Source: Hymenobacter sp. YIM 151858-1
Lineage (GTDB): Bacteria; Bacteroidota; Bacteroidia; Cytophagales; Hymenobacteraceae
DNA: 64,000 nt
Direction of reading: 5' to 3'
Assembly (NCBI RefSeq): GCF_025979705.1
Contig: NZ_CP110136.1
Location: 744,001 to 808,000 of the forward strand
The translations under genes and the position numbers were made by a program. Every line of letters begins with the position of its first letter. Position 1 is the stretch's first letter. Below the pieces are notes generated by a model. The model worked only from the letters and a program-made list of their open reading frames with translations. It ran no database searches and was not told the origin of the DNA. This document shows positions 1-64,000 of the stretch, piece after piece.

Positions 1-300
1 GCGCAGCATGGCCCTAGGTGCCGCTTGGGCGGCGCCACCGCAAGGGCCACCTGTTTTAGCCGGCCAGGGCAAGCAGTTCGCTACCGCCTTATCGTGCCCA
101 AGTACGCTGCCCGATTGTTTTGGGGCGGCTGAGGTGCGGCCACTTACCCAGATAGTTGTGGGTTATTTTGTTTTATAAGTCCCTAAGAGAATGTATATTG
201 ATAGACCCTGCCCACGCTCTGTGCGGACTGTGTTGCCGTAGCTCAGGCATAGGGCGTGCCGGCAGGCTTATGGTTTCGGAAGAATAATCAGCCTGATCTT
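1..300. other. Left edge, no confident gene
   Basis: No gene can be called with confidence. The + strand frame beginning at base 2 is open from the window edge to a TAA at 176-178 and contains an in-frame CTA-GGT Leu-Gly pair like those seen in real genes here, so it could be the tail of a gene starting to the left. The frame beginning at base 1 is also open to about 131, so openness alone is not evidence. The rest is non-coding leader before the gene at 301. Confidence 0.3.
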
Positions 301-1032
301 ATGCTCCGATTCCGCCTTACCGCCGGCTACGCGGTAGCACTGCTGGCCCTCATGTTCCTCACGCAAGAGGTGCGCATGAGCCTGCGTATGCTGCTGCTGC
401 GCGCCACGTGTGGCTGCTGGGGCAACCGCACCTTCAGCGACTGGGAAAGCTGCACCACCTGCGCCGCCACCGAGGCCGGGCAGCTGGGCGGGCAGGCCCT
501 AGGTGCCGGTTTGCCCTACCTGCAAATGTGGCTGGGCTACCTGCTGCTCGACGAATCGAACCAGGCCCGCACCCGCGCTTTTGGCCTGGCCCTGGTGTTT
601 GCCGGCTTGCCGTTGGCGCGGCTCACCTCGGCCACCCTCGCCGCCGGGCCCGAAACCTACGTGCTCCGCCAGCTTATGGGCGAGTGGGGGGCCAGCTGGC
701 TGGCTACCATTTTGCTGGTGCTGCTGCTGGTGGTGCCGCCCGCCATTAGGGCCCACGATGCCTTGGTGCACCCTAGGCGCGGCGTGGTGTTTCTGGGCAT
801 GCTGGTGGTGCCGCTGGTGGCCAACGCCGTGGTGGTGGCAGGGGTGCTGAACCCGCTGCTGCGCGTGGGCGTGCTGGCTAGCTACGGTCCGCTGCATGTA
901 CCCTGGCTGGCGTTGCTGTGGCTGGGCGTACTGGCAGCGGTGCTGGTGGCCTCGTGCCGCTGCCTCAGCCTGGGCGAAGAGGCAGGGCGCTTTTCGGTGT
1001 TTCGGCACCAGCGCACCTCCGGCTTGGCATAA
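301..1032 (+). CDS. Unknown multi-pass membrane protein
   Basis: A 243-residue protein I do not recognise. It opens with a hydrophobic segment, then has a polar stretch with a cysteine cluster (CGCW and CTTC, about residues 36-58), followed by about five further hydrophobic segments, so it is probably an integral inner-membrane protein with the Cys-rich part in a loop. I chose ATG 301 over an in-frame GTG at 256 because the membrane segment begins directly after it. It stands alone and is closed by a palindromic terminator shared with the convergent transketolase gene. The cysteine pairs could form disulfides or bind metal; that is a guess. Confidence 0.6.
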   Translation: MLRFRLTAGYAVALLALMFLTQEVRMSLRMLLLRATCGCWGNRTFSDWESCTTCAATEAGQLGGQALGAGLPYLQMWLGYLLLDESNQARTRAFGLALVFAGLPLARLTSATLAAGPETYVLRQLMGEWGASWLATILLVLLLVVPPAIRAHDALVHPRRGVVFLGMLVVPLVANAVVVAGVLNPLLRVGVLASYGPLHVPWLALLWLGVLAAVLVASCRCLSLGEEAGRFSVFRHQRTSGLA

Positions 1033-1066
1033 CCGGATTATTGGAAACCCCGGCGGCTCTGAATGC

Positions 1067-1099
1067 AAACGCCCCGGCCACCTAGGTGGCCGGGACGTT
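1067..1099. terminator. Bidirectional palindromic terminator with CCTAGG apex
   Basis: A 22-base perfect palindrome (1073-1094) with CCTAGG at its exact centre, extended by AAACG/CGTTT arms that supply a T-run on either strand. It lies between two convergent genes, so it probably ends transcription from both sides. Confidence 0.7.
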
Positions 1100-1126
1100 T
1101 CGCGCGACGGGGGCTTCGGCAGCAGG

Positions 1127-2083
1127 TTACTTCCGGCGGCTCATTACCTTCTCAACGGCCGCCACAATGGCTTGCTCGTTCAGGCCGTACTTCTCCATCA
1201 GCTGATCGGGCGTGCCCGATTCGCCGAACGAGTCGTTTACGGCTACCATTTCGAGGGGCAGGGGCTCCTCGCGGGCCAGCAGCTGGGCAATGCTGTCGCC
1301 CAGGCCGCCGTGCATTTGGTGCTCTTCGGCTGTTACCACGCAGCGGGTTTTGCGCACCGACTGCAGCACGGCTTCCTCATCAAGCGGCTTGATGGTGTGA
1401 ATGTTGATGATTTCGGCGTTGATGCCCTTCTCGGCTAGCAGGTGGCCGGCCAGGATAGCCTTCCATACCAAGTGGCCCGTAGCGAAAATGCTCACGTCGG
1501 TGCCTTCGTTCAGCATCAGGGCTTTGCCGATTTCGAACTTCTGGTCGGCGGGCGTAAAGTTGGGCACCACCGGGCGGCCAAAGCGCAGGTACACCGGGCC
1601 TTCGTAGTCGGCAATGGCCAGGGTGGCGGCTTTGGTTTGGTTGTAGTCGCAAGGGTTGATGACCGTCATGCCGGGCAGCATTTTCATCATGCCTACGTCT
1701 TCCAGAATCTGGTGCGTAGCGCCGTCTTCACCTAGGGTAAGGCCCGCGTGCGATGCGCAGATCTTCACGTTCTTGCCCGAGTAAGCAATGCTCTGGCGAA
1801 TCTGGTCGTATACGCGGCCCGTGCTGAAGTTGGCGAAGGTGCCCGTGAACGGAATTTTGCCACCGATGGTGAGGCCGGCCGCCAGGCCCATCATGTTGGC
1901 CTCGGCAATACCTACCTGGAAGAAGCGCTCCGGAAAGTCCTTCACAAAGGCATCCATTTTAAGGGAGCCAATCAGGTCGGCGCACAGGGCTACCACGTTG
2001 GGATTGGTTTGGCCAAGCTCGTGCAGGCCGGCGCCAAAGCCGGAGCGGGTGTCTTTCTTCTCGGTGTACGGGAAATCTTTCAT
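1127..2083 (-). CDS. Transketolase, C-terminal half
   Basis: A 318-residue protein matching the pyrimidine-binding and C-terminal domains of transketolase, as found where the enzyme is split into two chains. With the N-terminal chain it moves two-carbon ketol units between sugar phosphates in the non-oxidative pentose phosphate pathway, in the cytoplasm. The AEAN motif near residues 60-63 carries the glutamate expected to activate the thiamine diphosphate aminopyrimidine ring. The partner is at 4056-4940 on the same strand, separated by a VWA gene and a repeat-filled gap, so the two halves are not directly cotranscribed as a tight pair. Confidence 0.92.
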   Translation of the reverse strand: MKDFPYTEKKDTRSGFGAGLHELGQTNPNVVALCADLIGSLKMDAFVKDFPERFFQVGIAEANMMGLAAGLTIGGKIPFTGTFANFSTGRVYDQIRQSIAYSGKNVKICASHAGLTLGEDGATHQILEDVGMMKMLPGMTVINPCDYNQTKAATLAIADYEGPVYLRFGRPVVPNFTPADQKFEIGKALMLNEGTDVSIFATGHLVWKAILAGHLLAEKGINAEIINIHTIKPLDEEAVLQSVRKTRCVVTAEEHQMHGGLGDSIAQLLAREEPLPLEMVAVNDSFGESGTPDQLMEKYGLNEQAIVAAVEKVMSRRK

Positions 2084-2123
2084 GTATGAGGTTGGGAGAG
2101 GGTTTCTAAAAAAGGAAGAACAA

Positions 2124-2490
2124 ACTCCCCTCCTCAGCTGAGGAGGGGTGCCCGAAGGGCGGGGTGGTTGACAATCGTTGAACAGTGGGTTGTTGAACGA
2201 TTATCCTAGGCTGATTACCTAGGGCGTCATGCTGAGCTCCGCCGAAGCATCTCTACCGCTTCGTTGGGCTCGGCAGGTTCGTCATTCCGAGCGAAGTCGA
2301 GGAATCGCGCGTGCGGATATCAGAGAGGAATTATACTATCTGGCGAAGCGGTAGAGATGCTTCGGCGGAGCTCAGCATGACGTTCTTTCATCAAACGAAC
2401 GGAGGGGTTGAGGTTAGTATCTGACGCGGGGGCAACCACCCCAGCCGCAGCCTTTGGCGGCTGCGTCTCCTCCTCATCTGAGGAGGGGAG
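2124..2490. repeat. Nested inverted repeats (two intergenic repeat families)
   Basis: A gene-free stretch built as a palindrome inside a palindrome. The inner arms, 2225-2263 and 2344-2382, are perfect 39-base reverse complements that begin or end with gtcatgctgagc. Between them is a diverged related word (cgtcattccgag, about 2281). The outer elements, 2124-2172 and 2433-2489, are inverted copies of another element containing ctcccctcctcag and ggggtggttg. Related inner-type words occur at 32976-33067 and 41674-41855; related cccctctc/gagaggg words occur at about 41729 and 47663. This looks like a REP/MITE-type insertion into a pre-existing element, and the transcript could fold into a long hairpin. 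A short minus-strand frame at 2320-2517 lies inside the repeat and is not credible as a gene. Confidence 0.85.
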
Positions 2491-2513
2491 TTCGTGCACG
2501 TCAACTCCGTTCA

Positions 2514-3920
2514 TCACTTGCCAAAAATGCTGACCGAAGTGGTTTGCCCACTGCGGATGGTGAAGGTGCGCACGTCGGTGAACTTGCTGCCGGTGGCGGT
2601 GCTGGTCCGGAACACCAGGCGGTAGTTGCCGGGCTGCATCGTCAGGTTGATTTTGCTGCTGGCATTATCGCCCAGGGTGTACACCCAGGTTTGGGTGTCG
2701 TCCTGGTTCAAGCGGTAAATGCTGCCGTAGCCTTTCAAATCCGACAGGATGTTGAGGGCGCCGGGGGCATCGTACGTCACCACGGTTTCCTTGCCTTGCT
2801 TGATGCTCACGCGCCGGGTTTGCCTGGGCAGGGTCAGGATTTCCACCTCGTAATTGCCCGCCAGCAGCTTTTGCTTGCTGCCGAAGGGCCGCGACACCAA
2901 CGTGGCCGGGTTGCCCTGCTGCCGCACCACCGCGTGCATGGTGCCGTAGGGGTTGGGCGTAAGCTGCGGGTTTTGCAGGTTCAGGGTTCCTTGCGGCGTC
3001 TTGAAGCTCAGTACATTGGCCTTGCCCGGCTTAATGGGCAAGTTGGCCTGCCGCACCGGCGGCACCGTGTTGATTACTAGGTCGTACGACTGCAGCGGAT
3101 CAACGTCGAGCACATCGGGCTGGCCTTTGGCGTCGCGCCAGTGCACGTAGTTGTACTCGGGCGTTTCGGTGAGGCTGTTCAGGAAAGTCAGGTTCACGTT
3201 CGACTCCACGGGCCGGCCGTTCTCGTCCGTCAGGTTTACCGCCACCGTGGTTTTGGCCAGGGTCTGGGCAATTACGTCGTTGAGGATGGTCCGGAAAGTC
3301 TTCACGTCGGCCGCATTGTAGTACTGACCCAGGCACTCCAGCTGCTTGCCGAAGTCGCGCTCGGCCCCGATGCCAATTACAAACGGCTTGAGGAAGATGC
3401 GCTTGCGCTGCAACGCCAACGAGGTAGCGCACGGGTCGCCGTTGCACGACTCCAGCCCGTCGGTAATCAAGATGAGCACGTTGCGCGAGGTTTTCTCCGA
3501 CGGAAAATCCGAGGCCGACTGCAGCAGCGAGTACGTGATGGGCGTGTTGCCCTGCGGCTTCAGCTCCTGCAGCTTTTGCTTGATGGCGGCCGCATTTTTG
3601 CGCGCAAAGGGTACTTCCAGCCGCGAGTCTTCGCAGTTGTTTTCGTCTTTGTCGTGCAGGTGGCCGTAGGCGCGCAAACCCAGCTCCAGGTTGGGGTAAG
3701 CATTGAGCGAATCGGCCATGCGGGCCAGCAAGCGTTTGGCTACGTTCCAGCGCGGCTCGCCCTCCCACGGCGCCAGCATCGAGCCCGAAGCATCGAGCAC
3801 GAACAGAATGCGCGTGGTTTTGGGCTGGCTTTGCGGCCCAGCTTGCTGGGCGCGCAAAGGCCGGCCGGCCAGCAAGCCGGCAATAACCAAAAGCCAGAGG
3901 ATGAGCGGGCGGAGTAACAT
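2514..3920 (-). CDS. Secreted von Willebrand factor A domain protein
   Basis: A 468-residue protein with an N-terminal signal peptide ending near LRAQQ. The VWA domain follows, with an intact metal-binding DASGS motif near residues 43-47 and a later TDG motif, so it can probably bind a divalent cation and a protein partner. Four cysteines lie inside the VWA part (ENNCED, SCNGDPC, ECLG) and may form disulfides in the periplasm. The C-terminal half (about 230-468) is beta-rich and looks like carboxypeptidase-regulatory or Ig-like modules. The function is unknown. It sits between the two transketolase halves, which is odd because its periplasmic location does not suggest a shared pathway. Confidence 0.85.
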   Translation of the reverse strand: MLLRPLILWLLVIAGLLAGRPLRAQQAGPQSQPKTTRILFVLDASGSMLAPWEGEPRWNVAKRLLARMADSLNAYPNLELGLRAYGHLHDKDENNCEDSRLEVPFARKNAAAIKQKLQELKPQGNTPITYSLLQSASDFPSEKTSRNVLILITDGLESCNGDPCATSLALQRKRIFLKPFVIGIGAERDFGKQLECLGQYYNAADVKTFRTILNDVIAQTLAKTTVAVNLTDENGRPVESNVNLTFLNSLTETPEYNYVHWRDAKGQPDVLDVDPLQSYDLVINTVPPVRQANLPIKPGKANVLSFKTPQGTLNLQNPQLTPNPYGTMHAVVRQQGNPATLVSRPFGSKQKLLAGNYEVEILTLPRQTRRVSIKQGKETVVTYDAPGALNILSDLKGYGSIYRLNQDDTQTWVYTLGDNASSKINLTMQPGNYRLVFRTSTATGSKFTDVRTFTIRSGQTTSVSIFGK

Positions 3921-4055
3921 GCGGTGGAGGCCTGGGCTGCCCCTCCAAAATACAGGGTAGGAGCAGCTTAACCTAGCATTGACGAGCGCAGAAAGCAGTA
4001 CCGCAGGCTAACGCCAAACGTGCGGCAATCGTCTGTGCCGAGGCAGTTCAGGGGC

Positions 4056-4940
4056 TTAGTAGTCGGAGTTCTGCTCAACCTCGAGCTGCTGCAGGGCCTT
4101 CTCCAGCTGCTCGTCGTTGGGGGCCACGCCGTGCCATTTGTGCGAGCCCATCATGTAATCGACGCCGAAGCCCATTTGGGTATCCATCAGCAGCATTACG
4201 GGCTTGCCCTGGCCAAGCAGCGACTGGGCTTCTTCCAGCGCGGGCAGCAGCGTTTCGAACTGGTTGCCGTCGGCTTCAATTACCTGCCAGCCGAAGGCTT
4301 CGAACTTGGCGCGCAAATCGCCCAGGCCGCCCACTTTGTCGGTGGGGCCGTCGATCTGCTGGCCGTTGCGGTCGACTACGGCAATCAGGTTATCCACCTT
4401 GTGGTGCGGGGCGTACATGGCGGCTTCCCAAATCTGGCCTTCTTCCAGCTCGCCGTCGCCCATCAGCACGTACACGGTGCGGTCGTCGTTGTTCAGCTTT
4501 TTGGCTTGCGCCGCGCCAACGGCCACGCTCAGGCCCTGGCCCAACGAGCCCGAAGCCACGCGTACGCCGGGCAGGTGCTCGTGCGTGGTGGGGTGGCCCT
4601 GCAGGCGCGAATCGAGCTTGCGGAAAGTAGCCAGCTCGCTTACCGGGAAGTAGCCCGAGCGGGCCAGCACCGAGTAAAACACCGGCGAAATGTGGCCGTT
4701 GGAGAGGAAGAACAGGTCCTGGCCCACGCCGTTCATATCGAAGGGCTCGGGTGTGTGCTTCATGAACTTGAAGTACAAGGCCACCAGCAAATCGGTGCAG
4801 CCCAGCGAGCCGCCGGGGTGGCCCGAGTTTACGGCGTGCACCATGCGCACGATGTCGCGGCGCACTTGCGCGGCAATTTGCTTGAGCTCGGTGATGGAGC
4901 GGGTCGCCGTGGCTGCGGCGGGAGAAGAAGAAGCTGACAT
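4056..4940 (-). CDS. Transketolase, N-terminal half
   Basis: A 294-residue protein equal to the thiamine-diphosphate (PP) domain of transketolase. HPGG is at residues 41-44, and the thiamine diphosphate/Mg motif starts with GDG at 161-163 and ends in the DRN around residue 190. It forms the active enzyme with the C-terminal chain at 1127-2083. The start at 4940 is preferred over an upstream extension because the preceding 20 codons are low-complexity and carry no family sequence. Splitting into two genes is normal in several bacterial groups and is not a frameshift, since the halves are 1.9 kb apart and complete. Confidence 0.92.
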   Translation of the reverse strand: MSASSSPAAATATRSITELKQIAAQVRRDIVRMVHAVNSGHPGGSLGCTDLLVALYFKFMKHTPEPFDMNGVGQDLFFLSNGHISPVFYSVLARSGYFPVSELATFRKLDSRLQGHPTTHEHLPGVRVASGSLGQGLSVAVGAAQAKKLNNDDRTVYVLMGDGELEEGQIWEAAMYAPHHKVDNLIAVVDRNGQQIDGPTDKVGGLGDLRAKFEAFGWQVIEADGNQFETLLPALEEAQSLLGQGKPVMLLMDTQMGFGVDYMMGSHKWHGVAPNDEQLEKALQQLEVEQNSDY

Positions 4941-5126
4941 ATGGGGTAAGTGAGGGGGTTCGGGAGAATAAGCCAACAACAGCGCCGCCTTATGCGGCAA
5001 ATCGTTGGCGAAGGTTACGGGCCAGGTTCAGGCAATAGCGCCTAGGTGCCAGCAAAAATCGGCAGTGGGCAGCACCTCGCCAAAACCAAACCGGCGGGCC
5101 TACAAGAGGTCCGCCGGCGGCTGAAA

Positions 5127-5579
5127 TTACTTGAGCAATTGAGCAGCGTGGTTCTTGGTGTCGGGTCGGCGGATGATACGCTCCACGCGGCCGTCGGCAT
5201 CGATCAGGAAAGTGGTACGCACCACGCCCCAATAGGTGCGGCCGTAGTTTTTCTTTTCCTGCCACACGCCGTAGGCCTGGGCCAGCTGCTTGTCGGGGTC
5301 GGCGAGCAACTGAAAGGGCAGCTCGTATTTCTGAGCAAACCGCTGGTGCGACTCCCCGGTATCGGGGCTGACGCCGAGTACGGTAATGCCGGCGGCTTTC
5401 AGCTCGGTTTCGCCGTCGCGCAGCGAGCAGGCCTGGGCCGTACAGCCGGGGGTGTCGTCTTTGGGGTAGAAGTACAGGGCCACGCGCTGGCCGCGCAAAT
5501 CGGAAAGGCGCACGGTTTGGCCGTGCTGGTCTTGCGACGCGAAATCGGGGGCTTGGTCGCCGGGGTTCAGCGTAATCAT
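5127..5579 (-). CDS. bcp: Thioredoxin-dependent peroxiredoxin (BCP/PrxQ)
   Basis: A 150-residue peroxiredoxin that reduces hydrogen peroxide and organic hydroperoxides using thioredoxin. The peroxidatic motif TPGCTAQAC gives Cys46 as the attacking residue and Cys51 as the resolving one, the spacing seen in E. coli BCP. The length is normal for the family and no signal peptide is present, so it is cytoplasmic. It follows the lipocalin gene on the same strand by 73 bases and may share its transcript. Confidence 0.93.
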   Translation of the reverse strand: MITLNPGDQAPDFASQDQHGQTVRLSDLRGQRVALYFYPKDDTPGCTAQACSLRDGETELKAAGITVLGVSPDTGESHQRFAQKYELPFQLLADPDKQLAQAYGVWQEKKNYGRTYWGVVRTTFLIDADGRVERIIRRPDTKNHAAQLLK

Positions 5580-5652
5580 CGGGGCAAAGGTAAAAGCCTT
5601 GGCCAGATGTAGCGCCTCCCTAGGTGCCCGGGTGCCCCGGAGCCGGCAGCAC

Positions 5653-6222
5653 CTAGGGCTGCTCGGCCTCTAGCTGCTCGGTGTAAATGAGTTTCTCGAC
5701 CGGATAGCCTTTTTGCCGGGCTACCTCCACGAGGTTGTGCAGGGTAGGCAGCGAAAGGTGTGGCCTGCGGGCGAGTATCCAGAGGGCTTTGCGGTTGGGC
5801 GTGCCTACCAGGGCAAACTGGTACTCGGGGTCGAGCGTCAGAATCCAGTAGTCGCCCTCGAACGGCCACTGAAACTGCACCTTCAGCTTGGCGTTGGTTT
5901 CGGTATCAACCACGCGGGCCACGCCGTGCACGGCCTCAGCAGGCCCGTACACCGAGTTTTTGCGGCAGGTATTCTTCACCTCAATGCGGCCATCGGCCAT
6001 GGGGTGGTACTCGGCCGTTACGTTGGTGCAGCGGCGCTCGAAGCGCTGCGGCAGGCGCGCTATTTCGTACCACAAACCGGCGTAGCGGTGCAAATCGACG
6101 TGCGGAACGGTAATCAGCTCGGGGCGTTTGCGGCGCGTAAGGGCGTACACGGCCGCACCGGCTGCCACGGTGGCCGCGGCGGCCGTGAGCAGGCCAGGCT
6201 TACGGATGTTGGGAGTAGGCAT
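5653..6222 (-). CDS. blc: Bacterial lipocalin (Blc family)
   Basis: A 189-residue lipocalin. An N-terminal hydrophobic segment (about 10-28) followed by RRKR looks like an uncleaved anchor or weak signal, then comes the lipocalin barrel with the GLWYEIAR signature around residues 49-56 and the family's C-terminal WILARRP motif. Known members bind fatty acids or lysophospholipids at the outer membrane. No lipobox cysteine is present near the N-terminus, unlike E. coli Blc, so it is probably tethered by a helix. The stop codon TAG lies inside a CCTAGG hexamer (5652-5657). Confidence 0.88.
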   Translation of the reverse strand: MPTPNIRKPGLLTAAAATVAAGAAVYALTRRKRPELITVPHVDLHRYAGLWYEIARLPQRFERRCTNVTAEYHPMADGRIEVKNTCRKNSVYGPAEAVHGVARVVDTETNAKLKVQFQWPFEGDYWILTLDPEYQFALVGTPNRKALWILARRPHLSLPTLHNLVEVARQKGYPVEKLIYTEQLEAEQP

Positions 6223-6338
6223 ATGGTTGGGGTGTGGTTTGGGGCGCTGGGTGCCAGCCCTAGGTACGTTGGGGCGACATTTACGTTAGGCCTGCCGCGC
6301 ACCCCGTGCTGCAACCCTGCCCGAATGGGGGCACAAGA

Positions 6339-6366
6339 AAAAAGCGGAGCCTGGGCTCCGCTTTTT
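6339..6366. terminator. Rho-independent terminator
   Basis: Thirteen-base arms AAAAAGCGGAGCC / GGCTCCGCTTTTT with a two-base loop. It lies just past the end of the minus-strand M23 peptidase gene, with T-runs available for either direction. Confidence 0.85.
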
Positions 6367-6371
6367 ATGCT

Positions 6372-8360
6372 TTACAGCTGAAATGTGAGGGTCTTTTCGT
6401 TGCCGGCCTGGTCGGTGATGTGCAGGCGGGCGGCCCCGCGCAGCGGCGGCCCGAGGGTGTCTTCGCGCTCGGTAAACAGCGTGGCGTTTTTGTGCTCGAA
6501 GCGAAGGCGTTTAAACTGCCCGTTGATTTCGAGGCGGTAGCTGGCCAGGCCCGACAGGTCGTCGCCTACTTTAAATACCAGCCCACCGTAGCCTTTGCTC
6601 ACCAGCCTGGCCGAAGGTGCCGTGGTATCGGCCAGGATGCGGTACTGACCCAGGATTTTGGTGGTGAAGGAAACGGCCTCGCCGTCCCACTTACCACCCT
6701 GGTAAATGCGCCCGTTGCCGCGAATCAGGTACACCGCCGAGCGGCGCTTGTCGGCCACGGGTACCTCAGGCTTCAGGGTGACGCGAATAGGCGCCAGCAG
6801 CGGCGTACGCGGGTTTTGTACCGTCCAGAGGCCGTTTTTGTAGCTGGTTTGCAGGTACAGCGTATCGAACAGGGTGTTGGGGCTGAACGCAATATTCAGG
6901 TGCTGATTCGAGAACAGCTGCTCGGTTTGGGCCGGTATGGCCGCCACCCGGTCGAAGCGTTGGGCCAGCCGGATACCGGGGAAGCGCAGGGAATCGGGCA
7001 GGCCAGCGCGCAAGTCGTAGAGGTACACCGAGCGGCTTTGGTCGGTGTAGCTGGGCTTCAGCTGCAGTTGGCGGTTGCCGCGCAGCAGCGTCAGGTTGGG
7101 CGCCTGGCGGGCGGTATCGTCGGCGGTTACGCGCAAAATGTTGCGCAGCACATCGTAGCGCAGGGCGGGCTTGCGCACCGCGGCCGAGCGCGTTTGCCAG
7201 TAATCGGAGGCCACGCCGCGCAGCACCATGCGCAGCGGTGTGGTGTTGCCGTACGAGTCGGACAAGCGCATTTCTATGGTGTACACCTTGCCGGGCTCGG
7301 TACGCAGGCGGCCTTTGCTGGGGCCGGTTTCGTAAATGGGCAGGGTGTTGCCTTCGTCAACCCACAGCTTTTCCATCGTCCTACGAGTGGTCATCATGTA
7401 CTCGTAGTCGGTGTGGTGGTTTACCTGCCGGGTTTCGTCGGGGAAGCCCACGCCGTTGATGGCGTGCGTGTAGTGCGGCGCGCCGTTCACGCGTACCTCC
7501 ACCCGCTGCAGGCCGTTTTTGTTCCAGGCGTTGTCGAACCGGTCGAAGCCCTGCAGCAGCAAGCCCACCGTGCCCGCCACCGGAATGGTATCGGCTACGG
7601 CAAAGCCCGCGGTGTTGGTGCCGGTGGGGGCAAACAGGCGCTTCTCGAAGCGGCCCTGCACGCGGCCATCGATGCTCAGCGGCTCCACGGCCGTCATCAC
7701 GGCGGTGGGCGGTATGTGGTCCTGAATTTCGGCAAAGCCGCCCCACTGCAGCGGGTTCAGCTGGGTGTCTTTGGCGTCGCGTACTTCCCAGTGCAGGTGC
7801 GGGCCCGCCGAGCCGCCGGTGTTGCCCGAAAGGGCCACCACGTCGCCGCGCTTCACCGCAAACTCGCCGGGCCGGAAGAACAGCTCCAGCTCGTAGGTCT
7901 GCTTTTCGTACTGGCGCTTCAGCAGCTCCTGGGCCACCGGGCCTTTAAACTGGTTGAGGTGGCCGTACACCGTAACCAACCCGTTGGGGTGGGTGATATA
8001 GAGCACGTTGCCGTAGCCAAACGACGACTGCTTGAGGCGCGAGATGTAGCCGTCGGCGGAGGCGTACACGGGCAGGCCCACCACGCCGTCGGTTTTAATG
8101 TCGAGCCCGCCGTGGAAGTGGTTGGGGCGCAGCTCGCCCATGCTGGCCGCCAGCAGGTTGGGCTTGCCGGGCTTGATGGGGAACAGGAAATAATCCCTAG
8201 GTACCGAAACGCTGTCGGGCGGGGCGGGGGCGGGTTTGGCGGCCGCCGGCTTGTCGCCTTTGTTGGTATCGGTGGTGCAGGCCGAGGGGGCCGCCGAGGC
8301 AAGCAACAGCATAGCTGGGCCAGCCAGCAGCCAGGTAGAGAGCAGGCTATTCTTCAGCAC
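6372..8360 (-). CDS. M23-family peptidase (LytM/NlpD-like), exported
   Basis: About 662 residues. An N-terminal hydrophobic signal ends near a cysteine (PSAC) that could be lipidated, though it is a poor lipobox. The M23 zinc peptidase domain occupies roughly residues 60-230: HFHGGLD holds the first His and Asp ligands, and HLHWEVR supplies the catalytic HxH. Such enzymes cut peptide cross-links in peptidoglycan or act as degenerate activators of amidases; here the ligands are intact. The remaining 430 residues are beta-rich with no motif I recognise. The start is uncertain: GTG at 8360 is chosen, and TTG codons at 8366 and 8369 are also possible. Confidence 0.85.
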   Translation of the reverse strand: MLKNSLLSTWLLAGPAMLLLASAAPSACTTDTNKGDKPAAAKPAPAPPDSVSVPRDYFLFPIKPGKPNLLAASMGELRPNHFHGGLDIKTDGVVGLPVYASADGYISRLKQSSFGYGNVLYITHPNGLVTVYGHLNQFKGPVAQELLKRQYEKQTYELELFFRPGEFAVKRGDVVALSGNTGGSAGPHLHWEVRDAKDTQLNPLQWGGFAEIQDHIPPTAVMTAVEPLSIDGRVQGRFEKRLFAPTGTNTAGFAVADTIPVAGTVGLLLQGFDRFDNAWNKNGLQRVEVRVNGAPHYTHAINGVGFPDETRQVNHHTDYEYMMTTRRTMEKLWVDEGNTLPIYETGPSKGRLRTEPGKVYTIEMRLSDSYGNTTPLRMVLRGVASDYWQTRSAAVRKPALRYDVLRNILRVTADDTARQAPNLTLLRGNRQLQLKPSYTDQSRSVYLYDLRAGLPDSLRFPGIRLAQRFDRVAAIPAQTEQLFSNQHLNIAFSPNTLFDTLYLQTSYKNGLWTVQNPRTPLLAPIRVTLKPEVPVADKRRSAVYLIRGNGRIYQGGKWDGEAVSFTTKILGQYRILADTTAPSARLVSKGYGGLVFKVGDDLSGLASYRLEINGQFKRLRFEHKNATLFTEREDTLGPPLRGAARLHITDQAGNEKTLTFQL

Positions 8361-8391
8361 AATCAACAATCAACGTTCAACCAACTACTCC

Positions 8392-9006
8392 TTATTTCAC
8401 GGCTACGTCGAGCAGCTTTTCGTCTTCGAGGTAGCCCGTGAGCTGGTCGCCCACTTTAATGGGCCCGACGCCGCTGGGCGTGCCGGTAAAAATCAGGTCG
8501 CCCATTTTCAGGGTGATGAACCGCGACACGTAGCTGATGATTTTGTTGAAATCGTGCAGCATCAGGCCGGAGTTGCCTTGCTGGCGCACCTCGCCGTTTA
8601 CCTCCAGCCGGAAGTTGATGTTGCCTAGGTCGGCAAACTCCGAAACGGGCTTGAAGGTGGTGCTGAGCGGGGCCGAGCCGTCGAAACCCTTGGCCAAATC
8701 CCAGGGCAGGCCTTTGCTTTTGGCTTTGCTTTGCAGGTCGCGGGCCGTCAGGTCGAGGCCCAGGCCAACGGCATCGTAGTAGGTGTGGGCAAACTGCTCC
8801 TCGATGTGGCGGCCGTTTTTGCACACGCGCAGCACCAGCTCAATCTCGTGGTGAATGTCCTGCGTGAACTCGGGGTAGAAAAACGGCATGCCGCGCTGCA
8901 GCAGGGCCGTATCGGGCTTCAGGAAGATGACGGGCTCGTCGGGTACTTCGTTATTCAGCTCAGCAATATGTTCGGCGTAGTTACGGCCGATGCAGAGAAT
9001 CTTCAT
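8392..9006 (-). CDS. Fumarylacetoacetate hydrolase family protein
   Basis: A 204-residue protein of the FAH family, close in size to acylpyruvase YcgM/FAHD1. The metal-binding HHEIELVL segment and the GTPSGVGPI motif near the C-terminus are intact, so it probably hydrolyses acylpyruvates or decarboxylates oxaloacetate-like substrates in the cytoplasm. The chosen ATG gives the usual MKILCIGRNY start; the open frame upstream to about 9171 is not family-like. It ends 31 bases before the M23 gene on the same strand. The exact substrate cannot be read from sequence. Confidence 0.9.
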   Translation of the reverse strand: MKILCIGRNYAEHIAELNNEVPDEPVIFLKPDTALLQRGMPFFYPEFTQDIHHEIELVLRVCKNGRHIEEQFAHTYYDAVGLGLDLTARDLQSKAKSKGLPWDLAKGFDGSAPLSTTFKPVSEFADLGNINFRLEVNGEVRQQGNSGLMLHDFNKIISYVSRFITLKMGDLIFTGTPSGVGPIKVGDQLTGYLEDEKLLDVAVK

Positions 9007-9268
9007 GAGAGGCGGAGTCGGGGGGGATGGGGGAGGAAACCGGTAAACGACCGGCCCTAAGCAAAAGTACACCATTGCGGCCGCGCAGAAAACGCCGGCG
9101 GCAATGCGGCCCCTTACGCAAAAGCGGCTGAGCACGTTAGGCCCGCGCACAACATTTGGCCTGGGTGCCACCGTATAGCAGCCATACCGCGGAGCTCGGC
9201 TGAAATCAGTATTCTAGCCGCCGGATGCGGTTTTTGCCCTCCTGCCCTCTGAAACACACACCACCCCG

Positions 9269-10060
9269 ATGTTAAAAAAGCTGATGGTAGCCGCGGCCAT
9301 GTTCGCGGCCGTGAGCTGCTCCACGGTGCCCATCACCGGCCGCTCGCAGCTCAACCTCGTGTCCGATCAGGAAATGAACGCCATGGCCGCCCAGGAGTAC
9401 CAGAAGGTGCTGCAGTCGAGCCGGCTTTCCGCGGATGCGGCCCAAACCGCCATGGTACGCCGCGTGGGGCAGCGCATTCAGCAGGCCGTGGAGCAGTACT
9501 TTCGCCAGAACAACGCCGCGGCCCAGCTCGAGGGGTATCAGTGGGAGTTCAACCTGATTCAGGAAGACCAGCAAAACGCGTGGTGCATGCCCGGCGGCAA
9601 AGTAGCCGTGTACACGGGCATTCTGCCCATCACGCAGGATGAAACCGGCCTGGCCGTGGTGATGGGCCACGAAATTGCCCACGCCGTGGCCAAGCACAGC
9701 AGCGAGCGGATGAGCCAGCAAATGGCCACGCAGGGCCTGGGCGGCGTGCTCTCGACGGCCGTGGGCCAGAACCCCTCGGCCACCCAAAACGTGTTTCTGC
9801 AGGCAGTGGGCGTCGGCTCGCAGCTGGGCTTGCTGAAGTACGGCCGCAACCAGGAGTCGGAAGCCGACCGGCTGGGGCTTATCTTCATGGCCATGGCCGG
9901 CTACAACCCCGACGCGGCCGTTGCGTTCTGGCAACGGATGGCGGCCCAGGAGCAGGGCGGCAACATCGAATTCCTCTCAACCCACCCCTCCAGCGCTACG
10001 CGCATCGCCGACATTCAGCGCCAGTTGCCGGAGGCCCGTAAGTACTATACCGCCCGCTAA
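9269..10060 (+). CDS. M48-family zinc metalloprotease, lipoprotein
   Basis: A 263-residue lipoprotein with signal and lipobox (AVSC, Cys17) and a peptidase M48 domain: HEIAH at 134-138 gives two zinc ligands and the catalytic Glu, and ESEAD near residue 196 gives the third ligand. The architecture matches periplasmic quality-control proteases such as LoiP/YcaL that act on outer-membrane proteins. It is followed after 14 bases by two further small exported proteins, so the three may form one transcript ending at the hairpin at 10769-10805. Confidence 0.9.
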   Translation: MLKKLMVAAAMFAAVSCSTVPITGRSQLNLVSDQEMNAMAAQEYQKVLQSSRLSADAAQTAMVRRVGQRIQQAVEQYFRQNNAAAQLEGYQWEFNLIQEDQQNAWCMPGGKVAVYTGILPITQDETGLAVVMGHEIAHAVAKHSSERMSQQMATQGLGGVLSTAVGQNPSATQNVFLQAVGVGSQLGLLKYGRNQESEADRLGLIFMAMAGYNPDAAVAFWQRMAAQEQGGNIEFLSTHPSSATRIADIQRQLPEARKYYTAR

Positions 10061-10074
10061 CGCGGGCTACACCT

Positions 10075-10650
10075 GTGTTCACGACCCGTTTTTCCCGTCT
10101 GCTTACCACCGCCGCCCTAGGTATTGCGCTCCTATCGGCCTGCGAAACATCCAGGCAAAATTTCCCCGAAGGCCGGGGCCCCAACCGCAAGGTGGAGGAG
10201 AGCCTGCGCGTACTCGATTCGCCCAACCGGCTGGTGGCCGTGGTGGAGGCCGGAAAAGTGGAGTACAAAGTGCCGCGCCAGCAGCTGATGGTAAACTTCA
10301 CGCGGCAGTTCGGCGACGGCACCGTGGTGAACAACGCCCAGGTGCGCAAGGTGCAAAGCTCGGCCAAGGAGAAACCCTCGTACTTTTTGGTGGGCATGGG
10401 CTTGCGCAACGGCATGTTCCGGGCCATGGCCATGCCGCTGGAGCTAACCACCGACAACGAGCTGTACCTGAGCTCGGCCACCGAGCGCTACGTGCTGGAA
10501 GGCCGCGGCTGCCAGATGTGCTACTTCAACTTCAACCGCAGCGCCATTACCGGCTCCACGTGCGAAGACAACTCGGGCGGCGGCACCTGCGACCTGGAAA
10601 TCAAGGAGAAGAACACGTTTTTCCCCACCACCGCCAACAACAGCCGATGA
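10075..10650 (+). CDS. Unknown lipoprotein
   Basis: A 191-residue protein with a GTG start, a signal peptide and a clear lipobox (LLSAC, Cys23). I do not recognise the mature part. It is mainly beta-type sequence and carries four cysteines near the C-terminus (GCQMC, STC, GTC), which could form two disulfides in the periplasm. It lies 14 bases after the M48 protease and overlaps the next small gene by four bases, which suggests they are made together. Confidence 0.7.
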   Translation: MFTTRFSRLLTTAALGIALLSACETSRQNFPEGRGPNRKVEESLRVLDSPNRLVAVVEAGKVEYKVPRQQLMVNFTRQFGDGTVVNNAQVRKVQSSAKEKPSYFLVGMGLRNGMFRAMAMPLELTTDNELYLSSATERYVLEGRGCQMCYFNFNRSAITGSTCEDNSGGGTCDLEIKEKNTFFPTTANNSR

Positions 10651-10769
10651 GCCGCAAGTGGATTTTGCGCCTGACGCTAACGGCCCTGGCGCTGCTGGTA
10701 ACCACCGACCGGCGCCGGAAACCCGCTGCACCCGCGCCACCGCCGCCCCCCAAACCCGCCGACGAATAA
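10647..10769 (+). CDS. Small proline-rich exported peptide, unknown
   Basis: Forty residues: one hydrophobic segment (about 6-19), then RRRK and a Pro/Ala tail with a PPPPP run. The ATGA overlap with the preceding lipoprotein gene and the terminator directly after it argue that it is a real coupled gene and not chance. It could be a single-pass membrane peptide. No function can be assigned. Confidence 0.45.
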   Translation: MSRKWILRLTLTALALLVTTDRRRKPAAPAPPPPPKPADE

Positions 10770-10805
10770 AAAGCGGCCTGCCCCTAGGTGGAGCAGGCCG
10801 CTTTT
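10769..10805 (+). terminator. Rho-independent terminator containing CCTAGG
   Basis: Perfect 13-base arms AAAAGCGGCCTGC / GCAGGCCGCTTTT around a loop holding CCTAGG. It closes the M48 protease group and can also serve the convergent hydrolase gene. Confidence 0.85.
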
Positions 10806-10824
10806 GCGTTGGGCAGGTAGCGGG

Positions 10825-11526
10825 CTAAACAGCCGCCGCTATGGCAAACTCCCGGATGCGGTGCGTCAGCGCCCCTAGGTCGGCGCGCTCAAAGGGGTGC
10901 GGCGTATTCGGCAGTACCTCGAAGGTGGCCGTGGGCAAGTACATGGCAAACTGCCGCGAGGGCTCCACGCCGGCGGTTTTGTCGCCGTCGCCTACCAGCA
11001 CCTGCACCGGAATGGCCAGCGCCGAAAGGTTTAGCTCGTGCAGGGCCGGGGCGGTGCCCAGTTCCTGCATCATGGCGGCGGTGGAGGTTACCACCGCTTG
11101 CCAGTTGCCGGGGCCGTGGGTGCGCTGCAGGTGCTCCACAAACTGCGGCACTTTGGCTTGCATCTTATCCGCGTCCAGCATCTGCACCTCCCGGGCCGCT
11201 ACCTCCGGCGACCAATCGAATTTGGTACCTAGGGTAGTGATGGAACGGATGCGGCCGGGGTCGGATACCGCGCTCAGGATGGCCGCGTAGCCGCCCATGC
11301 TGTAGCCGAATACGTGCACGTTGTCGAGGTGGTGCTCGGCCAGAAAGTAGCTTACTTCGGCCGCGAAGTGCGTCATGTTGAACTGCTCGGGGTGCAGCTC
11401 GCGCCCGCCGTGGCCGCTGAACGAGAAAGAATGCACTTCGAAATCGGCCGCCAGCCGCTGGGCCAGGGGCTCGAGCTGAGCCGCCGAACCTAGGGCGCCG
11501 TGGAGTAGCAGGAGGGTGGGTTTCAT
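10825..11526 (-). CDS. Alpha/beta hydrolase
   Basis: A 233-residue alpha/beta hydrolase. The oxyanion HGALG motif is near residue 9, the nucleophile elbow GYSMGG near 74-79 supplies Ser, GDGDK supplies the acid, and the NTPHPFE motif supplies His. There is no signal peptide. It resembles carboxylesterases of the MenH/BioH type, but the neighbours (protease group, Mpl) do not indicate a substrate. Confidence 0.85.
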   Translation of the reverse strand: MKPTLLLLHGALGSAAQLEPLAQRLAADFEVHSFSFSGHGGRELHPEQFNMTHFAAEVSYFLAEHHLDNVHVFGYSMGGYAAILSAVSDPGRIRSITTLGTKFDWSPEVAAREVQMLDADKMQAKVPQFVEHLQRTHGPGNWQAVVTSTAAMMQELGTAPALHELNLSALAIPVQVLVGDGDKTAGVEPSRQFAMYLPTATFEVLPNTPHPFERADLGALTHRIREFAIAAAV

Positions 11527-11633
11527 AGCGGCGTTAAATGTAACAGAAGCCAGCGCTTCACGACTTTTGAAAGGGGCTGCAACCAGCAGATACGTTGCCT
11601 GCGGCTGCCTGGGTCAGAAGTCTGCTCAAAACC

Positions 11634-11666
11634 GCAACAGCCCGGAGGATAGCTCCGGGCTGTTGC
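11634..11666 (-). terminator. Rho-independent hairpin after mpl
   Basis: Fourteen-base perfect arms GCAACAGCCCGGAG / CTCCGGGCTGTTGC with a five-base loop, 36 bases past the stop codon of the mpl gene. The T-run is weak. Confidence 0.6.
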
Positions 11667-11701
11667 GTATTCAAAACCAAACGTGCCAAGCACGCCGCCA
11701 G

Positions 11702-13084
11702 TTAGTTGCCGGTTACCTCGCTGGCCAGCTTGCCCAGGTCGATGCCGTCGAAGGTGCCCGAGGTCATCATCAGCAGGTTGGTGTTTTGCCAGTTTTGCTC
11801 CTGCAGATACGCCGCAAGTTTGCTGCTGTCGGTAAACACACGCAAATCGGCGCGGTGGAAGGCCTCGGCCACCTGCAGGTCGCTGAGCGGAGGCAGGCGC
11901 TTGTGGGCCAGCACCTGCGGGTTGAAGTACACCACGGCCACGTCGGGCGCGTCGAAGGTGCCTTCGTACTGGGGCAGGAAATCGGGGTTCAGCGAGCTGA
12001 AGGTGTGCAGCTCCAGGCAGGCAATCAGGCGGCGCTGCGGGTACTGCTTCTTGAGCGCTGCCGAGGTAGCCTTGAGCTTGGAGGGCGCGTGCGCAAAATC
12101 TTTGTACACCACCGAGGTAGCGCCTTGCTTTACCAGCTCGAGGCGGCGGGCCGCGCCCTTAAACGTGGCCACGGCTTCGTAAAAGTCTTTGCCCTTGATG
12201 CCGAGCTGCTTGCACACCTCTTTGGCCGCCGAAATGTTGCGCAGGTTGTGCTCGCCGAACACCTGAATGGGCACCAGCTCGTCTTTCTTGGTAACCAGCG
12301 AGGTGACGCCGTTCTTGATAACGTGCTCGTGCGGGCCGTAGCCCACGTACTTCACATCGGGGTTGGAGGGCACGCTTACCAACTGCGCCTGCTCGTCGTC
12401 GCGGTCGTAGATGAGCACGCCGGCTTTGGGCGTCATGCGGGCAAAAATGGCAAACTGCTCGCGGTAGATTTCTTCGGTCGGAAACACGTTGATGTGGTCC
12501 CAGCTGATGCCCGAAATCACCCCGATGTGGTGCTGGTACAGGTGAAACTTCGGTCGCCGATCCACGGGCGAGGAGAGGTACTCGTCGCCTTCGATGATAA
12601 TGATGGGTGCGTCGTCGGTGAGCTTCACCATCAAATCGAAGCCTTCGAGCTGGGCCCCAACGGCGTAGTCGAACTTGAGGCCGTGGTGGCGCAGCACGTG
12701 CAGAATGATGCTGGTAATGCTGGTTTTGCCGTGCGAGCCGCCAATTACGATGCGCTGCTTATCCCTGGAGGCCTCGTAAATAAACTCGGGGAAGGAGAAA
12801 ATGCGCAAACCCAGCTCCTGGGCGCGGTGCAGCTCCGGGTTATCGGGGCGGGCGTGCATGCCCACGATTACCGCGTCGAGGTCGTCGGTGATGCGGGCGG
12901 CATCCCAGCCCATTTGCTCGGGCAATAGGCCGGCTTGCTGCAGGCGGGTTCGCGCCGGATCGAAAATCTCGTCGTCGGAGCCGGTTACGTGTATGCCTTG
13001 GCGGTGCAGTGCCAAGGCCAGGTTGTGCATAATGCTGCCGCCCACCGCAATCAGGTGGACGCGCCGATAGTTTGGTAAGGCCAT
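11702..13084 (-). CDS. mpl: UDP-N-acetylmuramate:L-Ala-gamma-D-Glu-meso-DAP ligase (Mpl type)
   Basis: A 460-residue Mur-ligase-family enzyme of the Mpl type, which reattaches the recycled murein tripeptide to UDP-N-acetylmuramate using ATP. The N-terminal UDP-binding Rossmann fold begins with LIAVGGS; the ATP P-loop GSHGKTSIT is near residue 118; the family Mg-binding EGDEY segment and the C-terminal Mur domain are present. The start at 13084 is used because the preceding nine codons are not family-like. It diverges from dnaB across 208 bases. Confidence 0.88.
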   Translation of the reverse strand: MALPNYRRVHLIAVGGSIMHNLALALHRQGIHVTGSDDEIFDPARTRLQQAGLLPEQMGWDAARITDDLDAVIVGMHARPDNPELHRAQELGLRIFSFPEFIYEASRDKQRIVIGGSHGKTSITSIILHVLRHHGLKFDYAVGAQLEGFDLMVKLTDDAPIIIIEGDEYLSSPVDRRPKFHLYQHHIGVISGISWDHINVFPTEEIYREQFAIFARMTPKAGVLIYDRDDEQAQLVSVPSNPDVKYVGYGPHEHVIKNGVTSLVTKKDELVPIQVFGEHNLRNISAAKEVCKQLGIKGKDFYEAVATFKGAARRLELVKQGATSVVYKDFAHAPSKLKATSAALKKQYPQRRLIACLELHTFSSLNPDFLPQYEGTFDAPDVAVVYFNPQVLAHKRLPPLSDLQVAEAFHRADLRVFTDSSKLAAYLQEQNWQNTNLLMMTSGTFDGIDLGKLASEVTGN

Positions 13085-13240
13085 GCGGGCAGTAGGTGGT
13101 ACGCTACACAAGGGCGGCTCAAAAGCCGAGCCACAAAAGTAGCAAAGGCCGCGCGGGTCGGCTGCTACACCCGGGCTAATTGGGCCAAAGTAGCGAAAAC
13201 TCTGTCGGCAATCAACGTCGACAAATCACGCCGGCGGGCG

Positions 13241-13248
13241 TAGTTTTG
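13241..13248 (+). promoter_or_regulatory. Candidate -7 promoter element for dnaB
   Basis: TAGTTTTG matches the Bacteroidota -7 consensus TAnnTTTG exactly and lies 45 bases before the dnaB ATG. No clear -33 TTTG was seen at the usual distance. Confidence 0.4.
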
Positions 13249-13292
13249 TAGCCCTTTTCTGGTACTTTCGGAATAAGTGGATCTGCCGCACG

Positions 13293-14909
13293 ATGATGGA
13301 CGAAAGCAACAGCCGCGTTAAGCAACTGGCCGCCAGGGCCCACAAAGCCTGGAACAAGCCCGTTGTAGCCACCAACCCAACCGGCAAGCTCCCCCCGCAA
13401 GCCCTCGATCTGGAGTCGGCCGTGCTGGGAGCCCTGATGCTCGAAAAAGATGCCCTCACCAGCGTTATCGACATCCTGAAGCCCAAAAGCTTTTACAAGG
13501 AGGCGCACCAACAGATCTTTCAGGCCATTTTGTCGCTGTTCGACAAAACCGAGCCCATCGATATCCTGACGGTAACGCAGGAGCTGCGTGCCATGGGGGC
13601 GTTGGAAATGGCCGGGGGCCCGCAGTACGTAGCCTCGCTTACGTACCGCATTCAGTCGGCGGCCAACATCGAAACGCACGCCCGCATCATTACGGAGCAC
13701 GCCATTAAGCGCGAGCTGATTGCCATTGCCTCCAATGTGCACCGCGACGCCTACGAGGACACGATGGACGTGTTTAACCTGCTCGACCAAACCGAGCAGG
13801 CCTTGTTCGAGGTGTCGGAGTCGAACATCCGGAAGAACTTCGACGACATGCGCAGCCTGATGGGCAAAGCCATCAAGGAGCTGGAAGAGAAGAGCAAGCA
13901 AACCGGCGGCCTTACCGGCGTAACCTCCGGCATGGTGGCGCTGGACCGCGTCACGTCGGGCTGGCAAAAGTCGGATCTGGTGATTATTGCGGCGCGCCCG
14001 GCCATGGGTAAAACCGCTTTCGTGCTCTCGTGCATGCGCAATGCGGCCGTGCTCGATAAGAAAGCCGTGGCGTTCTTCTCGCTCGAAATGTCCTCGATTC
14101 AGCTGGTAAACCGTCTGATTTCGGCGGAAGCGGAGCTGGATTCGGAGAAGATCAAGAAGGGCAACCTGGCCGATTACGAGTGGCAGCAGCTCAACCACAA
14201 AATTGCCACGCTCTCGAACGCGCCCATTTTCATCGACGATACGCCCGGCCTGAGCATTCGGGAGCTGCGCACGAAGTGCCGCCGCCTGAAGTCGCACCAC
14301 GACATTCAGATGATCATCATCGACTACCTGCAGCTGATGACCGGCAACGGCGACGGCAAGCCGGGCGGCAACCGCGAACAGGAAATTGCCTCGATTTCGC
14401 GCGCGCTCAAGGGTATTGCCAAGGAGCTGAACATCCCGGTAATCGCGCTGTCGCAGCTTTCGCGCTCGGTTGAAACCCGTGGCGGCGACAAGCGCCCGCA
14501 GCTGAGCGACCTTCGCGAATCGGGCTCGATCGAGCAGGACGCCGACATGGTAATGTTCCTGTACCGCCCCGAGTACTACGGCATTACCGAAGACGAAATG
14601 GGCAACCCCACGCAGGGCGTAGGCGAGGTAATCATTGCCAAGCACCGTAACGGCGGCCTCGATACGGTTCCGCTGAAGTTTATCGGCCGCTTTACCAAGT
14701 TCTCGGACCTCGACAGCGGTGGCTTTGCGCCCGAAGCGGCCAACTACAACACCGGCCAACTGCCCGCCAGCAACTTCGACAGCGGCTTTGAGGACGACCC
14801 GGGCTTCGCGCCGAACACCATCCGCTTGGGTTCGCGCATGAACGACCTGGGTGCCTCGCCCCAGCCCTTCCCGAAGAGCAACTTCGGCAACGAGGATCCG
14901 CCGTTTTAA
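13293..14909 (+). CDS. dnaB: Replicative DNA helicase DnaB
   Basis: A 538-residue hexameric replicative helicase that unwinds DNA ahead of the replisome. The N-terminal DnaB domain (PPQALDLESAVLGALM) starts near residue 28; Walker A (ARPAMGKTAF) is near 235-244; Walker B lies in IIIDYLQLM; the arginine-finger region is in the C-terminal half. A roughly 70-residue Asn/Gly/Pro-rich tail follows the family domain. No intein is present. Alternative ATG codons lie at 13293 and 13296. Confidence 0.97.
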   Translation: MMDESNSRVKQLAARAHKAWNKPVVATNPTGKLPPQALDLESAVLGALMLEKDALTSVIDILKPKSFYKEAHQQIFQAILSLFDKTEPIDILTVTQELRAMGALEMAGGPQYVASLTYRIQSAANIETHARIITEHAIKRELIAIASNVHRDAYEDTMDVFNLLDQTEQALFEVSESNIRKNFDDMRSLMGKAIKELEEKSKQTGGLTGVTSGMVALDRVTSGWQKSDLVIIAARPAMGKTAFVLSCMRNAAVLDKKAVAFFSLEMSSIQLVNRLISAEAELDSEKIKKGNLADYEWQQLNHKIATLSNAPIFIDDTPGLSIRELRTKCRRLKSHHDIQMIIIDYLQLMTGNGDGKPGGNREQEIASISRALKGIAKELNIPVIALSQLSRSVETRGGDKRPQLSDLRESGSIEQDADMVMFLYRPEYYGITEDEMGNPTQGVGEVIIAKHRNGGLDTVPLKFIGRFTKFSDLDSGGFAPEAANYNTGQLPASNFDSGFEDDPGFAPNTIRLGSRMNDLGASPQPFPKSNFGNEDPPF

Positions 14910-14920
14910 GCTTAAATAAT

Positions 14921-14974
14921 TACTCCCAAGCAAAAGGCCCTAGGTATGCACCTAGGGCCTTTTGCTTGGGAGTA
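14921..14974. terminator. Perfect 25-bp-arm bidirectional terminator
   Basis: Arms 14921-14945 and 14950-14974 are perfect reverse complements with a four-base loop; each arm ends in CCTAGGT, and internal AAAA/TTTT tracts serve both strands. It separates the convergent dnaB and PepSY-protein genes. Confidence 0.92.
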
Positions 14975-14988
14975 AGCCGGCTTCAGTG

Positions 14989-16248
14989 TCAGGCGGAAAC
15001 CAGGGCAGCCTTGCGCTGCTTTTTGCGCTCCTTCTTCAGGCGGTTCAGCCACAGGATTACGCCCGTAACCGGGAACGTAACGCCCAGCACGCACACCACC
15101 AGGGCAATAATTTTGGAGGGCGTGCCGTAAATGGCGCCCGTGTGCACCGGCTTTAAGGTGCGGCGCACGCGCTGGCCCAGGTTACGGTCCGCGAAGGCGA
15201 GCTTACCTAGGGGGCGGCCGGTGTATTGGTCGAGGTACAGCTCGTCGGTGGCACCTTCGTAGGCGGCGTTGGCGGTGGTGGTCATCACGCGCACGGCTTC
15301 GGCCGAGTCTTTGGGCATGGCAATGGCGTACGACAGGGCGTTGGGCACTTGCTGTTGGGCCACGGCATAGGCCTGGTTGAAGCCCAGCTTGCCGCCGCTC
15401 AGCAGCACTTCCGATTTGGGTGCTTCGGGGCCTTTGGGGTTGGAGCTGGTAACGGCGAAGATGCCGTTGTTGAACCACTCGAACGACCACGCCAAACCCG
15501 TGAAAGCAAACACGAACAGGAACAAGGCCGAGTAGAAGCCCAGCACAATGTGCAGATCGTGGTTGAGGCGCTTCCAGCTGGCATCCCACTTAACGGTGAG
15601 GCGCTGCTTGAGCACCTTGCCGGTAGCCGGGAACCACAGCACCAAACCCGTGGCGATGATGAACAGGAACATGAGGGTGCTCACGCCCACGATCAGCTTG
15701 CCCACGGGGCCGCCCACCATGCCGCGGTGCAGCGCCATCATGGCGTAGAAGAACGTTTCGCGGTACACGTAGGGGCCTACCACGGCGCCGGTGTAGGGGT
15801 TCACGAAGTAAACCGGGCCACGGCCGCCTTCGCCACCGCCTTTGCCGCCCTTCTCACCTTTGCCTTCTTTGCCGGCTTTCGCGCCTTGTTCGGCAGGGGC
15901 GCCTGCGCGCTTCTCGCCGCCCTGGCTGCCGCGCATGGCACCTTCCTTACCACCCTCTTTACCGCCGGGGCCACCGGCCAGGTTTACCTCGGCGGTGCGC
16001 ATGGGGTCGGCGTAGAGCTTAATGCTGGCCACCTTGGCCTGGGGCACCTGCGCCTGCACGGCCGCTACCATTTGCTCGGGCGAGAGGCGCTGCGTGCCTG
16101 GCTGCGCGACGAAGTAGCGCTCGGGGTTAAATGCCTGCTCGAGCTCTTTCTCGAACACGAGCACGGCGCCCGTAAAGCACACAACGGCAATAACCAGCCC
16201 CGAAATCAGGCTCAGGTAAAGGTGGATGTTGCGGAAAAGAACCTTCAT
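14989..16248 (-). CDS. PepSY-associated membrane protein (siderophore-linked reductase type)
   Basis: A 419-residue PepSY-associated transmembrane protein. The first membrane helix is at about 11-31, three more lie in the C-terminal two thirds, and conserved histidines in the helices (HRGM, HDLHI, HTGAI) suggest haem binding, as in iron-siderophore reductases such as FoxB. It ends next to a TonB siderophore receptor on the same strand (81-base gap), supporting a role in freeing iron in the periplasm. Residues 91-144 form a Gly/Lys/Glu-rich low-complexity insert in the periplasmic loop, which is unusual. Confidence 0.88.
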   Translation of the reverse strand: MKVLFRNIHLYLSLISGLVIAVVCFTGAVLVFEKELEQAFNPERYFVAQPGTQRLSPEQMVAAVQAQVPQAKVASIKLYADPMRTAEVNLAGGPGGKEGGKEGAMRGSQGGEKRAGAPAEQGAKAGKEGKGEKGGKGGGEGGRGPVYFVNPYTGAVVGPYVYRETFFYAMMALHRGMVGGPVGKLIVGVSTLMFLFIIATGLVLWFPATGKVLKQRLTVKWDASWKRLNHDLHIVLGFYSALFLFVFAFTGLAWSFEWFNNGIFAVTSSNPKGPEAPKSEVLLSGGKLGFNQAYAVAQQQVPNALSYAIAMPKDSAEAVRVMTTTANAAYEGATDELYLDQYTGRPLGKLAFADRNLGQRVRRTLKPVHTGAIYGTPSKIIALVVCVLGVTFPVTGVILWLNRLKKERKKQRKAALVSA

Positions 16249-16329
16249 GGTAGTAGGGCGCCTGATATGCCGAACCCACCGAACCTAGGCGGCCCGATGG
16301 GTTGGCGGCAGCGAAAAGGGTTGGGAGCG

Positions 16330-18849
16330 TTAGATTTTGAAGGAGAAGGTGGCCGAGTAGTTACGCGGCGCAATGGGGTTCACGCTGTTGTCGTCGTGCA
16401 TGTTGTAGCTCAACTCGTTCAGCAAGTTGGCAAGTTTCAGGCGCAACGAAAAACGGTTGTAGGTGTAGCCCAGCGAGGCATCGAACAGCAGGTAGTTGGG
16501 CACCTCGATCAGCTGGAACGCATCGCCGGTGCTGGCCGGCCAGGGCTTGCCGTCGGCGGGGTTGTAGAGGCGCGTGTTGCGGCCCGCTACTTTGTCGCCC
16601 ATGTAGTAGCCGGTTACGCCGGCGTTCAGGCCCTTCAGCAAGGAGTGCTCGAAGGTGTAGAACAGGCTGAGGTTGGCGGTGTGCGCGGGGTTGTAGCGCA
16701 GGCGGCTGCCTACTTCGTAGATGTTGCTGCGGGTGTAGGTCGTCATGTTGTAGCTGTAGCCCGCAATAACCGACCACCCCAGGTAAGGCTTGCTTTGCAC
16801 ATCCAGCTCCAGGCCTTTGCTGGTTACCTCGCCGGCCAGTTCCTTAATGTTGGCATCGAGGTTCATTTTAACCGTGCCGTCGGCGTTGAGCACCGGCGAG
16901 CCATCGGCCTGGTACAGCGGCCCTAGGTAGGTTTGGGCCAGGTTGCTGTTGACGATGCGGTAGGCCGTTACGTTGGCCGACAGCGCGCCGTTGAACAGGT
17001 CGTTCTTTACGCCCACCTCGTACTGATCGAAGGTAGAAGGCGCCAGCGAGGCGCCGTTGGCGTCGCGGCCGGTGTTGGGCTGAAAAGAGTTGGCGTACGA
17101 GGCAAACAGCGAGGTATTCTTGATGGGCTGGTACACCAGGCCCACGCGGGGCGAGAAGGCGTTGTCGAAGCGGCGATTTTCGTCGAATTTGCCCGTAGCG
17201 TAGGTGTACACGTCGCTGGGCGTTTCCTGGTAGCTCCAGCGCAGGCCCGCCAGCACTTTCAGCTTCTCGCTGATGCTGAGCAAATCCTGTGCGTAGAAAC
17301 CGGCGCGGCGGGTGTTGCCCAGCGTCAGCTGGTTGCGCTTCAGGTCGTTGTAGCCGCTCACGGCGCCGGCCGGGCGGCTCAGCTCGCGGCCTAGGTCGAG
17401 CACGTTGATGTTGTCGAAGGGGGCCGCCACGTACGAAATCGTGCGCGTCTGGTACTGGTCGGCATCGGCCCCGAGCAGCAGGGTGTGGCCCAGAAAACCG
17501 GTGTGGAACGAGCCCGTCAGATCGAGCTGACCCAGGAAGTAGTTTTCGGCGTTTTGGCTGCGCTGCAGGTTGCGCGTCCAGTTGCCGCGCAGGGCCGGGT
17601 TGGTTTTGCCATTGTTAATGTTGGTGGGGCGGGCGGCGCTGCGCTGCTCCACCTCGTAACGCTGGAAGCCGGCCACGCCCCGCACCTGCCAGGTGTTGCT
17701 GAGGCGGCTGGTGAGCGTAGCGGTTGCGCTGGTTTGGCTGGCAGCGTTGCGGGCGTTGCCTAGGTTGAGAAAGCGCGTGCGCGATTCCAGCACCTGGTAA
17801 TCGATGGCGCCCACCCCGAAATCGGGCGTGCGGTTGTCGCGCAGGTGGTCGCCCTCCAGCACCAGATCGGTTTTGGGCGTCAGCTTAAAGAGCAGCGAGG
17901 GATTTACGTAGAAACGCTCCGATTGCACCCCGTCGCGGAAGCTGTTGCCTTGCTCGTAGGTGGTGTTCAGGCGGTAGGCCACTTTATCGCTCTGGCCCAC
18001 GGCGCCGTACACATCCACCATCGGTTTCCAGAAACCAAAGGAGCCGGTGCGCAGGGCCACCGAACCGCCGCGCTCGAACTTGGGCTTTTTGGTAATCAGG
18101 TTGAGGGCGCCGCCGGCCGACACGTTGCCGTACAAAATGGCGGTGCTGCCCTTCAAGACCTCCATGCTCTCCAGCGACGACGCCTCGGGCATGATGCCGT
18201 TGTTGAAACGCACCCCGTTTTTGAAGGTGTTGTTCGAGCCGTAGGCAAAGCCGCGGCCGCCCAACTCTTCCTGGGTGCCGCCGGTGGCTGCCATCACGTA
18301 CAGGCCCGGCGTGTTCACGATGGCGTCGCTAAGGCGCAGCACCTGCTGGCGTTCCAGCGTTTCCTGGTTGACGCTGAGCACTGCCTGCGGCAAATCGAGC
18401 GGGCGGATGGGCATCTTGCTCACGCCGGTGGGGCGCTGGTTGATGGAGCGCGTCTCGGTAATGCGCACCTCAGTAAGCTGCTGCGCGCTTTTGGCCAGCG
18501 TAATCGTGTTCAGGCTGAGGGTGCTGCGGTTGGGCACCTCCACCTCAATTTCCTGGGTTACATACCCCAAAAAGGCCACTGCCAGGGTTTGCTTGCCGCT
18601 GGGCAGGCGCAGGCGAAACGACCCATCGGCATCGGTGCTGGTGCCGATGGTGGTGCCCTTCACCATCACCGAAACCTGCTCGGCCGCCTGGCCATCGGCC
18701 AGCACCACGCGGCCTACCACCTGGCCGTGGGCTACATAAGGCGAGTTGGTGGGTTGGTCGGAGGGGTGGTTGTTATAAGCCAGTAACGATTGGGCAGTAA
18801 CGGCTGCCGGAGCAGAAACCAGAAGCAGGAGGGGGAGGGTGCGGCGCAT
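16330..18849 (-). CDS. TonB-dependent siderophore receptor
   Basis: An 839-residue outer-membrane receptor. After the signal peptide (ending VTAQS) comes a carboxypeptidase-regulatory-like domain (about 40-115) typical of Bacteroidota receptors, then the plug (LPQAVLSVNQETL, GRGF, NLITKKP) and a C-terminal beta-barrel ending YSATFSFKI with the terminal aromatic-x-aromatic pattern. The plug is of the FhuA/FpvA siderophore type. It would import ferric siderophore with TonB energy. The downstream PepSY protein probably forms an operon with it, and Fur-like dyads lie just upstream. Confidence 0.92.
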   Translation of the reverse strand: MRRTLPLLLLVSAPAAVTAQSLLAYNNHPSDQPTNSPYVAHGQVVGRVVLADGQAAEQVSVMVKGTTIGTSTDADGSFRLRLPSGKQTLAVAFLGYVTQEIEVEVPNRSTLSLNTITLAKSAQQLTEVRITETRSINQRPTGVSKMPIRPLDLPQAVLSVNQETLERQQVLRLSDAIVNTPGLYVMAATGGTQEELGGRGFAYGSNNTFKNGVRFNNGIMPEASSLESMEVLKGSTAILYGNVSAGGALNLITKKPKFERGGSVALRTGSFGFWKPMVDVYGAVGQSDKVAYRLNTTYEQGNSFRDGVQSERFYVNPSLLFKLTPKTDLVLEGDHLRDNRTPDFGVGAIDYQVLESRTRFLNLGNARNAASQTSATATLTSRLSNTWQVRGVAGFQRYEVEQRSAARPTNINNGKTNPALRGNWTRNLQRSQNAENYFLGQLDLTGSFHTGFLGHTLLLGADADQYQTRTISYVAAPFDNINVLDLGRELSRPAGAVSGYNDLKRNQLTLGNTRRAGFYAQDLLSISEKLKVLAGLRWSYQETPSDVYTYATGKFDENRRFDNAFSPRVGLVYQPIKNTSLFASYANSFQPNTGRDANGASLAPSTFDQYEVGVKNDLFNGALSANVTAYRIVNSNLAQTYLGPLYQADGSPVLNADGTVKMNLDANIKELAGEVTSKGLELDVQSKPYLGWSVIAGYSYNMTTYTRSNIYEVGSRLRYNPAHTANLSLFYTFEHSLLKGLNAGVTGYYMGDKVAGRNTRLYNPADGKPWPASTGDAFQLIEVPNYLLFDASLGYTYNRFSLRLKLANLLNELSYNMHDDNSVNPIAPRNYSATFSFKI

Positions 18850-18855
18850 TCAGTT

Positions 18856-18912
18856 ATTTAGACTGATTCAAAAGTGACGCAAAGCAAACATCTATTTAGA
18901 TCCAGTCCAAAT
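18856..18912 (-). promoter_or_regulatory. Two Fur-like imperfect dyads
   Basis: ATTTAGA-N5-TCCAAAT at 18894-18912 is a 7-5-7 dyad with six of seven positions matching. A second ATTTAGA at 18856-18862, with a weaker partner, lies 31 bases nearer the receptor start. AT-rich ATTTAGA words are rare in this GC-rich window, and iron-repressed operators before siderophore receptors are expected. Assignment to Fur is inference. The divergent Crp/Fnr gene could also be affected. Confidence 0.45.
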
Positions 18913-19125
18913 AAAAATACGGCTGAGGTTAAACTTTTTAATTTGGCTTGATCGTAGTGCCCGTTTTCTGCGCTCCTAGGTGCTCTGGCCCGTTTTAGCT
19001 GAAAGGGTTTCGGGTGAGTCTTTAATCCTAGCCGGCCACGACCAGCTCCGGTTAGTGATGCGCAGCCGCTTCAAGCCGCCCGGGTTAGTGGCCGGCACGC
19101 AGGCGTTGCTGCCGATATTGCGACT

Positions 19126-19716
19126 ATGAACCTAAGGTCGGCCGACGTACTGCGAGCCTATTTTGCCGAGCGGCTACCGCTCAGCGAAGCCCAGCTCACC
19201 GCCGTAGAAGCCTTGTTCGAGCCGCGCGTGCTGCGCCGCCACGAGGTGCTGCACCGCGCCGGCGAGGTGGCCCGGGTGGGGGCTTTTGTGGCGCGGGGCT
19301 GCTTGCGGGCGTTTGTGGTTGACGCCAAAGGCAAGGAGCACGTGGTGCAGTTTGCGCCCGAGCATTGGTGGATTGCCGACCAAAACAGCCTGCACCGCCG
19401 CGAGCCGGCCATGTTTGCCATCGATGCCGTGGAGGAATCGGAGGTGTTGCTCTTCGACGCGGCCTTTTACCGCAAGCTCAGCCAGATTACGCCCGCCTTC
19501 CCGGAGTTCTTTACCACGCTGCTGCAGAACAACATGCGCACCATGCAAAAACGACTGGTGCTCGCGCTGAGCGCCACGGGCGAGGAGCGCTACCTCGACT
19601 TTGTGCAGACCTACCCGACGCTGGCGCAACGCCTGCCCCAGCGCCTGATTGCGGCGTACCTGGGCGTAACGCCGGAGTCGCTGAGCCGCATCCGCCGCGA
19701 GCTGGCCGGGCACTGA
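19126..19716 (+). CDS. Crp/Fnr-family transcription regulator
   Basis: A 196-residue regulator with an N-terminal cyclic-nucleotide-binding-like beta-roll (about 20-120) and a C-terminal helix-turn-helix (LIAAYLGVTPESLSRIRREL, about 172-191). No Fnr-type cysteine cluster is present, and the cAMP-contact residues are not obvious, so its ligand is unknown. It is transcribed away from the siderophore receptor across 276 bases; many Bacteroidota regulators of this type are solitary. Targets cannot be inferred. Confidence 0.88.
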   Translation: MNLRSADVLRAYFAERLPLSEAQLTAVEALFEPRVLRRHEVLHRAGEVARVGAFVARGCLRAFVVDAKGKEHVVQFAPEHWWIADQNSLHRREPAMFAIDAVEESEVLLFDAAFYRKLSQITPAFPEFFTTLLQNNMRTMQKRLVLALSATGEERYLDFVQTYPTLAQRLPQRLIAAYLGVTPESLSRIRRELAGH

Positions 19717-19719
19717 ACG

Positions 19720-19945
19720 GTAACGCGTGTAGCGCGGACTTTGGCTACGCCGACCTTCGGTTGTAGTCCGCGTCCCCGGATAGTGATTTCTGACCTAGGG
19801 CGGCAGCGCGTGTAGCGTGGGCTTGGCTACGCCTTCCTGCGGTTCAGCCCGCGTTGGCGTGAACGATTGGTGCCGCGCGGTACCGCCCCAACGACGTCGT
19901 TCACGCCAACGCGGGCTAAAGCCCGCGCTACACGCGCTACACCGG
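19720..19945. repeat. Intergenic inverted-repeat family (copy 1)
   Basis: A gene-free stretch with imperfect inverted words such as gcgtgtagcgcgg, ggctacgcc, gttcacgccaacgcgggct and cgcgctacacgcgctac. The segments around 19838-19862 and 19898-19918 pair with each other. The same vocabulary recurs at 61708-61900, 42 kb away, so this is a dispersed element and not a local hairpin. No open frame of note lies within it. Confidence 0.75.
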
Positions 19946-19990
19946 GCCATTTCTTACCATACATCAAGGCATGGGCCCTAGGTGGCGGGG

Positions 19991-19998
19991 TAATTTTG
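19991..19998 (+). promoter_or_regulatory. Candidate -7 promoter element for ygiD-like gene
   Basis: TAATTTTG fits TAnnTTTG exactly and is 29 bases before the ATG at 20027. No convincing -33 element was seen. Confidence 0.4.
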
Positions 19999-20026
19999 CC
20001 GTGTAACCAACACCGCAACAACCGCC

Positions 20027-20911
20027 ATGGACCGCAAGACTTTCCTGAAAGCCCTGGCTGTGCTGCCCATTGCTTCTGCTATGAACCTGCAAGACCTCCG
20101 TACCGCCACCTCGTCGTTTCAGAAAAGCAGCAAAATGCCGGTGCTGTTCATCGGGCACGGCTCGCCCATGAACGCGCTCGAAGACAACGCCTTTACGCGC
20201 ATGCTGCGCCGGCAGGGCGAGGCAATCCGGCAGCGGCAGGTGCCCAACGCCATTCTGGTGGTATCGGCGCACTGGCTTACCCGCGGCTCGTTCGTGACGC
20301 TGAACGAGCGGCCCGAAACCATCCACGACTTCGGCGGCTTTCCGCCGGAGCTGTTTGCCATGCAGTACCCCGCGCCCGGCGCGCCCGCGTACGCCCGGCA
20401 GGCCATGGCGCTGGTGCCCGATTTGCACGGCTCCGACGAATGGGGCCTCGACCACGGCACCTGGACGGTGCTGCACCACCTCTTTCCGGAGGCCAACGTG
20501 CCCGTGTTTCAGCTGAGCCTCGACTTCTACAAAACGCCCGCGCAGCATTTTGCCTTGGCCGCCCAGCTGCAGGAGCTGCGCATGCGCGGCGTGCTGATTG
20601 TGGGCTCGGGCAACGTGGTGCACAACCTGCGCCAGAGCATGCCCAAGCTAATGAGCGGCGACGCGCAGCCCTACGCGTGGGCCGCGGAGTTCGACGAGTG
20701 GGTAAAGCAGCGCATCGACCGCCGCGAGTTCAGCAGCCTGTTCGATGTGCAGAATGCCGGTGCCAGCGGAGCCCTTGCGGTGCCTACGCCCGACCACTAC
20801 TGGCCGCTGCTCTACACCTTAGCCCTGGCCGACAAAGACGAGCCCATTGCGCACCTGTTCGAGGAGGTGTCGTACGGCGGCATCAGCATGCGCACGGTGG
20901 CGGTGGGGTAA
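20027..20911 (+). CDS. ygiD: Extradiol ring-cleavage dioxygenase, YgiD/DODA family
   Basis: A 294-residue LigB-type extradiol dioxygenase like E. coli YgiD (4,5-DOPA dioxygenase). Metal-binding histidines are seen in FIGHGSPMN, VSAHW, DHGTW and VHNLRQ. The first about 20 residues (DRKTFLKALAVLPIASA) look like a signal sequence with a twin-arginine-like RKTFLK, unlike cytoplasmic YgiD, so export is possible. An internal ATG (SSKM-PVLFIGHG) would give a conventional cytoplasmic protein. The physiological substrate is unknown. Confidence 0.88.
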   Translation: MDRKTFLKALAVLPIASAMNLQDLRTATSSFQKSSKMPVLFIGHGSPMNALEDNAFTRMLRRQGEAIRQRQVPNAILVVSAHWLTRGSFVTLNERPETIHDFGGFPPELFAMQYPAPGAPAYARQAMALVPDLHGSDEWGLDHGTWTVLHHLFPEANVPVFQLSLDFYKTPAQHFALAAQLQELRMRGVLIVGSGNVVHNLRQSMPKLMSGDAQPYAWAAEFDEWVKQRIDRREFSSLFDVQNAGASGALAVPTPDHYWPLLYTLALADKDEPIAHLFEEVSYGGISMRTVAVG

Positions 20912-20938
20912 GCCGCCCGGCCCTAGGTACCGGCACAC

Positions 20939-20968
20939 AAAAGCCCGGGGCTAGAGCCTCGGGCTTTT
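20939..20968 (+). terminator. Rho-independent terminator
   Basis: Arms AAAAGCCCGGGGCT / AGCCTCGGGCTTTT (one G-T pair) with a two-base loop, followed by a T-run, directly after the dioxygenase gene. Confidence 0.85.
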
Positions 20969-21022
20969 GCATTTTTGGTGTTTTGGTTGCAGAGTAGTAT
21001 CGAAAAGAGCGTAGGGGGAGAC

Positions 21023-21262
21023 TTAGTTGGTGCGGTTGGCCAGGTAACGTAGCTGGGCGGCTTCGGCGGCGGGGCCGCGGTACACCAGGCGGCCGTTCTG
21101 CAGGTCGCCGGCGTAAACTTCTACCTCCAGCGCATCGTCGGGCAGAAACACCCGTACCGACTCGCGCATGCCCGGCCGAACGTAAGTTACGCCGGCTACC
21201 ACCTCGGTGTGGGGCCAATTTACTTCGTAGAAACCTGCCTCGCTCAACTGCACCTTTAGCAT
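21023..21262 (-). CDS. Small conserved-looking protein, unknown
   Basis: A 79-residue cytoplasmic protein (MLKVQLSEAG start) with no motif I recognise; mostly beta-strand character and acidic. The ATG at 21262 is used. It stands alone after the dioxygenase terminator. Codon use resembles its neighbours, which supports coding. Confidence 0.55.
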   Translation of the reverse strand: MLKVQLSEAGFYEVNWPHTEVVAGVTYVRPGMRESVRVFLPDDALEVEVYAGDLQNGRLVYRGPAAEAAQLRYLANRTN

Positions 21263-21631
21263 AACCGTGTTTATATGTTTGACGGGATAAGGCAAAATTA
21301 GCTTGGATAGTTCATGTTTGAAGCAGATAATATTACTGAGATTTATCAGGGATAAATACGGGGTTTTGGTTGCGGTTAATCATTGCTTATCAATGGGTTG
21401 AGCTTGGTTTGGGGCTGGGAGGCCAGCACTGATACCGGCAAAAGGGGATTTAAGGCCAGCCGGCCCACAAAAGGCGGCCAACCCCGGGCCAGCACCGGCC
21501 GCAAAACAATCCTGGGGCTGATACCCGGCCGCTGAGCCCAACTTGCCGTAACTTTTCGCCGTTTTTGCCTTAGCGCCGCCCGCTTTTGTGGGCCGGCTCC
21601 TTTGGTTCCGCATACTTCCGACGACACACCG
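21263..21631. other. Gene-free stretch upstream of acyl-CoA synthetase
   Basis: Divergent spacer. The left third is AT-rich for this genome (around 21280-21400) and probably holds the promoter of the small minus-strand gene; the right part is GC-rich with a short direct reuse of ggccggc words. I see no gene, terminator or clear operator. Confidence 0.5.
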
Positions 21632-23395
21632 ATGCGCTTTCATCGCACTTTCGAAATCCTGAATCAGCGCGCCGCCGAAGCCCCGCAGGCTGATTGCCTC
21701 GTGGCCAAAACCGGCGGCAACTGGCTGCCCCTGAGCAACCAACAGGTGCAGGCCGCAGCCGATGCCTGCAGCCTGGGCCTGCGCCGCCTAGGCGTGGAGC
21801 GCGGCGATAAGGTGGCCATCATCTCGAACAACCGGCCCGAGTGGGTGCAGGCCGATTTCGGTATTGCGCAGCTCGGCGCCGTGAGCGTGCCCATGTACCC
21901 CACCATTACGGTGGAGGATTACCGCTACATTTTTCAGGATGCGGCCGTGAAAGTGGTGCTGGTGTCGGACCGCAAGCTGTACGCCCGCGTGAAGGAGGCG
22001 CTGAAAGACCTGGAGCAAGCGCCCGAGCACGTATTCACCTTCGACCAGGTGCCCGGCGCCCGCCACTTCGACGAGCTGCTGGCCCTAGGTAAGCAGGCCG
22101 GTGCGGGCGAGCTGGAGCCGTTGAAAGCCGCCGTGCAGCCCGACGATCTGCTGACGCTCATTTACACCTCGGGCACCACCGGGCGGCCCAAAGGCGTAAT
22201 GCTCTCGCACGCCAATATCCTGAGCAACTGCCACTCGCTGCGCGAGTTTATACCCGTGGTGCCCGGTGAGAAAGCCCTGAGCTTTCTGCCGCTTTCGCAC
22301 ATCTTCGAGCGCACGGCCACTTTTCTGTACCTGAAGCTGGGTTTGGCCGTGTACTACGCCGAGGGCCTGGAGGTAATTGCCGACAACCTGCGCGAAGTGC
22401 AGCCGCAGGTGTTTACCACGGTGCCGCGCCTGCTCGAAAAGATTTACGACAAGATTGTGGCCAAAGGCCAGACGCTCGAAGGCCTGAAGAAAAAGCTGTT
22501 CTTCTGGTCGCTTGACCTGGGCCTGCGCTACGACCCGCAACGCAACCTGGGGCCGGTGTACAACGCTCAACTTGCTGTGGCCAACAAGCTGGTGTTCAGC
22601 AAGTGGCGCGAAGCGCTAGGTAATCAGGTAAAGTGCATCATCTCGGGCGGCGGGGCGCTGCAGCCGCGGCTGGCGCGGGTGTTTTGGGCGGCCGGTATTC
22701 ACGTGATGGAAGGTTATGGCCTCACCGAAACCTCGCCGGTAATTGCCGCCTGCCGCTACAACCGCGAGGACAACATGCCCGGCACGGTGGGCCCGGTAAT
22801 TCCGGGTGTGGAGGTGAAAATTGCGCCCGACGGGGAGATTCTGACCAAGTCGCCGTCGGTGATGAAAGGCTACTACAACCGGCCCGACCTGACGGCCGAG
22901 GTGATTGACCAGGAGGGCTGGTTTCACACGGGCGACATCGGCGAGTTCGTCAACGGGCGCTTCCTCAAAATCACCGACCGCAAGAAGGAGATGTTCAAGA
23001 CCTCGGGCGGCAAGTACGTGGCCCCGCAGGTCATCGAAAACAAGCTCAAGGAGTCCCCGCTCATCGAGCAGGCCATGGTGGTGGGCGACGGGCAGAAATA
23101 CGCCGCGGCCTTGCTGGTGCCGGCTTTTGAGGAGTTGCGCAGCTGGGCCAAGCAGCAGCAGCTATCGTTTGCCAACGATGCGGCTCTGGTAGCGCACGAG
23201 CGGGTGCAAAAGCTCTACAAAGAGCTGGTGCAGCAGTACAACGCCGCCTTTGCCCAGTGGGAGCAGGTGAAAAAAGTAGCCCTGCTGCACAACCCCTGGA
23301 CGGTGGAAACCGGCGAGCTGACGCCCACCATGAAGCTGAAACGCAAGATCATCAGCGCCAAAAACGAGCAGCGCATTGCCGGGCTGTTTCAGTAG
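21632..23395 (+). CDS. Long-chain fatty acid-CoA ligase
   Basis: A 587-residue AMP-forming acyl-CoA synthetase of the FAA1/long-chain type. The AMP-binding motif YTSGTTGRPKG is near residues 178-188, GYGLTETSP near 365, the HTGDIGE hinge near 432, and the C-terminal catalytic lysine lies in the TPTMKLKRK motif. It activates fatty acids with ATP and CoA for beta-oxidation or lipid synthesis, at the membrane or in the cytoplasm. ATG 21632 is chosen because the family N-terminus begins there. Confidence 0.94.
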   Translation: MRFHRTFEILNQRAAEAPQADCLVAKTGGNWLPLSNQQVQAAADACSLGLRRLGVERGDKVAIISNNRPEWVQADFGIAQLGAVSVPMYPTITVEDYRYIFQDAAVKVVLVSDRKLYARVKEALKDLEQAPEHVFTFDQVPGARHFDELLALGKQAGAGELEPLKAAVQPDDLLTLIYTSGTTGRPKGVMLSHANILSNCHSLREFIPVVPGEKALSFLPLSHIFERTATFLYLKLGLAVYYAEGLEVIADNLREVQPQVFTTVPRLLEKIYDKIVAKGQTLEGLKKKLFFWSLDLGLRYDPQRNLGPVYNAQLAVANKLVFSKWREALGNQVKCIISGGGALQPRLARVFWAAGIHVMEGYGLTETSPVIAACRYNREDNMPGTVGPVIPGVEVKIAPDGEILTKSPSVMKGYYNRPDLTAEVIDQEGWFHTGDIGEFVNGRFLKITDRKKEMFKTSGGKYVAPQVIENKLKESPLIEQAMVVGDGQKYAAALLVPAFEELRSWAKQQQLSFANDAALVAHERVQKLYKELVQQYNAAFAQWEQVKKVALLHNPWTVETGELTPTMKLKRKIISAKNEQRIAGLFQ

Positions 23396-23416
23396 GCGCC
23401 TGGGCCGGGTCGGGCG

Positions 23417-25459
23417 TCATTCGTTGCGCCGGTAAAGCTGGAGTACTTGTTGCTGGCCGGCTTGCTGCACGGCCAGCCAATAAAGGCCGGCGGGCAGGTT
23501 GCTGCGCAGCGGCAAGGGCAGCTGGTTGGGCCCGCCCGCTACGTTGCTGCTAAAGCGCAGCTGAACCACGCCCCGGGCATCGTAGAGCACGAAGTCGGCT
23601 TTGCCGGGCTGCGGCGCCTGGAGTTGCACCGTCAGCTGCTCCCCGAAAGGGTTCGGCCAGCCCTCGGCAACCAGGTTACCAACCCGTTCGATGGTTATGG
23701 CGCGGGTGGGGCTGATGCGCTCGGTGCCATCGGCATCTACCTGCACAAGGCGGTAGTACACAATTGGGCTGGCGTACTGCTGCAGCCGGGCGTCCACAAA
23801 CTGGTACCGGGTGGGGCTGGTTGAGGTGCCTTTGCCGGGTACCCAGCCAATGCGCCGGAATTGTTGGCCGTTGAGCGAAGCCTCCACCCCGAAGCCCTTG
23901 TTGGCCCGCTCGGAGGCAGTGGTCCAGGCCAGGTGTGCGGCCTGGCCCCGGCGCTCGGCCGTAAAGCTGGCCAGCTCCACGGGCAACGGGGCACCTAGGT
24001 TCATGCGGAGGCTCAAAGAGCTGGCGCCGTTGTTAGCCGTTAGCACATCCAGGTCGTTGTCGCCATCCATATCAACCACGGCCATGCTTGTCGGAAAGCT
24101 GCCCACCCTGCCGTACTCCGTTGCCTGAAAGTTGCCGCTGCCGTTGTTGCGCAACACCGATAGTTGGCTGGTTTCCTGGTTAACCAGCACCAGGTCCAGG
24201 TCGCCATCGGCATCCACATCAGCTGGCTCCATTTTGTGCGCGCCTGGGTTAATGGCAACGTCGGAGCCATTCCCGAAAACGCCCCGGCCGTTGTTCAGGC
24301 GTACGCTCAGGCTGTTGGTGTTGGCTGAAATCAAGTCCAGGTCGCCGTCACGATCAACGTCGGCAGTTTTGGCGATGGTCGGACCAGCACCCACGCTGTA
24401 TCGCGCCTCGTTCGAGAAGGTACCGCTGCCATCGTTCGGCAGCACAGAAACCGTTCCCGTTCCCCAGGTCGGGCTAAGGAAATCCAAGTCGCCGTCGTTG
24501 TCTACATCGGCCAGCGAGGCAATGCCGGCGCCCTGTGTCAAAAACAGGGTTGCTGTTGTCGTAAAAACGCCGTTACCGTTGTTTTTGCACACGTCGAACT
24601 GGGGCGGGAAGCTGTTGCTGGCTACCATATCCAGGTCGCCATCCCCGTCGATGTCACCTAGGGTAACCGCGTTGACAAAACGGCCGACCTGCGGGAAACC
24701 CAATTCCGAGCGTGTAAACTTTCCTCGGCCGTCGTTGAGGCAGGTTACCATTTGCCGCACGTTGGCGCCATAGGTGTAGCCTACCAGGTCGAGGTCGCCG
24801 TCGTTGTCCACGTCACCCATGTCAAGGTTCAGCACGCCGGCATCGGGCCGGGCCATGGCGTACTCGCCACCGCCCGAGAAAGCCCCGCTGCCGTTGTTGA
24901 GGCGCACCGAAATGGTGTGGTTGGAGTTGGCGTCGGCCAGGTCATTGCTGGTTACCAGGTCAATGTCGCCGTCGTTGTCCACGTCGCCCATCACTACCTG
25001 GCCCGGGCTGCTGCCTACTGCAAGCTCGCCGCCCGCGGCTGGCGGAGTAAAATTGCCTCGGCCGCTGCCCCCCGTTGCGGTGGTAAACTGAAAGACCCAG
25101 GGGGCCTTCAGGGCTTGTCCGCGCGGGTCGTGCACAGCGGTGGTTACCACGGCCGTAATCACTTCGCCGGGCTGCCACGCAAAATCGGGCGTGCAGGTAA
25201 GGTGCGTACCGGTAACTTTATTGTAGGCCGTATGGCCCACCCGCATGCCCCCGCGTAGGGTACTGTGCACCAGCAGGCCGTAGGCGCTTGCCCGGCCAAT
25301 AGCTTGCCTGAAAGTCACCTCCACCGGCTCGGTGCGCAGCACGTTGGTTGCGTTGGCGGCCGGGGATAGTTTGGTGATGGTGGGCTGCGCGGTTGCCGAA
25401 ATCAGCGGAAGCAAACAGCTGCATAGCCCAACGGAAGCAGCCTTGGGTAGACGTAGCAT
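23417..25459 (-). CDS. Secreted FG-GAP repeat protein with T9SS sorting domain
   Basis: A 680-residue surface or secreted protein. A signal peptide ends near ISATAQ; residues about 28-130 form an Ig-like (SbsA/Big-5) domain; then seven FG-GAP/VCBS-like repeats follow, each with a calcium-binding D-D-DGD-DL pattern (for example DVDNDGDIDL), probably forming a beta-propeller. The last about 80 residues (GWPNPFGEQL onward) are a type A sorting domain for type IX secretion. It probably mediates adhesion; the ligand is unknown. Confidence 0.9.
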   Translation of the reverse strand: MLRLPKAASVGLCSCLLPLISATAQPTITKLSPAANATNVLRTEPVEVTFRQAIGRASAYGLLVHSTLRGGMRVGHTAYNKVTGTHLTCTPDFAWQPGEVITAVVTTAVHDPRGQALKAPWVFQFTTATGGSGRGNFTPPAAGGELAVGSSPGQVVMGDVDNDGDIDLVTSNDLADANSNHTISVRLNNGSGAFSGGGEYAMARPDAGVLNLDMGDVDNDGDLDLVGYTYGANVRQMVTCLNDGRGKFTRSELGFPQVGRFVNAVTLGDIDGDGDLDMVASNSFPPQFDVCKNNGNGVFTTTATLFLTQGAGIASLADVDNDGDLDFLSPTWGTGTVSVLPNDGSGTFSNEARYSVGAGPTIAKTADVDRDGDLDLISANTNSLSVRLNNGRGVFGNGSDVAINPGAHKMEPADVDADGDLDLVLVNQETSQLSVLRNNGSGNFQATEYGRVGSFPTSMAVVDMDGDNDLDVLTANNGASSLSLRMNLGAPLPVELASFTAERRGQAAHLAWTTASERANKGFGVEASLNGQQFRRIGWVPGKGTSTSPTRYQFVDARLQQYASPIVYYRLVQVDADGTERISPTRAITIERVGNLVAEGWPNPFGEQLTVQLQAPQPGKADFVLYDARGVVQLRFSSNVAGGPNQLPLPLRSNLPAGLYWLAVQQAGQQQVLQLYRRNE

Positions 25460-25801
25460 ACAAAGGGTAACCGGTAATAATTGATAAAAAGCGCGGGCGT
25501 GAGCTTGCAAGCCGGCCTGTTGCGGTTGCTTATAAGCCACTGACAGTAAGATATGCCGGAGAGCAAATGCTCTTAAACCGGCGCCTAGGGGGAGTTGGCC
25601 AAGCTAAAAAGCCCGACGGTAGGCACAACCGACACCAGCCAGAACCGCAGTAACGGTTCGATAATCAATGTATATAACTAAGCTAATTAATTATATGACA
25701 ATAGTCATGTAAACGCAGGGTTTTCCTTCGTAAAATTGTACCGATGAGGTGGAAAGCGGGGCTGAAAAGGGCGTCGTCGGTTGGGCGGCGGCCTAGGCTT
25801 A
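25460..25801. other. Gene-free AT-rich spacer
   Basis: A spacer between the FG-GAP gene (reading left) and moeA (its 3' end). The segment 25660-25720 is AT-rich with ctaattaattatatgacaa-like sequence and could carry the promoter of the FG-GAP gene. No gene is supported. Confidence 0.5.
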
Positions 25802-27022
25802 CTACCACCGAAAGCGCCACACCGGCAGCACCTCGCCGGCCGCAAACTGCTCACGCTCGGCGGGCAGCTCCAGAAAACCGTCGCTGGGGAGCAGGCTGGC
25901 CAGGTCACCGGAGCCGTGGGCGCGCTCGGGCGTAGCCAGCAACTGGCCCGTGGGGCTGCTTTGCAGGCTCACCAGCAAAAAGTGCGTGAGCCTGGGCTTG
26001 AAAACCACATCGGCAGCCAGCACGGCGTAGCCGGGCGAGGCAAAAGCCGGCTCGGGCAGCTGCACGGCCCGCAGCCACGGTGCGGCATAGCGGAAGTAGT
26101 TGACGAACGTAGACACCGGGTTGCCGGGCAAGGCAAACACCACCGCGCCCTGCGGGTGCCGGCCAAACCAAAACGGCTTGCCCGGCCGCTGCTGCACCTC
26201 ATGAAAAATCTGCTCGGCGCCGCATTCGCGCAGGGCCTGCGGCAGGTAGTCGGCTTTGCCTTTCGATACGCCGCCGCTTAGCAGTACGGCATCGAACTGC
26301 AGCAGCAAAGCGGGCAGGCCCGCGCGCAAGGAAGCGAGGTCGTCGTTGAAGTGGAAGGCTTCGGCTGTGGCACCAACTTGCTGGGCGGCGGCTTGCAGCA
26401 TCTGCGCGTTGGAGCGCCGAATCTGATGCGGCAGCGGGGTTTCGGTTACCTCCACCAGCTCGTCGCCGGTACTCACTACCGCTACCCTAGGTGCCCGCGA
26501 CACGTGCAGGTGCGCGGCACCCACAGTAGCCGCCACGGCTACTTCGGCGGGGCCGAGCACGGTGCCGGCGGGCAGCAGCAGCTCGCCCTGCTGGCGGTCG
26601 GAAGCGCGGCGATGCACATTGAAGCCGGGCCCCGTGGGCGGCACTTGCACGGTGGCCGTGCGGCGGCCATCAGTGTGCTCGGCAATCAGCAAATCCTCGT
26701 AGCGCACCACGGCATCGGTGCCGGGCGGCATGGCTGCACCGGTCATTATCTCGATGGCCGCGAGCGGGTTGAGCAGCGGGGTAGGCGCCTGGCCGGCAAA
26801 CTGCGTGCGCTCAAGCTCAAACACCTGCTGGCCAGCGGCCACGGCGGCGTAGCGCAGGGCAATACCATCCATGGCAACCCGGTCGAAGGGCGGAAAGTCG
26901 CGGTCGGCGTGCAGGGGCTCGCGCAGCACCCGACCCAACGCCTGGTCCAGCGGAACAGTTTCGGTGGGCAGCGGCCGGGCGGTGCTTTGAACAAGGCGGG
27001 TAGCTTCGTCGACGGAAAGCAT
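25802..27022 (-). CDS. moeA: Molybdopterin molybdotransferase MoeA
   Basis: A 406-residue MoeA, which inserts molybdate into adenylylated molybdopterin to form the molybdenum cofactor. The family N-terminus (FPPFDRVAMDG, about 42-52), the MPT-binding-like domain with GDELVE and SGGVSKGKADY, and the LPGNPVS motif before the C-terminal domain are all present. The length is normal. It is transcribed divergently from moaC across 203 bases and starts the molybdenum island. The usual partner MogA/MoaB is not in the window. Confidence 0.95.
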   Translation of the reverse strand: MLSVDEATRLVQSTARPLPTETVPLDQALGRVLREPLHADRDFPPFDRVAMDGIALRYAAVAAGQQVFELERTQFAGQAPTPLLNPLAAIEIMTGAAMPPGTDAVVRYEDLLIAEHTDGRRTATVQVPPTGPGFNVHRRASDRQQGELLLPAGTVLGPAEVAVAATVGAAHLHVSRAPRVAVVSTGDELVEVTETPLPHQIRRSNAQMLQAAAQQVGATAEAFHFNDDLASLRAGLPALLLQFDAVLLSGGVSKGKADYLPQALRECGAEQIFHEVQQRPGKPFWFGRHPQGAVVFALPGNPVSTFVNYFRYAAPWLRAVQLPEPAFASPGYAVLAADVVFKPRLTHFLLVSLQSSPTGQLLATPERAHGSGDLASLLPSDGFLELPAEREQFAAGEVLPVWRFRW

Positions 27023-27225
27023 GCGGGTTGCGTAGCAGGCAGGTAGGAGAGAGGCCGCCCTAGGTAGCCAAACCCTGGGCAGCGCGCTAAGGTAAAGGGT
27101 GGCGGGGCAGTAGCCGGCTGGCTGCCGTAACTTGCCGCCGGCGGGCAGCTCTACGCAGCTAGGCGCGCAACGGTCAGTTGTGGCCTATTGCCGGTGCCCG
27201 CCCCGCTTGTTTTCGACTTCTGATC

Positions 27226-27720
27226 ATGTCCGATTCCAATTCCAAGCTCACGCACCTCAATGCCGCCGGCCAACCCGCCATGGTTGATGTGGGCGGCAAG
27301 GCCATAACGCGCCGCGTGGCCCGCGCCCGCAGCCGCGTGGTGCTCGGTGCCGATATTCTGGCGCTGGTGCAGCACGGCGACTTGCCCACGCGCAAAGGCC
27401 CGGTGTTCCAGACGGCTATTCTGGCGGGCATAATGGCGGCCAAAAAAACCGCCGACCTCATTCCGCTCTGCCACCCCCTAGGTCTGGACGACTGCCAGGT
27501 TACCATACAGGTAGCGCCGCCCGAGGCCGTGGTAATTGAGTGCACGGCCACCGTAACGGGCAAAACCGGCGTGGAGATGGAAGCCCTGACCGGCGCCTCC
27601 GTAGCGGCCCTTACCATTTATGATATGTGTAAGGCCTTGTCGCACAACATTGTAATTGAGCATACGCGCCTGCTGTCGAAAACCGGCGGCAAAAGCGACT
27701 ACCACTACCAGGATGAATAA
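27226..27720 (+). CDS. moaC: Cyclic pyranopterin monophosphate synthase MoaC
   Basis: A 164-residue MoaC, which completes conversion of GTP to cyclic pyranopterin monophosphate after MoaA. The conserved MVDVGGKA, KKTADLIPLCHPL and VEMEALTGAS motifs are intact, including the catalytic lysine and aspartate region in the C-terminal TIYDMCKAL segment. ATG 27226 is chosen. Its last eight bases overlap the start of the MobA-like gene, so the two are probably translationally coupled. Confidence 0.96.
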   Translation: MSDSNSKLTHLNAAGQPAMVDVGGKAITRRVARARSRVVLGADILALVQHGDLPTRKGPVFQTAILAGIMAAKKTADLIPLCHPLGLDDCQVTIQVAPPEAVVIECTATVTGKTGVEMEALTGASVAALTIYDMCKALSHNIVIEHTRLLSKTGGKSDYHYQDE

Positions 27721-28894
27721 GCCTGCCCACAGCAAACACGCTGCCTTGGCCCGGCCCGACCTAGGCGAGTTCGGCCGCCACGAGTTGGCCGTGCTGGGTG
27801 CCCCGTGCGGGGTAATCAAGGACTTAGTAGCGCGTCTGCTGCCCGAGCTGAGCACTGCTATGCGCGTGGCCTACGTAGATGCCGACCACGCCGCCGGCGA
27901 CGATGCCGAGCAGGGCGGCGCGGGCGGAGCCGATGCCATTCTGCAAGCCGGAGCCGCTGCCGAACTAACCGACAAAATCCAGTTTCGGCGGCTCGATGCG
28001 CGGCAGGGCATGGACAAGTTCAGCCAGCAGCATTGGCTGGCCGGGCAAAGCCTGGTGCTGGTAAACGGCAACCATTTTCGGGCCAGGCAGCAGGTTATCA
28101 TTATCGATCCGCGCAAGCCGCTCGAGAAAAAGCTCGACCGCCTGACCGACGTGCAGTTGGTGCTGACCACCGAAAACCAAACCGAGCTGCCCGACTACTT
28201 ACGGGCGCACCTACCCAATGCCGCCGGGCTGCCCGTGTTGGCCCTAGGTGATACTGCCGGCATAGCCGCTTGGGTGCGGCAGTGGTGGCAGCTACGCGTG
28301 CCGCCGCTGCGCGGCCTGGTGCTGGCCGGTGGGCAAAGCCAGCGCATGCAAACCGATAAAGGCCGCCTGCAGTACCACGGCCGCGAACAGCGCGCGCATG
28401 CCGCAGCGTTGCTAGCGCCTTGGTGCCAGGAGGTGTTCGTATCGTGCCGGGCCAAGCAGGCCGCTGAGTTGCCGGCCGGGCTGCAGCCGCTGCCCGATCA
28501 GTTCCTCGACCTAGGGCCGATGGGCGGCATTTTGTCGGCGCTGCGCCACGACCCCAACGCGGCGTGGCTGGTGGTGGCCTGCGACCTGCCTTTTCTCTCC
28601 GAAACCACTTTGCAACACCTGGTGCAGCACCGCAACCCTGCCCGGGTGGCTACCGCATTTCAAAGCCCCGAAAACGAGTTTCCGGAGCCGCTGATTACCA
28701 TTTGGGAGCCCGGCAGCTACGGCGTGTTGCTGCAGTTCCTGGCGCTGGGTTACTCGTGCCCGCGCAAAGCGCTCATCAACTCCGATGTAGAGCTGCTGCA
28801 GGCCCCGGCGCCGCAGGAGTTGCGCAACGTAAATACGCCCGCCGAGCGCGACGCCGCGCAGCAGGAGCTTGGGCAGCCTTCAAGCCAGGGCTGA
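27713..28894 (+). CDS. mobA: MobA-type nucleotidyltransferase fused to degenerate MobB-like domain
   Basis: A 393-residue two-domain protein. The C-terminal about 200 residues are MobA-like: LVLAGGQSQRM near residue 201, TDKG, CDLPFL and the C-terminal VNTPAE motif. MobA links GMP to the cofactor to make MGD, which YdeP/FdhF-type enzymes need. The N-terminal about 190 residues look like MobB, a GTP-binding accessory protein, but the expected P-loop reads GAPCGVIKD and lacks the GxxxxGKS/T pattern, so GTP binding is doubtful. It overlaps moaC and ends before a long hairpin. MobA assignment rests on motifs only. Confidence 0.82.
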   Translation: MNKPAHSKHAALARPDLGEFGRHELAVLGAPCGVIKDLVARLLPELSTAMRVAYVDADHAAGDDAEQGGAGGADAILQAGAAAELTDKIQFRRLDARQGMDKFSQQHWLAGQSLVLVNGNHFRARQQVIIIDPRKPLEKKLDRLTDVQLVLTTENQTELPDYLRAHLPNAAGLPVLALGDTAGIAAWVRQWWQLRVPPLRGLVLAGGQSQRMQTDKGRLQYHGREQRAHAAALLAPWCQEVFVSCRAKQAAELPAGLQPLPDQFLDLGPMGGILSALRHDPNAAWLVVACDLPFLSETTLQHLVQHRNPARVATAFQSPENEFPEPLITIWEPGSYGVLLQFLALGYSCPRKALINSDVELLQAPAPQELRNVNTPAERDAAQQELGQPSSQG

Positions 28895-28928
28895 AGTAAA
28901 GCGTAGTCCTTTATCTGCCTTCAGCAAA

Positions 28929-29002
28929 GCCCAGGGCCTTACCACGCCTGAATAACTGACGCGTTGTTACGTCAGCTGTTCAGGCGTGGCAAGGTCCTGG
29001 GC
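28929..29002. repeat. Long imperfect hairpin
   Basis: Arms of about 32 bases (starting GCCCAGGGCCTT, ending AAGGTCCTGGGC) with few mismatches and an eight-base loop. It lacks a T-run, so it is a weak terminator; it may be a dispersed palindrome or protect the moaC-mobA transcript. The remainder of 28895-29175 holds no gene. Confidence 0.7.
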
Positions 29003-29175
29003 ATTAGATCAGAATGACAGCGTCCATAACGCGTGGCAGAGGCGCGTGCTGACGCTTGATGCGTCGGGGCGACAGCGTAAGCCACAACTGCCGGCTGAAT
29101 AGCGAGTTGGGTCAACGCGGGGGCGGTAAAAGCGTAAGCCCGGGGATAAGGCCGCTACCATTAACCCCTGCTTGT

Positions 29176-29709
29176 ATGAGCAATTCAGCCACACCAAACA
29201 CCGCCGACAGTCCGCCGCTGGCACCGCCGGCCCCCTCGCCCGTTACGCTGCGCATCAACGGCAACGACATGACCCTGCCACTGGCCCCCTGGACGACCCT
29301 GCTCGATGCCCTGCGCGAGTATGCTGGCCTGACGGGCACCAAAAAGGGCTGCGACCACGGCCAATGCGGCTCCTGCACCGTGCTCGTCGATGGCAAGCGC
29401 ATTAATTCCTGCCTGACCTTGGCCATGCTGCAGGAGGGCAGTGAAATTACCACCATCGAAGGCCTAGGTCAGCCAGACAACCTGCACCCCTTGCAGCAAG
29501 CCTTCCTCGACCACGACGCTTTTCAGTGCGGCTACTGCACGCCGGGCCAGATCTGCTCGGCGCAGGGGCTCATCAACGAAGGCAAAGCCCACACCGAGGA
29601 TGAAATTCGGGAGATGATGAGCGGCAATTTGTGCCGTTGCGGCGCCTACGTAGGCATCTTGAACGCGGTGAAGGAAGTAGTGGACGCCCAAACCGCCAGC
29701 CGCCGATGA
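29176..29709 (+). CDS. Xanthine dehydrogenase-family 2Fe-2S subunit (operon A)
   Basis: A 177-residue iron-sulfur subunit of a molybdo-flavoenzyme, like PaoA but without a Tat signal. The plant-type 2Fe-2S cluster is held by Cys59, 64, 67 and 79, the second cluster by Cys118, 121, 153 and 155. It passes electrons from the molybdenum centre to FAD. A Pro/Ser-rich N-terminus (1-20) replaces the signal peptide, so the complex is presumably cytoplasmic. The stop overlaps the next start as ATGA. Confidence 0.93.
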
Positions 29710-30725
29710 ACCCGTTTACCCTAACCCGCGCCGAAACGGTGGAGGGCGCCGTGAGCAGTTTCAGCGACTTCGACAGCCCGGCCTTTATTGCCGGCGGCAC
29801 CAACATCCTCGACCTGATGAAGGAAAACGTGGCGCGCCCCACGCACCTCATCGGGCTGAACAAGCTGCCGCTCAACACCATTGAGCCCACGGCCGAGGGC
29901 GGACTTCGCCTAGGTGCCACCGCCACCAACGCCGACACGGCCTGGCACCCCGAGGTGCAGCGCCGTTACCCCTTGCTGAGCCAGGCCATTTTGGCCGGCG
30001 CCTCGCCGCAGCTGCGCAACATGGCTACCAACGGCGGCAACCTGATGCAACGCACCCGTTGCTACTATTTCTACGACACGGCCACGCCCTGCAACAAGCG
30101 CGAGCCGGGTTCGGGCTGCGGCGCCATTGGCGGCTATAACCGTATTCATGCCATACTGGGAGCCAGCGAGCAGTGCATTGCTACGCATCCCTCGGATATG
30201 TGCATTGCCTTGGCCGCGCTCGAAGCCGAGGTGCACGTGGTAGGCCCCGGGGGCAGCCGCGTTATTAAGTTCGAAGATTTTCACCGCTTACCGGGCGACC
30301 AACCTGAGCGCGACAACACGCTGGAGCCCGGCGAGCTGATTGTGGCCTTGGAGCTGCCCCAAAAAGGCTTCGAGAAGCACTTCAGCTACCTGAAGCTGCG
30401 CGACCGGACCAGCTACGCGTTTGCGCTGGTGTCGGTAGCGGCGGCGCTGGAGCTCGATGGTACTACCATCCGAGATGCCCGGTTGGCCCTAGGTGGCGTG
30501 GCCCACAAACCCTGGCGCGACAAAGCCGCCGAGGCCATGCTGATTGGCCAACCCGCCAGCACCAGCACCTTCAAGCAAGTGGCCGAAGCCGTGCTGAAAG
30601 ATGCGGTAGGGCAAGGCGCCAACGACTTCAAGATTGAGCTGGGCCGGCGCGCTATCGTGCGCGCGCTGCAGCAAGCCACCGCAGGCGGAAAAGCATCCGA
30701 CGTATTTCTGAACAGCAACCCATGA
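29706..30725 (+). CDS. Xanthine dehydrogenase-family FAD subunit (operon A)
   Basis: A 339-residue FAD-binding subunit of the CO-dehydrogenase/PaoB type. The AGGTNILD motif near residue 29 and the [15 protein letters not shown] segment contact FAD. Four cysteines (119, 129, 138, 157) sit in the TRCYYF, PCNKR, GSGCG region, the pattern that carries an extra [4Fe-4S] cluster in E. coli PaoB; cluster binding here is inference. It overlaps both neighbours by ATGA, so the three subunits are made together. Confidence 0.93.
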
Positions 30726-32953
30726 GCATCAATACCAAATACGTCGGCAAATCGCCCAACCGCGTGGAGGGCCCGGCGAAAGTAACCGGCACGGCCAAGT
30801 ATTCGGCGGAGTTTGAGGTGCCCAACCTGGCCTATGGCGTGGTTGTGAGCAGCACCATTGCCAAGGGGCGCATCAAAAGCATTGGGGCCGATAAGGTGCT
30901 GGCGCTGCCGGGCGTGCTGCAGGTGTTCTCGCACGAAAACGTACCTAGGCAGGCCTGGTTCGACCGCGCCTGGAAAGACGACATTGCGCCCGGCGGCTCG
31001 CCCTTCCGGCCCCTGCACGACGACGAAGTGAAGTTCAGCCAGCAGCCCGTGGCGCTGGTAGTGGCCGAAACCTTCGAGCTGGCCCGCTACGCCGCCGGCA
31101 TTTTGGAGGTGGAGTACAAGGAGGAAAAGCACGAAACCGACATCGAGCAGAAGCGCGACGACGGCCACGCGCCGGGCAAGGGGAAATCGGGCTACAAGCC
31201 GCCCAAAAGCCGCGGCAACGCCAACAAAGCCCTCGACGAAGCCGAGCACCGCGTTCGGGCGGAGTACATCCACGGCACGCAGCACCACAACCCCATGGAG
31301 CTGTACGCCAGCACGGTGCACTACCACCCCGATGGCAAGCTCACCATCTACGACAAAACGCAGGGCGTGTACAACTGCCAGCAGTACGTAGCCAAGGTGT
31401 TCGGGCTGAGCAAGGATGATGCCCGCGTCATCAACCTCTACAACGGCGGGGCCTTCGGCTCGGGGCTGCGGCCGCAGTACGAACTGTTTTTGTCGGTAAT
31501 GGCAGCGCTGGAGCTGAAGCGTTCGGTGCGTGTCACGCTCACGCGGCAGCAGATGTTTTCGATTGGGCACCGGCCGCACACGCTGCAAACCCTGGAAATG
31601 GGCACCAATCCCGACGGTACCCTGGCCGCCCTCAAACACTACTGCCTACACGAAACTTCGCGCTTCGAGGAGTACACCGAAAACGTGGTGAACTGGTCGG
31701 GCATGCTGTACCAGTGCGACAACGTGCACCTGAGCAACCAGGTGGCCGCCTTGGATGTGTACACCCCGCAGGACATGCGCGCCCCCGGGGCCGCCACCGG
31801 CTCGTTTGCCCTGGAGGTAGCCATGGACGAAATGGCCTACGCCGCCGGCCTTGACCCCTTAGACTTCCGCATCCGCAACTACGCCGAAACCGACCAGAGC
31901 GAGAACCTACCCTTCAGCAGCAAGCGCCTGCGCGACTGCTACCACCTAGGCGCCGAGAAGTTTGGCTGGCACAAGCGGCCCGTGGCCCCACGCTCCATGC
32001 GCGAGGGTAACCGGCTGATAGGCTGGGGCGTGGCCGGCGGCGTGTGGGATGCCCAAATGCAAAAGGCCTCGGCCAAAGCCACCATCACGGCCGACGGGTA
32101 CCTGACCGTAGAAAGCGCCGCCGGCGAAAACGGCACCGGCACCTACACCATCATGACGCAGATTGCGGCCGAAGCCCTGGGCCTGCCGCTCGAGGCCGTA
32201 ACCTTCCGCCTCGGCGACACCAACATGCCCGAAGCGCCCGTGCAAGGCGGCTCCTGGACGGCCGCCACTGTGGGCACCGCCGTGCAGCAGGCCTGCCAGG
32301 CCCTAGGTGAAAAACTGCTGAAACTGGCGCAGAAGATGGACGACTCGCCCCTGAAAGGCGCCAGCCTCGACGACGTGGAGTTCGTGAATGGCCAGATGCG
32401 CCTGCGCACTGCTCCCGAGCAATCGGTGGTGCTGCGCGACGTGCTGCAAACCAGCGGCGAACGGGAAATAGCGGCCGACTCCACAGCCATTCCCAACCTC
32501 ATCAACATGGCCAAATACTCCATGCACTCGCACAACGTAGTGTTTGCCGAGGTGATGGTGGACGAGGACCTAGGCACGGTGCACGTAACGCGGGTGCTCA
32601 ACGTGTGCGCCGCGGGCCGCATCCTCAACCAAAAAACGGCCCGCTCGCAGGTGCTCGGCTCGGTGGTGTGGGGCATCAGCATGGCCCTGATGGAGGAAAC
32701 CGTGCCCGACCACCGCTTCGGGCGCTACATGAACCACAACTACGCCGAGTACCACATCCCCGTCAACGCCGACATTCACAACATAGAGGTGTTGTTTGTG
32801 GAGGAGGAAGACCCCTACGTAAACCCCCTAGGTGTAAAAGGCATCGGGGAGCTCGGCCTGCTGGGCGTAGCTGCCGCTATTAGCAACGCCGTGTACCACG
32901 CCACCGGCAAACGCGTGCGCCGCTTGCCTATTTATCTGGATAAGTTGCTCTAA
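30722..32953 (+). CDS. Xanthine dehydrogenase-family molybdenum subunit (operon A)
   Basis: A 743-residue catalytic subunit that binds molybdopterin cytosine dinucleotide. The substrate-oxidising glutamate lies in the C-terminal KGIGELG motif near residue 707, and the family segments NGGAFGSG and [12 protein letters not shown] are present. It resembles PaoC/YagR aldehyde oxidoreductases more than true xanthine dehydrogenases in length. A basic, charged insert (about residues 136-164, [12 protein letters not shown]) is unusual. Substrate is probably an aldehyde or N-heterocycle; it cannot be settled from sequence. A repeat follows the stop. Confidence 0.92.
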
Positions 32954-32975
32954 AGGAAAAGATTGACGCCCCCAT

Positions 32976-33067
32976 GTCATGCTGAGCGCAGTCGAAGCAT
33001 CTCCGCTGATAGTATTCTCAGCAAAGCGGTAGATGCTTCGACTGCGCGGACGTCAGATGAGCATGAC
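32976..33067. repeat. Intergenic inverted repeat, gtcatgctgag family (copy 2)
   Basis: Left arm 32976-33006 and right arm 33025-33067 are reverse complements except for an 11-base insertion in the right arm. Sequence is related to the inner arms at 2225-2382. It lies between convergent genes (operon A and arr) and could fold as a transcript-end hairpin. Confidence 0.8.
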
Positions 33068-33100
33068 CTGGAAGGAAACTTTTGGCGAAATAGCTAAATC

Positions 33101-33529
33101 CTAGTCCTCAATTGCCTCAATGCCCTGCTCCTTCAGCCGCTCGAGGTGCGCTTTCATGGCATTGAGCTGCTCGGGCGAGTGGCCTTGCCAATCGGTAACC
33201 TCGCCCACAACCCGTAGCGGATGCTGCGTGCGGTAGGATTTGGTAGGATTGCCGGGAAATTTCTTGTCCGTGAGGTTGGGGTCGTCCTCAAACGGGCCGG
33301 TTGGCTCCACAAGGTAAATGCGGCCGGGGCCGTCGCCCAAGGCGAGTTCGGCGCCCCAGGTGGCCGCATCCAGGGTGGCAGTCAGGTACACGTAAGCGGC
33401 CTTTTTGCGCTGCCCGTAATTCGAGTTGAAACCGGGTTCAATCAGGTCGCCTAGGTGCAGATTGGCCTTGGTGCCATGGTAAAACGGCTGCGACTGTTGT
33501 TCTTGGTTTTCTGCTTCGTTTGTTTCCAT
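33101..33529 (-). CDS. arr: Rifampin ADP-ribosyltransferase (Arr family)
   Basis: A 142-residue Arr-type ADP-ribosyltransferase. The FYHGTKA start motif, the YLTATLDAATWGAELA core and the GPFEDDPNLTDKKFPGNP segment match the family over its whole length. Known members transfer ADP-ribose from NAD to a hydroxyl of rifampin and so inactivate it; chromosomal copies in environmental bacteria may have other roles. A 15-residue acidic/Gln-rich N-terminus precedes the domain. It is surrounded by molybdenum genes but has no clear tie to them. Confidence 0.92.
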   Translation of the reverse strand: METNEAENQEQQSQPFYHGTKANLHLGDLIEPGFNSNYGQRKKAAYVYLTATLDAATWGAELALGDGPGRIYLVEPTGPFEDDPNLTDKKFPGNPTKSYRTQHPLRVVGEVTDWQGHSPEQLNAMKAHLERLKEQGIEAIED

Positions 33530-33816
33530 CTGCGGTTCGCTGAAGTTGAAAACACTGCTGGGCCCTGCTGATTTGCTTGCACTCCGACTGCCTTCGCCGG
33601 GCTTAATTCAGGAAGGTAACCAGATGTAACCCCGCCGCAGCCTGCCAATCGGCAAACGGGTTTTGGTGCGTTGCTTATCCTGGTGGTTAGCCAACTTACA
33701 ACCGCTTGCCCTGGGCAGGCGTACTGCCAAAGCCGCTTGCTTCACCACACCAACCTTGCGCGGAAGGGCTCTTGCTTGGCTGTTGCCCTGCTGATTCTTC
33801 CGACCTCCGCTCACTC

Positions 33817-35037
33817 ATGACCGAACTCCAACGCCTGCTTGCCGCCTACGACAACTACCGCGCCGCCGGCCGCGCCTGCGCCCTGGCCACTGTGGTGGAG
33901 GTAGAAGGCTCGGCTTACCGCCGCCCCGGCGCCCGCATGCTCGTCGGCGACGACGGCCAGCTGACCGGCGCCATCAGCGGCGGCTGCCTCGAAGGCGACG
34001 CCCGCCAGCGCGCCCGACAGGCCTTGCAGCAGCAGCGCCCCACGCTCGTAACCTACGACACCAGCGACGAAGACGACCCGCGTCACGGCCTCGGCCCCGG
34101 CTGCCAGGGCGTAGTGCGCATCCTGCTCGAACCGCTCGATTTTACCGACCCTGATAATCCCCTGGAACTGCTGCGCGGCTTTGCCCTGCACCCCGAGCAG
34201 GCGGTGCTGGCCACGGTGTTCAGGTGCGCCGCCGGCCAGGCTATAGCCGACCTAGGCCAACGCCTGCTGCTAATGCCCGCCGGGCAAGTGCGTGGCTCCG
34301 TGCTCGATAACCTCCCGCTCACGGCTCAGCTTCGCCAGGATGCCGCTCAGGCCCTAACGCAGGATCAGTCGCTGATACGCGAGTACCCGGCACCGGCGGG
34401 CGGTACCGTGCGCGTGTTTCTGGAAGTGCTGCGCCCACCGTTGCGCCTCACGGTGTACGGCGCCGGCAACGATGCCCAGCCCCTCGTTCGGCTGGCGGCT
34501 TCCCTAGGTTGGCACGTAACGGTAGTGGATGGCCGGCCGCGCCAAGCCGCGTCGGAGCGCTTCCCCGATGCCGCCGAAGTACGCGTGGTGCCCCTGGCCG
34601 AAGTGCCCGCATTGCCGCTCACGGCCGATTACGCCGTGTTGCTTACGCACAACTACGCCTACGATTTAGCCGTGCTGCAGAGCCTGCTCGATGCGCCCAC
34701 GAGCTATATTGGCCTGCTGGGCCCGCGTACCAAGGCCACCCGTTTGCTCGAGGAGCTAAGCCAGGAGGTACCCGATGCCGAAGCTCGTTTGCAAGGCCGC
34801 CTCTATAGCCCTGTGGGCCTGAACCTAGGGGCTGAAACCCCCGAGGAAATTGCCTTATCGATTGTGGCCGAGATACAAGCCGTACGGCAAGGCCGGCCGG
34901 GCGGCATGCTCACCCACACCACCGACCCTATTCATGCCCGGCCAACCAACGTAGCTGCTCCCGATTCCAAGGAAGCATCTGACAGCAAAGCCCGGTACCA
35001 CCACGTAGTGGTTACTGAGCCAAGCTGCGGAGTGTAG
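33817..35037 (+). CDS. xdhC: XdhC/CoxI-family molybdoenzyme maturation factor
   Basis: A 406-residue XdhC-family protein. The N-terminal domain holds GSAYRRPGARM and ISGGCLEGD (about 30-65); the C-terminal Rossmann domain starts with YGAGNDA near 214 and ends with PVGLNLGAETPEEIA. Members bind the cofactor, promote its sulfuration and insert it into xanthine dehydrogenase-type enzymes (PaoD does this for PaoABC). It lies between the two such operons and could serve both. A 35-residue Pro/Ser/His-rich tail follows the family end. Confidence 0.92.
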   Translation: MTELQRLLAAYDNYRAAGRACALATVVEVEGSAYRRPGARMLVGDDGQLTGAISGGCLEGDARQRARQALQQQRPTLVTYDTSDEDDPRHGLGPGCQGVVRILLEPLDFTDPDNPLELLRGFALHPEQAVLATVFRCAAGQAIADLGQRLLLMPAGQVRGSVLDNLPLTAQLRQDAAQALTQDQSLIREYPAPAGGTVRVFLEVLRPPLRLTVYGAGNDAQPLVRLAASLGWHVTVVDGRPRQAASERFPDAAEVRVVPLAEVPALPLTADYAVLLTHNYAYDLAVLQSLLDAPTSYIGLLGPRTKATRLLEELSQEVPDAEARLQGRLYSPVGLNLGAETPEEIALSIVAEIQAVRQGRPGGMLTHTTDPIHARPTNVAAPDSKEASDSKARYHHVVVTEPSCGV

Positions 35038-35040
35038 CTT

Positions 35041-35310
35041 CAGTGGATACTGGCCACTGGCGCGCGTCTTAGCCCGCAGGGCGCGACTCGTGCCGCAGCA
35101 TGGAGGGGAGTCTCCAGACTCCCGTACCGTGAACGTCACCTAGAGAACAGCTTAGGCGTACTCTTTCGGCAACAACACACCCACAACACCTAGGCCGCAC
35201 CGTGCAACGCCCGGGAGTCTGGAGACTCCCTGCCATGTTTAGGCACGAGTCGCGCGCTAAAGCGCTAAGACTCGCGCCAGTGGTAGCTTCAGTGGCTACT
35301 GGTCAGTGGC
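35041..35310. repeat. Large inverted repeat with GGAGTCTCCAGACTCC arms
   Basis: Two arms: about 35041-35124 and 35213-35310. Each contains a self-complementary gagtctccagactc-type core, then gcacgagtcgcgc and gcgcgagtctta-type words in inverted order, then a copy of the agtggctactggccagtgg word. The middle (35125-35212) is unique and holds one CCTAGG. No gene is present. It separates the convergent xdhC and moaE genes. Confidence 0.8.
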
Positions 35311-35335
35311 TTCGTGCCAGTAGACCACTGGCAAC

Positions 35336-35752
35336 CTAGGGATGCGCCGCCACCCACACCGTACCATCTTCGTACTCTTCCTTTTTCCAGATCGGCACTA
35401 CTTCTTTCAGCGTGTCGATGATGTACTGGCAAGCGGCAAACGACTCGGCGCGGTGCGGTGTTGACACGGCAACTACCACGGCCACGTCGCCGATTCCGAG
35501 GGTGCCTTTGCGGTGCACCACGGCTACTTGCTGCAGCATGGGCCAACGCTCCTGGGCTTGCTCGGCTACGCGCCGCAGCTGGTGCACGGCCATGGCATCG
35601 TAGGCCTCGTAGTGCAGGCGCACCACGCGCCGGCCGGTGCTTTGGTTACGAATGGTGCCGATAAAGGAATTTACCGCACCCGCGCCATCGGCCTGCACGG
35701 CCTGCAGTACGGCCGCAACATCAATGGGCTGGTCGGTGAGCTGAATGAGCAT
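35336..35752 (-). CDS. moaE: Molybdopterin synthase catalytic subunit MoaE
   Basis: A 138-residue MoaE, the large subunit that adds two sulfurs from MoaD thiocarboxylate to cyclic pyranopterin. Conserved segments GAVNSFIGTIRN, YEAYDAMA, VVHRKGTLGIGD and the PIWKKE lysine motif near the C-terminus are intact. It follows moaD on the same strand across an AT-rich spacer of 109 bases. An A/T tract directly before the ATG probably acts as the initiation region. Confidence 0.95.
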   Translation of the reverse strand: MLIQLTDQPIDVAAVLQAVQADGAGAVNSFIGTIRNQSTGRRVVRLHYEAYDAMAVHQLRRVAEQAQERWPMLQQVAVVHRKGTLGIGDVAVVVAVSTPHRAESFAACQYIIDTLKEVVPIWKKEEYEDGTVWVAAHP

Positions 35753-35756
35753 GGAG

Positions 35757-35858
35757 TTTTAATTATGAATTATGAATTAATAATTATGAATTGATGAGCG
35801 AGCCGGCGCGCAATCGGGAGGCCCAATTCCTGATTCATAATTTCTAATTCTTAATTAT
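35757..35858. repeat. AT-rich AATTCAT/ATGAATT tracts between moaD and moaE
   Basis: 35757-35793 is built of aattatgaatt words and lies just before the moaE start; 35832-35858 has similar words just after moaD. Between them is normal GC-rich DNA. The same heptamer vocabulary forms a tandem array at 47130-47206. Confidence 0.7.
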
Positions 35859-35861
35859 CTG

Positions 35862-36104
35862 CTAGCCGCCGCTCACGGGCGGAATCAGGGCTATTTCGTC
35901 GCGCTCGTGCAGCGGGGCATCGGCGGGGGCGTACTCGTTGTTTACGGCTACGGCCAGGCTGCGCAACTGGCCCAGGGCCGGGTAAGTTTGGCGCAGCTGA
36001 TCAAGCAATTGCTGCACCGATTGGCCCGGCGCCAGGGCCACCTCCAGCGTGGGGGCGCCAACGATTTCGCGGGTAATGCCGAACAGGGCAATGGATAATG
36101 TCAT
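35862..36104 (-). CDS. moaD: Molybdopterin synthase sulfur carrier MoaD
   Basis: An 80-residue ubiquitin-like MoaD ending in VSGG, whose terminal glycine is adenylated by MoeB and then carries the sulfur used by MoaE. ATG 36104 (MTLSIALFG) gives the usual MoaD length; a longer upstream frame is not family-like. It diverges from moaA across 125 bases. Confidence 0.94.
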   Translation of the reverse strand: MTLSIALFGITREIVGAPTLEVALAPGQSVQQLLDQLRQTYPALGQLRSLAVAVNNEYAPADAPLHERDEIALIPPVSGG

Positions 36105-36229
36105 AGGGAGCAACGGAAGAAATGCGCGGCAATTGGCAAAGAAAAAGAACAGAAATGCCAGCTTTACGTTTTTCTGACGCGGAGCTGACAATCCCATGGC
36201 GAGTGGGGGAGCGGCTCGGCTTGTAGTAC

Positions 36230-37243
36230 ATGCCTAACTCTGCCTCACCGGTGCTATACGACAACCACGGGCGTCCGCTCGAATACGTACGTGTGGCCGT
36301 AACCGACCGGTGCAACCTGCGCTGTTTTTACTGCATGCCCGAAGAGGGTATCGACTACGTGCCCCGGCAGGCGCTGCTAAGCTACGAAGAGCTGGAGCGC
36401 GTGGTGCAGGTGCTGGCCGGCCTGGGCGTGCGCAAAGTGCGCCTAACCGGCGGCGAGCCTTTCGTGCGCCGCGGGCTGATGTCCTTCATCGAGCGGCTAA
36501 GCCACCTTGCGGGTATCGACGACATCGGCCTGACTACCAACGGGGTATTGACTGCGCCCTACGTGCCCGAGCTGGCGCGGCTGGGGGTGCGCTCCGTCAA
36601 CCTCAGCCTCGATACGCTCGATCGGGAACGGTTCCGGCGCATTACCCGCCGCGACGAGCTGCCCCGCGTGCTCGAAACGTTTCAGGCCTTGCTCGCCCAC
36701 GGCATTCAGGTGAAAATCAACGCCGTGGTGATGGACGGCCAGAACATCGAAGACCTGGTGCCCCTGGCCGAGCTGACGCGCGAATTACCCGTGGAGGTGC
36801 GCTTCATCGAGGAGATGCCCTTCAACGGGGGCAGCCACGCTACGCCGGCTGCCCTGCCCTGGAACCACGTGCGCATCCGCCAGCACCTAGGCGCCCACTT
36901 GGGCGAGCTGTTGCCGCTGCCTACCGCCGCGGGCGCTACGGCTACCAGCTACCTGGTGCCGGGCCACGCAGGGCGCGTTGGCATTATTGCGGCCTATTCG
37001 CGCACGTTTTGCGGCACCTGCAACCGCATCCGCCTCACGGCCGAGGGCGGGCTCAAAACCTGCCTCTACGACCAGGGCGTGCTCGATGTGCGGGCCCTGC
37101 TGCGCGCCGGCGCCTCCGACAACGAGCTACGTGCGGCCCTAACTACTGCCTTCCGCTACCGCGCCGCCAATGGCTTCGAGGCCGAGCAGCAGCGCCCGGT
37201 GCATCAAATCAGCTTCGAGTCGATGTCGACGATTGGTGGGTAG
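36230..37243 (+). CDS. moaA: GTP 3',8-cyclase MoaA (radical SAM)
   Basis: A 337-residue radical SAM enzyme that starts cofactor synthesis by cyclising GTP. The N-terminal SAM cluster motif CNLRCFYC is at residues 25-32; the C-terminal cluster motif FCGTCNR with a later Cys (KTCLY) binds the second 4Fe-4S and GTP; the chain ends in the functionally required GG. The GGEPFVR motif is present. It is read away from the moaD-moaE pair, so a shared regulatory region at 36105-36229 probably controls both. Confidence 0.97.
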   Translation: MPNSASPVLYDNHGRPLEYVRVAVTDRCNLRCFYCMPEEGIDYVPRQALLSYEELERVVQVLAGLGVRKVRLTGGEPFVRRGLMSFIERLSHLAGIDDIGLTTNGVLTAPYVPELARLGVRSVNLSLDTLDRERFRRITRRDELPRVLETFQALLAHGIQVKINAVVMDGQNIEDLVPLAELTRELPVEVRFIEEMPFNGGSHATPAALPWNHVRIRQHLGAHLGELLPLPTAAGATATSYLVPGHAGRVGIIAAYSRTFCGTCNRIRLTAEGGLKTCLYDQGVLDVRALLRAGASDNELRAALTTAFRYRAANGFEAEQQRPVHQISFESMSTIGG

Positions 37244-37296
37244 GCGGCGTTGCGGGTTGGCTATTTCGAGAGGCGAGGGGCCTGGGTTTGAGGGGG

Positions 37297-37479
37297 CTAC
37301 TCCAGCCGCTGCAGCACCTGCTCCAGGGTAAGGTCGCCGCGGATAAACTGCGCCAGCAACCGGCGCTCGTACTTACCGGGCGCCAGCGCCGAATGCTTCG
37401 CTAAGCGCAGGGCCCAGGTTACCGCGCGTCTGCGCTGCTCGGCGTTTTGCAGGGGCGAGGTGGAGGATGCTTCGGCCAT
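37297..37479 (-). CDS. Small protein with VbhA-antitoxin-like C-terminus
   Basis: Sixty residues, basic, helical, with no cysteine. The C-terminal YERRLLAQFIRGDLTLEQVL resembles the helix of VbhA-type antitoxins that inhibit Fic toxins, where a G-x-hydrophobic-T/S-L-E-E motif recurs. I see no Fic gene nearby, so it is either an orphan antitoxin-like protein or an unrelated small protein. ATG 37479 is clear. It is convergent with moaA. Confidence 0.5.
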   Translation of the reverse strand: MAEASSTSPLQNAEQRRRAVTWALRLAKHSALAPGKYERRLLAQFIRGDLTLEQVLQRLE

Positions 37480-37715
37480 TCAGCAAGCTAGCAACTACTG
37501 CCGCTTGCACGCAACCGAGGAAATACGGCTTTTCCGAAGCGCGAGTACGTATATGGTTTCGCGAATATTTAGCTGATCTTACGTATTTGTGCGCCGGCTC
37601 CGGGCTCGGGGAGTTATCTATGCGAATCGGTAGGGTAGCGCCTGAACAGAAGCAATTTGCGGCGAATGGGCGGCCTTTTGCGTAGGCTTAGGCTAAACCA
37701 ATTCGAGGCGCTGCG

Positions 37716-38507
37716 ATGAAGGCATTGCTGATAACCCTGGGGGTAGGCGCGGGGCTGTACATGCTGGTGTGCCTGCTGCTGTACTGGAGCCAGGAGCGTC
37801 TGCTGTTTTTCCCCGACAAGCTGCCCGCCAACTACCGGTTTACGTTTCGCACCCGTTTCGAGGAGCGCTGGATTACCGCACCCGACGGCGTGCGGCTGCA
37901 CGGGTTGCTCTTCCGCACGGCGGCACCCAGGGGACTGGTGTTTTACCTGCACGGCAACGGCGGCGCCCTCGATAACTGGGGCTATGTGGCCGAGGCTTAC
38001 ACGCGCCTGGGCTACGACGTATTCATGCTCGATTACCGCGGCTACGGCAAAAGCGAGGGCCGCATCAGCAGCGAACAGCAGTTGTTGGGCGATGTGCGCG
38101 CCGCCTTTCAGCACGTATTGGCCGAGTACCCCGAAGACCGCGTTGTGGTGCTGGGTTACTCGCTGGGCACTGGCCCGGCCGCCTGGCTGGCCGCCAACTA
38201 CCAGCCCCGCCTGCTGATTTTGCAGGCAGCTTACTACAGCCTCGAGCGCGTGGCGCGGCATCATTTTCCGTGGGTGCCTGGTTTTTTGGTGCGCTATCCG
38301 CTGCGCACTCACGCATTGTTGCCACGCATCCAAGCGCCCATCGTGCTCTTCCACGGCGACCGTGACGAGGTGGTACCCTACACATCGGCCGAGGCGCTGC
38401 AGCCCTTGCTCAAGCCGCACGACCGGCTGATTACCCTAGGTGGCGCCGGGCACAACGGCATTACCGAGAACCCTGAATACCTGCGGGTATTGGCCGAAGT
38501 GCTGTAG
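37716..38507 (+). CDS. Membrane-anchored alpha/beta hydrolase (BEM46/YfhR type)
   Basis: A 263-residue serine hydrolase with an N-terminal membrane helix (about 4-24). LHGNGG near residue 77 is the oxyanion motif, LGYSLGTG near 147-154 holds the nucleophile Ser, HGDRDEVVP holds the acid and GAGHNG the His. The family acts on esters or acyl groups at the membrane; no substrate is known. It lies within the molybdenum island between moaA and the transporter but nothing ties it to that pathway. Confidence 0.85.
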   Translation: MKALLITLGVGAGLYMLVCLLLYWSQERLLFFPDKLPANYRFTFRTRFEERWITAPDGVRLHGLLFRTAAPRGLVFYLHGNGGALDNWGYVAEAYTRLGYDVFMLDYRGYGKSEGRISSEQQLLGDVRAAFQHVLAEYPEDRVVVLGYSLGTGPAAWLAANYQPRLLILQAAYYSLERVARHHFPWVPGFLVRYPLRTHALLPRIQAPIVLFHGDRDEVVPYTSAEALQPLLKPHDRLITLGGAGHNGITENPEYLRVLAEVL

Positions 38508-38543
38508 CGAAAGCGGGTTTTCTGGCCAATAAGCCCGGCTTTA

Positions 38544-39707
38544 CTACTTGCCCAGCCCTACCCAGCCGCGCTGCATAGCGTAGTACAGCGCCGTGCCCAC
38601 CACCAAGCCCACCAGGTAACCATAAGGCAAGCCACTGCACAGCAAGCCTACCAGCAGGGCCACCAGCAGGTTGGCCTTCGATTCGGCTACATCGCGCAGC
38701 AGCCCGGCCAGCGCCAGGGCTTCGAACAAGAGAATTACACCTAGGATGGGCAGCGGGAAAATCTGCACCACTTGCTGAAAACCCTGGCTGAAGAACAAGC
38801 CCATCGTCAGGAACAAGCACCCGTAGAGCACCGCCGAGCCACCCGTGCGCGCCCCAAAAGCGTAGTGCCCCACCAAGCCGCCGGAGCCGTGGCACACCGG
38901 AAAACCACCCAGGAAGGGGTTCACCAGGTTCATGAGGGCGTAGGTGAAGCTGATTTGCCGCACGGTGATGTTGCGCTCCGGAAAGTGGTCGTGCAGCACC
39001 TGCCGGGTGGCCAGCACCGAGTTGCCGAGCGACAAGGGTATTTGCGGCAGGGCCAGCAGCACCGCTCCGGTAAGGATGTCGGCCGTGCTGGGCACGTGCC
39101 AGGTGGGTAGATGGAAGCCAATGGCCTTCTGCGCCGTGGCTAAATCGAGCTTGAACAGCAGGGCATAAGCGGCACCTAGGGCAATTACCACCAAGGCCGC
39201 CGGCCAGCGGCGGTTGCCCAGCAGCACCACCGTTATCAAGAAACCCGCCGCGGCCAGCGCGTAGCCGGCAGCCCCGTCGGCGGGTACGTACTCCTTCAGG
39301 GCCAGTGTGGTAAGCTGCATGGCCAGGCCAAACTGAATGCCGCGCACCACGGGTTTGGGCACCAGCCGGGCCAGCGCATCAATCAGCCCCGTTACCGACA
39401 GCAGCAGCATGCCCAAACCCACTGCCAGCCCGCCGCCTAAAATGGTGCGCTCCGGAATTTTCTGGGCAATAACCAAGGCCGCAAAAGCCTTTAGCGGCTG
39501 CACGGGCATGGGCAAGCCGTACCACAACCCCGAGAAAACCTGCATCAGCCCAAACATGACCAGTACGCCCGCGCTATCGATGCCCGAAGCCGCGATGATG
39601 CCGATGAGCAAAGGCAAATCGGTGCCCAGGTCGCCGAAGGCGCCGGCCAGCTCGTTGCGGTCGAAGCGCAGGCGCGGGCGCGAAGGTGGAGTTGCGGTAA
39701 GCGGCAT
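38544..39707 (-). CDS. MOT1-type molybdate/sulfate transporter
   Basis: A 387-residue membrane protein of the MOT1 branch of the SulP superfamily. The N-terminal RNELAGAFGDLGTDLPL and LPMPVQPLKA motifs, and the later PVCHGSGGLVGHYAFGARTG motif, define the family; about ten membrane segments follow and no STAS domain is present, as in MOT1. It probably imports molybdate; sulfate cannot be excluded. No ModABC system occurs in the window, so this is likely the island's molybdate source. It ends 49 bases beyond the moeB-like gene on the same strand. Confidence 0.9.
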   Translation of the reverse strand: MPLTATPPSRPRLRFDRNELAGAFGDLGTDLPLLIGIIAASGIDSAGVLVMFGLMQVFSGLWYGLPMPVQPLKAFAALVIAQKIPERTILGGGLAVGLGMLLLSVTGLIDALARLVPKPVVRGIQFGLAMQLTTLALKEYVPADGAAGYALAAAGFLITVVLLGNRRWPAALVVIALGAAYALLFKLDLATAQKAIGFHLPTWHVPSTADILTGAVLLALPQIPLSLGNSVLATRQVLHDHFPERNITVRQISFTYALMNLVNPFLGGFPVCHGSGGLVGHYAFGARTGGSAVLYGCLFLTMGLFFSQGFQQVVQIFPLPILGVILLFEALALAGLLRDVAESKANLLVALLVGLLCSGLPYGYLVGLVVGTALYYAMQRGWVGLGK

Positions 39708-39755
39708 TGGGTGCGTAAAGGTGGCCGATCGGGTGGGGTAACGCTGAGGCGTGAG

Positions 39756-40862
39756 TTAGTACCTGGGCATTTGCGTATCCACATCGGTAGCCCACGCATC
39801 AATGCCGCCTTCCAGATTAAGCAGGTTGCTGAAGCCCTGCTGCTGCAGCTGCTGAATGGCGCGGGCGCTGCGGCCGCCGTGGTGGCAGTACACCACAATG
39901 TTGCCTTGCCGCGGGAGCATGGCAACGCCATCGGCGAGGTGCGAAAGCGGGAGCAAGGTAGCTTGGGGCAAGTGGCAGAATTCGAACTCGTCGGGCTCGC
40001 GCACATCGAGCAGGTAGGGCGCCTGGCCGGCTTGCATCAGCTGGTGCAACTCCTGGGGTTTGATGCTGCCGGTGCTGGGCGCGCACACCTCTTGGTAAGC
40101 GGCGGGGTCGGCGGTATCGAGGTTGATGAGGCTGCGCTCGGGGTGCCGCTCAAAGCGCAGGGTGCGGGTTTGAAACGTGAGGGCATCGAGCACCCACATG
40201 CGCCCGCTCAGCACGTTGCCTAGGTGCAAAATCACCTTCAAAGTCTCAAGAGCTTGGGTGGTGCCTACCACGCCGGGCAACACGCCTAGCACGCCGGTGG
40301 TGTTGCAGTTGGGCGCTTCGTCGGGGCCGGGCGGCTCCGGAAACAGGCAGCGGTAGGTTGGGCCGCCCTGGTAGTTGAACACCGATACCTGCCCCTCAAA
40401 CTTGTAGATAGCCCCCGAAACCAGCGGCTTGCCCAAGCTCACGCAGGCATCGTTGAGCAGGTAGCGCGTGGCAAAGTTGTCGGAGCCATCCACCACCACA
40501 TCGTAGGCCGCTACCAGCTCGCGCACGTTGTCGGGGCCTACGCGAAGTATGTGCACTTCGCACTGCACCAGCGGGTTGAGGCGCTGCACCTCGCGGGCGG
40601 CCGTGGCGGCTTTTGGTTGCCCTAGGTCGGCGGGGCCGTAGAGGATTTGCCGCTGCAGGTTGCTCAGCTCGACCTGGTCGGCATCGGCAATGCCCAGGGT
40701 GCCTACGCCGGCCGCGGCCAGATACTGCAGCACGGGGCAGCCCAGGCCGCCGGCACCCACCACCAGCACCCGCGCCGAGCGCAGGCGTAGCTGGCCCGCC
40801 TCGCCAATTTCGGGCAGTTGTAAGTGGCGGCGGTAGCGGTGGCGTTCGTCGGGAGTAAGCAC
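39756..40862 (-). CDS. moeB: MoeB/ThiF adenylyltransferase fused to rhodanese
   Basis: About 368 residues. The ThiF/MoeB domain has the nucleotide-binding GAGGLGC (36-42), the DNFATRYLLND segment and the NCNTTGVLG cysteine; it adenylates the MoaD C-terminus. The C-terminal rhodanese domain has the active-site motif YCHHGGRSA (Cys near 326) and can deliver sulfur. The two zinc CxxC pairs of E. coli MoeB are reduced to one cysteine (YRCLFP), a loss I believe is common in Bacteroidota. GTG 40862 matches the family start (VLTPDERHRY); a further GTG at 40946 would add 28 non-conserved residues. Confidence 0.9.
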   Translation of the reverse strand: MLTPDERHRYRRHLQLPEIGEAGQLRLRSARVLVVGAGGLGCPVLQYLAAAGVGTLGIADADQVELSNLQRQILYGPADLGQPKAATAAREVQRLNPLVQCEVHILRVGPDNVRELVAAYDVVVDGSDNFATRYLLNDACVSLGKPLVSGAIYKFEGQVSVFNYQGGPTYRCLFPEPPGPDEAPNCNTTGVLGVLPGVVGTTQALETLKVILHLGNVLSGRMWVLDALTFQTRTLRFERHPERSLINLDTADPAAYQEVCAPSTGSIKPQELHQLMQAGQAPYLLDVREPDEFEFCHLPQATLLPLSHLADGVAMLPRQGNIVVYCHHGGRSARAIQQLQQQGFSNLLNLEGGIDAWATDVDTQMPRY

Positions 40863-40995
40863 GGCAAGCGGGGCAGGGTTCAGCCCAATACGTAAGAAAA
40901 CAACGGTAAGCCAAGCAGCTAGTTGGCGCTGGGCGCGTGTACGCACCTAGGGCCACCAAGCGGCCAAGGCCTAGGGCAAAGGTAGAAGCATGGCG

Positions 40996-41619
40996 TTAGC
41001 TCCGGGCAAGCAGCTCGGCGTACTGCTCGGGCGTATCGATATCGAGCGCGGCGGGGGCAAAGTCGATGGTTTGTACCGCCGAGCCTAGGTGCTCGAGCAG
41101 CTTTTTGGCGCCTTGCTGCGGCGGCAGGTCAGTAAGAGTTTGCCACTGGCTGCGCGCAAATACGGCGGGCACGCCAATGCTGCCCGCGTACTGCGTAGCT
41201 ACTGCTGGTGCATCGGAAGCGAGGTGCAGGGCTACAAGGCTCTGAAGCAACGCGGTAGTTACCAGCGGCTGGTCGCTGAGCAGCACCAGCACGCCGCTAA
41301 CTTGCTCGTAGGCTGCATGCTGCTCCAGCGCTTGTAGGCCAACCCGCAGAGAACTCCCCATACCTAGGGCCGAATCGGGGTTGTGCGCGCTGATGATGGG
41401 CAAGCCGTGCACCTCGCTCAGCAGCGGCTCGTGCAAATGCCCGGTTACCAGCACCACAGGGGCGCAACCCGCCGCCACGGCCTGCTCCGCCACGCGGCGG
41501 AGCAGGGTAGTGCCTTGGTAGTTGAGCAACTGCTTGGGCCTGCCCATGCGCGATGAGCTGCCGGCTGCCAGAATGATGGCGGCTACTGACTGCGGCCCCC
41601 TAGGTGAAAACTCGCTCAT
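40996..41619 (-). CDS. mocA: Molybdenum cofactor cytidylyltransferase (MocA type)
   Basis: A 207-residue NTP transferase. The LAAGSSSRMGRPKQLL motif (about 15-30) is that of MocA/MobA-like enzymes, SDQP marks the metal site and the C-terminal DIDTPEQY motif is intact. MocA-type enzymes attach CMP to the cofactor, giving the MCD form used by the xanthine dehydrogenase-like operons on either side. CTP versus GTP specificity cannot be read with certainty. ATG 41619 is used. It precedes the moeB-like gene on the same strand. Confidence 0.88.
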   Translation of the reverse strand: MSEFSPRGPQSVAAIILAAGSSSRMGRPKQLLNYQGTTLLRRVAEQAVAAGCAPVVLVTGHLHEPLLSEVHGLPIISAHNPDSALGMGSSLRVGLQALEQHAAYEQVSGVLVLLSDQPLVTTALLQSLVALHLASDAPAVATQYAGSIGVPAVFARSQWQTLTDLPPQQGAKKLLEHLGSAVQTIDFAPAALDIDTPEQYAELLARS

Positions 41620-41673
41620 AAGGATAGAGGAGGGGTGATGAAGAGCGGGTTTTGATTTTTGTAGCCCTAAGAA

Positions 41674-41855
41674 CGTCATGCCGAGCTTGTCGAGGCATCT
41701 CGCGTGCTGTCGGCTGATACTAACCGCTCCCCTCTCTTTTGGAGAGGGGCTAGGGAGGGAGGTCCCGGCGTGATAAGGTCCTTCCTTCGTCAGGATGACA
41801 GTTAGTATCTGTCGTCAGTACGCCAGATGTCTCGCTTCGCTCGACATGACAGACG
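41674..41855. repeat. Intergenic repeat, gtcatgc-gagc family (copy 3)
   Basis: A diverged, degenerate member: cgtcatgccgagcttgtcgag words at the left and tcgctcgacatgacagacg in inverted form at the right, with a cccctctctttt/gagaggggc hairpin at about 41728-41752 in the middle. No gene lies in 41620-41877. Confidence 0.7.
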
Positions 41856-41877
41856 TTCCCTAAGTCGCCAGGATACC

Positions 41878-44112
41878 CTAAATCAACTTATCGGGCGTAA
41901 TGGGCAGCTCCCGAATGCGCTTGCCGGTGGCGTTGAACACGGCGTTGGCAATGGCGGGGGCCACGCCGATGGTCGCAATTTCGCCGATGCCTTTGGTGCC
42001 CAGCGCGTTTACGTGCGGGTCGGGTTGGTTCACGAAGTACACCTCCACGGCGGGCGCGTCGGCGTGCACGGGCACGTGGTACTCGGCCAGGTCTTTGGTT
42101 ACGTAACGGCCGAACCGGTCGTCTATCACGGCTGCCTCCATCAGGGCCATGCCGATGCCACCCACGGCGCCGCCTTTCATTTGGTTGCCGGCCGTTTTCT
42201 CGTTGATGATGGTGCCCGCATCGGCGCACGATACCAGCTTGCTCACCCGCACCTCGCCCGTAAGCTGGTGCACCCGCACCTGAGCAAAATGCACCGAGAA
42301 CGAGTACATCGAGTACTCCCGGCCCTTGTCGCTGGGCTTCGACTCGACGGTTACGGCCTGCCCGCCCGCTTGCTTCACCAGGTCGGCGTAGGTAGCGCGG
42401 GCGGTAGCGTTGCCAGCCAGCGTCAGGTAGCCATCGGCAAACGTCACGTCTTCCTTGCGGGCCGCGGCAAAGGCACCGTTGCTGGCCGCTGCCAACTCGC
42501 GCAGCTTATCCTTGAGGGCCAGGCAAGCTTCCTGCACAGCCGGGCCTACTGTATTCACAATGGCCGAGCCGCCCTGCGTTGGCGCCCTTGCAAAGTCGGA
42601 ATTGCCCCACTCAAACCGAACCTTCGCCGGGGCTACGCCCAGCGTGTCGGCGGCAATCTGGGTCATGGCCGTGCCGGTGCCCGGGCCAATGTCCGTTACG
42701 GCGCTCTGCAGCAGCACGGTGCCATCGGCCAACAGCTTAGCGGTAGCTTTGGACGTGCCGCGGTGCGCCCCGAAAGTGCCCACACCCATACCGTAGCCGA
42801 TCAGCCAGTCGCCCTCGCGCAAGGAGCCAGGCTTGAGCTGGCGCTTGTTCCAGCCGATGCGCTCGGCACCGGCCTGGTAGCACTCCTTCAGAAACTTGCT
42901 CGACCAGGGCTTGCCGTTTTCGGGGTCTTTTTCGGTGTAGTTGCGCAGCCGAAACTCCAATGGGTCGAGGTTCAGCAGGTAAGCCATTTCGTCCATGGCC
43001 GACTCCAGGGCAAAAGCGCCGGTAGCCTCGCCGGGGCCGCGCATCCAAATGGGCGAGCCGATATCGAGCGCCGCCAGCCGGTAGCGCGTCGTCAGGTTCG
43101 GCGACTCGTACATCATGCGCGTCTGGCCCAGCGTCGCTTCGGTAAACTCTTCGTAAGTCGACGTCTGCCCAATGGCCTCGTGGGTGATGGCCGTGATTTT
43201 GCCATCTGGCGAAGCACTCATCCCGATTTTCTGCCAGGTGTGAGGCCGGTAGCCCACCATCGTAAACATCTGCTCGCGGGTGAGCATCAGCTTTACCGGC
43301 CGGTTTACCACCTTGGCCGCGATAATGGCGGCCGACTCGTGCGGCCAGCTGTGCAGGCCGTTGCCGAAGGCGCCGCCCACGTAGGTGGCAATCACCTTTA
43401 CGTTCTCCTCGGGCAGGCCCCATTCGCGGGCAAAGTCGCGGCGGGTGGCCATGGTGCCCTGAGTTTTATCGTAAAGGGTGAGCCGGTCGGGAGCTTCCCA
43501 GTGCGCCGTGATGGACTGCATCTCGATGGGGTGGTGCACTTCCGTCGGAATCACGTACTCGGCTTCGAGTTTTAGCGCGCCGGTTTTATAAGCGTCTACT
43601 TGGCCGCGCTGGTAATCAGCCACTGGCGACTTGGGATTCTTCTTGGCTTGGGTGGGCAGAAAGGCGTTTGGCTTGTTGGCCTCCAGGTTGGTCTGGTGCG
43701 CTTCCTGCGCGTACTGCGCCTTCACCAAACGCGCCGCGTAGCGGGCCCGCTCCCACGAATCGGCCACCACTACGGCAATGGGCTGGTCGTTGAAGCGGAT
43801 TTTGTCGTCGGTAAACACGCGCAGGGCGCTGCCTACCGTTTGCGGCTGCGAGGGGTCTTTACCTACCGGCTTGTGGCCGGGCAGCTTAGGTCCGTTCTGG
43901 TGGGTAATTACCGCCAGCACGCCGGGGGCGCGCTCGGCGGCTTTTGTGTCGATGCTGGTAAGGCGCCCTTTGGCAATGGTGCTGCCCACCAGCACGGCAT
44001 AGGCCATGTTGGGCAGTTCGTACTCGGCCGAGTACTTGGCGGCACCGGTCACTTTCTGCCGGCCGTCTACCCGATTCATCGGGGCTCCGATTTGCTTCTG
44101 AGGTGTATTCAT
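41878..44112 (-). CDS. Xanthine dehydrogenase-family molybdenum subunit (operon B)
   Basis: A 744-residue catalytic subunit, a paralogue of the operon A subunit. The catalytic glutamate is in KGIGEIA near residue 708; NGLHSWPHESAA and RGPGEATGAFALE mark the cofactor-binding regions. It is the last gene of the three-gene operon B, 13 bases after the FAD gene. With a Tat-targeted 2Fe-2S partner it is probably exported folded to the periplasm like PaoABC. Only three CCTAGG hexamers occur in the whole 4 kb operon-B region outside promoters, unlike operon A. Confidence 0.92.
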   Translation of the reverse strand: MNTPQKQIGAPMNRVDGRQKVTGAAKYSAEYELPNMAYAVLVGSTIAKGRLTSIDTKAAERAPGVLAVITHQNGPKLPGHKPVGKDPSQPQTVGSALRVFTDDKIRFNDQPIAVVVADSWERARYAARLVKAQYAQEAHQTNLEANKPNAFLPTQAKKNPKSPVADYQRGQVDAYKTGALKLEAEYVIPTEVHHPIEMQSITAHWEAPDRLTLYDKTQGTMATRRDFAREWGLPEENVKVIATYVGGAFGNGLHSWPHESAAIIAAKVVNRPVKLMLTREQMFTMVGYRPHTWQKIGMSASPDGKITAITHEAIGQTSTYEEFTEATLGQTRMMYESPNLTTRYRLAALDIGSPIWMRGPGEATGAFALESAMDEMAYLLNLDPLEFRLRNYTEKDPENGKPWSSKFLKECYQAGAERIGWNKRQLKPGSLREGDWLIGYGMGVGTFGAHRGTSKATAKLLADGTVLLQSAVTDIGPGTGTAMTQIAADTLGVAPAKVRFEWGNSDFARAPTQGGSAIVNTVGPAVQEACLALKDKLRELAAASNGAFAAARKEDVTFADGYLTLAGNATARATYADLVKQAGGQAVTVESKPSDKGREYSMYSFSVHFAQVRVHQLTGEVRVSKLVSCADAGTIINEKTAGNQMKGGAVGGIGMALMEAAVIDDRFGRYVTKDLAEYHVPVHADAPAVEVYFVNQPDPHVNALGTKGIGEIATIGVAPAIANAVFNATGKRIRELPITPDKLI

Positions 44113-44125
44113 CGGGAATCGGGGG

Positions 44126-45106
44126 TTAGGCAGCAGCAGCGTTTTTCAGGGCCTGCACAATGGAGTTCGGGGCCAGCTTCAGCTTGTAAGCGTTGTGCTT
44201 AAAGGCCTTGGCGCCGCGCATGGCAACCTCGGCCGCCTGCCGAAACGTCTCTTCGGTGGCAGGCTTACCAACCAAAGCCTTTTCAGCTTCGGTCAGCCGC
44301 CAGGGCTTGTGCGCCACGCCGCCCATAGCCAGGCGCGCATCTTTAATGGTGTTGCCATCGAGCTGCAACGCCGCTGCCACCGACACCAGCGCGAAAGCGT
44401 AGGAAGCCCGTTCGCGCACTTTTAGGTAATGCACATTGCGGGTGAAGACGTTGTCGGGCACCTCCACGGCCGTTATCAGCTCGCCGGCACCTAGGGTGGT
44501 ATCCAGTTCGGGCTGGTCACCAGGCAGGCGGTGCAGGTCGGTGAAGGGAATGCGCCGGTCGCCTTTGGGGCCGCTGATGAGCACGGTGGCATCGAGCGCG
44601 GCCAGGGCCACGCTCATATCGGAGGGGTGCACGGCAATGCACTTGTCGGAGAAGCCGAAAATGGCGTGCATGCGGTTGAAGCCCTCCAAGGCGCCGCAGC
44701 CCGAGCCCGGCTCGCGCTTGTTGCAGGGCATGGTGGTGTCGTAGAAGTAGTAACAGCGGGTGCGCTGCAGCATGTTGCCGCCCACAGTAGCCATGTTGCG
44801 CAGCTGCGCCGAGGCACCGGCATTCAGGGCCTGGGCCAGCAGGGGCAGCTTTTCGAGCACCAGCTTGTCTTCGGCCACGGCACCGTTCAGCGCCAGTGCT
44901 CCAATGCGGATGCTGCCGTTTTCGCGTTCGATCTTGTCGAGCGGGAGCTTGTTGATGTCGACGAGCTTCTGCGGCGTCATCACCCCACGCTTCATCAGGT
45001 CGAGCAGGTTGGTGCCGCCGGCAATGAACTGCGCGTTTGCGTCGCGGGCCAGGGCATCGATGGCCGCCTTCTGCTTGGTGGCCCGCACGTATTGGAACTG
45101 GTTCAT
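44126..45106 (-). CDS. Xanthine dehydrogenase-family FAD subunit (operon B)
   Basis: A 326-residue PaoB-like FAD subunit. AGGTNLLD near residue 30 and NMATVGGNMLQRTRC contact FAD. The same four-cysteine pattern as operon A (TRCYYF, PCNKR, GSGCG and a DKC about 20 residues on) is a candidate extra [4Fe-4S] site. It lies between the 2Fe-2S gene (44-base gap with an AT-rich tract) and the molybdenum gene (13-base gap). Confidence 0.93.
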   Translation of the reverse strand: MNQFQYVRATKQKAAIDALARDANAQFIAGGTNLLDLMKRGVMTPQKLVDINKLPLDKIERENGSIRIGALALNGAVAEDKLVLEKLPLLAQALNAGASAQLRNMATVGGNMLQRTRCYYFYDTTMPCNKREPGSGCGALEGFNRMHAIFGFSDKCIAVHPSDMSVALAALDATVLISGPKGDRRIPFTDLHRLPGDQPELDTTLGAGELITAVEVPDNVFTRNVHYLKVRERASYAFALVSVAAALQLDGNTIKDARLAMGGVAHKPWRLTEAEKALVGKPATEETFRQAAEVAMRGAKAFKHNAYKLKLAPNSIVQALKNAAAA

Positions 45107-45150
45107 GAGGAGGGAATTAATAATTATTAATTCTTAATTATTAATTGAAA

Positions 45151-45789
45151 TCAGACCCGCTGACCTCCGTTTTTGACTTCCTGAATGGCCGCTACAATGT
45201 TGGTATAGGCCCCGCACCGGCAGATGTTGCCGCTCATGTACTCGCGTATTTCGCCCTCCGAATTGGCGTGCCCCTCGCGGATGCACGCCACGCCCGACAT
45301 GATTTGCCCCGAGGTGCAGTAGCCGCACTGAAAGCCATCGTGCTTGATGAAGGCCTCCTGCATGGGGTGCAGCTTGTCGCCGTCGGCCAGGCCTTCGATG
45401 GTGGTAACTTCCTTGCCGTCCTGCATCACGGCCAGCGTCAGGCAGCTGTTAATGCGCTTGCCATCGACGTGCACGGTGCAGGCGCCGCACTGGCCGTAGT
45501 CGCAGCCTTTTTTGGTGCCCGTGAGGTTCAGCTGTTCGCGCAGCAAATCGAGCAGGGTAGTGCGGGGCTCCACTTGCAGCTTGTAGCGCTTGCCGTTCAC
45601 GGAGAGCTTCAGCGGCACCTTCTCGAACGCCGCGGCCACTTTCTCGTCGAACTCGGCTACGGCGGCGCGCACCACGGGGCCGGGCGTAAAAGCCAGCGCC
45701 GTAAGCAGAGAGGATTGTTTCAGGAAAGTGCGGCGGGCCTGGCTGTGCTCGTCGTGGTCGAGCGAAAGTCCTGGTTGTTCGTCTGCCAT
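45151..45789 (-). CDS. Xanthine dehydrogenase-family 2Fe-2S subunit with Tat signal (operon B)
   Basis: A 212-residue subunit with a twin-arginine signal (ARRTFLK, Arg19-20, then a hydrophobic stretch to about 45), so the folded complex is likely exported. The 2Fe-2S ligands are Cys96, 101, 104, 116 and Cys155, 158, 190, 192. Known PaoA has the same arrangement. ATG 45789 is chosen; upstream codons are not family-like. It is the first gene of operon B and diverges from fdhD. Confidence 0.94.
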
Positions 45790-46153
45790 GTTGGTATCGG
45801 AGTATCCCGCACTGGCCAGGCCAGTAGGGTAGTGGTTGAAAGGGTGGGCGGCAACAACATCGGCCCTAGGTGGCAGATGCAACGTGGGCCGGAGTGCCCT
45901 AGGTAGTGGTGCGGAGCAGCAGGGGAATGAGGCTGCTGCCGGCTTAGGTAAAGCAGCCTGAAGCTAGTATGTACGGTTGCCAATGCAACGCGTTGGGCTT
46001 ATAAAAGCAGTTTTGCTGCTGCCAGCACATCCTCGCTGGTAAGCGCCTGAAATGCTACCTTGCCCGCAGCGCTTTGCCTGCCGTAAACCTAGGGTCAGCA
46101 GGTAAGTTTTACCAAGCTGCCGCCCTCAACTCCCAACTGCTTACCTACTCGTA
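45790..46153. other. Divergent spacer between operon B and fdhD
   Basis: No gene is seen. It carries three CCTAGG sites (45865, 45898, 46088) and a short hairpin-like gcagcaggggaatgaggctgctgc at about 45917-45940. Promoters for both directions should lie here. I looked for a molybdenum-cofactor riboswitch-like fold and could not support one. Confidence 0.5.
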
Positions 46154-47017
46154 ATGGATGTTTTTTTGCCGCCCACCAGCTACGAGTACGCCACCGTGCA
46201 TAAGGTGGTGGGGGCCGAGGTTACCGAGGCTAACGATGTGCTGGCCGCCGAAGAGCCCCTCGAAATACGCGTCGGTTTCGGGCCGGCCGGTGCCCGCACG
46301 CACCGCACGCTGGCCATAACCATGCGCACGCCCGGCCACGACATGGAGCTGGCCGCTGGCTTCCTGCTCTCGGAGGGCATCATCCGCGGCCGCGACGACC
46401 TGAATGGCCTGCTTTACTGCCCCGATGTGCAGAAGCCCGAAGAGCGCGAAAACGTAGTGCGCGCCGAGCTAGCTACCACCGTGCTCCTCGATTTGCCTAG
46501 GTTGGAGCGGCACTTTTACACCTCGAGCAGCTGCGGCGTGTGCGGCAAAACCAGCATCGAGGCGGTGCATGCGGCTGCCTGCCCCGTGCTGCCCGCCACC
46601 GGACCTAGGATTGCCGCCGAGGTAATCCACTCCTTGCCCGAGCGGCAGCGCGCTGCACAAGCGGTGTTCGAGCAAACCGGCGGCCTGCACGCCTCGGCTT
46701 TGTTTGATGCCAGCGGCGAGCTGCTACTATTGCGCGAAGACGTAGGCCGGCACAATGCCCTGGATAAGGTTATCGGGGCCGCATTGCTCGCCAACCAGTT
46801 GCCCCTGAACACGCACGTGCTGCTGGTAAGCGGCCGTGCCTCTTTTGAGCTGGTGCAGAAAGCCGCCGTAGCAGGCATACCCGTGCTGGCTGCCGTGGGC
46901 GCACCTAGCAGCCTGGCCGTGCAAGCCGCCCACGATTTCGGCATGACGCTGCTGGGCTTTGTGCGGCAGCAGCGCTACAACATCTACACGCACCCGTGGC
47001 GGATAATTGGTAGTTGA
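46154..47017 (+). CDS. fdhD: Formate dehydrogenase accessory sulfurtransferase FdhD
   Basis: A 287-residue FdhD, which passes sulfur from a cysteine desulfurase to bis-MGD before it enters formate dehydrogenase-type enzymes. The sulfur-carrying CxxC is SSCGVCGK (Cys127, Cys130), and the EDVGRHNALDKVIG motif is intact. It is followed by the small DUF-type gene and the YdeP/FdhF-like gene, its likely client. Confidence 0.95.
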   Translation: MDVFLPPTSYEYATVHKVVGAEVTEANDVLAAEEPLEIRVGFGPAGARTHRTLAITMRTPGHDMELAAGFLLSEGIIRGRDDLNGLLYCPDVQKPEERENVVRAELATTVLLDLPRLERHFYTSSSCGVCGKTSIEAVHAAACPVLPATGPRIAAEVIHSLPERQRAAQAVFEQTGGLHASALFDASGELLLLREDVGRHNALDKVIGAALLANQLPLNTHVLLVSGRASFELVQKAAVAGIPVLAAVGAPSSLAVQAAHDFGMTLLGFVRQQRYNIYTHPWRIIGS

Positions 47018-47129
47018 TAGTGGGTATTTAGTATTAAGTAATCAGTAATGGAGCTTAAGTGCCGATTGCAGATAAAAGGAAAATAAAAGCTTACAAACGT
47101 AACCCATGACCAATCAGAACATACGCTTT

Positions 47130-47206
47130 AATTCATAATTCATAATTCATAATTCATAATTCATAATTCATAATTCATAATTCATAATTCATAATTCATA
47201 ATTCAT
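47130..47206. repeat. Eleven tandem copies of heptamer AATTCAT
   Basis: Eleven perfect, uninterrupted 7-base units end two bases before the ATG of the next gene. The array replaces the normal spacer and initiation region, so copy-number change would move any upstream promoter in 7-base steps. It is the only perfect short tandem array of this length I saw. Confidence 0.97.
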
Positions 47207-47208
47207 AA

Positions 47209-47550
47209 ATGAAGCTCCGCCTCGAAGACAGTACCCTGCGCCTGCGCCTTTCCGACGAGGAAGTGCAACAGTTTGCCCAAACCGGCCACCTGGCCTCGGT
47301 GGTACCGCTGGCGCCGGGGCCCGATGGCCGCCTGACTTACGCCTTGCAACTAGCCGACGACGACTCGACCGCCGCCGAGCAAACCTTGCGCGTGGCCTAC
47401 ACGCCGGGCACCCTGTCGGTGCTGGTGCCGGCCTCGTTGGCGCAGCGCTGGCTGGCGCCCGACCAAATCGGCCTGAGCGCCACCCTGCGCCTGACCGACG
47501 GAAACGAATTGCGTATACTGGTGGAGAAGGACCTAGGCTGCCGGCATTGA
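47209..47550 (+). CDS. Small protein of Bacteroidota DUF7009-like type
   Basis: A 113-residue cytoplasmic protein (MKLRLEDSTLRLRLS) with beta-rich sequence, one cysteine near the C-terminus and a C-terminal GCRH. It resembles small proteins annotated as DUF7009 that accompany FdhD/FdhF-like genes in Bacteroidota; I recall this association but cannot verify it here. Its place between fdhD and the YdeP-like gene suggests a maturation or assembly role. Translation starts two bases after a tandem heptamer array. Confidence 0.75.
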   Translation: MKLRLEDSTLRLRLSDEEVQQFAQTGHLASVVPLAPGPDGRLTYALQLADDDSTAAEQTLRVAYTPGTLSVLVPASLAQRWLAPDQIGLSATLRLTDGNELRILVEKDLGCRH

Positions 47551-47701
47551 GTGGGGTAACAGGTTACACGTAACAGGTAACGTGCTCTTCCGACTGATGA
47601 GCGCAGCCGTTTCTGATTCGCTTTTCTTCATCAAAATAAACAACCTCCCTAGGTCGTCAGGCTCCCCTCTCTTCGGAGAGGGGGCGGGGAGTGAGGCCAC
47701 C

Positions 47702-50257
<2,556 letters not shown>

Positions 50258-50284
50258 GCCCGAACAACCCATGTAAAAACAAAC

Positions 50285-50322
50285 CGCCGAGCCGCCGTCA
50301 ACTACTTGCCGGCGGCTCGGCG
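50285..50322. terminator. Bidirectional terminator
   Basis: Perfect 13-base arms CGCCGAGCCGCCG / CGGCGGCTCGGCG around a 12-base loop, with a TTTT on the + strand and AAAC on the other side. It separates the convergent YdeP-like and unknown secreted-protein genes. Confidence 0.8.
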
Positions 50323-50326
50323 AGTT

Positions 50327-51292
50327 TTAGCGATTAGCACGCTGTTTATTCGGTGCCGGGCTGGCCGGCGGCACCTGCTCAAAGAGCTTGTCCCTGTCGT
50401 AAGAATAATTGTACCAGAAATAGTTGGTGTACTTGGCTGCCACCAATCCGGTTCCAGGGCGGTAAATAAATTCCTCGGCCCCATAGTAGTAATCTCCCCC
50501 ATCCATAATGCTTGGGGAACACGTTGAGAAGTAATAGCCGGCCTCAGTTTTGCGCTCCAACACTACGCATGAATGCATAAGATCATTTAAGTCTCTTGAT
50601 TTGGGGCCGAAGTAGTCGGATATTCTATAGTCGTTTGCCCAAAGCTGCCGCTGCGGAAACGGAGTAGCCCCTAGGTTCAGGGTTACGTTATCCGAGTCGA
50701 AGGGCAGGCGAGTGGCAAAGTTGGTGATGACGAAGCCCTCCGTTACCGTCAGGTTTGGGGTTGTGTAATAATGGGTGCCGTCGAAGAGCACGGGCTGCAA
50801 ATCGAAGCGTCTGGTAATGTCGTTGTTGAGGTCGGAGCTGCGTTTGTAAGCAATAATGCGGTGCTCGGTTTGTTGGCGCAGTTCCAGTAGGCTGAGCACG
50901 GCTTCGGCGGGGAGGCTTTGCCGGTCTACCTTGGTCCATTCAACCCGACCCGATTCTTCGTTCGGTAGCACGGCCAGGGCAATCAACATTCGGTCGTCGG
51001 GGCGTATATACCGAATGCTGTCGTTTGGAGCTGGCCGTTGGGCGGGTGGCACGTAGCGAAAATCGACTGGGCCCGTGGGTTTTTGCATGGCCGCTAGGCG
51101 GGGCGTAAACTCCAGGTTAAAAATCTCGAGGTGCTGCGTGCCTTGGGGCAGCGCCCGTTGCAGGCGCACGCGCTTGAACTGGGCCGCATCGATTAAGACG
51201 TACTTTTTGGCAGGCACACTCAGCGTTTGAGCGCCTGCCGACCATGGCAGCAGAAGATTTAAGCAAACCAGTAAAGGGCAAGCGGCTTTCAT
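50327..51292 (-). CDS. Unknown secreted protein
   Basis: A 321-residue protein with a signal peptide (MKAACPLLVCLNLLLPWSAGA-type, cleaved near GAQ). I do not recognise it. The mature part is rich in Tyr, Asn and Asp and mainly beta-strand; the C-terminal half contains DYYYGAEEF and NYFWYNYSYD aromatic runs. Codon use is less GC-biased than the neighbours, with fewer CCTAGG sites. It stands alone between a terminator and a 298-base divergent spacer (51293-51590) in which I see no gene. Confidence 0.7.
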   Translation of the reverse strand: MKAACPLLVCLNLLLPWSAGAQTLSVPAKKYVLIDAAQFKRVRLQRALPQGTQHLEIFNLEFTPRLAAMQKPTGPVDFRYVPPAQRPAPNDSIRYIRPDDRMLIALAVLPNEESGRVEWTKVDRQSLPAEAVLSLLELRQQTEHRIIAYKRSSDLNNDITRRFDLQPVLFDGTHYYTTPNLTVTEGFVITNFATRLPFDSDNVTLNLGATPFPQRQLWANDYRISDYFGPKSRDLNDLMHSCVVLERKTEAGYYFSTCSPSIMDGGDYYYGAEEFIYRPGTGLVAAKYTNYFWYNYSYDRDKLFEQVPPASPAPNKQRANR

Positions 51293-51590
51293 ATTGGCAA
51301 GGTTACGAAGAATCAACTACCGCGCTTTGATGGTATGCTTTTAAGAAGTTGGGCGGCGGCCAAGGAGTTAATCGTAGCCGCGCCGCTACGAAAGATTAGC
51401 TACAGAACCTTCTGTATCGCACTGGTTCTAAGCTTTAAGAAATCAGTAATTTATTTCATTATCAAAGCCTTATGCAACCGTTTGCACATTGCCTTGGCCC
51501 GAGCGCCTAGGTAACTGTTTGGCCGAAAAATCAGTAGGGGCATGTGGTTGCCGCCAATACTGATGAGTTCTGCGAAACAGTTACCCAACT

Positions 51591-52406
51591 ATGTCTGATA
51601 CTTCTGCAAAGCGCCTGGCCGGCCAGGTGGCGCTGATTACCGGCGCCAGCTCGGGCATTGGCCTAGGTGTGGCGCTGGCCATGGGAGCGGAGGGGGCATC
51701 GGTGGTGGTAAACTACCGCTCCGATGCCGAGGCCGCCCAGCAAGTGGTCGAGCAAATTCGGCAGGCTGGCAGCCAGGCCATAGCCATTGAGGCCGATGTG
51801 AGCAAGGAAGTCGAGGTGCAGGCCATGTTCCGGCAAGCCAAGGAGCACTTCGGCACGGTCCACATCCTGGTCAGCAACTCCGGCATTCAGCAAGATGCCC
51901 CGCTGGTTGACATGAGCCTGGAGCAGTGGCAACAGGTTATTGATGTAAACCTGACCGGCCAGTTTTTGTGTGCCCGCGAGGCCGCCCGCGAGTTTATCCG
52001 GCGCGGCATCGAGCCGCGCCTGTCCAAAGCCGCCGGCAAAATCATTTGCATGAGCTCGGTGCACGAAACCATTCCGTGGGCCGGGCACGTGAACTACGCC
52101 GCCTCCAAGGGCGGCCTGATGCTGCTGATGAAATCGATGGCGCAGGAGCTGGCCCCTTACAAAATCCGGGTCAACAGCATTGCGCCGGGCGCCATCAAAA
52201 CCCCCATCAACCAAGAAGCTTGGGAAACCCCCGAAGCGGCCGACCGGCTGCTGAAACTGATTCCGTACGGCCGCATCGGCGAAACGGAAGACATTGGAAA
52301 AGTGGCCGTTTGGCTGGCATCCGACGAGGCCGATTACGTACACGGAACTACCCTGTACGTTGATGGCGGCATGACCTTGTACCCCGGCTTTGTTGGCAAC
52401 GGGTAA
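51591..52406 (+). CDS. SDR-family oxidoreductase (glucose 1-dehydrogenase type)
   Basis: A 271-residue short-chain dehydrogenase. TGASSGIG (about 18-25) binds NAD(P); NSGI marks the second motif; catalytic Ser is in MSSVHE and Tyr/Lys in YAASK (about 170-174). The C-terminal GGMTLYPGF is like bacterial glucose 1-dehydrogenases. It is 79 bases before a GH63 glucosidase, so the pair may release and oxidise glucose. Confidence 0.88.
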   Translation: MSDTSAKRLAGQVALITGASSGIGLGVALAMGAEGASVVVNYRSDAEAAQQVVEQIRQAGSQAIAIEADVSKEVEVQAMFRQAKEHFGTVHILVSNSGIQQDAPLVDMSLEQWQQVIDVNLTGQFLCAREAAREFIRRGIEPRLSKAAGKIICMSSVHETIPWAGHVNYAASKGGLMLLMKSMAQELAPYKIRVNSIAPGAIKTPINQEAWETPEAADRLLKLIPYGRIGETEDIGKVAVWLASDEADYVHGTTLYVDGGMTLYPGFVGNG

Positions 52407-52485
52407 GGCACCTAGGGCATAGCCGGCCGCGCGCCGCATCCCTCATCATGCCCGCCGCAACGCGGGTATACTTTGCGAGTACATT

Positions 52486-55167
52486 ATGACGCAGGAACAA
52501 CTACGTTTGGCCGAAACCAAAGCGCAAACGGCGCATTGGCAACACTTTGGGCCTTACCTGACCGAACGCCAGTGGGGCACCGTGCGCGAGGATTACAGCC
52601 CCGAAGGCAACGCCTGGGACCACATTACCCACGACATGGCCCGCAGCTACGCCTACCGCTGGGGCGAAGAGGGCATCGGCGGCATTTCGGACCACCGCCA
52701 GTTGCTGTGCTTTTCGGTGGCGCTCTGGAACGAGCAGGACGGCATTCTGAAGGAGCGCCTGTTTGGCCTCACCAACGGGCAGGGCAACCACGGCGAAGAC
52801 GTGAAGGAGTGCTATTACTACCTCGACAACACGCCCACGCACTCCTACATGAAGATGCTGTACAAGTATCCGCAGCAGGAGTTTCCGTACCTGGAGCTGG
52901 TGGAAGAAAACGCCCGCCGCACGCGCCACGAGCCCGAATACGAGCTGCACGAAACCGGCATTTTCGACGAAGGCCGCTACTTCGATGTGTTCATTGAGTA
53001 CGCCAAAGCCGGCCCCGACGATATTCTGATTCAGCTGACGGCCCACAACCGCGGCCCCGAGGCGGCGCCCTTGCGCTTGCTGCCGCAGCTGTGGTTCCGC
53101 AACACCTGGGCCTGGGGCATCGACGACTACCGCCCCGCCATGCGCCAGCTCGCGCCCGGCGTGGTCCGGATCGACCACAAAGAGCTGGGCACGTATTGGC
53201 TGTACTGCGACGACGCGCCCGAGCTGCTGTTTTGCGACAACGATACCAACGGCGCCCGCCTCTACGACCTCGAAGCCACCGAGCTGTACTTCAAGGACGG
53301 CATCAACGACTACGTGGTGGAGGGCAACGCCGCGGCCGTGAACCCCGCCCGCGAGGGCACCAAAGTGGCTGCCCAGTACCGCGCCGTGGTAGCGCCGGGC
53401 AAGGCGCGAACAGTGCGGCTGCGCCTAAGCAAAACCGAGCACGCCAAGCCCTTCGCCGATTTTGCCGAGGTGCTGGCTTTGCGCCTGCGCGAGGCCGACG
53501 AGTTTTACGCCGAGCTGCAGGACAAGCTGCCCGATGGCGACGCCCAAAACATTCAGCGGCAAGCCCTGGCCGGCATGCTCTGGAGCAAGCAGTTTTACTA
53601 CTACGACGTGGCCCAGTGGCTCGACGGCGACCCGGCCATGCTGGCCCCGCCCGCCGAGCGCCGCAACGGCCGCAACAACAACTGGCGCCACCTCTACAAC
53701 GCCGACATCATCTCGATGCCCGACAAGTGGGAGTACCCGTGGTACGCTGCCTGGGACCTGGCCTTCCACTGCGTGCCCCTGGCTATGGTCGACCCGTACT
53801 TTGCCAAGGGCCAGCTGCGCCTGCTCACCCGCGACTGGTACCTGCACCCCAACGGCCAGCTGCCCGCCTACGAGTGGAATTTCGGCGACGTGAACCCGCC
53901 GGTGCACGCCTGGGCCACCTGGCGCGTGTACAAGATGGATAAAAAAGCGAACGGCGGCGTGGGCGACCTGCACTTCCTGGAGTCGGTGTTTCATCGCCTC
54001 ACGCTCAACTTCACGTGGTGGGTAAACCGCAAAGACCGCAACAACCACAACATCTTCGAGGGCGGCTTCCTGGGTCTGGATAACATTGGGGTGTTCGACC
54101 GCTCGGCGCCGTTGCCCACCGGCGGCTACATCGAGCAGGCCGACGGCACCTCCTGGATGGCCATGTATGCGCTCAACCTCATGCGCATTGCCCTGGAGCT
54201 GGCCAAAACCAACCCCGTGTACCAGGACATTGCCAGCAAGTTTTTCGAGCACTTCCTCTACATCGCCGAGGCCATGACCAAGGCCGGCGACGGCTCATTT
54301 AATATGTGGGACGAGGAGGACGAGTTCTTCTACGACGTGCTGCACCTGCCCGACGATCAGCGCACCAAGCTAAAAGTGCGCTCCATTGTGGGGCTGATTC
54401 CGCTGTTTGCCGTGGAAGTGCTCGACGAGGAGCTGCTCGATGCCATGCCCGATTTCACGCGGCGCCTGCGCTGGATGTTCGAGAACCGCCCGCACCTGGC
54501 CGAGCTGGTATCGAGGTGGCAGGAGCCGGGCAAAGGCGAGCGGCACCTGCTATCGCTGCTGCGCGGCCACCGCATGAAAAAGCTGCTCGAGCGCATGCTC
54601 GATGAAACGGAGTTTTTGTCGGAATACGGCATCCGGGCCCTCTCGCGCTGCCACCGCGACAACCCCTACGTGTTCCGCACCCTCGATGCCGACTTTACCG
54701 TGACGTACGTGCCGGGCGAGTCGGAATCGGATTTGTTTGGCGGCAACTCCAACTGGCGCGGGCCCATCTGGTTTCCCATCAATTACCTCATCATCGAGTC
54801 GCTCAAGCGCTTCTATTTCTATTACGGCAAGGAGTTTAAGGTGGAGTACCCCACCGGCTCGGGCCAGCAGCACACCTTGCTGGAGGTAGCCACGGCCCTG
54901 GCCGGCCGGCTCAACAAGCTCTTCCTGCGCGATGAGAACGGCCACCGCCCGGCCCTCGGCAGCTCCGGGCTGCTGCAACACGACCCACACTTCCGCGACT
55001 ACCTGCTCTTTCACGAGTACTTCCACGGCGACGACGGCCACGGCCTAGGTGCCAGCCACCAAACCGGCTGGACGGGCCTCATCGCGCGCCTGCTGCAAAT
55101 GAACCCCGCACCCGAAACTACCCAAGCCCAGCAACCAGCCGTGGCAGGAGGAGCCGTGGGCAGCTAG
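52486..55167 (+). CDS. GH63-family glucosidase
   Basis: An 893-residue protein of the MGH1/GH63 alpha-glucosidase-like family. The (alpha/alpha)6 barrel includes [11 protein letters not shown] (about 420), [13 protein letters not shown] (about 465), [13 protein letters not shown] (about 757) and [10 protein letters not shown] at the end; acidic residues in these motifs are the expected catalysts. There is no signal peptide, so it acts in the cytoplasm, for example on glucosylglycerate-like or storage sugars. A TATACTTTG at 52467-52475 may be its -7 promoter, though spacing deviates from consensus. A palindromic terminator follows. Confidence 0.88.
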
Positions 55168-55187
55168 GTTGTTTTCATCGGTTGTTC

Positions 55188-55243
55188 GCCCCTTAAAACT
55201 AACACCCACCTAGGCGCCTAGGTGGGTGTTGGTGTTAAGGGGC
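55188..55243. terminator. Terminator with 30-bp perfect CCTAGG palindrome
   Basis: 55201-55230 is a perfect 30-base palindrome holding two CCTAGG hexamers (55209, 55217); outer arms GCCCCTTAA / TTAAGGGGC at 55188-55196 and 55235-55243 extend it. It lies between the convergent GH63 and membrane-protein genes. Confidence 0.85.
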
Positions 55244-55252
55244 GTGTTGGTG

Positions 55253-55804
55253 TTACTTAGCCTGAACAAGCTTGTTCAGGCGTGGCTGAATCAGCCAAAC
55301 CCCCGCCGGAAAAAACCACAGCAGCAGCAGGTCGGCCACAAACTCGCCAAACCCCACGGGGCGTTGTACCTCAGCGGCCTTGAGGCTGCGCGCCACTTGG
55401 TAGATGCTGTAAAAGATGCAGCCCATTGACAGCAGGTGCAACGGCACAATCAGCGCAGCCCAAGCGGGATTTACCTCTGACTGTTGAACTACGCCAGCTA
55501 CCAAGGCCAAAATGGCAAGCATATAGACAACCGGGACCAGCAGGGCCAGGCGGATGCGGTTGGGGTGCGCCGCAACGGTACCGGGAAGCAGCCTGGACAA
55601 TGTGGTTCCGGCCGCCCAATACCAAGCAAACAACACACTCATCATAAGCGAGGTAGATGCAACGAAGCCAGCCAGGAAGATTGACATATCCGGGCTAGCG
55701 CTACCAAACGACAGTGTGGTAGCCACTGCTTGTATAAGAAAGGGAGCGATAAAGCTTAGCAAGAAGAGTTGCCAATGCTTTAGGGAAAGGAGAAAGCGCG
55801 CCAT
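55253..55804 (-). CDS. Unknown four-helix membrane protein
   Basis: A 183-residue protein with about five hydrophobic segments (near 8-28, 40-62, 84-108, 118-140, 158-176) and no recognised motif. It is probably an inner-membrane protein. Codon use is lower in GC than its neighbours. It stands between the GH63 terminator and the CYTH gene. Confidence 0.65.
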   Translation of the reverse strand: MARFLLSLKHWQLFLLSFIAPFLIQAVATTLSFGSASPDMSIFLAGFVASTSLMMSVLFAWYWAAGTTLSRLLPGTVAAHPNRIRLALLVPVVYMLAILALVAGVVQQSEVNPAWAALIVPLHLLSMGCIFYSIYQVARSLKAAEVQRPVGFGEFVADLLLLWFFPAGVWLIQPRLNKLVQAK

Positions 55805-55878
55805 GCGGATTGCGGAACGGTAACGATATCAGCTTGCAAAACAGCTCGAAAAATGGCCCTTGAGCGCCAGTAATTGCA

Positions 55879-56415
55879 TCAGGTGTTGGGCTGCGGCAAA
55901 TACCCGTTGTTCAGCAACTCGCCGGGCGCAATGCCGAGCCGTTGCAAGAATTCCAGGCATTCCTCCCGTAGCTGCTCCAGGTTGCGCTGCCCCAGGTGGT
56001 CTTGTACTTCTACCTCCACAAACTGCTCGCCTGTGGCAAACAGGTCGAGGTGAATTTTGATGTGCCCTAGGCGGTAAATGCGGCGCGTTTTCTCGACCAC
56101 ACCCAGCACCGCGCGGCCCGCCAGTGCCTGGGTCAGTAGCTCGGGCGTGGGGTGTTGGTCGTAGCGGTACACGTGGGTGCGCTCGAGGCCGTGCGCGTCG
56201 GGCAGGCGCTCGTAGTGAATCAGGATGTGCTCGATGTTGCCTTCGCGCAGCTTAAGCTTGCCGCGGGAGGTGGCGTAGTAGGTGTCGCGCTGGTGGTCGG
56301 TGCCGATGAAATGCGCCCCTAGGTGGTCGAGCACTGCCGCGAGCGGGGCCGCATCGGAGCAGCGGGCTTTGGCCGAAAAGTCCTGGTAGCGGTGGGCGGG
56401 TGCAGCACTGCTCAT
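55879..56415 (-). CDS. CYTH-domain protein
   Basis: A 178-residue protein of the CYTH (adenylate cyclase IV/thiamine triphosphatase) fold. The KARCSD start, QRDTYY, KLKLREG, HYERL and VEVEVQDH segments fit the charged tunnel that binds triphosphates with metal. The usual first ExExK is replaced by DFSAKA, so the metal site may be altered. It resembles class IV cyclases more than thiamine triphosphatases in size. Activity cannot be settled. ATG 56415 is used. Confidence 0.8.
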   Translation of the reverse strand: MSSAAPAHRYQDFSAKARCSDAAPLAAVLDHLGAHFIGTDHQRDTYYATSRGKLKLREGNIEHILIHYERLPDAHGLERTHVYRYDQHPTPELLTQALAGRAVLGVVEKTRRIYRLGHIKIHLDLFATGEQFVEVEVQDHLGQRNLEQLREECLEFLQRLGIAPGELLNNGYLPQPNT

Positions 56416-56490
56416 GTGTCGGAGAAGGTTGGCCAAAGCTGGTGCTTAGGCAGATGAGCAACAGCGTGCCTAGGTAAAGCTAAAAACAAA

Positions 56491-56515
56491 ACGGCCGGGC
56501 AGGGTGCCCGGCCGT
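56491..56515 (-). terminator. Rho-independent terminator
   Basis: Arms ACGGCCGGGC / GCCCGGCCGT with a five-base loop, followed on the minus strand by TTTTGTTTT. It ends the ankyrin-protein gene. Confidence 0.85.
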
Positions 56516-56542
56516 TGTAAGGCGTAGCGAAGCGGCGTGTTA

Positions 56543-56995
56543 TTACTTCGACTTTTGCTCGATCAGGCTGATAACTTCTTTGTTGCCGCCGGTTTTGGCC
56601 GAGTTCAGGGCCGTGTTGCCCTGGCTGTCGGTGGCTTTGGCATCGGCGCCGCTGGCCAGCAGAAACTCCACCATGGCTTTGTCGCCGCGGGCGGCGGCGG
56701 CCATCAGGGCGGTTTCCAGGCCGGCATCTTTGGCGTTTACTTGCGCTTTATATTGCACGAGCTTCTTTACAATATCCAAATTGCCGTTGGTGGCAGCGGT
56801 AATCAGGTAAGTGGTTTTGAAGCCGGGCATTACTTCGATGGGCGTGTTGGCATCGGCGCCACCTTTGAGCAGGGCTTCCACTGTGGCAGCGTCGTTTTTC
56901 ATCACTGCCTTAAACAAATCCTTGTTGGGGGCCTGGGCAGCACTCGTAAACACCACGCCCAGCAACAGGCCGAAAAGGAGAAGGAATTTTTTCAT
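56543..56995 (-). CDS. Secreted ankyrin-repeat protein
   Basis: A 150-residue protein with a signal peptide (cleaved near SAAQA) and four ankyrin repeats (about 26-148), seen in the recurring GADANT, LITAATNGNLDIVKKL, TALMAAAARGDKAMVEFLL and NTALNSAKTGG patterns. Ankyrin repeats bind proteins; the partner is unknown and probably periplasmic. Confidence 0.88.
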   Translation of the reverse strand: MKKFLLLFGLLLGVVFTSAAQAPNKDLFKAVMKNDAATVEALLKGGADANTPIEVMPGFKTTYLITAATNGNLDIVKKLVQYKAQVNAKDAGLETALMAAAARGDKAMVEFLLASGADAKATDSQGNTALNSAKTGGNKEVISLIEQKSK

Positions 56996-57189
56996 TGCAA
57001 TAAGGTAAAGTAGGGCGGTGTAAGCCGTAAAAATACTACTTACCCGGTACAGCGCAATTCCTTATTTGCCGGGGCGGTTTAACAACCGGTCTTTCAGCCC
57101 GAAAAAACCAACAACCTGCGCAGGAGTTGCGCTACCAATTGCGCATAACCAACGCCGCCCTGGCCTATTGCTGTGGCCTGTTTGCCGCC

Positions 57190-58233
57190 CTAGGTGGCGG
57201 CGGGCTGCCGGGCCGCCATGCGCCGGCCAATGGCCTGGGCAATTACGCTGGCCAGCAATATCTGCAGGGCGTGGTAGAGCATGGTGGGCAGCAACAGTAC
57301 GCCGGTAGCGGCCGTGCCCGCAAACAGCACCTTGGCCATTACGGTACCGTGCACCAACGACTTTTTGGAGCCGCAGAACAAGGCCGTAATCTGGTCGTCG
57401 GCCGTAAAGCCCAGTAGTTTGCTTACGCCGATGATAACGGCATACACCACGGCAAACAGCGCCACCATACCCAAGGCCAGCAGCAGCAGATCGGTGGTAC
57501 GGATGCCGCGGAACACATCTTCGGCAAACGACTCGCAAAACGAGGTGTACACCATCAGCAGAATGATGCTCTGATCGAACAGCCGCAGGCCCTGCTTATG
57601 GCGCTCGGCCCAGGCACCTAGGCGCCCGTGCAGCAGCACGCCCCCCACCACCGGCAGCAGCACCTGCAGGGCCAGATCGGTAGCCATGCCACTTAGGTTG
57701 TGCCCCCCGTTGCCGCCCGCCTGCAGCACTGCACTCACCCACAACGGCGTGAGCACAATGCCCAGCAGGCTGGATATGCTGGCGTTGAAGATGGCGCCGG
57801 GCAAATTGCCGCCCGCAATGCTCACCATTACTACCGAGGTAGATACCGTGCTGGGCAGCGTGCACAGGTAGAACACGCTGGCCCACAGCGCTTGGCCGGC
57901 TTCGGGGCCAAACCACGGGCGCACGGCCAGGGCCAGCAGCGGAAACACCCCGAACGTGACGAGCTGCACCACGGCATGCAGGCGCCAGTTGCGCATGCCG
58001 GCTTTCAGCTTTTCGGGGCTGAGCCGCAGCCCGTACAGGAAGAAGATAGCCGCCACGCCCAGGGTGGTGATGCGCCGCCACGGCACCGGGCTGCTGTTGC
58101 TGCCAATGCCCGGTGCCAGGTACGCCAGCACCACCACGGCAATCAGCCCGAAGAAAAACCAATCGAGGCCGAGGCGGGTGAGGAAGGTGCCCGGGCGGTT
58201 TGGCGGCGTGGCGGAGGCAGGAGCAGATGGCAT
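57190..58233 (-). CDS. SBF-like sodium/organic-anion transporter (YfeH family)
   Basis: A 347-residue membrane protein of the bile acid:sodium symporter-like (SBF-like, YfeH) family, with about nine to ten membrane segments. The FFLYGLRLSPEKL segment, LPSTVSTSVVMVSIAGGN and the C-terminal FCGSKKSLVHGTVMA motif are characteristic. It probably moves an organic anion with sodium; substrate unknown. Confidence 0.88.
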   Translation of the reverse strand: MPSAPASATPPNRPGTFLTRLGLDWFFFGLIAVVVLAYLAPGIGSNSSPVPWRRITTLGVAAIFFLYGLRLSPEKLKAGMRNWRLHAVVQLVTFGVFPLLALAVRPWFGPEAGQALWASVFYLCTLPSTVSTSVVMVSIAGGNLPGAIFNASISSLLGIVLTPLWVSAVLQAGGNGGHNLSGMATDLALQVLLPVVGGVLLHGRLGAWAERHKQGLRLFDQSIILLMVYTSFCESFAEDVFRGIRTTDLLLLALGMVALFAVVYAVIIGVSKLLGFTADDQITALFCGSKKSLVHGTVMAKVLFAGTAATGVLLLPTMLYHALQILLASVIAQAIGRRMAARQPAAT

Positions 58234-58303
58234 AGCAAATAGCCGGCAGGTGCCGGGCGCTGCAAGCTTACGCAGAACCTAGGCAAACCGCCGCCCTACG
58301 GGC

Positions 58304-58567
58304 CTACACCAGCCGGCCGGTTACGCGCAAAATCAGCAGCACAATAGCCACGGCCAGCATGGCCACAATCAGGGTGCTGGCCCACTTGGGGCGGCTGTAC
58401 GTGGGGTAGAGGCCCATCAGGGCAAAGCCCGTGAACAGGGCCGCCGAGCTGGCGATGCGCGGCCAGGTGGTGCCGCCGTTCTGCAAGTTCAGGATGAGCG
58501 AAACGGCAATGGCGCCGGCAGCAAGCCAGTACAGGTAACGCGTGCGGGAGGCAGAGGAGAAGGCCAT
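58304..58567 (-). CDS. Small three-helix membrane protein
   Basis: An 87-residue protein with three hydrophobic segments and a YPTYSRPKW linker. No family recognised. It ends the group of three minus-strand membrane genes (58304-59185 and 57190-58233) and follows the CrtO-like gene by 15 bases, so it is probably cotranscribed with it. Confidence 0.65.
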   Translation of the reverse strand: MAFSSASRTRYLYWLAAGAIAVSLILNLQNGGTTWPRIASSAALFTGFALMGLYPTYSRPKWASTLIVAMLAVAIVLLILRVTGRLV

Positions 58568-58582
58568 GCAAAATATCAGATG

Positions 58583-59185
58583 CTAAAGCGAAGGATGTAG
58601 CCGAACCGGGTGGGGTTGCGCCCCCAAACCCAGCTGTAGCAGGCGCATGCGGTGGTAGCGCTGCAACACAATGGGGTAAAAGTTGCCGATGAGGTTGCCC
58701 ACCGCGGCCCCGGCCGCCAAATCGTAGCGGCCCAGGTGCAGGAAATACGGCAGCAGCAGCAGTTGCGCCGCAAATGCCAGCAGGTGGCCGATTTCGGCGC
58801 CCTGCGTGTTATCGAGCAAAATGCCCAGCCGGGCCCGGCCGCCGCCGTAAAACGCCTGCCGCTGCCGGGGCTTGTGGTAGTAGGCCCAGCACAAAAATCG
58901 GCGGAGCCACTCCACCCGCAACGCGCGGTAAAGCCAGCTTACGTGGCTTGGGGCAACGCAATGGTAAAAGCCGGGGCCGAGCAAGCGGTGCACCGGCACC
59001 GCCAGGCCCAGCATCCCAAATACGCCGGCTACCGCGGTGGTGCACGCAAAGCCGCCCAGCCAAAAAGCCGCCGCCACCGAAGGCTGCCCCGGGTGCAGCA
59101 GCAAACCCTTGAGCGTGCTCCAGAGCGTGAGCAGCAACATGGCCGAAACCCACAGGTAAAAAGCTGATTTACCGAGCTTTTTCAT
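58583..59185 (-). CDS. Membrane protein, CrtO acyltransferase-like
   Basis: A 200-residue protein with about four hydrophobic segments. The C-terminal GNLIGNFYPIVLQRYHRMRL resembles the N-x-YP-x3-QRYNR-R motif of glycosyl-4,4'-diaponeurosporenoate acyltransferase (CrtO) proteins. Membership in that family is tentative, and no carotenoid genes lie near, so it may act on another glycolipid or be only a structural relative. Confidence 0.5.
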   Translation of the reverse strand: MKKLGKSAFYLWVSAMLLLTLWSTLKGLLLHPGQPSVAAAFWLGGFACTTAVAGVFGMLGLAVPVHRLLGPGFYHCVAPSHVSWLYRALRVEWLRRFLCWAYYHKPRQRQAFYGGGRARLGILLDNTQGAEIGHLLAFAAQLLLLPYFLHLGRYDLAAGAAVGNLIGNFYPIVLQRYHRMRLLQLGLGAQPHPVRLHPSL

Positions 59186-59215
59186 GGCCGGAAGCTAACG
59201 ATTTGCGCCCAGGTT

Positions 59216-60808
59216 TTACTCGGCCAACACCGGCGGGGCCGCAGCGTTGGTTTTGCGCAGCGGCAGCTCCGGAATCAGCAACGTGGCACCCAGGCCCAGC
59301 ACCACCAACCCCATCGTAATCAGGTAAATGGTGCCGATTGCTTCGGTGAAGGCCAGCCGAACGGCCGGGGTGGCTTGCCCGCCAGCCGTGGTGGTTGCAG
59401 CCGGCAAAGCGGGGCCTTCGCCGATGGCGCTGTGCGCGGCAGCGGGCGAGCTGGCCGTGGCTGCTGGGGCCGGCAGCGCCGTGGCCAGCTGCAGCGTAAG
59501 CACCGTGCCGAGCAGCGCAGCGGCCACCACGCCGCCAATCTGCCGGAAAAACTGGCTCGCCGAGGTGGCTTGCCCGATCAGGCGCGGCTCGGTAGCGTTC
59601 TGAACCGCAAGGGTATACAGCGGCATGCTCGGGCCCACGCCCACGCCGCACACAAACACGTATAGCAGCACCTGCCAGTAAGTGGTAGCGGCCGAAAGCG
59701 TGGTCATCAGCCCCAGCCCCACCAGCAGCAGCGCGCCGCCAGCCAGCATCCAGCGCTTGTAGTGCCCGCCCCGCCGCGATACCATTTGCCCCGCCACGTT
59801 GGAGCCCGTAACCACACCTAGGGAAAGCGGAATCAAACTCATGCCGGCCCGGGTGGCCGAGGTGCCCAGCACATTCACCATAAACAGCGGCTCGAAAATG
59901 ATGATGCTCAGGAAAGTGCCGCCCAGCAGAAACAACGCCGCGTTGGCCGAGCGAAACACCTTGTTGTCGAACAAGTTGAAATCGAGGATGGGATGCTCGG
60001 AGCGCACCGAGCGCAACACAAACAAGGCTAGCAGCGCCGCCGCCGTGCCCAGCAACCCCAGGGTGGGGGCCGATGCCCAGGGATAAATAGCCTTGTTGAG
60101 CTGCAGGGCCACAATAAGGGCACCCACGCCGCCGATGAGCAGCAGGGCCGCCAGCACATCGAGGCGGGTGCTGGCGCCGGTGGGACGCAGCTTGGGCATG
60201 TTCTTTAGGATAAACCACAGGGCCACGGCACCTAGGGGCAGGTTCACGTAGAACACCAGCCGCCAGCCGGCCACGCCGGGCAGCAGGTTGTCGCCTAGGT
60301 CGGTGAGCAGCCCGCCCAGGAAGGGACCCAGCACCGACGAAATGCCGAACACTGCGCCCACGTAGCCCTGGTACCGGCCGCGCTCGGCCGGCGGAAACAA
60401 ATCGGCAATGATGATGAAAGCCAGGGCAAACAGCCCCGCGCCGCCAAAGCCCTGCACCACCCGAAAGAAGATAAGCTGGCTCATGCCGTCGCCGAGCAGC
60501 GGCAACGGGCCGAACTCGCCGGCCAGCCCGCACAGCGCCGAGCCCAGCAAAAACACCGATACGGCCACGATTTCGATGTTGCGCCGCGGGAAGGTATCGG
60601 CCAGCTTGCCGTAAATGGGCACCAGCGCGGTGCTGGCCGCCAGGTAGGCCGTAGCTACCCACGTAAACCGGTCGAGCCCCTGCAAATCGGCCACAATGCG
60701 CGGCAGCGCCGTCGATACGATGGTTTGATCGAGCGCCCCCAGAAACATGGCAATCAGTACGCCGGCCAGGGTGAGCATTCGGTCGCGGTGCGTAAGCGGG
60801 TGGTGCAT
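59216..60808 (-). CDS. DHA2-family MFS multidrug exporter
   Basis: A 530-residue transporter with 14 predicted membrane segments. The DHA2 motifs are clear: LGALDQTIVSTALPRI (about 20-36), the WVATAYL and GKLADTFPRR motif A, and GPFLGGLL motif C of drug/H+ antiporters (EmrB/QacA type). A Pro/Ala-rich periplasmic loop near residues 450-490 precedes the last helix. ATG 60808 is used. It diverges from the TauE/SafE permease across 112 bases. Confidence 0.92.
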   Translation of the reverse strand: MHHPLTHRDRMLTLAGVLIAMFLGALDQTIVSTALPRIVADLQGLDRFTWVATAYLAASTALVPIYGKLADTFPRRNIEIVAVSVFLLGSALCGLAGEFGPLPLLGDGMSQLIFFRVVQGFGGAGLFALAFIIIADLFPPAERGRYQGYVGAVFGISSVLGPFLGGLLTDLGDNLLPGVAGWRLVFYVNLPLGAVALWFILKNMPKLRPTGASTRLDVLAALLLIGGVGALIVALQLNKAIYPWASAPTLGLLGTAAALLALFVLRSVRSEHPILDFNLFDNKVFRSANAALFLLGGTFLSIIIFEPLFMVNVLGTSATRAGMSLIPLSLGVVTGSNVAGQMVSRRGGHYKRWMLAGGALLLVGLGLMTTLSAATTYWQVLLYVFVCGVGVGPSMPLYTLAVQNATEPRLIGQATSASQFFRQIGGVVAAALLGTVLTLQLATALPAPAATASSPAAAHSAIGEGPALPAATTTAGGQATPAVRLAFTEAIGTIYLITMGLVVLGLGATLLIPELPLRKTNAAAPPVLAE

Positions 60809-60920
60809 TGGGCTTGGGGTTGCTGAAGCCTTGCATACGTAAGATGCGCAGGCGGGAGTGCTACAACGGCCGCGAAGAAGCATAATCGGCCCGACACACC
60901 GGCTATCTTTACGGCCTTTT

Positions 60921-61700
60921 ATGGAACACCTCGACGCTACGCTGGCGCTGCTTTGTGCCTTTGCTTTTCTGGCTGGTTTTGTTGACTCGATCGTGGGCGG
61001 CGGCGGGCTGATTCAGCTGCCCGCCATGCTGCTGCTGCTGAAGGGCGTGCCGGTGCCCACGGTGCTCGGCACGGGCAAGGTATCGTCGGTGGCCGGTACG
61101 GCGGCGGCGCTGCGGCGCTACGCCGGGCAGGTGCCCATTCGGTGGCGGGCAGTAGGGGCGGCGGCCGTTGCGGCCGGGCTGTTTTCGTTTTTGGGGGCGC
61201 GGGTGGTTTCGCTGCTGCCCTCGGAGCTGCTGCGGCCGCTGGTGCTGGGCTTGCTGGTGGTTATTGCCATCTACACCTTTTGGCGCAAAGATTTCGGCAC
61301 CCTCCACGCGCCGCGCCTCCCCGAAAGCCGCGAGCCGTACTACGGCGTGCTCATCGGCGTGCTAATCGGGTTTTACGACGGGTTTTTCGGGCCCGGTACC
61401 GGCAGCTTTCTGCTGTTTGCCTTTGTCGGGGTTTTTGGCTACAACTTCCTCAGCGCGTCGGCTTCGGCCAAGGTGGTGAACGTGGCCACCAACCTCACGG
61501 CCCTGGCTTATTTCGCTTACACCGGGCATATTCTGTGGCAAGTGGCCCTGCCCATGGCCGCCTGCAACATGCTGGGCTCCAGCCTAGGTGCGCGCACGGC
61601 CCTCAAGCAAGGGGTGGGCTTTGTGCGGGTGCTTTTCCTGGCGGTGGTCGGCGGCATCATCCTCAAGCTCGGCGCTGATACGTTCGGACTGCGTTTGTAA
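60921..61700 (+). CDS. TauE/SafE-family permease (YfcA type)
   Basis: A 259-residue membrane protein with about eight helices. GFVDSIVGGGGLIQLPAML (about 19-37) and the second-half repeat GFYDGFFGPGTGSF (about 147-160) are the paired TauE/SafE signatures. Known members export sulfite or sulfonates; substrate here is unknown. A TATCTTTA at 60904-60911 lies only 10 bases before the ATG, so the message may be nearly leaderless. Confidence 0.9.
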   Translation: MEHLDATLALLCAFAFLAGFVDSIVGGGGLIQLPAMLLLLKGVPVPTVLGTGKVSSVAGTAAALRRYAGQVPIRWRAVGAAAVAAGLFSFLGARVVSLLPSELLRPLVLGLLVVIAIYTFWRKDFGTLHAPRLPESREPYYGVLIGVLIGFYDGFFGPGTGSFLLFAFVGVFGYNFLSASASAKVVNVATNLTALAYFAYTGHILWQVALPMAACNMLGSSLGARTALKQGVGFVRVLFLAVVGGIILKLGADTFGLRL

Positions 61701-61707
61701 CCGAGGC

Positions 61708-61900
61708 AGGCAGCGCGGTGTAGCGCGGGCTTTAGCCCGCGTGTGCCAGAATGGCTGGCGTTAGGGCAGAACCGCGCACATACAATCGTTTACGCAAACG
61801 CGGGCTGAAGCCCACGCTACATTCCTAGGTACAGAAGTTACTATCCGCGGACGCGGACTACAACCGAAGGTCGGCGTAGCCAAAGTCCGTGCTACGGCCG
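61708..61900. repeat. Intergenic inverted-repeat family (copy 2)
   Basis: Words shared with 19720-19945: gtagcgcgggctttagcccgcg at the left, aacgcgggctgaagcccacgctac in the middle, and ggactacaaccgaaggtcggcgtagcc at the right, which is the reverse complement of a segment at about 19736-19768. No gene is seen. It follows the TauE/SafE gene. Confidence 0.8.
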
Positions 61901-61905
61901 CGTTA

Positions 61906-61963
61906 CAACCAAAAAACCGGCCCGGCCGCACCAATTGGTGCGGCCGGGCCGGTTTTTTGGTTG
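61906..61963. terminator. 58-bp perfect palindrome, bidirectional terminator
   Basis: Arms of 29 bases with no mismatch and no loop (61906-61934 / 61935-61963), each with an A6/T6 tract. It lies between the + strand permease and the minus-strand Spy-like gene. Being loopless and GC-rich, it is likely to be unstable or hard to sequence. Confidence 0.9.
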
Positions 61964-61971
61964 TGCCTGGG

Positions 61972-62469
61972 TTACTCCTCGCCGCGGCCGGGCGGCAGGC
62001 CGGGTACGGCGTTGCCTTGGTTGCCCTGCGTGTTCGGAATACCCATTTTCTTCTCGCGGGCTTTCTGGTACTTATCGAACTGCGCGGCCGTCAGCACGTC
62101 CTTGAGCGCAGCCATGCGCGACTGGCCAATGTCTTCGATTATCACGTTCAGCTTGCGCAAATCGGCCCGGTGGCGGATGCGGGCTTCCTCTACCTGCCGC
62201 ACGCTGCGCAGGTTTATCTGCCGTACTTTTTCTTCCTGCTGCGGGCTCAGGGCCAGGGCTTGCTTCAGGCCTTGCGTAAGGCCGTTGGCTTGCGCCTCAA
62301 TTTTGGCATCGTCGAGCTTGGGAGCGGGCGCTGTTTGCGTGGCAGAGCCCCGGGTTTTGCCGGTGGCATCGGCCGGTTTGGGCTTGGTGGTAGCCGTTTG
62401 GGCCCAGGCAGTGGGGGCAGCCGCCAGCAGCACGGCGGCCAGCAAAATCGATTTCGTGAGAGTGTTCAT
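61972..62469 (-). CDS. Secreted helical protein, Spy/CpxP-like
   Basis: A 165-residue protein with a signal peptide (cleaved near AWAQ), a Lys/Pro/Ala-rich linker (about 25-50) and a helical core with LSPQQEEKVRQI, RADLRKLN and LTAAQFDKYQKARE segments, the pattern of Spy/CpxP or LTXXQ-type periplasmic proteins. A Gly/Pro/Asn tail ends it. Those relatives are stress-induced chaperones; here the role is inference. Confidence 0.7.
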   Translation of the reverse strand: MNTLTKSILLAAVLLAAAPTAWAQTATTKPKPADATGKTRGSATQTAPAPKLDDAKIEAQANGLTQGLKQALALSPQQEEKVRQINLRSVRQVEEARIRHRADLRKLNVIIEDIGQSRMAALKDVLTAAQFDKYQKAREKKMGIPNTQGNQGNAVPGLPPGRGEE

Positions 62470-62655
62470 CGCGTTCGGTAAGCAAAGGGGCCAACGCTTG
62501 GCGTTGGCGCGCAGCACTGCGAAAATAGCGTGCCAGAGTTCTTTCGGTTGCTAAACGCTGCCGAGGCCGCATTTATTCCCAAGCTCGGCCACAAGTTGGG
62601 GCAGTTCGCCCTAGGTGCCTGTAACCTTTCGGGTAGCTAAGCAATAGAAGGAAGC

Positions 62656-63708
62656 ATGAAGCAGCAATCCTCCCGCAATACCTGGCTCAAAGCCGCCGGC
62701 ATAGGTGCCGCCGTAGCAGCCGCTGCCCTTTGGGCCAACCGCCGTGGTTCGTACGACTTGCGCGGCAAAGTAGTGCTGATAACCGGCGGTTCGCGCGGCC
62801 TCGGGCTGGTACTGGCCCGGCAGGCCGCCGCCGAGGGTGCCCGCGTGGCCATCTGCGCCCGCGACGCCGACGAGCTGGAGCGCGCCCGCAAGGAGCTGCT
62901 GGCCGAGGGCACCGAAATTCTGGCCCTGTCGCGCGACCTCAGCGACGAAACCGAGGTGCGCACCATGGTGGCCGAGGTGCGCAACGAGTTGGGCCCGATT
63001 GACGTGCTCATCAACAACGCCGGCATCATCACGGGCGGCCCGCTCGAGCACATGGATGTGCGCGACTACCAGGAGTCGATGGACATCCACTTCTGGGCCG
63101 CGCTGCACGCCATGTACGCCGTGCTACCCGACATGAAGCGCCGCCGCGAAGGGCGCATCATCAACATTGCCTCGGTAGGAGGCAAGGTAGCCGTGCCGCA
63201 CCTGGCGCCTTACTGCGCCAGCAAATTTGCTTTGGTGGGCTTGTCCGAAGGCTTTCGGGCCGAGCTACTGCGCTACGGCGTGTACGTTACTACCGTGTGC
63301 CCGGGCCTGATGCGCACCGGCTCGCCGCGCCAGGCCATCGTGAAAGGGCAGCACTTGCTGGAGTTTGCCTGGTTTATGGTGGCCGACTCGCTGCCGGTGC
63401 TTACCGTAAGCGCCCAGTACGCGGCCCGGCAAGTGTGGAATGCGGCCCGCCGCGGCGACGCGGAGCTGATTCTGGGGATGCCGGCCAAAATCATTTCGTT
63501 GCTCCACGGCATCGCGCCGGGCACCGTGGCCAACGTGCTCAGCATGGCCAACCGGAGCCTGCCCGGGCCCACCGGCGAGGCGGGCAACGAGCGGCGGCGC
63601 GGGTTCGAGAGCGAATCGGCTGTTACCAGATCGTGGCTGACCACGCTTACGCGCAAGGCCGAACGCGAAAACAACGAGCTGAACAACCACTCGCCGTATC
63701 CGGCTTAA
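62656..63708 (+). CDS. SDR-family oxidoreductase with membrane anchor
   Basis: A 350-residue short-chain dehydrogenase. A basic and hydrophobic N-terminus (about 10-26) may anchor it; TGGSRGLG (about 42-49) binds the cofactor, NNAGI is present, and catalytic Ser/Tyr/Lys lie in IASVGG and YCASK. A variable tail of about 90 residues (after the SDR core) contains IAPGT and a polar C-terminus. Substrate unknown. It is the last full gene before the edge. Confidence 0.88.
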   Translation: MKQQSSRNTWLKAAGIGAAVAAAALWANRRGSYDLRGKVVLITGGSRGLGLVLARQAAAEGARVAICARDADELERARKELLAEGTEILALSRDLSDETEVRTMVAEVRNELGPIDVLINNAGIITGGPLEHMDVRDYQESMDIHFWAALHAMYAVLPDMKRRREGRIINIASVGGKVAVPHLAPYCASKFALVGLSEGFRAELLRYGVYVTTVCPGLMRTGSPRQAIVKGQHLLEFAWFMVADSLPVLTVSAQYAARQVWNAARRGDAELILGMPAKIISLLHGIAPGTVANVLSMANRSLPGPTGEAGNERRRGFESESAVTRSWLTTLTRKAERENNELNNHSPYPA

Positions 63709-63788
63709 AGCGCAGATCCTTACCTCGTCAGAAAAAAAATAGCCGGGTTTGCGTTTCAATCCGGCAAAACTCTTCCCATCTTTACCCC

Positions 63789-63893
63789 ATGCACCTGTTC
63801 AGCCAGTCGTACTATTATTATTACCCGACCTGCCAGCCCTCCGGCTTCGGCAACGGTCGTGTATGTACGACGGCATCCGAGCAGACTTACTAA
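63789..63893 (+). CDS. Tyr-rich leader peptide (putative attenuator)
   Basis: A 34-residue open frame (starting MHLFSQS) with five consecutive tyrosine codons at residues 8-12, and one further Tyr as its last residue. It ends 25 bases before a perfect terminator that in turn precedes another gene start by 30 bases. This is the classical layout of ribosome-mediated transcription attenuation, which would tie the downstream gene to charged tyrosine tRNA. The downstream gene lies outside the window, so a tyrosine or aromatic amino acid role is inference. Confidence 0.7.
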   Translation: MHLFSQSYYYYYPTCQPSGFGNGRVCTTASEQTY

Positions 63894-63918
63894 CGTCTCC
63901 GCGAAACCGCTTCATACC

Positions 63919-63950
63919 GCCCCCGTCCGATAGCCGGACGGGGGCTTTTT
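63919..63950 (+). terminator. Rho-independent terminator (attenuator hairpin)
   Basis: Perfect 11-base arms GCCCCCGTCCG / CGGACGGGGGC, five-base loop, then T5-G-T5. It separates the Tyr-rich frame from the next gene. GACGG within the leader (about 63869-63873) could pair with CCGTC of the first arm as part of an antiterminator; this needs folding to confirm. Confidence 0.9.
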
Positions 63951-63980
63951 GTTTTTACCCCACTTCAAACCCTAGGTGCC

Positions 63981-64000
63981 ATGCAAGCCCCCCTCCAACA
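63981..64000 (+). CDS. Start of next gene (partial)
   Basis: An ATG at 63981 follows CCTAGGTGCC and opens a frame (MQAPLQ) running off the window. Too short to identify. Its place after the leader and terminator suggests it is the attenuated gene. Confidence 0.4.

Follow-up and report, generated by a model that had tools for sequence, protein, structure and literature searches.

The window analysed here, a 64,000-nucleotide stretch of the Hymenobacter sp. YIM 151858-1 genome (G000, C1:744001-808000), carries at its right-hand edge a short open reading frame (ORF), a hairpin and the beginning of a further gene, the coordinates of which are collected in Table 1. All of the parts named in the original prediction of a Tyr-responsive attenuator are present, namely the 34-codon frame with five tandem Tyr codons, the GC-rich hairpin (63919-63945, 11 pairs, 10 of them G-C) with its T-tract (TTTTT, 63946-63950), and the new ATG beyond it. 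The frame, 34 codons and a stop, translates as MHLFSQSYYYYYPTCQPSGFGNGRVCTTASEQTY, and upstream of it an SDR gene on the same strand ends at 63708.

Table 1. Features at the right-hand end of the window; positions are counted from its first base.
Feature	Position	Strand	Remarks
-7-like promoter box CATCTTTA	63777-63784	+	4/6 match to TAnnTTTG; 4 nt 5' of the leader ATG
Leader peptide ORF	63789-63893	+	Counterpart in 8/8 searched genus genomes
Regulatory run, five Tyr codons	63810-63824	+	Of all amino acids, Tyr is the most over-represented upstream of homologues, by a wide margin
Strand 1 of proposed anti-antiterminator, GTCGTAC	63806-63812	+	Overlaps the first Tyr codon; pairs with 63865-63871
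Strand 2, 5' strand of the antiterminator, GGTCGTGTATG	63855-63865	+	Pairs with 63913-63921
Partner of strand 1, GTACGAC	63865-63871	+	One base common to strand 2; alternative local hairpin with 63856-63861
Strand 3, CATACCGCC	63913-63921	+	Overlaps the first bases of the terminator
Predicted intrinsic terminator, 11-bp hairpin and U tract	63919-63950	+	Both-side changes between relatives
Start of phenylalanine 4-hydroxylase gene	63981-64000	+	247 aa; runs past the window to L002:2225

The 167-nt RNA from 63789 to 63955 folds at -68.5 kcal/mol, compared with a mean of -44.85 for shuffled sequences (z -6.50), and 0 of 200 shuffles folded as well. A Tyr run of this kind is by itself no less frequent than expected by chance: four consecutive TAY codons are found on the + strand of the 4.6-Mb genome at six places (7 matches with overlaps) and nowhere on the - strand, similar to the 6 and 2 matches of the reversed control pattern. 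It is therefore the context of the run that counts. The other five places, which sit in longer frames (L101, L102, L103) or in open stretches of 50 and 9 codons, were not read as leaders. No Rfam family reached its gathering score in 63600-64000. The sub-threshold match with the lowest E-value was sX11 (25.1 bits vs. the 70 needed), the sole amino acid leader was His_leader, on the minus strand (14.4 vs. 49 bits), and T-box was not among the nine sub-threshold matches to this region.

Extension of the sequence to the right revealed that the gene at 63981, of which the window holds the first 20 bases, scores 277.6 bits against TIGR01267 (curated cut-off 264.75), identifying it as a phenylalanine 4-monooxygenase, and 152.8 bits against Biopterin_H (cut-off 22.7). 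This enzyme converts Phe to Tyr, and the structural gene thus supplies the same amino acid as is encoded by the leader run. Rather than an unrelated gene with its own promoter, the hairpin is followed by the gene for a Tyr-making enzyme, and no TAnnTTTG-like box was seen by eye between the two. A terminator-like hairpin follows the hydroxylase stop, along with one on the other strand, and the attenuator therefore probably serves the hydroxylase gene alone. The nearest named relative of the enzyme within the best 80 of 578 loci is that of Solirubrum puertoriconensis (93% identity), adjoined by those of several Hymenobacter.

The hydroxylase (PAH1) is found in all eight genus genomes searched, the window's included, at 84-100% identity, and in each of the eight it is preceded by a leader ORF that encodes YYY to YYYYY, and by a terminator. 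The loss of the Tyr run in close relatives, which would have counted against the original prediction, is therefore not observed, with three to five Tyr codons being retained in 8/8 genomes. A second hydroxylase, PAH2, which is 42-48% identical, is also present in all eight.

Beyond the genus, ATG-started ORFs of 10-60 codons within 350 bases upstream were examined in the best 80 of 578 confirmed hydroxylase loci from named organisms, a sample that leans to near homologues. At least four Tyr in 10 codons were found at 32 of these 80 loci, compared with 5/1600 shuffles and 3/1096 control windows from the same loci, and with a shuffle expectation of 0.7 of 80. No other amino acid showed a comparable excess at the 80 loci, the next largest being Ala (8 loci, 2.1 expected) and His (6 loci, 0.2 expected), and Leu, at 12 loci, was about as frequent as expected (11.3). 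Apart from the Tyr run, the leader peptides of the different clades share little, with motifs such as YYAYAYYAP in other Hymenobacter, NTYYYYYQ in Marivirga, YHYHYYH in Roseivirga, YSYYSYYYRYY in Pontibacter and HSYYYHYF in Echinicola.

For the analyses of promoter and pairing, a set of 33 leaders was assembled from L003 and 32 of the 80 loci, of which 30 are among the 32 that passed the Tyr criterion and two (L023, L068) have three Tyr. Left out were L049, the leader of which is as that of L048, L085, where the Tyr-rich ORF is probably no leader, and six further weak cases (L053, L059, L065, L070, L074, L086) of the 39 candidates. The genus and named sets overlap, as L019, L021, L022 and L023 appear to be records of G005, G001, G006 and G003, respectively.

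Of 247 genomes sampled across the class, 61 had a hydroxylase match, which we divided by score and open frame into 30 short-form genes (approximately 250 residues) and 31 long-form or partial ones; upstream DNA was examined for the 29 other short-form genes and for 11 of the 31 long ones. Counting as a leader any ORF, whatever its start codon, with at least three Tyr in 10 codons and a terminator, 13/29 of the other short-form genes have a Tyr leader (14/30 with the window's own), including G158, the GTG start of which had been missed by the ATG-limited scan. None was found before the 11 long-form hydroxylases examined. The remaining short-form genes comprise 13 without a Tyr leader and three doubtful, Algoriphagus-like ones, of which G125 (L118; three Tyr and a terminator) satisfies the counting rule and was set aside as doubtful. 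The Algoriphagus ORF (MNPTPRTYVHHSY..) is short and conserved, but has few Tyr codons, and was not accepted as a Tyr leader. Loci of this type (L059, L062, L070, L073, L074, L077, L078, L112, L118) carry a conserved 17-codon upstream ORF of the MNPTPRTYVHHSYHLLR type, similarly poor in Tyr codons and in several cases followed by a terminator; upstream of L073, L074 and L077 lies the end of a gene that reads like a DAHP synthase.

A TAnnTTTG-like box matching at 5-6 of 6 positions was found no more than 30 nt upstream of the ATG in 28 of the 33 leaders, compared with 4/33 control windows. In 22/33 leaders the best-matching box is 4-6 nt 5' of the ATG, and two of these, the window's own included, match at 4 of 6 positions. 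In Flavobacterium psychrophilum, the TAnnTTTG box is placed at -12 to -5 and 5.5% of the mRNAs examined are counted as leaderless (PMC9723704). With the box so close to the ATG, the predicted transcript should therefore start at or next to the leader AUG, which would make the leader nearly leaderless itself.

Folding of the leader, as the original prediction had proposed, revealed competing structures. In an alignment of nine related leaders (A2, with row L008 shifted by one base in the terminator), the terminator pairs are formed in 94.9% of cells, with UA/CG and CG/GC exchanges, and the antiterminator, GGUCGUGUAUG with CAUAC(n)CGCC, is 100% paired and invariant, thus offering no covariation. 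The helix between strand 1 and its partner (1:2', GUCGUAC with GUACGAC) is 92.1% paired, with two pairs changed on both sides among the nine sequences. The covariation score was matched by 2/500 shuffles for the terminator and 1/500 for the 1:2' helix, whilst the number of pairs changed on both sides was matched by 284/500 and 368/500, respectively. In 98.1% of cells strand 2 can also pair locally, as a hairpin with 63866-63871, and the 1:2' helix is therefore not the sole candidate for hiding strand 2. Classical attenuators follow a logic of 1:2, 2:3 and 3:4 pairing, which the layout of the window's leader resembles. The antiterminator of other clades has a different sequence, namely GGAATCGG with CCGGTTCC in Marivirga, AGGATTAGG with CCTAATCC in Echinicola and CGCTACTGCC with GGCAGTGGCG in Pontibacter arcticus. 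A MAFFT alignment of Roseivirga, Marivirga and Fulvivirga leaders (A1) left the antiterminator strands out of register, and no pairs were counted from it.

Complementarity between the end of the ORF and the 5' side of the terminator was at or below the level of 10 in 200 shuffles in 21 of the 33 leaders, and own pairs had a mean duplex energy of -19.7 kcal/mol compared with -15.0 for swapped ones. A second set, of 12 of 13 new leaders (L114 was dropped, being nearly L113), gave the same level in 6/12. For the window's own leader, this test alone was not significant, with 34/200 shuffles scoring equally well. Among the 32 other leaders, 12 have an ORF end that pairs as well as or better than its own with its terminator side, so that the argument for this leader comes from its conservation and from its relatives.

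When full-length transcripts were folded to equilibrium, the terminator prevailed for most leaders and in most states, which mostly hid the switch, and transcripts were therefore ended before the 3' arm of the terminator for the folding with a ribosome at different positions. This was done for 29 leaders, leaving out four of Pontibacter type (L052, L075, L088, L090). The 5' arm of the terminator was paired upstream at 0.71 with the ribosome stalled on the Tyr run (best value among three positions), compared with 0.38 with the ribosome at the stop and 0.38 for free RNA; from stop to stall, 24/29 leaders rose by >0.1 and none fell by >0.1. With a single fixed stall in the middle of the run, the gain was +0.30 vs. 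+0.09 in shuffles, and exceeded 0.2 in 21/29 leaders vs. 86/348 shuffles, although at least half of the shuffles did equally well in six of the 29 (L027, L028, L045, L051, L068, L071). The window's leader paired at 0.50 when stalled mid-run, 0.16 at the stop and 0.19 when free, which was matched by 2/12 shuffles. An antiterminator that depends on the ribosome and excludes the terminator is thus supported by these models for the leader set as a whole; for the window's own leader, the pairing tests taken by themselves are no more than suggestive.

The sequence contains the parts of an attenuator, conserved and with predicted pairings that are mutually exclusive, and it is very probable (approximately 0.9) that a ribosome-mediated transcription attenuator couples the synthesis of phenylalanine hydroxylase to charged tRNA-Tyr. 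The leader-peptide attenuation put forward in the original prediction is supported by the sequence itself, by the Tyr-making target, by the relatives and by the competing structures. We infer that the leader ORF is translated, with stalling, termination, start site and response to Tyr as follows. RNA polymerase would begin at the AUG or right beside it, giving the first ribosome an almost leaderless RNA to load on. With ample Tyr-tRNA, the ribosome would pass the Tyr codons, strand 2 would be either masked or sequestered in the anti-antiterminator (1:2'), and transcription would end at the 63919-63945 hairpin. When Tyr-tRNA is scarce, the ribosome would halt on the Tyr run, covering strand 1 and freeing strand 2 (GGUCGUGUAUG) to pair with CAUACCGCC, which would remove the first bases of the terminator. 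The polymerase would then continue into the hydroxylase gene, and Tyr would be made from Phe.

It is improbable that the leader senses the general speed of translation, or the queuosine modification of the Tyr, His and Asn tRNAs, rather than the supply of Tyr. Queuosine has an early precursor in common with pterin, which is the hydroxylase cofactor, and the codon content of 40 pooled leaders leans in this direction, with an Asn+His to Lys+Gln ratio of 103:61 compared with 359:585 in the hydroxylase genes, as does the excess of His in the upstream ORFs (6/80 vs. 0.2). Asp, however, which is read by the same class of tRNA, is not enriched, leaders of the Hymenobacter type lack the Asn and His bias, and the pooled leaders are not independent of one another. 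His and Asn codons are moreover one base from Tyr codons, and decay of the Tyr run could account for them. At eight loci (L036, L038, L045, L047, L048, L071, L091, L137) His and Asn codons flank the Tyr run, and they may be either decayed Tyr codons or a property of the tRNAs that read NAY.

Control of termination or mRNA stability without translation, through a structured 5' UTR or a small RNA in which the ORF is fortuitous, would agree with the strong structure of the leader RNA and with the preservation of much of the ORF at the DNA level within the genus. We regard this as very improbable, given that the Tyr codons stay in frame and use both TAT (115) and TAC (58) across the 33 leaders, that the run varies in length by whole codons, and that the remainder of the peptide is unrelated between clades. 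A mere coincidence of a chance Tyr run with the terminator of the upstream gene is hardly credible: the SDR gene does lie on the same strand, and the TAY pattern is no rarer in the genome than its reverse, but the same arrangement recurs in different letters in many clades.

The coupling of hydroxylase synthesis to charged tRNA-Tyr may be considered alongside the supply of Tyr in these organisms. Prephenate dehydrogenase (PF02153, PF20463) was not found over cut-off in the window's genome (G000) or in G001, G004 and G005, the last of which has one match of 20.8 bits, below the cut-off, and prephenate dehydratase (PF00800) was not found in the same four. Hydroxylation is therefore the probable source of Tyr in the window's genome, and the four organisms probably need external Phe, from which Tyr is made. 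Animals make Tyr with the same enzyme, phenylalanine hydroxylase, and an animal-like economy, with Phe from outside and Tyr by hydroxylation, is suggested by these four genomes. Chorismate synthase and 4-hydroxyphenylpyruvate dioxygenase are present in 8/8 genus genomes; the other four have both prephenate genes, and the leader too. In the class-wide sample, prephenate dehydrogenase over cut-off is absent from 13/14 genomes with a Tyr leader vs. 7/16 with a short-form hydroxylase and no leader (Fisher p 0.007, uncorrected for kinship), where matches below the cut-off in G046, G143, G157, G167 and G181 were counted as absent. For Echinicola vietnamensis, mutant fitness led the GapMind authors to infer that one hydroxylase makes Tyr beside a dehydrogenase (PMC7311316). 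Tyr leaders were found in three other Echinicola records (L064, L097, L098), none of them from E. vietnamensis.

In the window's genome, PAH2 is preceded by a leader of another kind, here termed B-type (G000:C1:1708924-1709085, - strand), with relatives at L151-L166 and L186-L215. The B-type ORF has the pattern M..Q..KC....IRP...GVG with no aromatic run, most have a TAnnTTTG-like box (by eye) close 5' of the ATG, and a terminator is present. A model built from 16 leaders gave one match each below E 1e-8 in 67/150 genomes of the family, the 16 members of the model included, a count of the rows at that threshold, with many weaker matches extending to E 0.001. At each of the 30 best loci, the leader is followed by a frame bearing a loose hydroxylase motif. 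Complementarity of the antiterminator to the 5' arm of the terminator was at or below 10 of 200 shuffles in 14/16, and the antiterminator strand lies within the ORF, after a Pro codon. A Pro recurs at one position in 28/30 leaders. Sensing through a nascent peptide, as in TnaC, offers a model, and it is a tentative suggestion, more doubtful than not, that the two hydroxylases have two attenuators, one reading tRNA-Tyr and the B-type acting as a nascent-peptide or RNA sensor of, for example, free Phe or pterin. That PAH2 is plainly the catabolic copy was considered and is not claimed; its neighbours read, from translations only, as DAHP synthase-like and Trp synthase-like.

The mechanism proposed for PAH1 is classical ribosome-mediated attenuation. 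In the pheL-pheA, pheST and trpL systems of Escherichia coli, the position of the ribosome chooses between termination and read-through. There too, a leader ORF with codons for the regulated amino acid precedes the genes for making or charging it. The pheL, pheST and trpL leaders are covered in PMC11802643. Those systems concern Phe and Trp, whereas the present one concerns Tyr and a pterin-dependent hydroxylase, is probably nearly leaderless, and is found in Bacteroidota. The Tyr T-box controls Tyr genes through uncharged tRNA, which it binds directly, with no leader ORF. Control of tyrosine genes by T-boxes is mentioned in PMC1262725. The window's leader differs in having a leader ORF and no T-box match in Rfam. 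The AroR leader before aroF of Corynebacterium glutamicum, with Phe-Tyr-Phe, is likewise a leader peptide that attenuates an aromatic pathway operon, but the review that describes it has it responding to Phe, not Tyr (PMC11802643). Amino acid operons of F. psychrophilum, of the same phylum as the window, show signs of leader-peptide attenuation, and the passage that reports this names neither a Tyr leader nor a hydroxylase (PMC9723704). In the full-text literature searched, the scope of which leaves subscription journals mostly outside, no Tyr-specific leader-peptide attenuator, nor any before a hydroxylase, was recognised, and the Tyr specificity, the hydroxylase target and the nearly leaderless leader are provisionally new.

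The literature covered does not list Tyr as one of the amino acids that leader peptides sense, and many Bacteroidota seem to use such sensing. A Tyr attenuator supports a biosynthetic over a degradative role for the hydroxylase, which can be compared with the fitness data for E. vietnamensis (PMC7311316), and the Tyr leader could serve to mark biosynthetic as opposed to degradative hydroxylases in genomes.
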